From the NCBI RefSeq assembly GCF_000165425.1, contig NW_001799630.1, positions 3,734 to 67,733 of the forward strand: a stretch of DNA of 64,000 bases. Direction: 5' to 3'. Within the stretch, counting starts at the first letter, position 1; the number at the start of each line of letters is the position of its first letter. The notes beneath the pieces are model-generated. The model was given only the letters and a program-made list of their open reading frames with translations. It made no database searches and was not told the origin of the DNA. Made by a program: the position numbers and the translations under genes. Of the stretch, positions 1 through 64,000 are shown one piece after another. This DNA comes from Paramecium tetraurelia. Taxonomy: Eukaryota; Ciliophora; Oligohymenophorea; Peniculida; Parameciidae.

Positions 1-31
1 TTAACTAAATTTATACAAAATAAACAACTTA

Positions 32-1146
32 TCAATCCTTCTTTTTTTCTTTTCTGCTCTTCTCTTATTTTGATGTTGTTTCTCGTGAATTTGGCTATAT
101 TTATTTTTGCGATTATATCAATTGCAATTTAATCCACCAAAGGAAGGATACCACACCAACAATAAGCCAAGGAAGCCATACATATATTGGAGTATCTTCA
201 TTTTATAGATTACCACAATCAGGTAAGAATTTAATCGATATTAAAGTTTCTATAGCAATAGTGAAATAGGTAAGGTATCTTAATTGATATGGTTGGTTTT
301 TATCTGTAATTGAATTATGAAGTTCTCTGAATGCTGAATGGCCTAACATAAACCAAATCAGAAGTCTATAGACAACCATCCAACATTTTGGAGGAACCCA
401 TAATTCATTCATCAAGAAGAAATTATTTAGAAAGTTGCCTATGATTACAATGATAACAATAAGAACAGCTTCAAATTTCTTTGGATTTGTAAAGGTGTCT
501 TTAGCAAACCAACTGTATTATTCAAATTTGAATTTCTTAATGATGATCATTCCAATAATAATAGCAACAGTGTTACTTAATAATACATCCAATAATACAT
601 GATCCCACCAGCATTCTCTAAAATGGGGGAGTTTGTGTTGCCAAGATAATTCAATAATTTCATCTAAGACAGACCAAAAGTTGAGAAACCAAAAGTCCCT
701 GACAAGAAATGTAGCCAATAGCCAATTGATTACGTGACTCCAATAATAGTGATCTAGATTGTCAACAATATTGATCCATTCGAATTCGCAATTATCATCA
801 TAAGTATGCATATCCTTTGTGACAGGCTTACCTAATCTATCATCTCCCAAACTCATAAGCTAAAGTTATTTGAGTGATGTACATATCTACCATCTTTCTC
901 ATTTTGAAATGATAAAAAGACCAAGATGGCTATAAATGTGGCAGATAACCAGAATTATATTCTAAAAATGGCTCCATATTTATCACCAAAAGGATCACTT
1001 GGTTTCAATGAACCAATCATTGCAATGAATAGCATGGCTGCCAGCACACCTCTTTTTGAGTTCGCTTCGAATCCTACATCATTGTTATAGGCTAAGTAGA
1101 GAAGAACAGTTGTAAATGTCCAAAACGCAAGTTTATGAAAACTCAT
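32..1146 (-). CDS. PTDSS: Phosphatidylserine synthase (base-exchange type)
   Basis: Makes phosphatidylserine by exchanging serine for the head group of an existing phospholipid in the ER membrane. The protein is about 363 residues in two exons, joined across a 23-nt intron at 860-882, and ends at TGA 32-34. Family features are visible: an early DPFGDKYGAIFR segment near residue 50, then ECWWDHVLLDVLLSN in mid-protein, followed by repeated hydrophobic segments including VWLPWLIVGVVSFLWW. The C-terminus is a short Lys-rich tail. TAA/TAG must be read as Gln throughout. It diverges from the next gene across only 24 bp. Family assignment is strong; which of the two mammalian isoforms it resembles is not resolved. 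Confidence 0.9.
860..882 (-). other. 23-nt intron in the phosphatidylserine synthase gene
   Basis: Reads GTACATC...TTTAG on the minus strand. Its removal joins the DGRY and LMSLGDD coding frames and avoids an in-frame TGA. It is a typical example of the tiny introns in this window. Confidence 0.85.
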
Positions 1147-1170
1147 TATTAAATTAAATATTCAATTTTA

Positions 1171-1584
1171 ATGTCATTTGATCATCTTAACGATACCAAC
1201 ATCACTAATCAATCAGAAAAGGAACATGTTAATGAATTTTATGATTACTAAATCCGTAATATGTATGATAAAGAAAAATACATCAATCCACATGACATTG
1301 CTGGTTAACCAGGCTTGGTGACAAGTCAAGCGGTTGAATTAGAAAAGAAGAAAGTCTAATTCAGAATGGCAAATGAAATTTATTTGAGAAAACATCCAGA
1401 ATTATCTGTTATGCTAAGCATTTTCCTATTCAGAGTATTGGAGGAGAAACCAGATGATGTTTTGATGTATGCAGGCAAATTCTTTGATTAGTAATACATT
1501 TATATTTATAATAGAGAACATTTAGAATAAGTAATATTGATTTAGAAAAAACATTATTTAGAAAATGGAAATGCAACTGCTTGA
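1171..1584 (+). CDS. RIIa-domain protein (RIIAD1-like)
   Basis: Single exon of 137 residues, ATG 1171 to TGA 1582. The middle and C-terminal part carries a dimerisation/docking-type helix pair: ANEIYLRKHPELSVML followed by a VLEEKPDDVLMYAGKFF stretch, which matches the RIIa (PKA regulatory subunit docking) pattern. Such small RIIa proteins often sit in the radial spokes or other parts of cilia and dock to amphipathic helices of anchoring proteins; that role is inferred from the family. The N-terminal third is polar and unconserved to my eye. It shares a 24-bp divergent promoter region with the phosphatidylserine synthase gene. Confidence 0.65.
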
Positions 1585-2230
1585 ATCTATTAAACATTAA
1601 CAATTTATATTTTAATCATTGTAATTTATATATGAAAGTTTAACTTTTGTAATTTCTACAATCTTTCTATACTTATCATCTTAACTTATTTTTGTTAACT
1701 TATATAATATAATTTATATAGATAAGAGTATTTTTTCAAATATTGTATTTATTTATTTAATTCTAAATATTCATTAATGATGATTATTTTAGCTAAAGAA
1801 TAATTGAGTATGATTAAGATGATCAAAACCAACTTTAAATGCTTGAATGGACTTTCTTTCTTTAAATATAGAATTATCTAATCTTTAGTCGTTATTGTAA
1901 ATCTTAATAATCATCAATCAAATCTATTATAAATATACATTTACGGCATAAATATAATTCTTATTTACATCAACATTGTTATTAATTTCTTTTATAGAGA
2001 ATTCAATACAAAGAACTTATCTTGGGGTAATCTTCAATTTTAATTATTAAAAGTAATGATATGATTTATTTCAACAGAAGAATCAAGTATCAGTTGTTGA
2101 TAGTTATTTATTTGGATAGCCAAAAAACTAAATAAATTTTGGGATGAATCTTAAGATTGAGAATTACGTTCAATTTATTTTAATATTACATATATAATAT
2201 AAATAATTTTATAATTGAACTTATTTGATA
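1585..2230. other. AT-rich intergenic stretch with one weak reading frame
   Basis: Mostly A/T runs. A 95-codon TGA-free frame on the plus strand (1777-2064) contains alternating hydrophobic and Asn-rich segments. In DNA this AT-rich with a single stop codon such frames are expected by chance, and I see no domain or intron to support it. Confidence 0.4.
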
Positions 2231-2929
2231 ATGATTTTACAATTAATTAATTATCCAGTCGAAGGAACTGTCGAATAGGACCATTCAAAGTCTCCAAAAA
2301 AAAGAGCAATTATAATAAAACATTTTCGTTATCCTATGAAGACTTAAACCAATAATTTGATATTTCCGCTACGATCTCCGCAAATCATCTCAAGTAAAAG
2401 TAGTACCAGACAAAATGAAATAAATTGGTTTAGTGATAGTAATCTAATAAAGGAGCATAATTAAACATTTTGTTAATCAAATAACTTCAAATCCGTTTTT
2501 AAATTAGGCAGTGAATAAAAAAATAGATTTGCCATTATAAAAAAGGTTTTCAAAAAGGAAGATGAAAAGGATTGCCTATTTATAGAGAGAAAGTTGAGTT
2601 TATTAAAATTTAATTTTAAGGAGAAGGAAAAGGAAAAGGAAGAGAGCCAAAAAATTTCTATAGATTATTCACCAGTCAAGATTCCTTAAACAGCACAATC
2701 AACACGAAAGAAACAAAGTTTGAATGATAAAAATAAATATTAATTATTTTAGAATAAGATCAACAGAAGATTTAATAGCGACACCGATTTATCAGATTAA
2801 AAACCAAATCGAAAGAAAATAATTTCGTACTCAATAAGGCCTAACACTCATAATTATGATCGTGATCATTAAGAGTTTGCTCAAAGCATCTTAAATCAAT
2901 ATTTGAAAAAAAGTTTGTAAGATTAATGA
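2231..2929 (+). CDS. Basic low-complexity protein of unknown function
   Basis: Single exon of 232 residues from ATG 2231 to TGA 2927. The protein is rich in Lys, Ser, Asn and Gln, with a Lys/Glu run (KEKEKEKEE) near the middle and a basic cluster (KPNRKK) near residue 190. No domain, signal peptide or membrane segment is visible. Length divides evenly without introns and GC content is higher than the flanks, which supports a real gene. It converges on the kinase-kelch gene 30 bp away. Confidence 0.6.
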
Positions 2930-2958
2930 TAGTGTAAAATTCTTTAACTAAATATTTT

Positions 2959-5038
2959 TCAATCAGCTTTAGTCTCATATTTGGTTGCATTTGGATCAAA
3001 ATAATATTTAATGTGAGCATGTGGCGAAGTCCCATTTGCATTTTCAAGAAATATATGTAAATTGCCTTCAGTATCAAGAAGCACCTCACTTTCAACGATT
3101 CCACCTAAACATTTTACATACATCTAATACCTTTTTCTAAGGGTTCGCATTCTATGATTTCTTTCTTTTCCCAATCTACTTTCAACACTTTTTAACTTTC
3201 CTTCGCATACATAGTCAAACCTCCTATCAATAAAGCTAAATTCTTTTTAACTCTGACTGCCATAAACCTTCTCAATGGCAATGGTAGCTTCAAAGTACAT
3301 TTTTCCCATCTATTCTCGTTAATATAGTATCTTTCTATAGTATCTAAAGTGCCTTCTTCCTTGTTATAACCACCAAATAAAACTATTTCATTATCTTTAT
3401 TCTACAAGCAGCAGCTTGACTTTTTGGTTATTTTAATCCACTAGTTGAACCCATTTCTCTGAAATAAGATCGTAATATAAAACTGATGATAATTACACCT
3501 TATGTTGTTCGTCATATCCTCCAACGCAATAGATTTTATGATTATAATAGAGACAAGAACAGAAGAACCTATTCATAGGAATTTGATGTTTCATTAACTC
3601 CAATCTATCATTTTGATAGACTCGAAAGTTAGTTTCTTGAAATCCTCCAATTAGATAAAATGCTTTTTTGTCAGGAACAAAAAGAGTTGTAAATTATCTG
3701 TCTAATTCCACATCCAATTTTGCAATCTAACGCCATTTTTGTTTGGATGTTGAAAATTTACTGATAGTCTTACCTCCAAATTCAAACCATAAGCAGGAAT
3801 CATTCAATATTAAAGTGGAATCCCTATAAAATGCAGATTAAGATACGACAGGCTACTTAATAACCTGAACTTATTATGATTGTTATTATTAAGTAATCTG
3901 TTGTTATTTCTAAGAGGATGGCTATTCTCTTAATGGTTACTTTGACTTTTGAGATTGCTCAATTACCTATGATGATCCTGCATTTTTCATATGTTGAGCA
4001 ATCACATTTTTAAATTGAACTTCAGCCTCTTGTGATGTCCTGTAAGGAGGTCCTCGTTTTAACATAGTATTATAGTGTTAATTGTACAACAAAATGTATT
4101 CATTTATAGCCACATTCTCAGATATCTTTCCTGAATGATATTTCTCCTCGTGCTCTATGAATAATTGTTCAATTTCAACATATGATGGCCTTTAAGCCTC
4201 TTCAAAAATCAACATCAATTTTATTATCGACACATAAGCAGGACTATACTTTTACTCTAGCGAAGCTAAACTCTATAAAATCAATTGCTCCCCCTCATTT
4301 TATTAGGTATTATTGAATCCAGTTACTTCTTGCATGGCACTCATCTAATACATAACTAAGCCAGTTGAAAAAACATCTGATTTATAAATGTTGTGTTCTA
4401 CATATCTACTATTTCCATCAATTACATGAGCCTTCCATAAAATAGGTGATAAATATTGAGGTGTGCCTCTAATTGTCGCCATAGTGTAAGTATTTTTGGC
4501 TTCATTGTCTAAATCAAAGAAATAATCCTTGCTTTCACCAAAATCAATTAATTTCAATTCCCCATTCGTTATCATAAATAAGTTAGCTGGTTTTATATCT
4601 CTGTGGCAAATCCCTTTTTATTGCAAATATGAGCACGTTGATATTATGCTAAACAACATAGTTACTAACTCATTCTCTTTCCAGAACTAATTAGGTTTCT
4701 TTCTTTTTCTATACAGATTTTCCAAATTAGTGTTATGATCCATGTACCTATATAAATAAATCTCATAAGTACTCTGTAATTATTCCTAAACGAAACGTAT
4801 TGTACAGAGTTTCAGCAAAGTAGTATCCATAAAATCGAATCACGTTGCCACAATTTTAAACTTTGCTAAGTTGAACTGCTTCTTCTTTGTATTCATTTAA
4901 TTTCTCTAAATTAGTTGCTTCAATCTCTTTTAAAGCATATACTTTATTTGTTTGTATATGTTGCACTCTATATATCTTTGTATGCTTCTTGCCCGAACCT
5001 AACAATTCCAATTTTTTGAAATCCTGCTTCCTAAACAT
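2959..5038 (-). CDS. Protein kinase fused to C-terminal kelch repeats
   Basis: About 668 residues. The N-terminal half is a serine/threonine kinase: glycine loop LLGSGKKHT, ALKEIE lysine, catalytic loop HRDIKPANLF and DFGES. The activation loop ends in RGTPQYLSPIL, so the usual Glu of the APE motif is Ile. A Gln-rich linker follows, then several kelch repeats (LIGGFQ, CVGGYDEQ, VLFGGYNKEE, LIGGLTMY). Clear introns are 4748-4772 (25 nt) and 3105-3130 (26 nt). Near 3400-3441 the frame slips by one: a 19-nt (3402-3420) or 22-nt (3420-3441) intron, or one extra A in an A run, would explain it. Start MFRKQ at 5038 is the first ATG in frame. The substrate is unknown. Confidence 0.8.
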
Positions 5039-5436
5039 TATCTGTTTATTTAATTTATAATTATAATAAAGAATTTCTATAACTAAATTGCTCAACTTCA
5101 GTATTCTGAAACAAATTATATAAACAAATCAATGTTATCTTCACCCTGATCAAACTTATAAATATCTTACATCATGCATTTCCATTAATATTCATATATT
5201 ATATATAGAACAATATTAATATCTTATATCAAGCTACAATTTATCGAATAAACTTGAAAAGCTAGTGTTTAGATTAAAATCGAAGGTGTAAATAAGAATA
5301 TTCTAAACCTTCTTATTTTTTTAATTCAAATCTTGTACCATATAATATATATTTGTACTTAATCTACTATATTCAAGTCTAATAAGAAATCTTCGAATAC
5401 AATTTGATTATGTGAATTAAAAATTTTTAATAATAA
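5039..5436. other. Intergenic, AT-rich
   Basis: Divergent spacer between two genes. An imperfect inverted repeat (GAAGGT...ACCTTC around an AGAATATTCT core) lies near 5282-5318. Nothing else is recognisable. Confidence 0.5.
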
Positions 5437-6949
5437 ATGAAATCCAATGGAGGAGGTGACCATAATAAAAATATTTAGACATCTGGAACTCTTAGGAGAA
5501 TAAAAAGAATGAGGTTGAGATCAAAGAATTAGTAGGGTTAAAATGATGTGGCAAGGTATTAGATATTAAGTATTGAATAGTAAAAAAATGGCTGGTAATA
5601 ATTCAACTTTATCATTACATATTATTAAAACTAAATCACTTTTTAAACACAAAAAACTAATTAAATAAAGCACTCAAAGTAGAGAGAGTCTATTTCAAGA
5701 CCCCCTCTAGAAAGATCAAAAAAATGTCAAATTAGCACAAGAGCCAAATGTTAAATAATAATCAACAAAAAATAAATAGACTATATCATAAAGAAAATTA
5801 AGAAGAAATGAAAAGCTTAAAGAATTGATAGATGCTTAAATAAAAGCATAAATTAATCAAAAGATCAAATTTCATGATACAAAATTTAAAGCCCTAACAG
5901 AAATTGGAATTCCAACAATAAATTTAAATTAGGATAAAATAATATAATTTATTGAGTAATTTCAAAACGAGATAAAATAGAATGATGAGAGCATAATATA
6001 GAAGTTAGTGGGTGCAATTGGAGAGGGATATGCTGAAAGAGGAGATGAGGTTATTTCAAATGTAGATGCAAAAGAAATGATGATTCAAAAATAGGTTGAG
6101 TTCTATTTAGAAAATTGTGGAATCAAACTTGAATGGACATTGGAGAGGTGGAGGAAATTGATAAGAAGAACGTTATTTGTGGTACCTTTTTGCCATATGC
6201 CTAACGTGAAGATAAAGGAGTATTTAAATGGAAGAGAAAGATACTAAATCATGTTCGAAACTTTAAATCTCTTTACTTTAATCAATAGATGGAGCAACAC
6301 TTAAATGTTTCATCAATTTAGTTAGAATTTCCCATTTTAAGTAAAAGATGACATCGAAATCAAGGAGTTGGTTAATGAAAATGAATTGCACAATATTCGA
6401 TAAATAAGAGAATATTTAAGTAGAATTATGACTGCATTGAATGACATATATTAATTGAAATTTCAAAAGGAATTTTAAGTTGATCTTTATTAGACAAATA
6501 ATCAATTATAAGATTTATAGGTTGAATATTATTTGAGAAAGATGAAAGTACTTTAACTAAAGCCAGTAAATTTACCATAGGCCATGAAAGAATAAATAGA
6601 ATAACTTTCATCAAAAGTGCAAATTTAAAAAGATCCGATTATTGATGAGCCATCAAAAAAATAAATGGATTAAGAAAAATAAATAAAACCATAAAATTAG
6701 GTGTAATAAAAGAAAAAGATACAAATCAATCTAATCAAATCGAAGACTTTACTAGAATATTTTAAACCTGTAAAGAATTAGAATAGTATAAATGCTGATG
6801 TAAATTCTCAGGGCTTGAGTTAAAATAAGGACAAGAATGGGAAATAGACACCCGAAAGTAAATCTTAATTCTCCTATTTTGAGATCTTGGATGAACTTTT
6901 TAGTAATAAATTTGGTAAAACAATATAAAAGGAAGGATAAAAAAAATGA
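5437..6949 (+). CDS. Unknown protein with one copy of an unnamed ~200-residue module
   Basis: 495 residues; one 25-nt intron at 5556-5580. The N-terminus is basic and disordered-looking. Residues ~143-365 hold a helical module that also occurs twice in the next gene: a LTEIGIPTINL start, a VEFYLENCGIKLEW segment and a HNIRQIREYLSRIM segment near its end. The C-terminal part is Lys/Gln-rich and contains SKTLLEYFKP near residue 426, which resembles a PCNA-interacting motif but lacks the leading Gln. No enzyme signature is visible. The tandem arrangement with the following gene suggests a local duplication of the module. Confidence 0.7.
5556..5580 (+). other. 25-nt intron
   Basis: GTATTAG...GAATAG. 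Removing it joins the N-terminal basic segment to the long downstream frame; without it the frame ends at an early TGA. Confidence 0.8.
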
Positions 6950-7351
6950 TATATAATTATAGTTTAAAAATATATGATTTTTATTATTGGAGAGATATAT
7001 CAGGGCAATTATTATTAATAAATAATGTACATTTAAGATGATGATGAATTTAAAGGAAATTGGATGAAGGTTTATGAATAAATTTTTATTATTAAATTAG
7101 GTTTACGTAAAATTAACAAATTATTTGATAATAATAGGTTAAAAAGATTAAATATAGAACTAAAAATTATTTTACACAAATTTGGTTTATAGATTCTTGT
7201 AATTTCAAGACTGAATCGATAGAAAATCTATGTGAGATACAAGCTAAGTATGAGATCTTTGTCAGAAGGAAGAACTGATATCAGGTTACTTGTAACAGTG
7301 ACTCTTATTGATGTGATGTTAGAATTATTAATATAATTTATAAACATAATA
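6950..7351. other. Intergenic spacer
   Basis: AT-rich gap between two same-strand module genes. I see no gene or repeat in it. Confidence 0.5.
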
Positions 7352-9667
7352 ATGTCTGAATAAGAGTATTTGTTCGATTCATATAATCAACATAATTGGA
7401 ATTCTTATGATTTTGATTTGGAATGCTAAGACTCTGAGAGATAACAAATAGATAGAATAAAAGAAAAGTGTAATATGAATTTATTAAAACGACAACTTGT
7501 TTGTTTGTTTGGTTTTCCTTCCATATAGATAGAGAGTGGATAAATAATCGCTTATCTTAATGGAATCATGGATTAAAATGAGAATGAATAGAAAAGAATG
7601 ATTAGAGTGTTGATAAGCTTCATTGGTGAAGTTACTAGCATTGAAAATCCTGAAACTAGATTAGAGACCATAAGGACAAGAGTTGAATAATTCCTGACCA
7701 TAAAAGGAATTAAAATAGAATGGAGTAATAAGGTATGGGAGTACGAAATAGAATCACTTTTTGAATCCAGATATTGCAATCCCTATTATAGTAAAATTCC
7801 GTATTCTTAGTTTGAATATGCTAACTTCTTTGCTTTATTAGAAAGTCCCATGCCCATGTTTCTGAGAAATCTGAAGCATCCATGTTGTTGTCAGGTATAT
7901 GATGCAAAATCTACAGAAGATTTTAAATAATTATGTAACATCACTGATTTGAAAAATGTGAGGAGGATAAGAAAATACATCCAATCAATAATAGATAAAT
8001 TAGAGGAATTTAGAATTTTGCTTATAGATATAGAAACAAAGAATTATAATTGTGGACCTGATATAATTAATAGTTTTAATCATCTATCTGGTGAGCTTGA
8101 TAAAATAATAAACATAGATTTGTAATTAATAGATAGAAGTAGCTTAAAGTAAGAGGAGAAGTTGAAATTTAATAATGATGTTGATAATTAAACTGAAAAG
8201 AATTCAATTGCTTTATTAGAAACTAAAACATCTGCTAACACTTTTACCACTATTAATCAAGGTAGCCTGGATTGTCGAACTAAGAAATAGAAGAAGAAAC
8301 AAAAGCAATAGGAAAAATATTATTTCTCATCAGCTTTCCTAAATTATATTGATTCAGAAACTAATCTTAGTTAAGAAAACAGTCGAAATTCTGAGCCCAA
8401 ACTTGAAGATCAACAAATTAAATTTACAATAGATACAGAAATTCATAATTAATTACATATTGCATGTACTTCAGTATAAGATATACTTAAGAAAATTGAC
8501 ATTTACGAAAAGCAACTCCAAAGTTTGTAATTACTTGGATTTCCATGTCCAAAATTAGATAAATCTCATTTAAAATATATTCTATCTAATTTTCGTGAAT
8601 GCTATACAAATAAATAAATTTTAATTGAATGGATTGTTTCAAACATTTGGGAATCATAGACGGTTAGAGAAGATGAAACTAAATGTATTGATGATGTGAG
8701 ATAACAAGCCTTAGAATATTTCTAATCCATTAAAGTAGATAAGGATGATTTCGAATAAATCTTAAATAACTGCTATGAAAAATAAGCCTCTTTGCCATTT
8801 AATAAGTACTTTGAAATAGGAACTTTTTCTCTTCAAAAGTTGTCTCAAATAGTAAATCGTAAATTTCCAGAATCTTTCGAACTTAGCAATTGTCTGGCAA
8901 GTAGAGTAGTGTTTAAATCTAAAATATTTTAACCTTTGGAGAAACCAAGTAAAATAAAAGAAATCAAAAACATCAGAACAATTAGGAACTATATTAAAGA
9001 TGTATATTAAAGTTTAGAGAAGTTGATTGAATTCAAAAATAAGATAAATAAAAATATCAATTGTAGACCACAACATCAATAATTAATTAGAGAATTCAAA
9101 ATATTGTATTCCCATCATCATTGCAAGATCGTGAATAAATAACTAAAATAAAAAGGCTGTTCCACTCTGCAGCAAGTTGACAAGGTATAGGAGGGCAAAA
9201 ATTGCATCATAATTGAAGACAAAGACTAGCTTGATGGGTATTTTAATTGCTAGGAGAAAAAGAGCTCCGATGTTATCGAAATAGAAGAGTATTCTATAGG
9301 ACAAAAAGCTGAGTTACCAAAGTTAGAGGAAGATGTAATTTAAGAGGACTTAAGTTGTGTAAAGAAGAAGAGTGAGATAAATTTAAAATTAGAAGCAGTG
9401 ATTGAGGTTGAATAACCAAAATTAGAATATGAAAAGGAATTAGAGTATGAAAAAGAATAGTATATTTTATGTAACGAAATCATTTCTCCTGTTTAAAGAA
9501 ATCTTTTTCAAGACAATCAATCGCCCAATATATTTCATTCTCCTCGTTTTGATTATTGCTCCCCTTTGGCAAAATAATTTTTTGGTTAATTAGAATTTGA
9601 TTAATACGAGATTGAATCCCCTGATAGATAGTGTTTATAATTTCAACCTCCTCAAAACTTCAATTGA
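7352..9667 (+). CDS. Unknown protein with two copies of the unnamed module
   Basis: Single exon of 771 residues. Two related helical modules lie at roughly residues 48-252 and 393-593. Both begin LxGFP, carry an EIESLF or DFEQIL-type helix mid-way, and end in an Arg-rich helix: KNVRRIRKYIQSIIDKL in the first and KNIRTIRNYIKDVYQSL in the second. The same layout occurs once in the gene just upstream. The first copy has a Cys-rich spot (HPCCCQ). The linker and C-terminal tail are acidic and Ser-rich with no domain I recognise. No signal peptide or membrane span is visible. Confidence 0.7.
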
Positions 9668-9748
9668 TTTTAGTATTTTATATAATTAGTAATCGCTTCA
9701 TATACATTACAATTAATTGATATCAATAAATGTACACAAAATTAATAT

Positions 9749-10772
9749 TCATATTTTAAAAATCTGAGAAAAGTTTCGTATGCTCTTTCGATATTCATTT
9801 ATTTAATTACAACTAGCCATGTTAACTTGATTAGCTAAATTCTAGTATTTTTCTTGAGTACTAACAAACCAGGACTTTTTGGCCTCATGGAATAGTCTCT
9901 GTTTTTCATTTTTCGCCTTTATACATTAATTATCCAAATCAACCAAATACTCTCTATCAATCTCTGCTTCGTAATTCTTTTTGAACATCTCATCCTTGCT
10001 CAGGTATTCATCTCTAGCAAAGAACTTCTGGCCCAAAATCTTATTAATTAAAATTATAAGTACTTCTGTTTCTAACACATTTCTATATGTGCTATCTTTT
10101 GTTAACTAGTGATATGGTGTTTCAGAGAAAACGTAGTTCAGGAATTGAACTATTGAACTTCCAAAGAAAATGTAGATAAAAATCAAATAGCATGAAATTT
10201 GTATCCAATTGGGTCCTCTTTAAATCTGTCTTCTTTAATTCTAAAATTCTTAATCAACAAATTCTTGTTGTCTTTGATTTTATTGATGATGACCACGATT
10301 CCTTCGAGGACCTGATGAGTAATAAAACATTCCAGGACTTGATTGAACAAATTAAAATCCTCCAAAACCATTTCCGAATCCAGCACCAAATCCATTCTCA
10401 AATAAATCATCAAACCCTCCATTTTATGAAAAGAATGTTCGGAATATTTATTCGGCTGGACTCTCTCCCCATTGTTGCCTGTAATGTTGGTAATGTTATT
10501 CAGGTTCTTCAGTCCCATATTGATCGTAAGTTCTTCTCTTATCTTGATTGGATAGACAATCGTAAGCCTAGGTAATGCTATCTATTTACTTGAGCAACTT
10601 TCTTAAAGGCCTCATTGGCACTAGGATTTTTATTTTTATCTGGGTGATAGAGCAAGGCCAATTTTCTATAAGCTTTTTTTAATTCCTCATCTGTAGCAGT
10701 CTTAGAAACACCTAAAATCTCGTAGAAGTCCTTTTTTTTAAGAAATTCCTTTATATCTGCTTCTGTCGACAT
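9749..10772 (-). CDS. DnaJ/Hsp40 membrane co-chaperone (DNAJB12/B14-like)
   Basis: 333 residues with one 22-nt intron at 10568-10589. Residues ~15-80 are a J domain with DFYEILGV, the HPD motif in [10 protein letters not shown], and the closing [11 protein letters not shown] Gly/Phe-rich stretch follows (residues ~108-135), then a Gln/Arg-rich linker and one hydrophobic span, [20 protein letters not shown], near residue 185. The layout of an N-terminal J domain, G/F region and a late single membrane span matches ER-anchored J-proteins that recruit Hsp70 on the cytosolic face. The remaining C-terminal part is helical and charged. It starts only 24 bp after the stop of the next gene upstream on this strand. 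Confidence 0.85.
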
Positions 10773-10796
10773 ATATTAAATATATTTATTAGTAAT

Positions 10797-13041
10797 TCAA
10801 TGTTATTGAAATGGAATTTTTGATTTTTTTGCGGAATCACTCCGTTTCAGTAGGAAGTATTTCTAAGTATAGAATGAAAATATTACATTAGATTGCCGAT
10901 TCAAACTAACAACCTAAGTAGAAATCTATTAAGCAATTTATTTTGAAGACTCATCTCCTGGGAGAGTGTTGATCTGAGTTCTATATCTCAAATAAGCAGT
11001 CTTAGCACTATTGTTATTCTGGCTTTTTAAATGGGTTTAACTTGCTTTACGAGAGTTCGACAAGGATCTACTGACAGGAATAGCAGTTTTGAGTTATTAT
11101 GAATTTGCGAGATTCAGCAATTTAGGTTCATCGTAAACCTTATTGCTAATATGATACTTCTATTTGAGAGTAGTAATAGGTGTGTGTTTCTATTTCAACT
11201 TTTCTTAAGTGAGTTTAGCTTGTTAACTTAGAATTTGATTCATCAATATGTCTACTCTTTATTTGATATCAAATTGTGGTTAGAGAATTTTATTTTTCTT
11301 TATAAATAGCTGTTATTGTTGTTTAGGTGAAATTTCAGGTTCCTCCTATTATGTTTCGACCTTCTTTTCAGCTTCATATTGAGTAACAGAATGCTTCTAT
11401 GGAAATAGAATATGTTTTTTCGCTGTTAGAGATTGTTGGAGTTTCGTGACGGTTGAATTGGGTTGATTGAGTTTTTTTAGCGGTTCTTTTGTTTATTTAT
11501 TTAAGATAGGGACTTTGACAATAATTACAACTTTATTCGAGAGTGTAGCTTTATTATTAAAGGCATGAGGTTTTAGCAATTTGGTATGGTACTCTACTTC
11601 TTCATCTTCAGGCTAATTTATTGATAAAACTAATTACGATTGATTGCTTATCCACTCCATACAATTTTTGATAAACCTAATAGATCTGAGAGAAGATTAA
11701 ACTTGAATGAGGAATAAATGTGTAAAACATTTCCAACGCTTTTCCTAACCAGATTTCAATGTTCATTTTATTTAGTTGATTATTCAGGAATCGTAATTCA
11801 GTTGAAATACTGTAGAAACCTAAGCCAGTGAGCATCATCTAAAATGTAGAATAGAATGAAGTACCAACTCTAAGATTACTTCTTCGGCTAAAACCATGTC
11901 GTGACTATTGATGGGAAACAATTCCTCTAAATCTACATATGTCAACTGCATTAATCCTAATATTTGCATTTACAACATAGGATGATTGTCTTCAATAATT
12001 GTGAATAGTTTATTTTATTAATTGTTGTTTTGAGTCTGAAAGATCTATTCTGTAGTAAATAAAGATTGACTTCTATTTTAATAATTGCGTACTAAAAGAT
12101 TATTTTAACTACCATTCTCATTCTACTTTTCATCATCATAAGGCATAACACTCCTGATTGAATTTAATATTTCCTTAAAAACTATTTCCACTATCTGTGG
12201 ATAACTCAATGCCTATGGTTATTACTATGGTTAGCAAACAGACTGTGATAGTGAATTTTTTTAATTTGGAGAATTGATCTCTGAATTGGCTCTTTATTTT
12301 TTATTAATATTGTTAAATAGAGTTATTTGTTAACATAATTTAATTGTTAATTAAATAATGTTCCTTAATACTTTTAAGGCATCTTTTGCTAATTCTAAGG
12401 CCTATTTATTTCTTATGTAAAAATTGGAATGAATACCTTTTGGTTTCTGAAAATAGCAAGGTGATTTAAAACAGTATTCTCAATCTAAGTAACTTATTTT
12501 ATATCATCCTAGCTATTTGGAGAACGTCAAAGGTGCCTTTTTTTAAGGTTTTTCCTTTAATTTTGAGAATCTGTTCACAATCTAACAGTAAATTTAAGGA
12601 TTCATCGTAGGCTGCATATCTCTTGAGTATAATAGCGTAATTGATTTTCGAGAATAGGACAGATGTGTATTAAACTTATATTCTATGTGATGAGAAGTAA
12701 TTACTAATTTAAAGTATAAAATTCTAATAATTTTGTCGCTCGGTTGTGGAACTCTAAAGCTTGGAAATCTGAGATGTCCTCTTGTATAGCAATTTTAGTG
12801 AAGTCATTGATAATGAAATCTGGATTGTCAGGCTTGATTAGGATGATTTCTGAGGAATCTTCAGTCTGTTGGATTAGATTGTTTTATATACTTGAATGAA
12901 GAAGTTGGAATCATTATTGATCTGTTCTCTCCTGAAAGTAATTCTCTTTTGCCTTACTTTAAAAATAGGAGATTTCTCTTGGATCAACACAGGCTGAGAT
13001 ACATTTTTGTTGTGAAATGTATGTGCTTCCAATTTAATCAT
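10797..13041 (-). CDS. TPR-like helical protein of unknown function
   Basis: 706 residues in six exons; introns at 12867-12892, 12683-12704, 12412-12436, 11839-11864 and 11613-11637, which together restore a length divisible by three. The central region has helix pairs spaced like tetratricopeptide repeats, for example YAAYDESLNLLLDCEQIL and NKQALELAKDALKVLRNII. The C-terminal third is basic, Lys/Gln/Ser-rich and probably disordered. The third intron ends in AAG rather than TAG. No catalytic signature is seen. It may be a scaffold, but the function is unknown. Confidence 0.65.
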
Positions 13042-13085
13042 TTTATAATTTAATATATATATATTTTGTGTTATCTGAAAGGTTA

Positions 13086-13686
13086 TCAGAATGCCCTCTT
13101 AACCATGATGTTGTAGAAGTCCTCTCTTGTAATTTCTCTGCCATTCGAAGCTGCACGTTCCAACATTTCGGCCAATTCTTCAGCAGTCATAGTCTCACCC
13201 AATTCTTTGGATACCTAACTAATCAATTCTCATAATACTCTTTTCAAATTATTCAAGTTGATGCTATTGCTGCCATCATCATCAAATAAATCAAATATTT
13301 TATTGATGCCATCTTTGCTCTCTCTATTGCCCAACTTCGATGTTATTGCATCTAAAAATTAATCAAAATCAATATCAGTTCTATTTTCTATCTTATACTA
13401 AATACCCTTCATTTTCTAATTCTGCAATCATGTTGAAAATTGTTGGATTCTTTTAATCAAATCCCAAACTCTACATAGCTGCCTTCAATTCTCGTGGATC
13501 TACTCTTCCAGTCCCTTCGGTATCAAAAAGATTGAATGCTTCTCTGATTTCATCAATTTCATCATCAGTTAATCCTGGTCTAGTAACACTAAATCATCAT
13601 CAATACCTTTCCTGAGGTTTGCGCACATTGCCTTGCTTTTAAGGTTACTGTTTCTGAGCAACTTATTGTTAGGGTTTGGCTCTCAT
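13086..13686 (-). CDS. Centrin (EF-hand calcium-binding protein)
   Basis: 182 residues, introns 13580-13606 (27 nt) and 13381-13405 (25 nt). Four EF-hand positions follow the centrin plan after a Gln/Lys-rich N-terminus: [14 protein letters not shown] (good), a degenerate second loop around [26 protein letters not shown] (good) and a degenerate fourth around [11 protein letters not shown]. The family motif [17 protein letters not shown] is present. Centrins act at basal bodies and, in Paramecium, also in the cortical infraciliary lattice; which one this serves is not visible. Only two loops look able to bind calcium well. Confidence 0.9.
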
Positions 13687-13753
13687 ATCTTTTATTTAAA
13701 ATATATATATAAATAAATAGTATATCAAGCAAATAACTTTCACAACATTCCCA

Positions 13754-15262
13754 TCATAATTGAGACGAATGTTTCTCCTCCTCATCCCCAAAAGGACTAT
13801 CATTCCCAGATTAATCATACCCTATCTGATCTAAATAAAGTATAATAAACATATATATATTACCATCCGAAGGCTTATCAAAGTCTATGTTTCTTCGATC
13901 CTCATCCAGATTGCTAGAACTGTTAAATCTCTGATATTGTCTGTCCTCTCCAAACTGTATTTTCACATAAGTGGAAGCCTTCTTTGTTTTCCTTGTGTCT
14001 ACCTCGATACTCTCCTCATCTTCATCATCTTGTCCTTCCCAAATAGTCTCTGGAATCAAACTTTGAATTGATTTGGCTTTAGAGAATTATTACTGTGCGG
14101 CAATCTTCTTTGGTTTCTACTGTTGTTATTGAGGCAACGGTATTTTGGCCTTGTATTGTAGGGTTTTTCCTGTGGCATTCAAAAAATCCAACAACAATTC
14201 ATTATTGCCAAATGAATTCACTAATCCTTTCAAAAAGGAGTCTAATTGTATTCTCCGATTATCAATATCCTATTAAGTTAAGTATTTTGTCATCTTTGGG
14301 AAGACGGGTAGATCGAGTTATGGGTATGTTAAAGTGAAATCCCTGTGAAAAGTTAGAAAATCACTAAAGGATCGAAATACTATTTTATGTTTCCCTTAAT
14401 ACTTGAAAGTAATTTCATAAATAATGTATTTTCGCTATGTACTCATGTCTTTGTTGTCCTAATAAGAATTGACTTCAACATCTGTAATGTGTTGTTGTTG
14501 CAATTAATCACCTGATTGACAAAATGTGAAATTGGATTCGTTGGCTATTAGTTATTACCTTATCTAGACCTCCTCTTCATTGCCAAGCATCTGTAGTTTG
14601 TATTGGTATTCTGATACTACTGTCTAGAGAAGCTTTTTGTCTTATGGTATGAAGAACACAAAGACTGATAGTAGCAAGAGCGCTATTCCTCTGAGAATGA
14701 ACATGAGCCAACAACTGATGTCTTCGTGTCTTATTACAAATTTATCTTTGTTATTTATCTGCCAAGCAAATAGGACAATAGCGAATCCACAAAAACAGAA
14801 AAATTACAACTAAATAGGATATTGCACAAAATACTATGAGGTTGAGTTGAGTAGCAAATGTTGTTTATCCATACTTGTTTGCATCCTCAAATATTTGCAA
14901 TCCTGCCAACAAATAATTTATTATCTAACAAAACTCTATAATTGTTATCAAAACGTAACTAATCTATTAGCAAAGTATACTCTGAATGGAATTAAACATT
15001 GATGATTATTTGCAATATTGACAAAAGTGTGAACATACTCAAGATTGCTACTTTTGTATAAATGGAACATAAATTCAGAATGAATAGTTTTCTTTTCTCC
15101 TTGAACTATTACCTGGCAGCATTGTAACCTACTCATAGATTCGTGACTCTTACCCTTATTTTACTTCTTCCACATAAGACTTGCCAAATTCTAAAGCAGA
15201 GGCAAAATTCCCAATCCTATTACAACTATATTTTCCCAAATATTATCAAAAACCTTTGCCAT
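13754..15262 (-). CDS. Multi-pass membrane protein with a C-terminal PX domain
   Basis: About 465 residues. The N-terminal half has several hydrophobic spans (ENIVVIGLGILPLLQNLASL, AILSMFTLLSILQIIINV, LIVFCAISYLVVIFLFLW, IALLLLSVFVFFI), laid out like the extra N-terminal domain of ABCC transporters. The second half contains a phosphoinositide-binding PX domain: KYIIYEITFKYQG, then FRSFSDFLTFHRDF, then LPVFPKMTKYL. Introns: 15129-15153, 14959-14980, 14746-14776 (31 nt, AAAG acceptor, tentative) and 13831-13863 (33 nt). The last keeps frame and has no stop. No ABC cassette follows, so it is not a complete transporter. It may tether membranes to PI3P-rich endosomes, which is inference. Confidence 0.7.
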
Positions 15263-15466
15263 AATATATAATTAAATCAATAAAAAAAGTGATATATCAT
15301 GTTAATATTTTTGTTATCTTTCCAAAGCCCTTCAGCATTAGCGATTGAGCATTTGTTCTCAATAATGATAATAATGAGTTTATTCAATCAAACTATTTTG
15401 CCATAAATTTTAAATTGCACTATAACTCTAAACATTAAATAAATATTTCAAATTCAAAATATAAAA

Positions 15467-17415
15467 ATGCAACATCTCAGCTACCCTCCAGATAAAAAAA
15501 TTTAGAATTATCAATTCAGCTTTAGATCAAAATTAGGAAAGGGTGCTTATGGTACAGTTTATGCTGGTAGAAACACCTTAGATAGTAAATATTCATTTCT
15601 ATATATTAGATAAAATTGTTGCTCTCAAAGTGATTGACAAAAAATTGCTTCTGACAGATTATGCCAATCAATTAATTGCATCAGAAATAGAAATAATGAA
15701 GAAGATTAATGATTCTCATGTTGTTAAATTGTTGGACGTATTATAAAGCGCTAATAATACATATATCATAACTGAGTTTTGTAATTAAGGAGACCTCAGG
15801 GAATTTATCAAAAATAGAAAGTACTATATACATATATTTAGAGTTATTCCAGAAGATGAAGCACTCAAGATCTTGAATGATTTATTATTAGGAATCAAGG
15901 CTCTACTTAAAATCGGAATAATCCATCGAGATATCAAACCAGCCAACATATTAATGCACGATAACCAATTCAAAATAACTGATTTTGGTTTCGCAAAGCA
16001 AATCGATGCCAATTTGGATACCATCATGAATTCTTTGGTTGGCACTCCTTTATACATGAGTCCTCAGATCTTGAAACGAACTAAATATTCATCCAAATGC
16101 GATGTTTGGTCACTTGGTTTGATCTTGTATGAGATGCTCTATGGAGTAACTCCTTGGCATTCACAAAACCTTGTTGAATTAATGAATAAATTGGATTCTA
16201 AAGTAAAAAATTAATTTAATAAATTAGCCATTGTCATTTCCAGTACATCCATAAGTCTCAGAAAACACAAAAAAGTTAATCAAAGGTTGTCTTTAGATTA
16301 GTGAGGAAAGAAGGTGGAGTTGGGAAGACCTATTCAACTCTGTTAATATCAACCTGAATACAAGTGATAATAAATAGGAATCTCCCACTTCAACAGTGAA
16401 GGAGGATACTTAAATAGGAACTTAAAGGGAGAATCAAAATTACAATTAGTCAAAGTACTCGATACAAATGCTTCGAATAAAATAAAGAACTGAATCATTG
16501 TGTCAATAAATTAACAAACACAACAGAAGCTTCAGCAACACAGCCTTTCTTACAAACGATGTGGTTAAGAAATATGAGAATAAAACCCCGATTAATGAGA
16601 AATAAAAATAGGCAACTAGTTATTTAGATTTGAAGGATAAACTAAGATAAAATTAGGAGAAAACTGAAAGGGAAAGAAGTAGCTCATAAAATTCGAAATT
16701 TCACACATAAAGATCAGAACTAAACAACTATTTGGAGAAGATCCACAATGTTCAATAAAAGCTAAATAGTAATAATGACTCATGCAGAACCCCGAGTGCC
16801 TTATAATCTCATTCAACTAATACGTCAAATAAATAAAATTGCGACTTAGATCTAGTCAAGGTGTCTGAATTTTAATTTGAGGACAATAAGGGATCTGACA
16901 ATTTTATCTTGTTTAGAAATCCAAAGACCGAAAGAGTGAAAAGAACTAATAGTCTAAGTGGGAATTTTGGTTATTAACAACACTCTCCATTTTAGGGGAA
17001 GTCCTCAATACAGTAATTGATTAAAACGATGAGTAATTAATTGGAACTCATCCCTAATCATGTAAACTGCAAAGTGGAGATCTTCACTATGGTTATTTTG
17101 CATAAGGATTTAATCAATCACACGTAAAATAAACAAATCTACACAAATTAAGATCTGAGAGATCTAAAGTTACTTATAAATAATCTAATTACTTATTTGA
17201 ATTCGAATTCAGGGGAATACTCCAGTAAATAATCACAAGTGTTGTTGTTGTTATTGTTAACATACCACAAGGTGCTGATTTTCAATATTAAAAACAAATC
17301 TTTGAACATAGATGCAAATCTGATAGAATCAATAAAAAAGAATATCTAAATACAATAGAATCAGATGAATATTGAGTCTAAAGTGGTTAGAGAACAAATA
17401 CATTAATTAATGTGA
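15467..17415 (+). CDS. Serine/threonine kinase, ULK/ATG1-like
   Basis: 625 residues; introns 15585-15609, 15821-15841 and 16203-16227. The kinase domain fills residues ~15-270: GKGAYGTVYAG loop, VALKVID lysine, HRDIKPANILM catalytic loop, TDFGFAKQ, GTPLYMSPQIL (Gln in place of the usual Glu of APE) and CDVWSLGLILYEMLYG. The overall pattern is closest to ULK/ATG1 autophagy kinases. The rest is Ser/Asn/Gln-rich with a helical C-terminus. Start ATG 15467 is just upstream of the kinase core. Autophagy function is inferred from similarity only; other families of ciliate kinases share these motifs. Confidence 0.75.
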
Positions 17416-17524
17416 TTTCATAATTTTTATTTTATTTTTTTTTGGTTTATAGATCAAATGATGTCATATAAATCTCTATTTAACTAAATAGTGTTTTCCG
17501 ATAATAATTAATATAAATTAGACA

Positions 17525-18204
17525 ATGAAAGCATCCTGCTTAGTTGCATTGGTTATATTAGCCTCAATATCTACAACATTGGCCACCAAAGGTATCGATT
17601 TGAGTGCCTCATTCAACAATTTCTCTTGTGTGAAAAATGCTGGCTATTCTTTTGCTATCGTCAGAGGGTACAAGAGTTTTGGTGAAGTAGACACAGTAGG
17701 TCATTAAAATCTTAAGAACGCCAAGGCTGCAGGTTTGATTGGTGATGCCTACTTTTTCCCATGCAAAGGAAGTAATACCTTAATTTATCATTAATAGAAA
17801 AGACTGCTTCCGCTTAAGTAACTGAGTTCGATAATGTATTTGGTTCAGAATACGGAACAGTTTGGATTGATGTTGAATCCAACCCAAGTACTGGATGCGG
17901 ATGGAGTAGTTCTGATCACACAGGAAATTGCCAATTTTTATAGGATCTTGTGAATGCCTTTACTGCCAAGAAGAGATTAGTAGGAATCTATGCTTCTTAA
18001 TATTAATGGTCAACCATTATGGGATCAGCTTCAGCTTGTGCTAAATTTACTTCTCATCCTCTTTGGTACGCTCATTACGACAACAGTGCATCCTTCAGTG
18101 ATTATGCCAAATACGCTTTGGGTGGATGGACTACACCATCAATCAAATAATATGTTGGTGACACAACCTTATGTTCAGTTGGAGTCGATTTGAATTTCTA
18201 TTGA
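17525..18204 (+). CDS. Secreted GH25-type lysozyme
   Basis: 217 residues; one 26-nt intron at 17772-17797. It opens with a cleavable signal peptide (MKASCLVALVILASISTTLA). The mature protein starts GIDLSAS, with the first acidic residue typical of glycoside hydrolase family 25, and has the DVES strand that carries the catalytic Asp/Glu pair. LVGIYAS, WYAHYDNSASF and the closing GVDLNFY also fit the family barrel. The enzyme cleaves peptidoglycan, so a role in digesting bacteria in food vacuoles is likely. GH25 enzymes are mostly bacterial and phage proteins, so this gene may descend from transfer, but its intron and Gln codons are native. Confidence 0.85.
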
Positions 18205-18382
18205 ATAACATATTTAATAAGATATATCTTAATATAAAATTATCCTGTTCTTCCAGAATATTTTTACTACTTTTTGCAAGAATATCCGCCACTGTTTCCA
18301 CTTGTCATAAAACCAAATAGAACGTTGTAAATATGTTTTGAGCTAATAAAAATAAGTAATTATAAACTAGATAAAATAATTG

Positions 18383-19866
18383 TCATAATTGTGAATCTAA
18401 ATTTGTTTATGCTAAGTATTTTAATGACAAATTAAATGAACACGCAGCCAATATGAAGTTTATAGGCAAGTAAATAATTGTACTATAATATGAGATATAA
18501 TTTAAAATTGAACTTCCAAATAACTACTAGGCCATCATAAGATTTCTTGTCCACCAATCTTCCTAAAATCGGATATTTATGAATTTACATAATTGATTAT
18601 CAACCAAATAGTATCAAAAATACATTGAATTAATATTATCAATGATATTTAGGCTAAAATCTTTGTTGTCTTTATGTAGTTGACTCTGTATGCCCAGACC
18701 AACATACCTATAGACATAGTTGATGTTAGTTATTAAAAGCAAGGTCTAGACAAAGATACAAAAATCAAAGAGAATATAGTTGTGATTGAACTTAAAATCA
18801 TCACCACTCTTTACCATTCCTCTATTGTGTCTTGATGTTCTCCTTTGTTGTATATAGAAGTTAAATACTTTTGAATTATTTTGCCATTGTATACATAGTG
18901 TCCTAGTAATTAATTTTCCAATCTTATTCTTCACTTTGTTACACTGCAGGCTATTAGAACTGTTATTGAACATTGGTTATTTGAGGCATTCTCTAGATTC
19001 TGGATCTATTAAAGGTGAATGTCAGAGCATCCAATAGGTAATTAGCCTTATTAACAATCACTTATTGTTCCTCAATTTCTTTCCTGAATTGATTCACACT
19101 TGTTATATGATCCTCCAACAAGGCCACTTTGCTATGAACCCATAAAATTGTTAAATTCAATTTTAGTTTTGAATTTATTAATACACCATATTCATTCTCC
19201 AAGATGTAATCCTACGTATGCTGTTATTAATCTTTGTACTGATACAGGGGTAATTACAACTGTCCAATCAAATGTTACTCTGTGTCGAACAATCCAACAA
19301 AGATCTAACCATGAGGCGATGGAACATGACTATTCTACTTAGTTGAATAATAATTACATTTAGAATTCCTCATTCCAAATTGGATGTATGGTCATGTCGG
19401 ATATTTTAGTTTGTTGCTAAACAGTGAATAGTGTTATCAAAATCTAGTACTTCGCCATTTTCAAGCATTCACCATGTGAAACTGTAATAAATAAAGTGCT
19501 ATCATTATCTATCTCATATTCATTCTGTCTTTCATCTTTCCTTGCTTATTATAATTCATCCTATAATTTTTTGTACTCGCTCCTATACACTAGAATTTAA
19601 TTGTTAGACTCCTGTTTAATTTAAAGCTAATTCTAATACTCCTTAAAGGTCATCTCGACAAGATCGTTAACTGTAAAATAATACCCTTAAGCATGAGTTG
19701 GATGATTTGATCTAATTTTTTCTATTAACTCATTTGGAAACTCTCTTCCAATCTTAAAACCTAATCTCACTAAATACCAATTGGTTAATGTATTGAAACA
19801 CATCCGGAAGGGAGTACTCTTGATCGCCTTCAAACTTTCCTTATTTGAAAATTTGATAAATAACAT
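18383..19866 (-). CDS. C2-domain protein with C-terminal membrane spans
   Basis: 467 residues; introns 19330-19357 (28 nt), 18843-18868 (26 nt, AAAG acceptor) and 18563-18588 (26 nt). After an N-terminal helical part and a short coiled coil lies a C2-like beta sandwich: SDMTIHPIWNEEFQ, then GQIFVGLFDTEQHLIGQLQLPL. The C-terminal third has three or four hydrophobic spans (VVMILSSITTIFSLIFVSL, ILAQISLIILIQCIFDTIW, STIIYLPINFILAACSF). The layout suggests a membrane protein with a lipid- or calcium-binding cytosolic domain. I do not recognise an exact family. The stop at 18383 is the nearest one in frame. Confidence 0.6.
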
Positions 19867-20921
19867 CTGTTTATAATTAATTCATAATATATATATTGCA
19901 ATTATTATCTAATGAATTAACAAAAAACTTTCTCATTTACATCTATTTCAGATTTCAAGACTCTCGTGACTAACCAAAATTCACCACTCAAAATTTCTGT
20001 CCTTTGAATGATATGCAACATTCATAAGAATTCTACAGTCTATATGTAAGGCATTATCCTTTATTTGCAGAATCTATTAATAATTAGGATTTGCTCTTGC
20101 TATAAAATTCTAAAATTAAGTTATTCTCACTGATCTTAATTATAATTCCTGAATAAAAATTGACAATTTTATTTTTTTCTAAATATTAACCTAAATTGAG
20201 AAGTAATAGTGGAAATTTCTAACTCATGATAGTCTGTTCTCTATCACCCATTTATCCACTCCAACTATTACATTTGAAATGAAGTGTTATATCTTAACTC
20301 AAAATCTTTAACTCTAATAATTCTAATATAGTCTCATTCCATAAAAGGATCTTACTAATAAATAACAATAAATACCAGGATTATAAATACAGATTTTATA
20401 ATAATCATTCTAATTCAATAAAATACATATAACTATTTATGAAGATAATCTAAATATTAAACAACAAAAGGTAGTAGTTCTCTTTGGATTGCGAAGTTAT
20501 CAAAACCAAATGATTTGGTTAGTAGAAAAGCTTTTCATAAATTTCCAGTTGATATCAAAGGGAATTTACAATTTCGATTTTTGGAGGATACCAAATAATA
20601 TTATCTACTTTACTAATACTCATATGATTAAGGGAAAGAGGAACTGAATGGTTTGGCGAAGGTTGTATGCCCTAGTTTATGATCATTTAATTTCATATAT
20701 GAAGTATATATAGTAAAGGATGAAATTATATAACATATTATATTATAAATTACTTCCAAATCTTTTTATATCATAAAATCAAAGAAATTAATTTAAACTT
20801 ATTTTGAATCTAGATTTAAATGCAGGATGAGGTTAAGTTAGAAATTCACATACAATGAGAAGGACAATTTTGAATTGATTAAAATTATCAAAAATTAAAT
20901 AATCTAATTTTAAATTAAAAA
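19867..20921. other. Spacer with several open frames but no confident gene
   Basis: TGA-free frames of 80-100 codons occur on both strands between 19,912 and 20,690, and each looks superficially protein-like. None has a supported start, intron or domain, and opposite-strand frames overlap. GC rises slightly near 20,455-20,690, so a gene relic is possible. Confidence 0.35.
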
Positions 20922-20993
20922 ATACCACCCCGAAGACTTGAACTCGGAACTTCAACTTAAAAGGTTGACGCTTTACCTCTAAGCTAGATGATA
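20922..20993 (-). tRNA. tRNA-Lys(UUU): tRNA-Lys, anticodon UUU
   Basis: A 72-nt cloverleaf on the minus strand. The acceptor stem TATCATC pairs with GGTGGTA, using two G-U pairs. The internal A box (TAGCTTAGAGG) and B box (GTTCAAGTC) are intact. The anticodon stem TCAAC/GTTGA encloses loop CTTTTAA, giving anticodon TTT. A run of six T directly follows the 3' end, as expected for an RNA polymerase III terminator. The T stem needs one bulged T to pair fully, and the variable loop is short, so the gene is either divergent or slightly degraded. It stands alone in AT-rich DNA. Confidence 0.75.
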
Positions 20994-21585
20994 TATCTAT
21001 AAAATTGGTAATAGCATTGCTTATCTGATTTTTAAATAACATAATTATATTTAAGACCTTTATTAAAGTTAAATGGATATATATGGCATGCATTCTTTTA
21101 TTTTACTTCAGTTTGAATCAAAAGAAGGAATAATCACTTTATAATTGTTAGTTTTTAAATTTTATATATCGAATTTCATTTTATTTTCAGTCAATATATA
21201 ATCGATGGTTGAAACATTAACTTGATATAGTAGAATATATCACAGAGGAATAAAAATTCTTAATAGTTTACTTGGTCAAACAGTTATAAATTAAGATCAA
21301 ATCATTTAAAAATACAAAAGAATTTATATAAAAAATCAAAAAAATGATAACAATAGAAGAAAAAAGTATTTATTTATACACTTGAATTTTTCGAAGAATA
21401 TCTTTTATCTTATTTGCTAATATATAAATCTATAACACTAATTCAAAATTTTATTAATTTTATAAAACAGGTTTCAATAAACTCAGATTAAAAGATGTAT
21501 AAAATAACTAATAGAAACTTATAATTTGAATTTTCATACTTTTATGATAAAATTGTTGATTTACGCAATATTTAATAATTATAAA
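20994..21585. other. AT-rich intergenic DNA
   Basis: Upstream flank of the tRNA (minus strand) and downstream flank of the SAPS gene. No gene, repeat or motif stands out. Confidence 0.5.
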
Positions 21586-24315
21586 TCATTTAATATTCCT
21601 AATATAATTTAGAAATACCTTATCCCTTTTACTTACCTATCTAAACTTCTTCTCTTCAGTTACACTACTTTAACTACTTAAAAAGGAATCCCTTAATGAA
21701 TTGGAACTAGATAAGGAAAATACCATTCCCTTATTTGCTTGCAATTCCTCAGGAATAGAGACATTTAGATTAGCTTCTTATCCAACTGATTGTATTCTTT
21801 TTGATTTTTTAAATTTGATGGTTCTCTTTTTACTGGAAGTGCTTGAAAAGCTCACATTGCTCAAATTAACTAGACTATTTCTTAAGGAATTAACATCTGG
21901 TTCTTTATCTAATTCATCAACCATCAAGATTCTTTTGTTATCACTAGTTAATATTTTAGTATCTTCTTTGTTGGTCTTGAGAATTTTGAATTCCTCACTC
22001 TAAACTTAGTCCAACTGTTTAAGTCTTAATGAAGACTCCATGGACTTCTTCCTTGTCAACGATAAATTATCAGTCTACTTGTTGTTTCCCATGTTGGCTT
22101 GTCCAAATGTGACAGATTTGGACATATTGGAGTATTTTTTAATGACATCCTATACTTTTGTATTAGGACTAGCCAACTTATCATTCTGTTGTGATTCTTT
22201 CTTACTGTCACTTGAGAATTTCACTCTATCGATAGGTCTAACAAAATCTTGTAAACTAATGGACATCATTTCTGTCTTTTTCTCGTTTTGGTTTTTTTCA
22301 GGAGTGGTGTCATTGTAATCAGAGGGATTGGTTTATTCTTATGAAACCTGTTATTCTGAGTGTTAGACTTTAGTTGGCGAAGTAGGTTGCAAATAAACGC
22401 CTTCAACAAATTTGTAATCAGTTCCTTTGGCCTGTTCTTGATTGTATGGGACGATGATCGAAGGTGGGTTTGCAGGTACTTCAGCAAATTCATCTTGTTT
22501 AGCTTCAGGAGAATTCTTGATATTGAATTTTTCTGGTGATTTTTTAGTTTCATATTGATATTCATCTGATTAAGTATTCTATGCTTTTTCTTCATGTTTT
22601 TCAGGACTTTCAAATTCAGGTGGTTCATCCCCAGAGATGCTTGCTATATTTGATTGGTTATTTTTCACTTTATTAAACAGACATTGAGCATTGGTATTAT
22701 TTAATTGTTAGTCATTGGCATTGTGTATAACTGGTTCTGATGACACAGGGATGTTGGTAGCACTGCCTGGTTGAGATGCTCCTAGTTGAACGGAATTTTT
22801 TTGAAATGTGATATTGAATATGGGACTGGCTCTTCTCCATTAGTCATTTAGTAGTATATCTTCTTCGATCTTTTTTAATTGCTAAAAGTATTTGGCAAGG
22901 GAGCCATCAATAAGTAATTTCTCATTCAATTCCTTTTAAAACCATGTGAGATGATTGGCTAGCAAATAGATATAGCCAGGTATAGTGTTTTTGGATGTTA
23001 TGTTTTCTGAAACCAGTGAGTAAATGTTGATATCTTCTATAAGTATGGTGCACCAATAGGGATGAAAATCACTAATGGCTCTATTGAGAATGTATAGCAG
23101 TAGTTTCTCAAAGATTGAGTGAAAGATATCAGAATTTTTATATTTAAAGTAGATTTAGACAATTTGATTGAATAACTTTAATTAATTCATTTGTTTCCAC
23201 AGTTTAATATTTGAAATTCTTGTTAAATTATCAAAGATTTCTAGTAATTTAAGTCGTAGAGTTCTGAGTCGTTTATTATCATTTTCTAAGATTTGATTGA
23301 ATGATTCTACAAGTAGGTTCATTTCTTGAATAAAGGTGTTCATAAAGTCTGTTTATTCGAATTCAAGAGTTAATTGATGATGATAAGCAATTTCAGGATT
23401 CTCGTCTATAATTTTTTTGGTGGGAGTTTCCTCATAGATGTTAATGTTCTGCATGGTGTAGGAGTAGTAATTAGAAATGAGGGATAGGATATGAGCTGAA
23501 CTTTTAGCAAGGAATAGTTTGTCATGATTTGCTCGCAGACATTTAAACATTTGCAGAATGATTTATTTGCTGACAATGAATTGAACGAGTTTGTGACAGA
23601 AATCACTTGAAAAGTATCTGGTCATGATCTCATGGATCAAGTAGGTGAAGTTAAGGACACTCATCTCTTCCATTACATCAAAGCCACGAAAACCCAATTC
23701 AAGGACTTCCAATTTGGCATCCTCGTAATCACCATTCTCAGGGTTGAATAACTGAATGAGTATACTGTTGACTGTGGCTGATTCAAGGTGATTCAGAAAC
23801 AATTTGAGTGAATCAGATTTAAATATGTTTTGGCATACCTATTTAGGTTCTTTGGATAGCATAAGAGCGAACAATCTTTAGATGTTTGACCATTGTGGTT
23901 CGTGGATTTGATCTGGAGTTTTCTTTAATCCTGCAAAGAGAGTTTGAATGGCAGTCTAAGAAGTATAAGAATTAATACTATACTTCCTAGAGAATCATTT
24001 AAGTTAAGGGTGGAAGATCAAGTTCAAAAAACTCAATTGATAGAATTGGGAATATGACAACGTGGTCATGATTTGTTTCTGTAACTTGGTCAATTTATTG
24101 CACTATTAAATGCTAGGAGCTATTCTGCTAATGCTTTTCTGATGCAATCTAATGAAGTCTATCACTTTTGTATTCAGGTTTTTTGCTTGTATAAAGAATT
24201 CATCCTCAGCCAAAAGTGGTATGATATTTGTTGGATTCGCATGGTATTCATCCATCATGGTTTCCATGGGATGCTTAATAGATGGATTTGTCATTCCATT
24301 CAACCACAATAACAT
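21586..24315 (-). CDS. SAPS-domain regulatory subunit of PP6-type phosphatase
   Basis: About 900 residues. The N-terminus follows the SAPS/PP6R pattern: LLAEDEFFIQAKNLNTKVIDF, then IEFFELDLPPLTQMIL, then a helical repeat region with LFLNHLESATVNSILIQLF and KLEVLELGFRG. These subunits scaffold the Sit4/PP6 catalytic subunit. The C-terminal half is Ser/Lys/Gln-rich and unconserved. One intron is clear (23956-23983, 28 nt). A second frame change is needed at about 23,990-24,200: the total is two bases off a multiple of three, and no standard intron fits, so an odd intron or a lost base is likely. The exact C-terminus near 21,586 could differ if a 20-nt intron is used there. Confidence 0.7.
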
Positions 24316-24387
24316 TTGATAAAATAAATATTAATCATAATTATTCCACTTTGCAAGTGTCAACTATCCTGAATCTAAATAAGAAGA

Positions 24388-25336
24388 TCAAAAACTCTCT
24401 CCCAATTTATCCAAATCTATTATGAACACCGAAAAATATTGCAGCCATGCCAATTTCATTATTGCTAGTAAACTCACCCATCTCTAAATCAATTGCATTT
24501 TAATGTTGTCCAATTTTATACTAACTCTCAATTGCTTCTCAGAATTCCCTCCAATCTTTCTACTGATAAACCGAGGTCGAATTGAGTATGTTCTAGTATA
24601 AATCTATGAAAGCATTTCACTCATCCATTGATTACTAAGATTGTCATCAACTATGATTTCTGAATAATATTCAATATCAAAATTGCTATTATAGTAATTT
24701 CAATTGAATACCTTGATGGCAACGGTTCTTATTGATAAATATTGAACTTCACCCGCTATTTACAATTATGATAATCCTTATCAATTTAGGTCGTCCCCAT
24801 TGTCTACGAGTACAAATAGCAATCAAATTTGAACATGTAAACTTGCAAAGTAACATCTGAGAGGCAATAAGATTGTAACCTATTTGATTTTATCTGCATC
24901 TGTGAATAATTAGAAATCAAAATTAAGCTATTCAGGAACATTGTCCGCATTTGTGTCATCCATCAAAGCCTATTCAATTATTATTCATAATTTACTGATA
25001 TTTTTGATCCTTGCAAAGTCAAGTATTAATATGATAACAATTATTCTGAACTGTCGATCTTCTGATATTTTTGATTTGTGAAATGGTACACTAAATCATC
25101 TGATGTGATGACGTTTACAAAATGAAATCCCTCATATTCAATGTCTAATTATTCCTCGAATGTGGATACCATGATCCAGAAGTCTTATTAGTCAGTTGAA
25201 TACTTTCAGAAGCAAAAACTAGTACAAATGGGATCACAATGATACCAAAGTATACTAAAATGCAAGTGCATGTGGGAATCGATATCAATTTGCTGGTGTA
25301 TGTAATTTCAAATTTTTCTCTTGATAAAGTAAACAT
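24388..25336 (-). CDS. TMEM231: TMEM231, ciliary transition-zone membrane protein
   Basis: 281 residues; introns 25184-25203 (20 nt, AAG acceptor), 24970-24995, 24804-24834 (31 nt) and 24686-24711. It starts with a hydrophobic span (CILVYFGIIVIPFVLVFASE), followed by the family motif ENFWIMVSTFEEQ and an EYEGFHFVNV strand. A large extracellular-type domain contains YQQEPLPSS, and the second span near the C-terminus reads SLLAIMKLAWLQYFSVFII, matching the WEMVKFAWVQY region of TMEM231. The protein works in the MKS complex at the ciliary gate. The first intron is essential: without it the conserved FW...FEEQ region is out of frame. It starts 7 bp after the stop of the upstream DOP1 gene. Confidence 0.8.
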
Positions 25337-25343
25337 ATATTAA

Positions 25344-28300
25344 TCATTATTATTCATATATAAACTAATCCAATTAGATGAAATCGTTCTCTATCAAGTC
25401 TTCAATGTCTTCATTGACAGTGTAAATCCTAATGCTATTCAACTGCACCAAATAGTTACACAATTACAAAGAGATGTCCTCCAATTATTGTTGTCCATCC
25501 ACTTTGATTTACTTAATTATTATTTCTCTCTTCTAAGGATCAGTCACATTGGTCTACTCCACCTTACTGTAATCAACTGAATATTGCTAAAATAAGAAGT
25601 TCGAACAATAAGGTTAATACAAAAACGGAGTGATTGGCACTCCTATCCCCTGATTCTCCTGGATCTTAATTCCAAAGTAATCGTAAATGAAAATCCATTA
25701 ATGCAGGAAGAACTCATCCTATTGCATGAAAGAGATCATTTCCACCAATTTAAGGGCTGCCAATACCAAATTTTGGTTTGATTGCTTATTTTTGAAAATA
25801 CTAATCAATAAGGTTAGAAGTGTTGGCCACATATTCCTAAATAGTTCATTCAACTAAATTGGTGACAATCTCAAAATCAGAATTCTAACACAAAATAGAA
25901 TGAGCATAACGAGTCCAGGATTGGCTGAATCCGATTTTATGACTTCAGAAATCTTTTCAATCAACAAATCTAATTTCTTAGTGTATCGATCTCTCTCTCC
26001 ACTGAAGATCAGAAAACAGATCCTTTCGAAAGTCTTAATCCTCCTTTTGTTCTCCTCACTTTCTCTGCTGAAGAAAAACGAAGATTGTTGAGCCACCTAC
26101 TCCAAATACTAAGTGAATAAGTCACTTCTGCCATACTACACAACCCAATTGATAATCTTGGTCCAATACTTTAATGTATGTTTGGATTAAATGAAGAAGT
26201 CCTCCTTGTTGAAAATGCTTAGTATCGATTCCTTGTACACCTTCAATAGCACTTGTCTTGCTTTATCTAACTAGAAATACAGCATTTCTGAAATGATCTA
26301 AACATAAATCTAATTGTATTGACTTCTGTTCTCTAAAAGAGGATACAAGATGTCCATCATTTCTTTGCATCTCAAAACAACTCGTTCCGTCTTTTCTACA
26401 GCATAAGAGTTCTAAAGCAATTCCAAAGCCACGTTTTTAAGTGTCTTTATGCACATCAACCTGTATTTTGTCTAAATGAAATCCTCAACTACGCTGTTAA
26501 GTTGACTAAATATCAGCTTATCGATGTCAGTCACTTCATATTGCAGTTCTTTGTTCAGAGACTTTATGACATTCAAGTATATGTCATACAGAGTTGGAGT
26601 CAAAGGAATCACTACTTTAAATTTGATAGAGTATTATTGATACAAATCATCTCCTTCAGGTTTCACTCCTGGATCATTCCAAAAGATATTTAATTTTCCT
26701 CCAAATTAAGCGACATATTTCAATTTATCATTTATGAATTCGTGATGTTGATTTCTAAATCTTTGATCTCCAATAATTTCCTTTGGCGAATATTTGCGAG
26801 TCAATAACAATTGCAATTCCAATAGCCACATATTTGTACTTGGAGATTTTGATAAAGCCAATATCTAGAGAATTTTCATTATCTGCATCCAAAAAGGAAG
26901 CAGATTTTCCTTCTTTAATTACTGCGAGTCTATTTAAGCAAAAGTGAAATAACAATATAAAAAGTATAGGATGTTTGTTTCTTATTATGCAATCTAAAAA
27001 TTCAACATAGTTGTTGTTAATTTCTTCCTTCTATAGATATCATAATATTTTTGCAACTCTTACAATTGTTAAGATTCCAATAAGCTATCTAAAAGTAGTT
27101 CAATTGGACATTGCATCATTATCATTATTTCAATAGTCTTCAATAGGAATGTGTTCTAATGCAGAGAAAATGGATCTATCAAGATTTGTTCATTTTCAAA
27201 GAATAATCTCTGTAATAGATTGATTTAATTACTCCAAACGGATAGCAATGCTGTCATGAAATATTTGGAATAACTCATGAATAAGGGTTTCATCATTTAT
27301 AAGATCTATGGTTTGACAATGTTAGTATCCTTTGTGTGTTATTCTTATAGAATTTTATTGAATGAGTTGAACTTTTCAAATGAATAAGATTCTATTCCCA
27401 TAGCAGTCAGAGTGTCAGAATACTTTATGAAATCTTATCCTAATGACCAGCAATTGATATACAATTCCAAAATGGAGGGTAATGTTGACATAATCACTTC
27501 ACAAGTGTTTTGGAACTTCTAGAATACCAACTTGGTTGTTTTATTTTGATCTTAAACATTAAGTAGTCCAAAGGTAATCACAGATTTTACTGTATTGAAT
27601 ACAGTGCTATCATCTTTCAGCTTCTCATAAATCATGTCATCTCTTTCTTGCAATCCAAGAATGTGTTTTAAAATGGTCTTGACTCCAATTAAGGATGGAT
27701 TATATTTCATGTTGAGATGATCCTTAAGGAAAATCAAATTAATTCATTTTCTGATCTGATTTCTATTATTCATACTATCTATTTGCAATATCTTTAATCA
27801 TTTTAAAATAAGCAGTCAAGATTTATTAGACACAATCAGTCAGTGTTTATTATCTCAAATGTTCAGCCAACAAGGGGATACAAGTACTAATGAAATGAAT
27901 GTATTAGGCTCTGACATAAAGTACATGAGTGTGCATACCTCTCAGAAGAGTAGGAATGAAAATGCTATTACTGACAGATCTACTCATTGTGTCTTCGATT
28001 AATTCCCTTTGTTCTGGTTGGAATTTAGTTCTAAAGGAGGAATTGAAGAAAATGACTTTGAACAAATTCAGAATTTGCACTTGCATCACCAGATCTTCAT
28101 TTTCGATTGCATGATACAATACAATCTACAGTGGTTGCATGATGTACTCAGCGAATTTCAAGGAGACAATAGGATTTTCAACATTGACAATCAATAATTC
28201 GATGTATTCACATGCAGATGCATTTACAGCAGCATTTTCCTTGTAGAATTTTAGAGACATACTCTCAATGGCTTATCCTTACACATATTTCAGACAAATG

Positions 28301-31047
28301 ATAACCAATAAATCTAAGTACATCATGGTGTCCTTTTACATGATCACACTACTTTCATTAGTGAAATGCATACGGATATCCTTGATGTATGTTGAGATCT
28401 CTGTCTCTTAGACATATTCCATGAATCTAGCACTGAATGAGATGAGAATTGATTTTAGTTTTTTGATGGTTTCATTGATTCTTTTGGTTTCATAAACTTT
28501 GGCAAAGAATATCTATTGGTTGTCAGTCAAATACCAAGATGAACTACTTTAAATTAGAACTTCGAATAGAGGATCCAAGATTCTTTCTAACATTCCTGTT
28601 GATTCTAATAACCAATTTTTGGCATTATGTCTGATGATCGGATTTTCATGATCCAAAAAGTCAAGCATTAAGAAGAGTCCCACTTTATTTAAATCCTATA
28701 ATTCTTTATAATGAGTGGCACTCAATTTCCAAAATAGAGCAAATCTCCTGATGGCTGCCTCTTGCATATTTTTGAATTGATGAATTACAACTTCAGTGAA
28801 AAATGTTGGGAATACTTTAGATAGATTGACAATCATTTCTATGATTCTTTCATGGAAAAAAGGATAATCAAGGAGATTCCATAGCTTCTCTAAAGTCAAC
28901 TTTGTATAGTCTTATCCTTCTATTATCTAATTCTTCTACATTTTAGTCCTGCTTTCTTCTATGATTAACTTTTTCAGATTCTCATAAATGATATCCACCT
29001 TCTCTGATATGAGAATCTCAATCATGCTCTGAATAGCCAATAGAGAGATTGAGGGATTCTCCTCTTTGATGATTTTAGTTATGGATGTAAACCATTAGGG
29101 AAGTTATGGGACTTCCTTATTCTATTTAAATCTTTGTCCCTTGATTAAGGATTTACTGATGGATTCAAATTCAACTCTTAATTACTCATCTCCTTCAAGA
29201 ATCACATCAGCCAATTTTTAATATAACATCCCAAATTCTTCTATGCTTTCATCATAATCAGCCATCTAGGGAGGTCTCACCAATTGATTATCTATTTATT
29301 AGGGCAATTGTTCCATTCTGACCAATAGTTTGTTTAAGGTGGAACCAGGTGATTGTTTCCTTAACTCTTCTGGAGAAAAGTTGGATAGACAAGTCATTAA
29401 ATTAGCTGCAGCAATCCTTAATAATGTGAATTCAACTGATTTTTCGAAATTATCTTCTTTAGTGATTAGAGTAGTAAATAAGAAATTGATATATTTGTTA
29501 AACTATTCGCTAACCTCATGAACAACAATCAACAAAAATGATGTAATTGATTCCAACAATCTTTTGCAAGACTTAATAATCTCTGGGTATTTTTTATGAT
29601 TAATCTCAACATACTTAATCAAATTAAATGAGACATCTCCAATCAGCAACTCAACCATATGATCATGTTCCATGAAGAAATTCTATAACAACTTTATAGG
29701 AAAAACTGCATTCTAATCATTAGCCTCTTACTGTAAAAACTTATTAAATGAATTCACAACATATTGAAGGATATCCTTATTTTGTTCCGTTATTTAGTAC
29801 TTATTATCCATGTCTGGCTTACCGAATAACCATTGATTGACTCTTCTGGTCACAGACAAATCTTTTCTTATTAGCAATTTCAATGAGGCTTCAACCAAAA
29901 TCTCTTTATTATCTTAAATGATATTGGATTTCAAATGCGTGTACATCATGTCAAGTGCTTATCTCTTAATCAATTAACTATGTAGAATGGGATGTCATAC
30001 TTTTCATCTTCCAAACAAGATATGAGAGCAGAGACATAAAGTGGAGGGAAATTGTTCTCATGAGATTCCTCATCGATGCCATCCTCAATCTTCATCAGAG
30101 CCTACTTTCGCTTCAATTCCATGCTCTATTCTACTACAATAGTTCTCTTCCTAATCTCATTCTAAGCTTTATTATCCATAGCCTACTCAATAGAATCGTC
30201 CTTAATATCATCTATATCCTGATTATTTTGAGTCACTTTCTATTGCTATTACTATTATTCTAATGCCATCGATTACGATTTCTATTACTCCTCCTCATCA
30301 TATTCGTCACTCATGTAATCTGATTGTTCATCCTCCTATTCCTGTTACATTTTTGGTATCTTCTGAGACAAATACTTCAAAGATGAACTATAATGATTCC
30401 AACATGTGTTACCTTCTGCATTTAGGACTCCTTAACATTGACATCCACACTGATCCAATAAGGAACTTTCTGCCAGCTGAATGACTCAATTCATCCAGGA
30501 CTGTCATGCATTTCTTCTGATTTGCTTCCTATTGATCATCCAAACCTGGCAATATGCTGGCCACCAGTCCTGGCAACATTGGGATCAACTCTCTCCCCAA
30601 AGGAACGTAATGTTAGATGATTAGATCCAAGAATTAAGGTCTCACTTTCGAAGACGCATTCGAAAAAAAGGGAAGCAATCCTATTGAATATAGAGCAAGA
30701 TCTTCCAAATACAATTTCACTACTCCTGATGGATCTCCTTCAACACTGAAGTTTGCCATATTTTTGAATAATTGATCATAGATCTTTAACACTGACATGT
30801 GAATTGGTGCCGATAGCTAACTAATCTACTAAATTCATACATGTGGATTAAGACATTAAGCCAATCTCTTGCTTAATTGAATCTTTTCGATTATGTATGG
30901 AGACGGGTGTTGTTTCAATAATCCTTCAATTTTCATCAACAACGGAGCGATATCAGCCCATTCCTGGTTCTTCTCGAACTTATTTAGATAATATTGCAGA
31001 TTAGTATTCAAAGATGATGTGTGCTAAACCAATTTTGATTTATCCAT
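25344..31047 (-). CDS. DOP1: DOP1/Dopey, endosome-Golgi trafficking protein
   Basis: About 1,876 residues. The N-terminal Dopey domain is clear: LSAPIHMSVLKIYDQLFKNM, DLALYSIGLLPFFSNAS, VRPQFLDLIIQHYVPLGREL and LVASILPGLDDQQ. Long helical repeats follow, with further family features such as VKRQALDMMY-type and QWLFGKPD segments, and a C-terminal helix ending before TGA 25344-25346. Dopey works with MON2 in recycling from endosomes to Golgi. Introns found: 30817-30840, 30388-30412 and 29978-30000. After removing these the length is one base over a multiple of three. The extra base maps to a TTTT run near 27,728-27,733, where deleting one T restores MNQFDFLKDHLNMKY. This is by far the longest gene on the minus strand here. 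Confidence 0.85.
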
Positions 31048-31102
31048 TAACTATTTAAATATATTATATAAGTATAAATATTAGACATATAGATTTCTTA
31101 TT

Positions 31103-31381
31103 ATGAAATCTATTTACAAATTCATATCATTTAAATTCTAAGATACTCTCATTCTGTTTATATCACATTCTCTACTAGTTGATTTTTCAGGGGTGGCGAG
31201 AAATCTTCATTTTACATATATGAGTCTTGTTTACTATACATTGGGAATCTCATTTTATATTGATTTGTCCTATTAATCCAAAATAGGTTTAAACAAATAG
31301 CTAAGCACCGTCAAGCATCCTGCAATTAGTTAATATATCAAGAATAGCGAAATCTAACCTCCTTTAGATTTCTTAAAGTGA
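31103..31381 (+). CDS. Small putative membrane protein
   Basis: Single-exon frame of 92 codons, ATG 31103 to TGA 31379. Two hydrophobic stretches are visible (DTLILFISHSLLVDF and YMSLVYYTLGISFYIDL), then a polar tail ending in PPLDFLK. GC content is higher than in the DNA on either side, which favours a real gene. It lies 55 bp from the divergent DOP1 start. No family is recognised and a chance frame cannot be excluded. Confidence 0.4.
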
Positions 31382-32123
31382 TGATTTTTAAACACTATAT
31401 GAGTGAGTTAGATATCAAAAAATCATAAAAGATTTATGAAGTATATTGGATATATAATGGCAAAATGTGATAGCATGTAGTTCTTCCTTAATAATCCATT
31501 TCAATATTCAGTAACTTTGCTACATAATTATTGGTAAACCATAAATGTATCAGTAAAAAAAAAGATGAGTGTATATTAATATTTGAGTAATATGATATAG
31601 TTAACAAATATAATTATGATGTTATTTAAAGAATGTATTTAAATTTGATCTAATTTTTATTAGCAATCAGAAAAATCTGTTGAAATTTGATTTATATAAA
31701 AAAGGACAATAAATCTAAAAGGATATCACTCTTAAATAATAATTAATAAGCTACTAAGGAATGCAAACAAAAAAAGTTAGCATAACTTTATATTAAAAGG
31801 AAAAAGTAATAAAGTATAAGTCAAAAATAAATAGCTAGGTATAAAACCTTAAAAAATGATAATATATCAAAAATTTAATAGGAAAATCTTTTAAAATACA
31901 AAGAGAAATTATAGATAAGTTTCTCAGGCTTTTTAAATAATGGTTAGATGACTTACATAAATAATGATCAATTGGATTTTTCATTATAATAAGATTATTG
32001 ATTTAATTATTCAATTGAATGTATAAATGAATTTTGTATGGTATTTTCAATTTATGATCAATCCAATTAATAAAATAGTTAAATAATTGATGTTTTTATG
32101 CTTCATAGTAAAAATAGATTTAA
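31382..32123. other. AT-rich intergenic DNA
   Basis: Long A/T runs, many short TGA-free frames, no recognisable gene or repeat. Confidence 0.5.
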
Positions 32124-32566
32124 TCAAAATAATTTTTGGGCTTAGATTTCCAATAAAGGCTTCAAATCTGGTTATGGTTTCCTGAGTAATTGACTGAAGG
32201 AGGAATTGTGTAGGGATTTCACAAATATCTATGAGACTTTACTTTTATTTGGGACTCCTCTAATCTATAATGTAAGATCAATGTCGTTACTGATTAACTT
32301 TAAAGACAGGTCTGTAATTCGTCTTACCAATCCTTTCTTGATTGTCTAAATTATTAGCTGGTTTTGCTCAAATAGAGTGCATTGGTGCTATTTAATTCTG
32401 GAAAGAGAGTCTTGTGTTTATAGGGTCGATAGAATCTTCTTTGACTAGTCCTTGAGCCAAGCTTGCTAGTCTAAGGAATTTCGAATTTGTCTTGCTTTGG
32501 TGGTAGGTGATATGGATTTTTTAGGTATTCAAGAACATTGAACTTTCTCTTATTTTATGAATTCAT
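32124..32566 (-). CDS. Small basic protein of unknown function
   Basis: 138 residues with one standard 26-nt intron at 32265-32290; total length divides by three. The protein is rich in Lys, Gln, Ser and Leu with basic patches (SQRRFYRPYKHK, RKPQPDLKP). No membrane span or domain is seen. It starts 69 bp from the stop of the DPP III gene on the same strand. Confidence 0.55.
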
Positions 32567-32635
32567 TTAATAAATATTATGAAACTTCAATTCTTAAAAT
32601 ATTATTATCTATCCAAAAACTCTTGCTTAACATCC

Positions 32636-34776
32636 TCAACATCCTATTAATAATGGAATACTAGATATTAAATGAATAGCATTACTATGTGATTGAATAA
32701 CACCTTCATGTGATTCTGGGAAGACTACTAGTTCTACTTATCCATTATTTAATTTAACATCTGGTTATAGCTCAATCTTTCTTGGTTATTTGTGAGCCCT
32801 AACAACAATATATGAAAATTGATTACAAAACGATTTCTCTGAGTTAAAGGAACTTTTGATCGACTTGAGTGAATTTATTGAAGAATTTCATGCCATTCTC
32901 TCCATCAGCTACTGACTTATAGACTTATAAGCCTTTTAAGAGGTCAGCAATAGCTTCTTTGCCAACAGTCCAGATTTTACTGTAATCCACTTAAACAGTA
33001 AAGTAAGGTTTATTGTTAAATTCTGAATGGACAAATTGAACGAAAGATGGGTCCTTCTATATGATTGATTACAGAATCACATAGGAAGCCAAGATGTGTG
33101 GTTATCCCCATTTTGATTATTCAGCTGAATAATATTGAAGTCCTTTCAATGCTCCCATGATGATGTCTAACCAAGCAGCCTTGACAATTTCATCTCTTTC
33201 TTCTTTTGTTTTTCCAGGCACTAGAATTTACACTACATCATCATAGGTACTAAGATACAAGGCTACACTATCAGCTCTGCATTCTTCATAGGCACCTGAC
33301 AATTCTCCAAATTTAGCATGCCAATGTTCATTTGGTTTGTAAAATGTTGTCACTTTTTCATTGGTGAATGGATTGGTAACATTCTCAAAATTCAATTTTC
33401 CATCTTTGTCTTCCATAAAGATCTTGCCACTTCCATGTCCAATCAACTCATGTAATGCAACGACGACAAACAAGGATTCTTTGTAATAGTTAATGAACAA
33501 GTCGATGTCTGTTCCCTATAAGAATCTAACTGAATCTCTATTTGGTTTTCCATAGACATTTCCTAAGTTAACATTCTTGAATCCTAAATTCTATCTAATG
33601 TCATCATAATTAGGTATGTTGATTCCAACTGGTGTGCCAGAACAAGCAAATGCCAATATTTCTAATGAAGTAAAGTCAGGTCTGCTGAACTTTTCAATTT
33701 CAAACTCCTTTGGCCAAGGCAAATCCTTGATTATATCTTCTGCCTTTTCAACTAAATTTCCAAGCAACTTGGATTCCTCCTAATTCACAATGGATACAAA
33801 TCCTTCATATTCTGCTCTCACCTTCATTGGGTCTAAGTAGGTTTCAATAAAACCAATATTTGTCTCAATAATTGGTCCCTTGTCTTGAATCCAATGTTTC
33901 TAACTCTCCTTATGTTACTCAATGTCTCCACTCTAGAAATGTTTAATGTATTCCTCCAACATCTTAACTTAAGTCTCATTGGCAGCATACTTCTGTGCCT
34001 CTCTTAAATTAGTGGCCACTCCATTCAAGAAAGATTTAAAGTCACCATAGATAGCGAATACTTTCTTTCCTTTCACTTCACCCAATTCAACGACATCTGA
34101 TCTCTCTGATGAAGCTACCAATAATTCCACTCTGTCCTCCTTCAAAATCACTCTAGTATTCAATTCACTTAAGTTTTGTTTATGCAAGAATTAATCCAAT
34201 TCCTCTATAAATTCCTTACTCAAGTTTGGAGAGTAATAAGAATTAGATCCTCCCTTCTCAAGTAAATCCAATAATCCATATGGTTTCTCATATGAATAAA
34301 TATATTTTTCTATTAAATTCCATATTTTTGTAAACTCATCCTATTGTTCTTAATATGCCTTTGATAATTGTAAGAATTATTGGAATTTTTCTACAGGTAA
34401 TTCAGGAACGAACTTTGAGTCTCCAAAGCTTAGGTAATTTCCACAATTTTAGAAAAATGCAGAGATATAGGTATATAATTATTGAACCTAGTTTTCAGTG
34501 AATTCATTGGCCAACAACTTATCCCTAACTTCTGTTGTCTTTATAATATAAATTTATTCATACTGATTCCTTCTAAAATATCTTTTACAACAAATAAAAT
34601 AATCCTGGCGCCTCATATGATCTTTAAAAGTAACAAATCTTTGCACCTGCCCAACAAGCTCTTGTGAAATAGTAGGCATAATGCTTGCTTTTCTCATCTA
34701 GTAAATTGAACGCTGGACATTCAATTGCAGATACCTTAGCCTCTAAAGATATTATTGGTGCTTTTTATTAATCCAT
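32636..34776 (-). CDS. DPP3: Dipeptidyl peptidase III (metallopeptidase family M49)
   Basis: 695 residues; introns 34539-34563 (25 nt, AAAG acceptor) and 32799-32826 (28 nt). The zinc site is complete: [10 protein letters not shown] (the M49 HExxGH motif) near residue 420 and EECRAD about 50 residues later, supplying the third ligand. Other family landmarks are [20 protein letters not shown] at the N-terminus, [15 protein letters not shown], and [26 protein letters not shown] near the C-terminus, ending in a typical LREIVL...RKIELQPDVKL tail. The enzyme removes dipeptides from peptides in the cytosol. Length is close to animal DPP3 (about 740). All known catalytic residues are present. Confidence 0.93.
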
Positions 34777-35430
34777 AATTATTTTAATTATTATTCAATA
34801 TACCAGTTTATCTATATCATTGCTTAATTAATTAACTTTCAATATAACTAAATTACTTACTCACAGGAGTTAAACACTTCTTCAAGTTATTTTATTATAG
34901 GTCAAACTTAAATTGAAGTGATATTTGTAAAAAGAAAGAATTTAAATTCTATCATTTGAAACTGAGATACTAATTCATAAATGCTCTTGATTAATTTTTA
35001 TTTTATTACTACTTATTTAAGTATTTCTCAAAGTTTCAAATGTAAAATTACATCTTTTATTGATATAATGATGATATTATTATACACAATTTATGGTCTA
35101 GTTAGAAGGATGAACCTCTTATAAGGTATATTTTAATTTATAAACGGGATTTAATTTTTAATCATCTAATTATCCAAAATTTATGTAATTTATAATTTTT
35201 TATTGAGTAATATTTAACCTACTAAGAATAAAAGTAATTCATACATAAATATTGATATCACTCACATTTAACATAAGGAGTGCATGTAATCAAGTACTTT
35301 GTAGTATATATATTGAAAATTACATAAGATACATATCACTTGACATAAATTTTAATGATTTCAATAATGATGAACCAAAATATTAAAACAATCTGTTAAT
35401 TGTAATATTAATTTTATTAAATTTTAAATC
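34777..35430. other. AT-rich divergent spacer
   Basis: 654 bp between divergent genes. Low GC and no sign of a gene. It must hold both promoters, but no motif stands out. Confidence 0.5.
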
Positions 35431-36388
35431 ATGTCTTAAGTTTAGCAATTTTGTCAAGAGCTTTCGAATGTAGATTTGAAAGATCCTAAAGCTAAGGAAT
35501 TATTAATGGACAAAATAAAACAGTATGATGAAAAGTAATGATATTAAAAATAATTGAAATTAGTTTCGCTTAAACAAATTTTTATCCAACTCCCTCGCAA
35601 TTATCACAAAATTACAAGCGAGATACTTCAAAGATCTAACTTCCTTCAAATGGGTCTGAATTGGAAAAGCAAATAAAAACATAATTTATTGCAGATGGAT
35701 CCATCTTTGGGGAATATCAATCTATTTTAAGACAGGCTCGTGTTCCTGCTTATGTGACCCCTCCTCCTCCTCCTCCAAAACCAGAAGAATAAGCAGCATA
35801 GATCTTTTTAAGATTGCCATATAATTATCTAGATTAAAATGCTAATACAAAACACGAATCCAATATCATTTAGAAACCTTAAAACCAGCCACTCAGTTAA
35901 ATGTCTTACTTATTATCAACCATTCAAAATTAAAATTAACAAAATCAATTGCAGTAACAATAAATTTAGAATCCAGCAGCAATATAGGCAAGTGTTCTAA
36001 ATAATCAATAATAAATGGACTTGTAAATGTAAATGAATCAAACCCCTCATGGTTTGGATAACGATTTTATCACCAACATCAAAAAAACAGTGAATGTATT
36101 GGGAGGAATAGAGGATACCGTTTAAAGTATATATATAAATGACCCTATAAAGTCATGAAATAGTCATTATAGGATTACGAATTGCAGCATTCGATTGAGA
36201 AAAAGATTGAAAAGCAGCCAATCTTCAAAAATTCAACTTTGATGAATACGTAAAAGCCAAATCAACAGTAAATTACATAATAGCAGTACCATCCCTTTGA
36301 AAGATATATGGCAACAGAACCTTTATTGGTAGTGTAAAAGTCACAAAAATTAAGGGAATAAAAACTATAGTAAAATATCCATAAATGA
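35431..36388 (+). CDS. Gln-rich protein with a proline run
   Basis: 300 residues; introns 35535-35563 (29 nt) and 36127-36152 (26 nt, AAAG acceptor). The N-terminal 45 residues form a helix (DLKDPKAKELLMDKIKQYDE). The centre has a polyproline stretch after PAYVTP and long Gln runs. The C-terminus has helices near DLQMQMNQ and NIKKTVNVLGG, followed by a coil beginning SIEKKIEKQ. The pattern suggests a scaffold with a short coiled coil. No domain is recognised. Confidence 0.65.
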
Positions 36389-36580
36389 ATATATATATGA
36401 CAGTTTTGTTTGATTATTGTAAGTTTTCTTTTGAGCATCAACAATGGATTAAATAATTATATATATATTACAAATTTTAATATAAAAATGGGATCAATCA
36501 ACTTAAATCGCTGTTGTTCAAACAAGAATAGTTTGATTAAAATTTATTATTAAATATCTTTAAAATTACACAAAAATAAG

Positions 36581-37810
36581 TCAATACAAAAAACTATAGA
36601 CTCCCAAATACTCTCTATAAGGCTTAAGCAACATACTATACTCTTAATTCTCCACTAATATTTTATTGATAGAATAGAAATGATCAAAATCAACGCAATA
36701 AATTTTCCTGTTTTACATAGTCTTCAAAAGGAACTTAAATATATAATGTTTTAAATCATCTGACGATTTTTCATCTTTTGTTGTTAACAATCTTGCCTTC
36801 ATTAAAAATTATAAGTCATTGATTTTTAAGTAATCCACTTATGGATCAAATTTTGATAGATCTGTTTCTTTATCAAGTAATTTTTAAAGCAAGGACAATT
36901 AAAACTTATTTGATAATGTGTTGTTTTAGGAGAATAGTTATTATAATATATTGATGATCTCATTCAATTCAGTCTTGCTGTAAGATGGATTATTGAACAA
37001 AGTATTTTGAATGATAGTCAACATGTTTTTCATTTATTACGATGTTAATTAATAGCTTTATCCTTTCAAACCTTCTTTAATAATTGATAAATCCTATAAA
37101 GGATGAATAAGAAAGAAATTAGTATTCTCCAATATTTTGGCTTGTGTTAAGGTTTCCTTAACTTTTGATGAAATGTTGTTTTAGAGGTCTAAGAATAATG
37201 GATCATTCTTCAATAGAGTGGATTATTTTTCAATGATTTAGAGACAATGGTAAAGGATATCCACTTCCTTCTGATACTTCTATTAGTTTTTATGGATTAT
37301 TTTGAGCATTTCATACAGAGTCCTTTCTGAGATGTATAAATTGAATTTCTCATAAAATGTGAGAACAGCATGTATTTGTTTGATGTTCAAATATAACACA
37401 TTTTTGTACCAAACTGATTCCATGTTTCGTAAGGGCTACATGTAATCCTTTTCTTCCATTATTATATATGATAACCAAATCATGTGACTGTTTATCTAAT
37501 TCTCACTAAATTGAGTAGCTATGACACGTTCATATGATTGCTTATCAATAAATTGATTGACGTGCGATCTCTATACATAAGTCATAAGATTTCTGTAATC
37601 TGTAATCATTTCATATTTACAAAAGTTTAATCGATCTCTAAGACTATTAAATAATTCAAGTGAGTTTTTTCTTAATCCCATTTTAATCAAGGTCGCTGGG
37701 TCAATGCTTGCAAAATCCTAGATTTGAGTGCCATTTTGAATGGCTGTAGAAAATAACACTTTTCTTAAATGTTTTGTATTTTAGAACATATTAAAATCTT
37801 TAATTTTCAT
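36581..37810 (-). CDS. Helical protein of unknown function
   Basis: Single exon of 409 residues, almost wholly alpha-helical by composition. No membrane span is visible. The first residues are basic and hydroxylated (KIKDFNMFQNTKHLRKVLFSTA), which could act as a mitochondrial presequence. The ATG at 37810 lies only 10 bp from the start of the divergent uS19 gene, so translation may in fact begin at a later Met (codon 8). No family is recognised. Confidence 0.65.
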
Positions 37811-37820
37811 TTTTCAAATT

Positions 37821-38314
37821 ATGGCTGAATAAACCCAAGACAAACAATTCAAGGGAGTTAAGAAGTTTACTTATAGAGGCCTCTAACTTGAAGAGCTCGT
37901 AAAACTCCCTATGGATAAATTGGTGGAATAATTCAGAGCCAGATAGAGAAGAAGAATCTCAAATCAAGGAGAAAAGGTGCATGCATTCTAAAACTTGATG
38001 AAGAAGGTATACAATATTAGTAATATATTTAGATCAGAAAGTCCAAGAAAGAAACATTACCAGGAGAGAAGCCAAAACCCGTGAAGACTCATTAAAGAAA
38101 CACAATTGTTGTACCTGAGATGGTTGGTTCAATTGTTGGAGTCTACAATGGAAGATAATTCAGTAACGTTGAAATCAAGTTTGATATGATTGGCAGGTAT
38201 TGATTTGTAAAAGCATGTATTAGATATTTGGGTGAATTCTCATTAACATATAAGCCAACCAGACATGGTAAGCCAGGAGTTGGTGCAACAAAAGGATCAC
38301 AACACACAGATTGA
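37821..38314 (+). CDS. RPS15: 40S ribosomal protein uS19 (RPS15)
   Basis: 146 residues; introns 38007-38032 (26 nt) and 38197-38223 (27 nt). Near-complete match to eukaryotic RPS15: [34 protein letters not shown], then [20 protein letters not shown] and [19 protein letters not shown], ending in the C-terminal tail [15 protein letters not shown]. The protein sits in the head of the small subunit near the A site. Both introns are needed to keep the conserved tail in frame. Confidence 0.96.
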
Positions 38315-38760
38315 TGTTATGCATTTAAAAGTACATTAAGTTATTTCTACAATTATTATTAAGCTTCAAATTGCTATCAAAAACTTTTATTATGTAAAAG
38401 CAGCAGTCATTATTCACTTTATCATATATATTATTGTTGTTGTTTTTCAAAAAGATAAATATATCATCTATATTTTCATAGACTTATCTTGAATGTTTAT
38501 TTACATGTATTTAGCTTATTATTTTCATGATGATATCATTTTTCTTATGTATATACTAATTTCTATCCAAAATGATTATGGTAAAACCTTTTGATGAACT
38601 TAAGTGAATATTGGGTACATAATAAAGGATTAAACTAATTTATTACTTCGTTTATAAGTGAAAGAAGATAAGTAGCGTATTGTAAAAATGATTTTATTAT
38701 ATTTGTTATTTTATATTGATATATATATTTATTTCATGAGAACCAAATAATTTAAATAAC
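38315..38760. other. AT-rich intergenic DNA
   Basis: Downstream of uS19. No recognisable gene, repeat or RNA. Confidence 0.5.
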
Positions 38761-39516
38761 ATGAATAATTTTTGTTTTTATCATGATGGCTTATTAGAAG
38801 ATCGAGAAAAGTACTTCAAATAAGATATCATAAACTTTATTGGAAATGTCTTAGCTTATATGAGAGAAAAAAATATTGAGATTCTATCTTATTAGCATTT
38901 TAATAAATGTTGGATGGAAAATGACATTCAGTTTATCCACTAATGTCAATTGGAATGGGAATCTCAAGACGATTATTACAATCTGTTATACGGGATTATA
39001 CTAAATAAATTGATCGAATCCCCCTTATACTTTGAATAGCTGTCATTATTCTACTTAATTTATACTATCTATGTTACTTTAGATTAAAAGATACTTATCT
39101 CCTTAGATCAAGAGACAATGAATCAGTTGTACTTCTTTTTTTAGGAATGCAAAGAAAAAGGCAATCATGATGTATTTCTCCTTTTTTTGGAGTTAAACAA
39201 ATAAAATGCATTTCTATTGAGTTCTCGTGTTGGATGTAAACGATTGTCCATTCATCCTTGTGGATTACCATATATTATTACAAAAAGAAAGTAATATCAT
39301 TGATAATGTAGTAAAGCACAATTAAAGTAGATTACAGAAGAAAGAGAGGATGAGTAAGAAAAAGTAGAAAGAACAGATTTGACTAAATAACTATTAAATG
39401 CAAGTGAGAAATACCATAAAGCGAAACAAAAATAAAATATTAAGTTGAAAAGTACTGATCCGCATTTTGCTTAGAGATGCATACACACTTTTAGTAATAT
39501 TAATTAGAAATAATGA
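38761..39516 (+). CDS. SNAPC1 (SNAP43)-like protein
   Basis: 244 residues; one 21-nt intron at 39291-39311. The first ~170 residues follow the SNAP43 plan: an N-terminal FIGNVLAYMREKNIEILSY helix, a tryptophan-containing helix, then EQLSLFYLIYTIYVTLDQKILISLD, which matches the LYLLYxLYxTQ...IRVSL core, and the later VFLLFLELNKQNAF helix. The C-terminal part is Lys/Glu/Gln-rich. SNAPc activates snRNA and some Pol III promoters. The call rests on motif spacing only and needs a profile search. Confidence 0.5.
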
Positions 39517-39850
39517 ACATGAACAATTATTGTATATAGCATGATTAATTTATACGTTTGTTCACTGCCAATAAGCTATTCGCTGTTATTATATTATGTT
39601 TTAAATTGATGGGTATTCCTTTAGATTAAGTATTATTTTTATTAACTTCTCTTCATAATTTTGAATATAATTTATTTAATCGCTATTAATAGTATATTTT
39701 TTTAGAAAGAATAATTCAATAATAATAATTTCAGTGTGATAAAGTTAGAGTTTTAATTGATTTTTTGAAGTGGGTATCTTAATATATTATAATATTATTG
39801 TATTGATTTTCCTGAAATCCAAAAAAAATTAATAAATACTTTTTTCATAA
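39517..39850. other. AT-rich intergenic DNA
   Basis: No gene or repeat is recognisable. Confidence 0.5.
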
Positions 39851-40922
39851 ATGAAAAATTAGGATCATTTGGATAGAATCCACACTGCAAGTACTATGGC
39901 CTAGACTGGACAGCAATCTCAATTTTGGTATTAATTCGAATGTGATTTTAGCTAAGTCACTTTCGGTAATATGAAAAAAGAGAAAAAATATAGGGTCAAT
40001 AATAGGTATTAAAAACAGGATATGGACGATAATCCTATTGATGAAGAAGAGTAGATTAGAGAGTACCAGAACTAAAAGGAAATATAATAATTTTAATAAA
40101 TAGACTTGTAGCCAAAGCAAATAAAATAAAAAGAAGATGAGTACGAGAAATTAATTAAATTTAATGAATATAATTACAATGATGGCAATCAATTTGAAGA
40201 ACCTGATCAAGAGTCTCCCATTTAAAAACCCAAGAAAGTCAAAGGCGATCATCTTTACATTGCTTGGTATGATAAATTTGAATTTTAGTTAGAGAAAGCC
40301 TTTAGGGGAATTCTTAAAGAAGTATAATTTATAAGATATTGCTCATCCTTACATTAAAAAGGCAACAAAAACTAAATGCTGCTTTTTTGCTGTGAATACT
40401 GAATAATCTCATTATTAGACTTAAAAATAAAATATTATTAAAGTAGGCCAAGAGTTATATAATGATAAAAATGAAGATCATTGCAACTTACTATACTCAA
40501 TTTTCTATTTAATATCCCAATTAGAAACATTATCAAAACGAAAATCATAAGAGATCTCAAATAATAAAATTAACTTATTCTAATTATTTTATACTTTGTC
40601 TTGTGTTACAGAATTCAGAGATGACTTAATTTAGATTGGTAAATTCGTAGAAAAGAAAGAGATGATTGTCTCTGTTATGTTTTTTTGTTCCAAATACATT
40701 TTTGAAGTCTTGCAATTTGGAAGTTTAGATCCTATTTTTAAATACACTCAAAGTAGTGGGGAAACTTTCCATAATCTAATGACTTGTATTCATATGGGTG
40801 TTTTTCGATATATTTCTACTTCTAATTACACTTAGGAATAAGAAATCTATTCAAATTTACAAAACCAAAGTATAAAACACCTTTTAGACATTTGGAAAGA
40901 TAACAAATTTAAAAACAATTGA
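39851..40922 (+). CDS. Unknown protein with a helical C-terminal half
   Basis: 349 residues; one 22-nt intron at 40267-40288. The N-terminal ~130 residues are Gln/Glu/Lys-rich and acidic. The C-terminal half begins GDHLYIACQRKPLGEFLKKY and continues with regular hydrophobic helices, including LLYSIFYLISQLETLSKR and HNLMTCIHMGVFRYI. The intron restores a length divisible by three. No family is recognised, but the boundary between a disordered N-terminus and a folded half is clear. Confidence 0.6.
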
Positions 40923-41158
40923 AAAAACATTTGATTAAATCAATTTTGATTTTTATATATTAATTAAGAAGGTTGTTATAAAAATCGAGCTCCCTTATTT
41001 GGGATTATATATAGTTCTCATTTTAAGTTCATTTAAATAACTAAATATATTTTTTTATATAAAATTTGCTATAATATAGAAAGATTATATTATAATAAAA
41101 AGGTTTATATCCAATTTTTATTTCTTTTTAAAGATACATTCATTATTAAAATTAATTC
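40923..41158. other. AT-rich spacer
   Basis: Same-strand gap with long A/T runs and no visible signal. Confidence 0.45.
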
Positions 41159-41488
41159 ATGGATAATTTAAAAAAGGCACAAAAGCTCATGTAATTTTTG
41201 TAGATATCCTTAGAAAATTCGGATAAATAACAAAAGACGACATTGTGATTGGTAAAGATGAAGTTGATAGAAAATTTTTGACTCCATGTGGTCCTGTGTA
41301 TACAGAGTTTCATGATTGCTTGAAATTAAACTATGGAGATGTTATCATCTGTATGACAGCATTTCATTACATTAGGTGATAAATTTAGAGAGAAGATGAT
41401 CGAATGTGAAGTAAGTCAAGGATTTTTCAAATATGATGTTGCTGACATAAGAAAAAGAAGATAAAAACTCCATGGAAGCGAGGCTTGA
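41159..41488 (+). CDS. Small conserved-looking protein of unknown function
   Basis: 93 residues in three exons; introns 41191-41213 (23 nt) and 41351-41375 (25 nt), both GTA...TAG. The protein reads IKFGQITKDDIVIGKDEVDR, LTPCGPVYTEFHDCLKLNYG, DVIICDKFREKMIECEVSQG, FFKYDV. Regular beta/alpha spacing and two Cys suggest a compact fold. Both introns are needed to avoid early TGA, which supports expression. I do not recognise the family. Confidence 0.6.
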
Positions 41489-41867
41489 TTTATTAATTAT
41501 TATAGAAGCATCACAGCTCATCATTATTATTATTTGTATATATATATACAGTTTTCACTGTTTTTATTTTTCATAATTAAATTTAATCTCGGTTGAGCAA
41601 TATTAATAAGGGAATTCCTAATAAAGAAGTTGACTATGTAGAGCAACAGTCTCACTAGTGATAAATAATTAATTCTAAAAATAAAAATATATATTATTTC
41701 TTATTCACAAATGTATGTTTAATCAATCAGATAGACACCAACTGTTCACTAATAATATGCAAATTTTAATAATCAATTTTATTTATACATCTGATATTGA
41801 AACATACAAAATTTAAAAAACTCAAGTATGCAAGAACTTTTGGTTATTTTTTGATTATTAATACTAA
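41489..41867. other. AT-rich intergenic DNA
   Basis: Contains a TATATATATATA run near 41,540. No gene is seen. Confidence 0.45.
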
Positions 41868-42722
41868 ATGTTATTTAATTTGATTGATGGAGTAACTTCC
41901 TTTTGTTTATTCTATGAAGACAGTTAGAATTCTTATCAAAATCCTATTTTTTAACAAAATTTTAATCATAAGGTTTACAATTAATTAGATTATATGCTAT
42001 GGAGACTTTTTCAGGTGCATTTCATTTTTAGTAATGAATTTTATTTCATACAGCGACAAACTAAACTAAAGAAGATTAACTGTATGATCAACAATTAGTA
42101 TTTTAGTGAAGTTTATAAAGAATAAATATTTGAGATAATTAAACTATGTATCAATTAAGTGGAATTATTGGTCTTTGTATTAAATATTATGGAGTTATAA
42201 AACATCTATTATTATTTTAAGAAGTAAATCAGTTATACAAATAAGAAAATTAGATATCAATAAATAAAAGTAGATATCATTGATGTGAAAAGCTTCTTTG
42301 AATACTAAAAGAAGATGCCATACTATTACTTTATAATTATTATTATATCTATTATAGAAGTTGTAGCTATAATAAAAATACAGTTTCATAAGAATTTAAT
42401 TAGTAGGGTTTATAATTAAGAAATAAGTCTAAATTTTGAAGATAATATTCAAAAAGTGAAAGAAGGGATAATTGAGATCACCAGTTTAATATTCAATCTA
42501 TATTTTATGAGTAAAGAGACTTGTTAATAACGATAAATTTCGGCAACTCTTAAAATTTTCATTAACCCCACTTAATAGGAATGTATTATATATCTACATA
42601 GTAATGTTTATTGTTATAAATTTAATAAATTATTTTAATATCAAAAATAATGTCTCATTAAGGAATACGAACATAATAAAATAGCTTAGAAAATTGCCAA
42701 GCTTAATCAGATTTCGAGATGA
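41868..42722 (+). CDS. Long TGA-free frame, doubtful gene
   Basis: A single 284-codon frame from ATG 41868 to TGA 42720. It contains one strong hydrophobic span (YYYFIIIIIISIIEVVAII) near residue 165 and otherwise Ile/Asn/Gln/Lys-rich sequence. Its 3' end overlaps the start of the next plus-strand gene by about 70 bp in another frame, which argues against it as drawn. Either it is a real gene whose last exon ends earlier, or a chance frame. No family is recognised. Confidence 0.3.
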
Positions 42723-42922
42723 TTATTAATGAAAAAGAAAGATTAATACAATATTTAGAAAAATAATAGGAAATATTGAAGAACAAGCTCTAGTTTTATT
42801 AATTCGAATATCATCAAGCAATATTAGAACATCATTCAAAATAGATCTAATTATTTGATATATAAAATAAAAAATAACCATCAATTATGTTAGTCTAAAA
42901 GTAAATAGATGAAGAATATTGA
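42650..42922 (+). CDS. Small coiled-coil protein
   Basis: Single exon of 90 residues. Residues ~20-70 form a heptad-type coil (MIINEKERLIQYLEKQQEIL, then LQFYQFEYHQAILEHHSKQI). The ends are polar. No domain is recognised. ATG context is AT-rich and the length divides by three. Confidence 0.5.
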
Positions 42923-43231
42923 TTTTTCTCATTGTATAATTTTAGAAATAAATATAATTCTTATTCTTTTAAGATCTTTCCATTAAATTTGTATATAGGA
43001 ATAATTTCATGTGTTAATTTATATGCATTGGATAATATATCTGATCAAGGAACTTAAAATATTATGAGTTAATAATGTAATTTATAATATTGATAATCAA
43101 TTCTGGTGTTTCAAACATATTAATGGTATCTTTGGTACACATCTCGTTTAATTTATTATAATATTTATTATTCTTCTGGCTGGACCGTAAAGGAGAATCT
43201 CCAACAATATTAATAGATTGCATCAAAGTCT
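42923..43231. other. AT-rich convergent spacer
   Basis: No gene or repeat is recognised between two convergent genes. Confidence 0.45.
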
Positions 43232-43634
43232 TCAATGATTGACCATGCGAATTTAAGATGCAATAATATTATGCCTTTTTGGAAAAATATGCAATATAAA
43301 ATTGGATAAATATAATAGGAGCATCTATAAGAATAAACAAAAACTGGCTTCATTAATAGTGAATATAATTACTGGATTAAGAAAATGCTAAAACTTTTAG
43401 GGATTGATTGAATCCTACAAATGGGATAGCTACCAATATTAATATGATTTCTAAAAGGATGGTCAATATTAATAAATTAATGACTAGGTATCCGTAATAA
43501 ATTAGAAGGATTGCTAACTTGGTATCTAAAATTAAGTGAGGATTGAAATAAAAGGTAAGAGTAGTAATTGTAATCGATGTAAACATTTCAATCAGAGCTG
43601 AGATTGTCATGCATTTAGTACATGAATCATCCAT
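43232..43634 (-). CDS. Small multi-pass membrane protein
   Basis: 125 residues; one 25-nt intron near 43345-43370 with an AAG acceptor. Three or four hydrophobic spans: SITITTLTFYF, KLAILLIYYGYLVINLLIL, TILLEIILILVAIPFV and CLFLQMLLLYLSNFILHIF. The N-terminus has a CTKC pair. No signal peptide or known family is recognised. If the intron is not used the protein ends a few residues after GFNQSLKVLAFSQ. Confidence 0.5.
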
Positions 43635-43872
43635 TGGATTAATACAAATTAATTATATATATGTAAAGAATAAATATTATTTCTAATAAATTCCAAATCA
43701 AGTTTATTAATTACCAATAAGGAAATAAACTTTATTGGAACTTCTTTAGAACAATTTGATGAAAAATAAATACCTTATAGTCACATAATATAAGTTATCA
43801 TACGAAGTTAATAGAAAGAAATAATTAAAGCATCATTTAGCAAAGAAATGTTTCATAGTTCATCTTTGGATT

Positions 43873-44561
43873 ATGGTGGATAAACTTAATATATAGTAAG
43901 AAGGTATTAAATAAATCAATAATCAACAATAACAAGATTAATAAATAACATTTTAAAATAATTTAAATAATGATCATTTAAGTGAATTAGAGTAATTTGT
44001 GAATAGCTTAAGAAGGAAATAAAATAATTGATAATAAGTAAATCTAATTTGCTAGATGTAATAAGTTTTCTCCTATGCCTTTATTTTTTTATTTGGGAAG
44101 TATGATAAATGATTAATCTACAGAACAATGTAAATAAGTTGGAAAATCAAACATAAATCTAAGAAAATTCATTTTTGATTATATCAGAGAGTAGAAAATG
44201 AATAGATAAAATTAGATTTATTAAATTACATGATATGAAGTAGATCTAATAATACTATATGCTAATAAGGAGTAATTCATTTTAACTATTACCTCCAATA
44301 ACCTTTACCCTAACAGCGAAATTGGATTTGAACGATAATAGATAATTTGTTCTATTCATTCCATTTAATTCGATTCTCTCTTCTAATTAGAATTTTAAAA
44401 GGATCTGGCTCTACCAAAAAAAGAAGAAAATGAAAACATTAGTTAATTAGCATTATTTAATAATTTCAATTATATTATGTTATTTGATCGTTGAGATGTA
44501 CTACTTTTCATAGTTAATAATGTGGAGACTTGTTCAATAAAAGGTGAATTCGAAGTAATGA
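43873..44561 (+). CDS. Unknown protein with a C-terminal membrane span
   Basis: 212 residues; introns 43982-44006 and 44191-44215, both 25 nt and GT...TAG. After a Gln-rich N-terminus, the protein has a regular alpha/beta middle section (NLRKFIFDYIREFIKLHDMK, then PITFTLTAKLDLNDNRQFVL) and a hydrophobic C-terminal span (YLIISIILCYLIVEMYYF). Both introns are required for an open frame of divisible length. No family is recognised. Confidence 0.55.
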
Positions 44562-44603
44562 TCACGATTAAAATATATATAAGTTTTATAAATAAAATTA
44601 TTA

Positions 44604-47600
44604 AATGAAGTTTCAGAAATTGGAAGACGATTAAACATTAAAAGACTAATAGAATCTCAAATAAAAGAAGGAATTATTAAAATAAGAATTTGAACATTTG
44701 GAGGAAATTAAAAAATATGACAATTTATCAATTGTTTCTAGCAATGATTTTAAGTTTAAAGCAGAATTAGATAAACTGTTAGAAATGAATAGAAGCAAGA
44801 ATAAAGAATTAAGTTTATTGTTGAAACCTTAAACATTTTAACCATCTAAATCATAGATGGGAGGTTCATAATTGTAAACCATATCTGGGACTTATGGTTA
44901 GATTAGATCGATTAATAATCATCATTCAGACCCCTTATTTGCTACATTTACATAGAGCATTTATACGAAAGATACTGATAGCAATGAATAATATATCGAG
45001 TAATTAAAAGTCCAAGAAGAACGATATAACGATTTGATTTTAGAAGAATCTGAAAAAAGAGATTCTCTGGAGCAACAATTAATTCAAATTGAAAAATCCA
45101 AATTAATCTTACAATAAAAAGTAGAATAATATCAAATGTTAACAAGAATGTCAAATAAGAGATTTGCTAACACTTAATCTCTATAGTTTTTAGCAGAATA
45201 AAAAAAGGAAACTAGCAAAGTGAATTTGAGATCCATTAAGGATGAATTCGAGTAAATGAAGAAAATGCAAGACACCTATAAAAAATAGTAAGAAGAAAAG
45301 CAGTCGAATTTATAGAAGGTCATTTATGTTGGAGAAGAGAATATTGGACATAATGCTATTAAAATTGAACATGCATTATCGATGAACACCTAATGTGTTA
45401 GATAAATAGAAAAATTAGAAATAGAAAAACAAAAGAAAATTGAAAAAAAATTAGAAAGTCGTTATATATTGACATATATTGAATGTTTTGAGAATTTTGA
45501 AAGGATTTTTATGCAACCAACTGGGGTTCAGAATGCCTATAGATTAGTTGATGAGTTCTAAGTAAATGAAGAGCAATTACGTAAATATTCATAATAACAA
45601 ATCTAATTTGATCAATCAGCCAATGTTCAAAATGAAGAAGATTTTGATCGTAATGAATTACTATCATAAATAACTAAGTTTTATGAATAAGGAGAAAATA
45701 GAACTAAATATATTTTAAATTTCATGTTAGAATAATATTGGCATCTATAATCAACCTTAAATAAAAGTAGTTTAGAATATGAAAATCTATTAAAATAGAA
45801 AAAAGTGTTGTTGGATGTCATTGAAAATTTAGAATGGGAGATAAATGAATTAAAATTGAAGAATCCAAACTTAGAAGTTCATGAATATTCTTCAGTTGCA
45901 GAAGATGCAGGACTATTAGAAGTTAAAGAGTAAATGACAACATTGAATATTAAAAAAATGGAAATGGAGGATCACTCAGACAATGTATTATACTAAAAAG
46001 CTGCAAAGGCACAAGGATTGCTAATGAAATTTTAATTAGGATTAGCTGAGTTTATGCATAGAGTCTTTTAAATCATCTCTCTAATCGACAATAAAAATAA
46101 AGAAATTAAAAAGTTCAAATATACAGGATTATCAAGTGAGATATTGAATTATGAAAAATACCTAGCAAAAGTATATCACTCGAATGAAAAGAAATTTTAG
46201 ATTGCTAATAATTCTGAATAAATGGATGTTTAGCCTTTGCATCTAAACTTATTTTAAATTTCCAACATCATTTCATAGGTGTTAAGCATCAATTAACATA
46301 TTGTTGAAGAAATTAGTTCCTATTTCTTTATATAATGTAAGACTGATTAAATTTTATGGTTCCATCTCACTTAAGATAATTTCACTTAATTTATAAGCCA
46401 ATTTAAGTAATTTGATTCTATTCTAATCTAAAAGGAACTATAATCTCCAAAAGTAATTAATTAATTCAGAGAGCAATTGGTCGACATTTTCACTCATAAT
46501 TTCAAGGAATTATTCTCTTTTTTTACAAATATGTATGGTAAGGTTAAAGATATAGCAGAAGATTTGTTAATTCATTTGAAAGAAAACAATCCGAAATTTG
46601 ACTTTAACAAATTAAATAGAAATCTCGCAAAAGAAGGATAAGATATTAAACAAGCAAAAGAATTAATTATAAAAAGAATGATTGAATATAAGACTGGAGA
46701 CAATTTCACATTAAGAAAAGAGAATTCAATGTAAGCTCTTAAAAACACCAAAACTAAAATTGAGGATGATCAAGTTATTGAATAGGTTTAAACTAAATTA
46801 CAATAAGATTATCAAAACTCTAAGGAGTTATTTCCATTAAAGGAAGAATTCGATGAATCCTAATTGACTTAGATTAAAAGCTTTTTTCGACAAAAAATAA
46901 AAGAAAAGAATGAAGAAAAAAAAGAATGCAAAACCGATTAAAATTCAACAAAAGATTAAATTACAATTATTAAGGATTAGTAAGACTTTTAATAGAAAAA
47001 GAAAGTGCAAGAAAGAAATGAAAACAAATACGAAAAAGGAAGAAATAAAAAGAATTAAGATATTAAACCTTAAAAATAAGTCATAAGAGATGAACTAGAA
47101 TAAGAAAGAGAGTTATTGAAAGCATAAATTGCTTCTAATGTTTAGAAAATGCAAGAAGAAAAAGAAAGGAAAGAAAAACCTGAGTTTAAAGAATAATAAA
47201 ATGAAAGAAAAACTCAAATAAAAGAATCAACGGAAAGGCTCTATGGAGAAAGAGGATACACTGTATAATTGATTAGAAACATGGCGTTGACATCAAATAT
47301 TTTGAGTGACATTGATTAATTAGAGCACTTTCAGACAAAAATTGAATAACCTCAATTAGTAAGTGCGTTTGTTATGTAAAGAAAGAATTTGCATAAGAAT
47401 CTGACAAAAGATTTAACATTGCCATAACTCTCGTACTTAAAACCAACAAGTGCATATATTGCAAGAAGGAATTAATCCTCTGAATAGATCAAGGCTATGG
47501 ATTATAAAAGATATTATGAAATAGAAAATGGAGTCAACATAAGACCATAAACACAATAATTAGCAAGAAAATCTATCACCAAATAAAAAAATAATACTTT

Positions 47601-47748
47601 TAATACTGAAGAATATAAGAAAAAATACTCAGTCAAGAATTTGAAGAATTAAAATAGTGATATCAAATCTAACTAAATGCCTCAACCTATAACAGAATTT
47701 CCGACAAATCATGGTCCTTAGTCATGTTTAATCCCTTAAATGAATTGA
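44604..47748 (+). CDS. Large coiled-coil protein, possibly cytoskeletal or ciliary
   Basis: About 1,047 residues, apparently intronless. Extended coiled-coil regions at the N-terminus (LKQEFEHLEEIKKYDNLS), near residues 130-260 and near 720-860 (Lys/Glu/Gln-rich), separated by a helical middle with more hydrophobic segments (EEISSYFFIQCKTDQILWFH). The C-terminal ~170 residues carry short Arg/Tyr motifs typical of microtubule-associated ciliate proteins (YIARRNQSSEQ, DYKRYYEIENG). Base counting leaves one base over near the 5' end, perhaps in the A run at about 44,640. No exact family can be named; a structural role is inference. Confidence 0.65.
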
Positions 47749-47859
47749 TTCCCAATATTTTATACATATTTTATAAATAATATACCAGTAAAATTGATAT
47801 CTATTTGATAAAAAAAATACTAAGGTAATGCATTCTTAATTAGATTCTATTATTTTTAT
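47749..47859. other. Short AT-rich spacer
   Basis: No feature seen. Confidence 0.4.
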
Positions 47860-48654
47860 ATGCTTAATGAATTTATTCATTAATCGAGTTTCAACTGGCT
47901 AATCTTTAAAGCATAAGGATTTATTGATTGTTAGAAACAACTTTAATTTAATTTATATTTTTATGTTGAGTTTGCTAAAATAAAGTACATAAGAATTAGT
48001 AATAAAATCTTTACACCAAGAGATAGGGATAAATTCTAAAAAAATTTGACATTTATTAATTAGCTATGAAATAAATTAGATTACTTTAAAATATGCTTTA
48101 AAGAATAAGGAATAAGTAAAATAACCATAATCAGATATATTATTGAAAAGTACAAGGGTTGTATTATATTTGATAACTAATTTGCAACTATTTAGAGTCA
48201 TAAAACAACACCTAAGAAATTATTGGTTCAACACGCTCTTTCCGATGAACGATTAGTTTTTAATTCAATTCTTAAGTGACATCAGATTGAAGAGATAGAT
48301 AATGTTTAAAGAAAATAAAAAAGATAATTACTATCAGCAACTTTTCATGTAACAAGAGAAACGAATTGTTACAACAAATATTTGATATCTAGTCATAATC
48401 TTATTAAACTCAGTGCAGAAAAGAGTATTTAGTAAGACAAGATCTCGAGTTTAATGATAAAAATCTAAATAATTCCAAGTTAACATTAATTATCCAATCA
48501 ACCTAATAGAATTGTAAATGATTGCAATATATTTTATCAAAATCTATAGAATACTGCTGAGACAAAAACTTTTAGAAAGGCAAGAAATCTTTTCTTTAGA
48601 GATTCTAGCAAATTAAATCAATATCACTTGATAGGTGATTTGTTTCTTTTATGA
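47860..48654 (+). pseudogene. Possible gene relic with two in-frame TGA codons
   Basis: One frame of 264 codons from ATG 47860 to TGA 48652 reads like protein along its length (for example YIRISNKIFTPRDRDKFQ, TPKKLLVQHALSDERLVF and TFRKARNLFFRDSSK), but TGA interrupts it twice, after INQL and after NSILK. No nearby GT...AG pair removes either. It is either a decayed gene or a chance composition effect; TGA is rarer here than base composition predicts. No family is recognised. Confidence 0.35.
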
Positions 48655-48764
48655 CAATAAGCATGCTTAAATACAACAATCAAATAGTATTATAGTTCTG
48701 ATATATAAAATTGAAATATATATATTTCATATTAATTAATAAGATATTTTATTGGATTAAGACT

Positions 48765-50602
48765 ATGATCTGCTAGACCTGTAAAATCAACAACAATCGT
48801 TCCGTTATCTTTGACAATAATTGCCAATTCCATCGTTAACCATTATAATCTGTGTCCCTTAATTTATCAAAATAGACTTAGATGTATAAGGCATGTAAGA
48901 AATGCGAGGAGGAGAGAAAAAATGAAAAATTTTTTAGTTTTAATGAAATAAAGCAAAAATTGAATACCCATGAATCTCTAGAGCAATTAAATTAGATTGT
49001 GAAAATATCATAAAAAATACTCTAATAAGCAGAAGAGGAGAAGAATAAGCTAATTAGTTTGGCAGAAGAAATAGCAGAGACCGTTATGAATGGAATATAT
49101 CAATTTTTTCAATTTTAGGCTCCTAATAAAGCAGCAGCAGGTAGTGAATTTTCTGCTCAAGAATTATTTTCTGTAAAAAAAAATAATATTTCTATTAGTT
49201 GTTAACACCATCGACAATAAAGTCTTTGGAAGATTTAAAAAATAAATAAATTTCTATACAGATTGCAGATGATATGAGTGCTATGCTTTTAACCAAAGTA
49301 TTATTTATGGAAAGAGTGGGAGAATTTATAAAATAATATGAAACAAATTCATCAACAATACAAAATTAAATGAAGTAAGGAGTCCAGAATTTATAAAAAA
49401 CTAAAACTAAGATACAAAATTTAATCAAGATTTAACCGAATCTGTAAAACGAATAGATTTAGCCACAGCTATAATTCATGTAGAGTTAACAAGTTAGTTA
49501 AGTCATTTCAAATCAATAAAAGAGCTAAATCCCGAAAATTCAACAAGATAGCTAATTTATATATTAGTAGGGAATTTTATCAGATATTATTGATAATGAA
49601 TCAACAATAGAAAAGGTAATTTTATTCATAAGTAAAAGTTTAGGGGAAATAGAAAATAAATAACTTATGATGATGGTGATCCTCTCCAAGTCAAGGCAAT
49701 AATGAATATAAATAATGAGGAATTAGGTTTTGCAAGGAGGGATTGTATATGTATATTAGATAAGAGAAATAATTTGAAAGTAATTTAAAGATTAGGATAT
49801 GTTAGTGAGGAAATTATAACATTTGCTTGTTAATTTTAAGACATGGGAAAATAATATATAGCAGTTGGGTATCAATAATAATATAATTAGTATCGAATTA
49901 TAAGATGATTCTGGTAAGATCTAATTATTGAGTAAAAATGAATAGAAATGGTCTTAAATCAAAGTTGTAAAAGTTTAGCATTCAATTATAAAAATTATTC
50001 ATCCTTGCGAAAGTTATCTAATCACAATTTCTGAGTCGAAGGTATTTTTATTTTTATCAATTAGGAAATGGAAATGATTAATATTTAATAAGATAATTAA
50101 TAAATTGATCTGATTATTAAAGAAGAATCAAATATAAAAGACATTGCTTAGATAAATCCTTCTACTTTGATATATATAACTAGCAATTAAATACATTCAT
50201 TTAATTTTTAGAATAAAAGAAAATTGCATTAAATTGATGGAAATGAAGAGCATTAGTGTTTGGAAATAATGAATTCTGAAAACTTTATTGTTGGAAATTC
50301 AGAAGGGAAAGTGCTGATCTGTACTTTTTAAAATAAAATTCAAATTATCAATCAGATAAGTATTCATTAAAAGGATATCAGATATATAAGTAAAATTGAT
50401 TAAATGTAATAACATTACTTAATTAAGGCATTTTGTTACATCCTCTTATGATGGAAAACATATTATAGCGTCAAAAAATGGTAAACAAAAGAATATAATA
50501 AAAGATGGACCTAAAATCAACTTTTCTGAACCTTTGTTGTGGGTTAATGAATTAAGATGCTTAATTGCATCTTCTGGAGGTTAAATCTTTACGTATTATT
50601 GA
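48765..50602 (+). CDS. Zinc-binding, coiled-coil and WD-like repeat protein
   Basis: 573 residues in six exons; introns 49173-49198, 49616-49638, 49869-49890, 50042-50064 and 50406-50427 (22-26 nt; the second and last end in AAG). The N-terminus has paired Cys/His (MICQTCK, CQFH, CKKC) like a B-box or RING-related zinc site. A coiled coil follows (residues ~70-130), then Gln-rich sequence. The C-terminal ~270 residues show WD-type strands, with IAVGIELQDDSGKIQLLS, FIVGNSEGKVLICTFQN and the closing CLIASSGGQIFTYY. A TRIM-like ubiquitin ligase layout is possible but not shown. The five introns all restore frame. Confidence 0.65.
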
Positions 50603-50640
50603 TAAGATAAACGAAAAAATAATAAAACAAATATTAAATA

Positions 50641-52400
50641 TCATAAACAATTATCATTTTTATGGATATTAAGTTTAGATGTTTAGAATAGTTTTGAATT
50701 AATCGAGAAGTTTAGTTTATGTAAATGTTCTTGGTCTACGAAATTATTATCGTGTTCAAAGTTGTTTAGTTGATATTCATCTTCAAATTCGTATTGCTGG
50801 TTTTTTTGTTAAGGTAGAGTCTTAGATGGAAGACGAATGCCAAATTTATCAAATTAATTTTATTCTTTTTCATTGGATGCCCTTGAAAAAGAACTGATCT
50901 CTTATTATTTTAAATATTCTTGACTTTTTCGACTGATAGGAACACTTAATATTGATATTGTTCTGTTTTTGTTGCCAACATTTTAAGGAGTAGTTTATGT
51001 GTTTGCTTAACTAACATAATGAATTCCTTAATCCATTTCCATACTGGCATGCATATGCATATGTGTTTCACCTTTTGCATTGATATCGTGATATTGTTTT
51101 GATACAATTTATTTGGGTAATGATATTTAACAAAAAAAGGGCGTTTTAAAAAATGAATGATTTAAAGCTTCACTTATCGTTATTCTGTCCTTTGGGTATT
51201 TCTTTGTCATTTAACAAATCAAATTCTCTACTAAATTCATACTCTCAAATGTTACATACACGGTTTTGGATATTTGGATGAGGGTATTTCGAAATAAGCT
51301 TCTGTGTTTTTCTTGATAGTTTATTTTAAATCATTTTATTTAAATGGATTATATCCATATAATACAACAAACAAAGTTATCCCCACACTAAAAATATCGC
51401 ATTGTTAATTATAAGGCTTCTTAGATTCTTCATATTTCAATACTTCAGGTGCAGAATATCTTATAGTTATTTAGAAATCATACCCTGGACTCCCACATTG
51501 AGGAAATGGAATTTGTTTTTACCAAGTAAAAGCTGCTAACCCAAAATCAATTATCACTGGTCTCTGTATATCATTTCCATTCAGTAAAATATTCTATGGT
51601 TTTATATCTCTATGCATCACTTTTTATAAATGAATCTACTCTATCGCACTTAGAATGTTGATTAACATTATTCTTAAATCTTCTTATGAATATACTTTCT
51701 TTGACGATTGTTAAGACACTAACTCCGGTCCATCAATATATTCAGTTAATAAATAAATATTTGATTAATTTTCATAGACCCTATACAATTTTAAGATATT
51801 TGGATGATTAAACATGCGCAAAGCTTAGATTTCATTTAATAATTATTCTTCATAATTCTTATTTTTGTTAATTTATTTTATTGTTTGCTTCTTGATGATC
51901 TTTACAGCATAAGTCTCCCCTTCTTTGTTCTAGCATTGATGAACCTAAAATTAAATATATAGGTTTACTGTTGAGAAGCTTCCCTAACCTATCTATGCTC
52001 CTAATTTATATGTTTTATCAAAATCACTCAGAATACAACAATTAGATAATGCTTCAACCCATATATTATATTGTTAGATATCATCTGTATATAGATGTAT
52101 TTAATAACCATTATTTATCAATGATATTTCCAATCCTTATTCAAACTGATGAAATTAACAATACACTGTGTCTAACTACACAAATCCCTTTATCTGATTC
52201 CCCTTTCCAACATCAGAATATAATAAAAATTGTTTGACCAAAAAGTAAGTTCTGACACATCTTTATTTAAAAGTCTTTCCGACTTTTGTAAAGTTTCCCA
52301 TTAACACCTAAACATTTTAAAAATCCTCTTATTCAAATGTAGGAATATCAGTTTTGTTCCAAAACTCTTAATTCTCCACATGCCCCTTACTAAATATCAT
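50641..52400 (-). CDS. PH-domain serine/threonine kinase (CAMK/AGC-like)
   Basis: 560 residues; introns 51945-51968, 51460-51483 (AAG acceptor) and 51231-51259. The N-terminal PH domain reads GNFTKVGKTFKQRCVRTYFL, FVQLDTVYCQFHQFEQGLEI and HLYTDDIQQYNIWVEAL, the last with the diagnostic Trp of the C-terminal helix. The kinase domain follows directly: GAQIGQGSFSTVHQC, AVKIIKKQ, HRDIKPQNILL, IIDFGLAAF, CGSPGYSAPEVL and CDIFSVGITLFVVLYG, all catalytic residues present. The tail is Gln/Ser-rich with a HMHMH repeat. The PH domain implies recruitment to phosphoinositide membranes. It converges on the preceding gene across 38 bp. Confidence 0.85.
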
Positions 52401-53772
52401 ATTTATTATTAAAAATTAACAAATTGAATAAAATAGCTACAATTCATTTTCTAATGTTGATACCTTTTAAATTGTCTCACAATCTAAACCGCCATTATGT
52501 GTCCAACACCACACTCCTACTTCAAAATTTCAATTAAATAACTTTTTATATTCAGACTAGTTTAAAATTAAGCAAATCTCTCTAATTATCAACAATATTT
52601 GTACAGAATTAATTAAAACCTTTTCATATAAATTACAAGTTAAGAGATTAACAATAACTAATGATTCAAGTTATGTTAAAACATAGTCTAAAATATTATG
52701 CTCAAATAGTTTATAATACTCAGAGATCTCCAGACCACTTATTTTAATTTAAATCAATTTAAATGTATATTTATAAGTCAAGACCAAAATTACTTTTAAG
52801 AAATAAAATATTTTTCAAAGAAATTATATCTTTTTAATATGTAAATTTCAAAATAATATTATCAAGGTAATCAAAAGTAACATAAAATTTTGATCTACTT
52901 TAGATAAATTACTATGAAACTAATCATAGATTTTATTTAAAAGATTTCATTTATCATTGATTATAATATAATATTCCATATATATTTGATACTCCTATCT
53001 TATAATTAATCTATTCTTTACGGATCAAACTCATTCTGCTAATATATTAAAAATTTCTTCAAAAAGTCTCCTCTTAAAAGAAGTAATTTTTGATCGCTCT
53101 TTTAATATTAATTTAGAATTATGTTTTTGATTATTAAAGACTAATGTTTAATTGATAAAATAGAATGATAATTATAATAGTTATTTTCAATCATATTCTG
53201 TTTTGAATTTTACTATATCTGCATTTTGAAATCTTACTTTTATAGCTTTATGTGTTTTCTCATTGTCTAATTGTATTTAAAACAATATTTACATTCTTTT
53301 TTGAATTTTTTCACAGATTCTTCAGTACCAAATGCTAAATATGGAGAGTTTTATGATTTCAATGGACTTTGAGCTATTCATATTTTTAAATGAATACATT
53401 ACAAAAAGAATCTGTATTTTTTTTTGATTCAACTAGATTTTTTATTTACCTCTCAAAATTTTGGATTTACTTTTGGATTTAATTTTAACACTCAAGTTCA
53501 ATTTGTTTTTTTTGATATTTATAGTCTTAATAATAATATGTAGATACCTTATCTTATTTTTAATTGCTTTTACTTTTTCAATTCTTCTAAAAATAATATC
53601 CTATCATGGAGATTCTACTTTAAACATTCTTACAAAATATCAGTCTAACATTATTTTTGAATCTTTATATTTTTCATATTATGATCCAATAATTCTTTTT
53701 ATGATAATTTCTGGGTCGAGCAGCTGTTATTTGTTTTATTTTTGAGAATACTCTTATTTTTTCTTTCACTCT
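52401..53772. other. AT-rich region with no confident gene
   Basis: 1.37 kb of very low GC with many chance frames. A Cys-x2-Cys...His stretch (ECKYCFKYNQ, then TMRKHIKL) on the minus strand near 53,240-53,340 could be a zinc-finger relic, and a frame near 53,461-53,745 on the plus strand is only hydrophobic AT-rich noise. I cannot assign a gene. Confidence 0.4.
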
Positions 53773-54158
53773 ATGATTTATTCTCCTTTTATATTTTCTA
53801 ACTAGGAATATCATTTATAACAAAATAATCAGAGCTCTTCATACTTTATTGCGGGAAATTAATAAAGTTATATTTATGTTCCTATAAAGAATAGGTTGAC
53901 TTATCATTTGTAAGATTAGTTGAATCATCTAGCTTAGATCTGGTGAGACTTCCTTTTCTGTATTTACAAGAGAGTACTGATTGCAATTAGGAAATGCGAT
54001 TTTTTAAGTTTTGTAAATTTTTAAGGTTTAAATTATTTGTTGACAGTGAATATCTTGAAGATGAGTATTCAATATCACTATAAAGTCCTAATTATTATTT
54101 TCTTGAAAGGCCAATCTAATAGGAATTGAGATCACAATTCTGCATAAATTTGGAATGA
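53773..54158 (+). CDS. Small unknown protein
   Basis: 120 residues with one standard 23-nt intron at 53910-53932 (GTAAGA...CATCTAG). Polar N-terminal half, then a basic, aromatic-rich segment (QEMRFFKFCKFLRFKLFVD) followed by an acidic patch (SEYLEDEYS). The ATG could lie further upstream. No domain is recognised. The intron and even length are the main support. Confidence 0.5.
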
Positions 54159-54292
54159 GAACTTTGTGATTAATTTATATAAAAGAAGATAAATGATATT
54201 TTGATTCAATTATATCAAACTCAATAGAGAAGTGAGCACAAATTATAGATTAAAAATAAATTATGTTATTTTGCAAAGATAAATTAGAAAAA

Positions 54293-54827
54293 TCAGAACA
54301 GATAATGAAGTTTCTTATCAACATCTTAGAGTTTAGGTAATTTTCGCAATCTATTACCATATTCTCTTTATTTTTCATAATGGACATCAAGATTCTTCTT
54401 TGAGATATTTGGTTTGAGGGTTTGTAATTTTTTGATCAAATTCATATTTTCCAAGGAACTATTAAAAGTGTTGTTGGGACTTTTAAGATCTGTTTGGGAG
54501 ATGCCTCTATATCGATTAAGATTGACATAAGGATTGTCTCTTAACTTGATTCTTTCGATTTTGTCATCCAATAACTTATACATTTAAGTAAAGACATACT
54601 TTTTGTAATTTATCTTATGCATTTTGCTATTGTTATTTATTAAATTTGGATGTGTGTTGAAGCATTTAAAATCGAGAATTAGTGGCACTTTTATTTTATT
54701 CAATTGTTTTGTAGATGTTCATTTTATCCTTATCAATCTCTTCCATTCTTTTAAAGTGGTTGTAATACTCTTCCAGTTGATAAGATTCGATTGTAGGATT
54801 ATGGATTATAAAGCGATTAGCTTTCAT
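54293..54827 (-). CDS. CFAP97 (hemingway)-like ciliary protein
   Basis: 169 residues; one 25-nt intron at 54575-54599 with an AAG acceptor. Residues ~95-160 match the CFAP97-type motif: SPNNTFNSSLENMNLIKKLQ, SKKNLDVHYEKQREYGNRLR, KLPKL, where ENxxLxKxL and the following ExxYxxRLRKLP spacing are diagnostic. The N-terminal part is helical (EYYNHFKRMEEIDKDKMNIY) and charged. Hemingway-family proteins act in axoneme assembly. Motif match is good but short. Confidence 0.5.
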
Positions 54828-54903
54828 CTTTTCGAGTTACTTAATTAATTAAGTTTATTGATAAAATTAATGAACTTATTGTATGTATTTTATATTGGTT
54901 TAC

Positions 54904-55633
54904 TCAAGCCAATTTGAAGTCCTCAATGTGAACTGGAGTCATTGGTACATATTTATAAGATGGATCAGCATATTTAGTTTTCTTCACATGTTCAGGTTGT
55001 ATTGATCTTTCTTTGATGATTTTGGCATGTTATTTATGATACTAATTATTTGAATAAAATAATGATTTTTACTCTTTTCATCATTTCTGCTGTATAAATT
55101 GAGCTAATTTCTGTATAATGTGCAGATAATCTTTGATTCAATGTATTCAATGGGAAATGTAAAGCATTTGTAGCTTTCTTCATCACATAATCCAAATTAT
55201 CAGGACTAAGAATATCATTATGATCAATTACTAGTATGATCTGTTCTCAGAGGAATAGTACACTAATCTGAATAGACCTCCTAATACAGCCAAAGGACCC
55301 AAGAACACTGCTGCTCTCATTGGTCTCAACATGTGATATCCTTGATGAGTTAATCCTCTAAATCATATATTCATATTTCTACTTCAATACTGAATACTTA
55401 TGACCCATGAAGGCTGTGGCAAATAGTACTCTTCTGTTGAAATAAATGAACATTTAATTTGTTGGATGATAGCCAAATTCTCTTGGTCCAATAAGGAAAA
55501 ATCTACCGATCTTTCCCAAAAGCCCTTCATATTTTAGTGTATATTAGCTACCTGATCGTTTAGCCAATTTCTCATTGATAACAACTGAGACTGGTTATAA
55601 AAACTTTAACCATGCCTATTGAATAGGATTCAT
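54904..55633 (-). CDS. Probable mitochondrial membrane protein, ciliate-specific
   Basis: 216 residues; introns 55358-55382 (25 nt), 55241-55263 (23 nt, CAG acceptor) and 55042-55072 (31 nt). Basic amphipathic N-terminus, then GKIGRFFLIGPREFGYHPTN, a hydrophobic hairpin (AAVFLGPLAVLGGLFRLIIL) and a long helical C-terminus ending MTPVHIEDFKLA. The pattern is like divergent subunits of ciliate respiratory or ATP synthase complexes, but I cannot name one. All three introns are needed for an even length. Confidence 0.5.
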
Positions 55634-56086
55634 CTTAATTAAATAAATATTATAAGAAACTTAAATAAAAATTACCAATCAAGCATTCACAAAATAGTAT
55701 TGAAATCATTTCATAGATCTTCTATTTATTGAAACATATTACTAGAAACCTAAATAATAAGATACTTTGTATTAACTCTAGTTAAGACGTTTTTAACCAA
55801 CCAAATGAAATTAGATTTATTTGAGTATTATTATGTTTTAGTTATCTAATTTGTAAGAAAAAAATATAATAAACAAATAGCATTAATCCATGATATCATT
55901 TTCAAAAAATACAATAAAAATTAATGTAGATTAAATATAACTATAATAATTAAAACAAAGATTTTAGATTCTCTATCATCAACATATATTTACTTTATTA
56001 ATAGTATAAGATTTAATACTGATTCTCTTGAAATTCAGAATATCAAATATTTATAAAAATGGGTATTTTAAATAATTTTAATAATA
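55634..56086. other. AT-rich divergent spacer
   Basis: 453 bp between divergent starts, no motif recognised. Confidence 0.5.
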
Positions 56087-59067
56087 ATGTCTGAATATCA
56101 TGATGAGTTTTAAGAGGACCAATAAAAATTGAATGCTTTGAACCTATCTTGGACATTGGGATTTAATTACAAAATGGTAAATGGAGTTCACAACCTCACT
56201 AATGATTCTCGTAAAGTATGATCTATCTTGATTTAGGAAATATTCTATGCGACAGCACACACAGGAGTCATATTTGATTATGGGAATAATTAATAGAGAT
56301 TATTATAAGGACATGTATTATATTATATGATTTGTAGTGTAACAAAATTTCATGCACGGCATATTGCAAAGAATTGGACATAATTGTAACTGCTGATGCA
56401 GGGCCTGACAGTATGTTAGTCATATGGGATGCAAAGACAGGAGTACCAAGAAGAACGATATTTGAGCCACATGCTAATGGTGTTTAAGCAGTGGATATTA
56501 GTGAGAATGGCCAATATTTGGTAACATTGTCAAAGGAAGAACCCGATAAAATACAATCTATATCGTTTTGGGACTGGTAATCTCAAGATCCTCGTCTCAG
56601 AACAACAGTCTTAGATGATAAATTAAAGGATTATCAATACTATGTTACAATCAATAATAATGCTGAGCAAAAGCAAAATTAGCAATAGATATTTGAATTT
56701 GCTACGACAGGCAAAAAGAGAGTAGTTTTTTGGAGTTGGGAATATGGAGCAGCAGGATTCGAGTATTACAGTCCTGAAGTTTAAAAGAATAAGGTGTTGA
56801 CCTAGACAGTCTTTATTCCTAAGAATAAGAATGTAGTAACAGGAACATTGGATGGATACATAATAGTTTGGGATGTATCTCTTATTATTGAAGAATATGG
56901 ATAACCAGATGAGAGGAGAGTTATTAAGATAGTGAATCTAATGAATGTGGCTAATAAATCTGAGACATAATAGAAGAAAGGAAATGCTTAGATTTTATTA
57001 TTAAGAGTCTAAGGAAGGTATTTAGTAGTTGGAGCATCTAATGGATCTATAAGATTTTATGATTTCAAATTCAGAATTAGAGCATGGTTTGAAGATGTTG
57101 TGATTGGATAGAATGGTCTAAATATTTAATGCATAGGATCGATTACTAATTTATCATTTGCAAATGAGAGTGTGTTCTAAGAAGATTTTGAAACAGAATC
57201 AGATGAAGAGAAAGACAAGGATGAGTAATCCTAGAAGAAGTCAAAACCATTTCTATGTTAAGATTTTATAGTTGTAGATGATAGGGCTAATGTGATATTA
57301 TTAAAGTCATCTTAATTTTAAGAAATAGAAAAAGAAAAGAAGAAAGGAACAGTCATCATGTCATCAATTGTGTCACCTATTATCTCCATATCTGTTAGAC
57401 CTAATGTTCCTGTTGTTGCGTTTAGTTGTGAAGATAACAAAATTTATGAATGGAATTTCTATGAAAAACACAATAAACTGAAAGAAATTAAAGAGAAGGG
57501 AAGTGAATTACAAATATAAAGTACATTTATAGAATACAGTCCTGATGGTAATTATTTAGCTGTCTGTTCAAAAAATGGAATAGTTCATATGTATGATTGC
57601 AGAGAAGAAAAATGGCTTAAAAATCTATTGGTTTCAGAAACTGACAAAACTAAACCAAAAATAACCTATTTAACTTTTAGTATTGATTCAAAATATTTTG
57701 CTACGATTGATGAATCTTATGCAGTCAGTGTTTTTAATTTTTGATTTCGATCCTAATAGTCAATTGAAATAATAAAAAGAATGGATATTTGCTGGTAAAT
57801 ATAGAGTACATCATGGACCAATCAAATCAGTTGCCTTTGGTGAAACACTTGATGAGAAGAACTAAGTTTAATTAAAGGTGTTCACCATAGGAGAAGATAT
57901 GAAGTTGGCAGTCTACGATGTTTTAGATCCAACTCAAGATCCATATAATAGAGTTAAATTAAGAAGTGTAGTAACTATTGAATAGGAATGTTTGCCATCA
58001 GCATGTATCTGGTATCCAATCAATCTATAAAGAGAAGATGTCTTATTAACAACAAATAGTGAATTCAAATTAAAATTATGGACTGTATTAAAAGATCTTC
58101 GTATTATCTGTAAAAAGACCTGTTTAGGTCCCACATTTGGTGGACATATCAAGAGATTATTATTACTTAATCCAAGCGATATGAAAAATGAATACTAAGA
58201 TAAATATTTGGCATACTCCACAGGTGAGAAGGTGGTTGGTATAATTAAATTGCCTTTGGATGGTAATCCTAATAAAACTATGGGTTTGATTGCACATCCT
58301 GAAAAGATTGTTGATTTATCATCAACTTAAGATGGTAAATTATTTTTTACTTCTGGTGGTGATGACTTTGCAATTAATATTTGGAGTGTAGATTTTGCTG
58401 CTTTAGAAGATAATTTTTAAACACAAGAAACAGAATATGAAATATTTTCAAATTTATTAGACGGAGGACCTGAAGGACAGACCTTAAGAGATTTGAAAGA
58501 CTTCTTTTATTATAGTCAGATCAGATCAAAGGATGAACATACTACTAAGGCTAGAAAATTAGATGGTCTAGTACCATTGACTGCTATTGCTGATATGATG
58601 AGATCTATGGGATACTTCCCAACAAATTAAGAAATTGAAAATATGATAAATGAGATCAAGTTTTCAAAATATCTTGAAACAGGTGAACAAATTTCAGAAT
58701 TGGAAATTAATACATTTCTTAAATTGTATGTTAATCATAAACCTGTTAATGGAGTCACTAAAGGTTAAATATATGATGCATTAAAGACACTTGCTACTGA
58801 CACTGGAGTGATACCTTGGGATTAATTTACTGAGTTATTGAAAACAAAGGGTGAAAAATTAGATGAACAAGAAATTGAATGTAATATAAATATTCTATTA
58901 TAGATTATTTGGAATCATTGTTGCCAAACAAAAATTATCCATAGCAATTAAATTTGAATAATCTTTGTGATGAATTGCTAGGTTTTGAAGATATGGATGG
59001 TACTTAAGAATAATAGGAGTAATAAGAAGAAGTTTAAGATGTTGGTTCTGAAGATGAATAGTAGTGA
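56087..59067 (+). CDS. CFAP251: CFAP251 (WDR66), ciliary calmodulin- and spoke-associated complex protein
   Basis: About 970 residues; introns 56216-56236 (21 nt), 56315-56337 (23 nt) and 58881-58903 (23 nt). WD repeats fill residues ~15-720: EIFYATAHTGVIFDYG, LLQGHCNKISCTAYCKELDI, VIWDAKTGVPRRTIFEPHAN, TGTLDGYIIVWDVS, STFIEYSPDGNYLAVCSKNG and FFTSGGDDFAINIWSVD. The C-terminal part has EF-hand-like helices (LKDFFYYSQIRSKDEH, TELLKTKGEKLDEQEIE) and an acidic Gln-rich tail. CFAP251 anchors radial spoke 3. After 537 codons the reading frame meets TGA at 57742; deleting one T of a TTTTT run (57738-57742) restores VFNFDFDPNSQL and the rest. Confidence 0.85.
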
Positions 59068-59651
59068 AATTATATTTATTTTTATTCTAAATTTAAAATT
59101 AAATTAATGTGTTTCTATTTAACTTATATACATAAATAAAATAATGTATTTTTCAATAAAGTAATTCAAATATTTAATTATTATTCTCAAAAAGTATATT
59201 TAATAGGGTTATTATAAATTATAAATCCAAATAAATTCATTTCTTTTATTATACACACAAATTTGGATTCTTAAATGTATGTACATCTAATACGTTTATT
59301 GTATGAATTTATTGATTTAATTTCATACTCTATGGATAAAATTAGATGACAAAAAAAAAGAAAAAATAAACCAAGTTCTTTGAGTTTTTGTGGCTAAATG
59401 AGAATATAATCAAACCATCATCATTTTATGTTTTGTGTAGAGGTATTCTTTGACAATTTATTAATAATAACAATGTTTCAAATATGTTGATAGCCTATTG
59501 AGATTGAGGATAAAGATCATGATTGGAATATGAAAGTAATCATGGAGATGGAAATAGTACAAGATTTTAATAATAAAAAGTTTGCCAATACAAGCAATTA
59601 ATTAGAAATAATGATTGTTAATTATTATATTTTTCAAATTCAAATTTTTCA
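59068..59651. other. AT-rich intergenic DNA
   Basis: 584 bp with A/T runs, including AAAAAAAAAGAAAAAATAAA near 59,352. No gene is recognised. Confidence 0.5.
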
Positions 59652-62600
59652 ATGTATAAAGAAGAAGCAATTCCATTAATCACATATGATGCTTAAAATA
59701 GAAGTAATTAAATATTCAATACATAGCCTACCATTTGGCAGATGAGGCGGCAAAAATGATTAGATCTATAAATAATCCCATTGCAATTATCTCAGTAGCA
59801 GGTTTGTACAGAACAGGGAAATCATACCTATTGAACAGAATAGTGCTCAATCGCGGCGATGGTTTCGGAGTTGGACCAACAGTAAATCCATGCACAAAAG
59901 GAATGTGGGTTTGGGGGACACCTATTACAGTGGGAAAGACTTCAATTTTGATAGTAGACTCAGAAGGTACAGGAGCCTTGAATGACTCAGATGTCAATCA
60001 TGACACAAGGATATTTGCTCTTGCTGTTTTATTGGCTTCCTCATTTGTTTATAATTCAGTTGGAGCTATAGATGAAGGAGCATTGGAATCATTGAGTTTT
60101 GTGGTCAATTTAACAAAATTCATATAATTGAGATCGAATGAAGAGCCAGACTCTGAGGAGTATGGAGAATTTATGCCTCAATTCTTTTGGGTGTTGAGAG
60201 ATTTTTCATTGCAATTATTGGATAACAATGGAGACACACTGACAAGTCATCAGTATTTGGAGAGATCCTTAAAGGAATAACCAGGATTTTGTGATAGAGT
60301 AGAGGAAAAGAACAGAATAAGAAGATTATTGAGAACCTTCTTTCCTGAAAGAGAGTGTTTTACATTGGTAAGACCAGTGAATCATGAGAGTCAATTACAG
60401 TCACTTTAACATTTGGATCTCAAATAATTGAGACCAGAATTTTATGAGTAAGCAATATCTTTGAGGAAGATGTTGTTTTCTAAAGTGAAACCTAAGTAAT
60501 TTAAAGGCAAAACTCTGACAGGGGGGATGTATGTCAATTTGATTGAGTATTTACATATATATATAATTTAGATCTTATTTACAAGCCATGAATAGTGGAT
60601 GTGTAGCCTCAATTGAGAGTTCATGGACATATGTATTTAGAGAAGAATGTAGAAAATTATAAGCAGAGGCATTCGATATATATGAAAAGCAAATTAAAGA
60701 AACATTGCTTTCTAAGCTCCCAACCACTCTTGAGGATGTTAAGACTTTGAATAAATTATGTAAGACCAAGGCAATTGCTCATATGGGGAATAATGCTGAA
60801 ATAACTCCATATGTTAATGAGTTGAAACAAAAGATGAAGGGCAAATTTGAAAATCTTTTGGCCTTTAATGAAACTGAATCTGTGGCTTTGTGCAAGTAGT
60901 ATTTGGTTACACAGTTTGCTCCTATTGATTAAAAATTAAAAATGTCAGAATATAAAACGTATTCTGAATTTGAAAAGGATTTAAAATTGTTCAATATCTT
61001 CTTGGAAGAACATGGTCCTAAGGTTGTTAGAAGAAAGCAAATGTTTGTGGAATTCATACAGAAGATGACAAATGAAGGAGCTACATTCTTTGTTTAAAAT
61101 ACTTTATAGGATTTTGAAGGTTATAAGAAGTTTTCAGAAGAATAAATCAATAAATTACAAAACGGGTTTAACACTCTAAAATAAGATTCACAAAAATAAG
61201 TAGAGTAACAAAATTAACAAATCAAATAATTGAATTAATAGAATGCTGACATTAATCAAAAATATAAAACATAATGTGAAGAGTTGGAAAAATTGAAATA
61301 AAAAAACAGTTAAACTATTCAATAGATGAAAACACAATTTGAGAATGAATACAATAAATTGTAGAGTAGTTTTGATGAATTAAAATAGAAATGTTAGGTA
61401 GCTGAAGAAGAATTAAAAAATTCAGAGAGAGAATAATTTATTTTGTAAAGTGAATCTAAGAAGAAGGAAGCCTTGTTGGAATAGAAAATATCACACTTAT
61501 AAAAATTGAATGATGAATTCAACAAAAAGGAGAAACAATATGATTCTTCTTTGATGACTTCCAAGAGTGAATTCTCTGTTAAATTGAGAGAGTTGACCAC
61601 ATCTTATGAACAAACTTTGAGTGAAGTAAGAGCTTAGAACTTGTAATTAAATGAAAAGTTATAGGAGACTTCAGATTAATTGATGCAATTGGAAATCAAA
61701 TATGAAAATTATTACTAAGTTCAAACTCACAAGGAGGAGAGTCAAAGCAATGCTATTAAGAAATTAATGCAATCTTAATAAACCTTACAAGAACAAATTA
61801 ATATCGAAATCACAAAGAACAAACAACTGCAGGATGAATTGTTATAAACTCAAATGCAAGTAGAATCTAATGAAGTGGGTGAACAATACAAATAGTAAGT
61901 TAAGTAATTGGAAATCAAATTATAAGAACAAAAGTAAATATAATTAAAGAGTGATGCAGTCTTGAATCAATAGATTTAATTCTTGTAGATGGAATTAGAA
62001 GAAAAGAAAAATACTATTAATGATGTCAAAAAATCACATGAGTCAGCAATGTTAGCATTGGAGTAATCACAAAATACCTAGAATCAATAATAATTGAATA
62101 AATCTATCATTGATTTGAAGGAATAACATATGATTGAAATTAGACAAGCAGAGTAAAATTCTTAATAGTTAAGAAAACAATTACAACAATAATTGGATCA
62201 ATTGTAAGGAGAATTACAAGAAGCAGAAATGAGAGGAGATGTGTTCTTATAAGAAAAGAATAAATTGTAAGAAGAATTAAGTGAAAGCTATTAGGTTTAA
62301 GATGAATTGAAATAGAAGATCTAACAATAATAGAAGGAGATGGAATCAAATAAGTATACTCAATTCAGAGAGAAAGAATTGAGAATGAATTAAAGGATTA
62401 AATAATTAGAAGAGGAATTAAGTTAATGCAAATAACAACTCTAAAATATGGGTAATCTAGACAAGAATAGTATAGAGTAATAAGTGAATGAATTAAGAAA
62501 TTATTATGAAATGGAGAAGGATGTTTTGGAGAGAAGAATACATGAAGAAAGATAGAAGGCTGATTAGAAATATTAAATATTATTTGAAGAATAAGAGTAG

Positions 62601-64000
62601 AAGATGAGGGATGAACAATAATAATATGAAGAAGAGATAGAGACATTGAAAGATGAATTGAGAGATTTGGAAATCAATTTGACTACTTAATAATAATAAT
62701 ATGATAATGAAATAGAATTAAAGAATAAACAACTTAATTCTATGGAGAATATCTTGAATGAAACAAAAGAATAATTAGTCTAATTACAAAATACATTCTA
62801 AACTTAAGTTGAATAAAGAATTAACAATCTAAATGTAACTATCCAATCATTGGAAAGTCAATTAACTAATTAATAATAGAACAATCAATAATTAGTTAAG
62901 GAGAATCAATTAATGACTTAGAAAGTTGAAAACCTGGATGTCAAACTCTAATAAAAATTAAGTGAGTTCAAACAATTGAAGGAAGACTAAGAAAAGGAGA
63001 AGACTTAATTATAAGAGACATTACAAGATTTGAGAAGAAAATACACAGCAACTTGTGATGAATATTTAGAGAAGAAGATTAATTATGAGAAGGCTATAGC
63101 ATTGAGTGCCTAACAAAATGAATTTTTTGCCAAGAAGGTAGAAGAATTGGAAAGACAGTTGGAGAGTTGCAATCTTAAATATGAAGAGAGAATCAAGATC
63201 TAGAAGTAGGAATGGACTTAAGAATTATCAGATAGATTATCAAAATTAAATGAAGAAAAGCAATTGATTGAATCTAAAAGTACATAGCTTAAAAAACAAT
63301 TGAGAGAAAAAGAAACTTAGTTTTTGAAGGCACAATAAGACTTAGAGAAAGAAACTGCTTTGTCAACAGAAAAGATTGTATATTTAGAATAGAAATTAAG
63401 AGAACATGAATAACAAACATCTTCAGAGAATAGTAATGCTGCTATGTAATTGAAATAATTAAGAGAGTAATTTAGTTTACTAAAATATAAATCATCTTCA
63501 GATATCGAATAATTAAAATCGTAATTGACTAATCTCGAATTTGAGAAGTAAGAATTATAGGCCAATTATGAGAAAGATAAGATTTTATGGGTAATATTAT
63601 AATTTAATATTTTTAGTAAGGTAAAACATAATTCTTGGAATCATAAAGAGAATCATTGAAATAAGAATTAGCTGATGCTATGAGGAAGTTTGAAACAACA
63701 ATTCAAACATTGTAAAGATAGAGAAGTCTGGAGAGAAATGATCATAATCAAGATATCACAGAAATGTTGAATTAGATTGAGAGAAAGTATTAAGATTAAG
63801 TGAAAGATATTTAACAATAACATTAAAAGAAATGTGATGATTATTAAGAAAGAATTGAGAGATTGGAAAAAGAACTTAAGTAATCTTAAAGTAAAGAATT
63901 GCTGGATTAATAATCAAAGATTGGATAACAATTTGAGAGAAAGACAGCAGAATTGTTGGAGAATGAAAAGAGACTATTAAGTACAATTGAAGAATTGAAA
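59652..64000 (+). CDS. GBP/atlastin-type large GTPase with a giant coiled-coil tail (3' end outside the window)
   Basis: Partial: at least 1,400 codons to the window edge; introns 59704-59726, 60547-60571 and 63591-63616. The first ~300 residues are a guanylate-binding-protein GTPase: P-loop AGLYRTGKSYLLNRI, switch region NPCTKGMWVWG, DSEG as the G3 motif and WVLRDF supplying the RD guanine-specificity motif. A helical middle domain follows. From about residue 500 the sequence is nearly unbroken coiled coil (Gln/Glu/Lys/Leu-rich), continuing past the edge. Large dynamin-related GTPases self-assemble on membranes; the very long coil is unusual for the family. Start ATG 59652 is needed to reach the conserved helix before the P-loop. 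Confidence 0.85.

Follow-up and report, generated by a model that had tools for sequence, protein, structure and literature searches.

What is the repeated module encoded by two neighboring genes of Paramecium tetraurelia, and what kind of proteins carry it? The question bears on an open problem in ciliates, in which one cell contains two genomes that are packaged differently. The window (the whole 64,000-nucleotide stretch analyzed here, C211:3734-67733 of a 69.07-Mb, 231-contig genome) includes two genes that are open with translation table 6 (TAA and TAG read as Gln), and not with table 11. An initial annotation had reported three copies of an unnamed module in these genes and read the tandem as a local expansion. 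Here, we describe the module and its occurrence in the genome, and then assess what its association with chromatin assembly proteins may mean for the two genes, whose features and neighbors are listed in Table 1.

Table 1. Features of genes 1 and 2 and other features of the window; positions are counted from the first base of the window.
Feature	Position	Strand	Description
Phosphatidylserine synthase	32-856	-	Domain match, 5.4e-50
Kinase/Kelch open frame	3388-4830	-	Protein kinase domain (2.7e-22), then Kelch motif (9.1e-11); may be a single gene or a merger of two frames
Gene 1	5437-6949	+	495 aa, one module; exons 5437-5555 and 5581-6949; duplicate on C2
Gene 1 intron	5556-5580	+	25 nt, GTA...TAG; removal joins start exon to long frame; predicted from sequence
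Gene 1 module	5849-6508	+	Residues 130-349; profile match 8.8e-68 (own row in profile)
PCNA-box-like motif SKTLLEYF	6740-6763	+	Gene 1 residues 427-434; identical in C2 duplicate; putative binding site
Gene 2	7352-9667	+	Single open frame, 771 aa, two modules
Module 2a	7448-8086	+	Gene 2 residues 33-245; profile match (own row in profile)
Basic stretch KKQKKKQKQQ	8282-8311	+	Gene 2 residues 311-320, between the modules; read from sequence
Module 2b	8474-9100	+	Gene 2 residues 375-583; profile match (own row in profile)
Probable DnaJ-family gene	9749-10840	-	Directly downstream of gene 2; DUF1977 (3.9e-10), weak DnaJ (0.0094, below cut-off)
PX-domain protein	13754-14890	-	Domain match, 2.6e-9
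tRNA-Lys (TTT)	20921-20994	-	Only Rfam match in the window at gathering score; only ARAGORN match

The module and its predicted fold

Profile matching places one module of ~210 residues in gene 1 and two in gene 2 (2a and 2b), close to residues 143-365 (gene 1), 48-252 and 393-593 (gene 2) as annotated initially, and the three helix strings quoted at that time are all found in the proteins. The mutual similarity of the copies is significant in both shuffle tests and BLASTP, and the copies are homologous. By BLASTP, the whole gene 1 protein matches module 2a at 4e-14 and module 2b at 1e-3, and 2a matches 2b at 2e-11; these E values are optimistic, since composition correction was off and a single subject was used. 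In the shuffle tests, which covered ten pairs from five of the 12 modules found in this genome, none of 500 shuffles reached the observed score in any pair. Shuffle z scores are 19.5 for gene 1 and 2a, 13.6 for 2a and 2b, and 5.6 for gene 1 and 2b, and the gene 1 module reaches 16.8 with the module of C199, a relative described below. The gene 1-2b pair, weakest in the window, is bridged by the form of 2b found on C121, an intermediate that scores z 14.1 with gene 1. Across the 12 aligned modules, a Gly, a Pro, a Glu, and both Arg of an R-x-x-R helix are invariant.

The module was originally said to correspond to no named domain, and indeed Pfam and PDB searches of the genes and modules name none convincingly; gene 2 has no PDB match under 0.59. 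The candidates that did appear were taken as chance. All are weak or implausible; they include the Pfam families Spectrin_Dys-1 (at best 0.015 in a module and 0.044 in gene 2), Transcrip_act (0.0055), Anti-Pycsar (0.0085), and Spo16_C (0.0093), as well as a TetR regulator (3on4, 0.0051) and terminal nucleotidyltransferase 5C (0.006). The Pfam matches occur in only one or two of ten modules, and none of the candidates has a second line of support.

AlphaFold2 predicts module 2a (12 rows) with a pLDDT of 89 and a pTM of 0.82. The model is mostly helical, with a short strand and a hairpin element (residues 104-109 and 144-152 form strands); the two invariant Arg lie on its long C-terminal helix. 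The model of the C199 module (10 rows; pLDDT 77, pTM 0.69) consists of helices only and includes two stretches of low confidence. As the two predictions differ, we give weight to the module 2a model over the C199 one. A fold-library comparison of the models yielded no significant known fold, and Foldseek against PDB gave none under E 1.

Relatives with a CAF1A-like region

Gene 1, gene 2, C199, PF12253, C215, C121, and C216 served as queries in genome searches, which together yielded nine proteins with 12 modules: gene 1 and its duplicate on C2; gene 2 and its duplicates on C2 and C121; C199 and C101; and C215 and C216. Nine is a lower bound, as the six-frame search scores the best candidates only. 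C199, C101, C215, and C216 point to CAF-1, which helps package newly copied DNA. After splicing, C199 and C101 encode proteins of 781 and 837 aa, respectively, with the module near residues 102-315 and an acidic region near 550-650. The C215 protein has 620 aa, and its C216 duplicate was read as two unspliced frames. C215 (L031) and C216 (L035) are 49-51% identical in the C-terminus and module; C199 and C101 are closer, at 76%.

C199 and C101 connect directly to the window. A search with gene 2 matches their modules at E 1.4e-15 and 1.5e-13, respectively, and a search with C199 leads back to gene 2 (1.4e-13), its C2 duplicate (7.1e-15), and the gene 1 duplicate on C2 (1.4e-8). Searches with C215 or with the C216 module do not recover the window genes, so the link of this pair to the window rests on profiles. 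When built without C215 and C216, the module profile ranks them 8th and 9th of 556 open frames (window plus six fetched loci) at 3.5e-6 and 1.1e-5, behind the seven members from which the profile was built; the next frame is at 0.15. In hhalign, the module profile matches C215/C216 at 4.5e-5 with a score of 37.9, compared with 12.6 +/- 2.3 (maximum 18.2) in 60 column shuffles; a two-row C199/C101 alignment matches them weakly (E 0.016, 73 columns).

The evidence for CAF-1 lies in the C-terminal regions. PF12253 (CAF1A) is the best Pfam match in all four of these regions once trimmed: C101 (25.0 bits, E 2.1e-5), C215 (23.7 bits, 5.4e-5), C199 (22.3 bits, 1.5e-4), and C216 (18.0 bits, 0.0034). 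The curated cut-off is 25 bits, which one of the four touches, and only in trimmed form. PF12253 appeared in none of ten shuffled C215 and C199 regions. In whole C199, it is the sole Pfam match listed (E 0.011, 16.3 bits; 3.7e-4 for the region alone), and whole C215 gives 9.6e-4 and 19.7 bits, below the cut-off. Genome-wide, PF12253 has a single match, to C215 (E 0.009, 22.3 bits, again below the cut-off), and matches none of 14 control genomes. C199, C101, and C216 are absent from this genome-wide result; in C199 and C101, an intron splits the region. The best PDB match of C199 is human CHAF1A (7y5k, E 1.5e-4), covering a stretch of the form I-R-x-R-x-P..DY-x-x-DS...F-x-V...LS-x-DE. With whole C215 as the query, CHAF1A is not among the PDB matches, and a four-row profile of the CAF1A-like region gives CHAF1A as its best PDB match at an E of only 0.0042. 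C199 and C101 also have a short Lys/Glu-rich stretch, and their KNLKHFF fits a loose PCNA-box pattern, not the stricter one.

C215 was reached via PF12253 and C199/C101 via the module; thus, the module and the CAF1A-like region co-occur in two lineages that were found by different routes. Altogether, these sequence comparisons make the assignment of C199/C101 and C215/C216 to p150 well supported, though not formal.

The same features were sought in the window proteins. A profile of the CAF1A region (A7) scores 0.7 bits for gene 1 and -8.3 for gene 2, compared with 115-149 for its four source relatives, and a Pfam scan of the two proteins gives no CAF1A and no winged-helix match. The window genes have no convincing KER helix, only short K/E/R-rich stretches by composition. 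PCNA-box patterns are expected at 0.16-0.76 per shuffled protein; given this chance rate, we count only SKTLLEYF of gene 1 (0.20 such patterns expected in gene 1 shuffles), as it is conserved in the duplicate. It lies in the less conserved tail and is without the Gln of the canonical PCNA box. Gene 2 has no PCNA box common to its C2 duplicate, in which KDQLDGYF is not kept.

Some further features of gene 2 were noted. Near its C-terminus, the C121 duplicate (L005) has a PCNA-box pattern that includes the leading Gln, QPIISDYF; the C211 and C2 forms have no such pattern there, and 0.76 are expected by shuffling. The basic stretch between the modules is nearly conserved in the C2 duplicate and is altered yet basic in the C121 duplicate. 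It is a possible nuclear localization or DNA-contact segment. The C-terminal tail (window about 9485-9660) has several Ser-Pro sites that are shared with the C2 duplicate despite the fast evolution of the tail, and these are possible phosphorylation sites.

Duplication history and selection

The copies are homologous, but the "local expansion" of the initial annotation is too narrow: four CAF-1 large-subunit-like proteins encoded at other places in the genome carry the module in their N-terminal part, and the tandem pair is not recent, as the genes are side by side on C2 too and gene 2 is also on C121. Collinearity between C2 and the window extends to both sides of the pair. The long flanks share 86.8% and 82.8% DNA identity with the window, the gene 1-gene 2 stretch 70.8%, and a 181-base piece adjoining gene 2 72.4%; the gene 2 proteins are 61-64% identical. 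C121 is a more diverged duplicate region that shares gene 2 and its downstream neighbor (69.5%), with no gene 1 within the 9.9 kb examined. Likewise, a genome search with gene 1 returned the C211 and C2 genes only, plus weak matches to module 2a. Since gene 2 is present on C2 and C121 and gene 1 on C2 only, the two-module gene 2 is older than both duplications, and since the tandem is kept on C2, the pair is older than the more recent one. We take both duplicate regions to derive from whole-genome duplications.

A tree of the modules groups them by type: gene 1 modules (support 100/100), 2a (96/99), 2b (93/95), C199/C101 (99/99), and C215/C216 (100/100, on a long branch). The tree is midpoint-rooted, and the branching order among types is settled for C215/C216 only.

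Comparison with the C2 duplicates gives a Ka/Ks of 0.22 in gene 1 (counted from the internal Met of MAGNNST onward) and 0.23 in gene 2. By part, gene 2 gives 0.09 for module 2a, 0.35 for module 2b, 0.48 for the C-terminal tail, and 0.04 for the linker, in which Ks is saturated. These figures are rough because Ks is about 0.85-1.35 outside the linker. Judged by these ratios, both genes are fast evolving yet constrained, and both are maintained.

Potential role and comparison with known systems

Because the same module fronts probable CAF-1 large subunits, genes 1 and 2 look like stripped-down CAF-1 relatives. From sequence, they are very probably p150-related paralogues without the histone-binding part. 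Our overall reading, which we hold with moderate confidence, is that in this species the CAF-1 large-subunit (p150/Cac1) relatives have the module as their folded N-terminal domain and that genes 1 and 2 encode p150-derived adaptors. How they would act is more tentative: an adaptor mechanism in chromatin assembly is conceivable, in which the module would serve for docking and direct CAF-1 to a type of nucleus, a chromatin state, or a partner. The products of genes 1 and 2 would then bind the same partner as the p150-like proteins without carrying H3-H4, and could regulate replication-coupled chromatin assembly, compete with it, or bridge it, perhaps in only one of the two nuclear types or at one developmental stage. 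For CAF-1 of fission yeast, H3-H4 binding is assigned to the acidic region, and assembly of the complex to the large subunit (PMC10942606); a module-only relative could therefore compete with or bridge CAF-1 while depositing no histones.

The module could instead be a general chromatin or nuclear adaptor domain that the p150 proteins and genes 1 and 2 acquired independently; the two genes would then act apart from CAF-1, for example in programmed DNA elimination or remodeling. We consider this rather unlikely, given that the module proteins not of the gene 1 or gene 2 type have a CAF1A-like region in four of four cases in this genome and that the PCNA-box-like motif of gene 1 fits replication coupling. 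Still, the module is the only similarity found between the window and the p150-like proteins, and Paramecium has other divergent, Pfam-negative chromatin proteins that act in genome rearrangement, such as ICOPa/b bound to ISWI1 (PMC11789628, in part). A further reading is a diverged DDT/WHIM-type or winged-helix domain, as in ISWI partner proteins, and residues 93-160 of the predicted model (helix-strand-helix-hairpin) are winged-helix-like by element order. This identity is improbable: Pfam lists DDT, WHIM, or WSD in none of ten modules, although it also missed the WSD motif of the ICOPs (as described in part of PMC11789628); DDT (PF02791) matches one other place in the genome only, C2:743037; and the Foldseek result offers no counterpart.

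It is highly improbable that genes 1 and 2 are functionless, decaying p150 duplicates. Their frames are open in both duplicates, Ka/Ks is low overall and lowest among the modules compared in 2a, and the two genes are still in tandem on C2, even though both lack the acidic region and their stretch diverges faster than the long flanks (70.8% identity to C2, with 72.4% for the adjoining 181-base piece, against 86.8% and 82.8%).

Returning to p150-derived adaptors as the preferred reading, the module would add an unlisted domain to a well-studied chaperone; its structure is predicted with confidence and matches no known fold significantly. A broader scenario, which is speculative and on balance doubtful, is that in this group of ciliates the CAF-1 large subunit gained a new folded N-terminal targeting domain, which was later split off into histone-binding-free tandem paralogues, the first bearing a PCNA-box-like motif and the second a doubled domain, that steer assembly by nuclear type or in macronuclear development.

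The CAF-1 large subunit (human CHAF1A/p150, yeast Cac1, fission yeast Pcf1, Tetrahymena TTHERM_00309890) has the CAF1A-like region in common with C199/C101 and C215/C216. In contrast to it, the module proteins have near the N-terminus a folded module with no convincing counterpart in Pfam or PDB, and genes 1 and 2 carry this module but no acidic region. To our knowledge, no such N-terminal fold has been described in known p150 proteins. Pcf1 is laid out as KER, PIP, 3BD, ED, 2BD, and WHD, with about 50 disordered N-terminal residues (passages of PMC10942606), and the p150 PCNA box is described as non-canonical (PMC9570017, in part). The Tetrahymena large subunit was named by p150 similarity (PMC8216455, in part); the examined passages of PMC10080907 and of other literature say nothing on which domains it contains. 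Among the papers listed in the literature searches, none describes the module in the passages covered, and it may still be in print.

Two Paramecium systems are comparable by name or by form. PtCAF-1 of P. tetraurelia is a CAF-1-named chromatin protein, but of the small WD40 subunit type (RBBP4/CAF-1C) and not the large one (PMC4231744, in part). The ISWI1 partners ICOPa and ICOPb (779 and 783 aa) are like gene 2 in length, in being Pfam-negative, and in being duplicated in Paramecium; however, they are 92% identical to each other (passages of PMC11789628), whereas gene 2 shares 61-64% identity with its C2 duplicate, so that gene 2 is unlikely to be an ICOP, in a comparison made by description only. 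For Tetrahymena, a published hypothesis is that CAF-1 complexes differ in composition between the two nuclei (PMC10080907), and large-subunit relatives with and without the histone-binding part provide concrete genes for testing nucleus-specific CAF-1.
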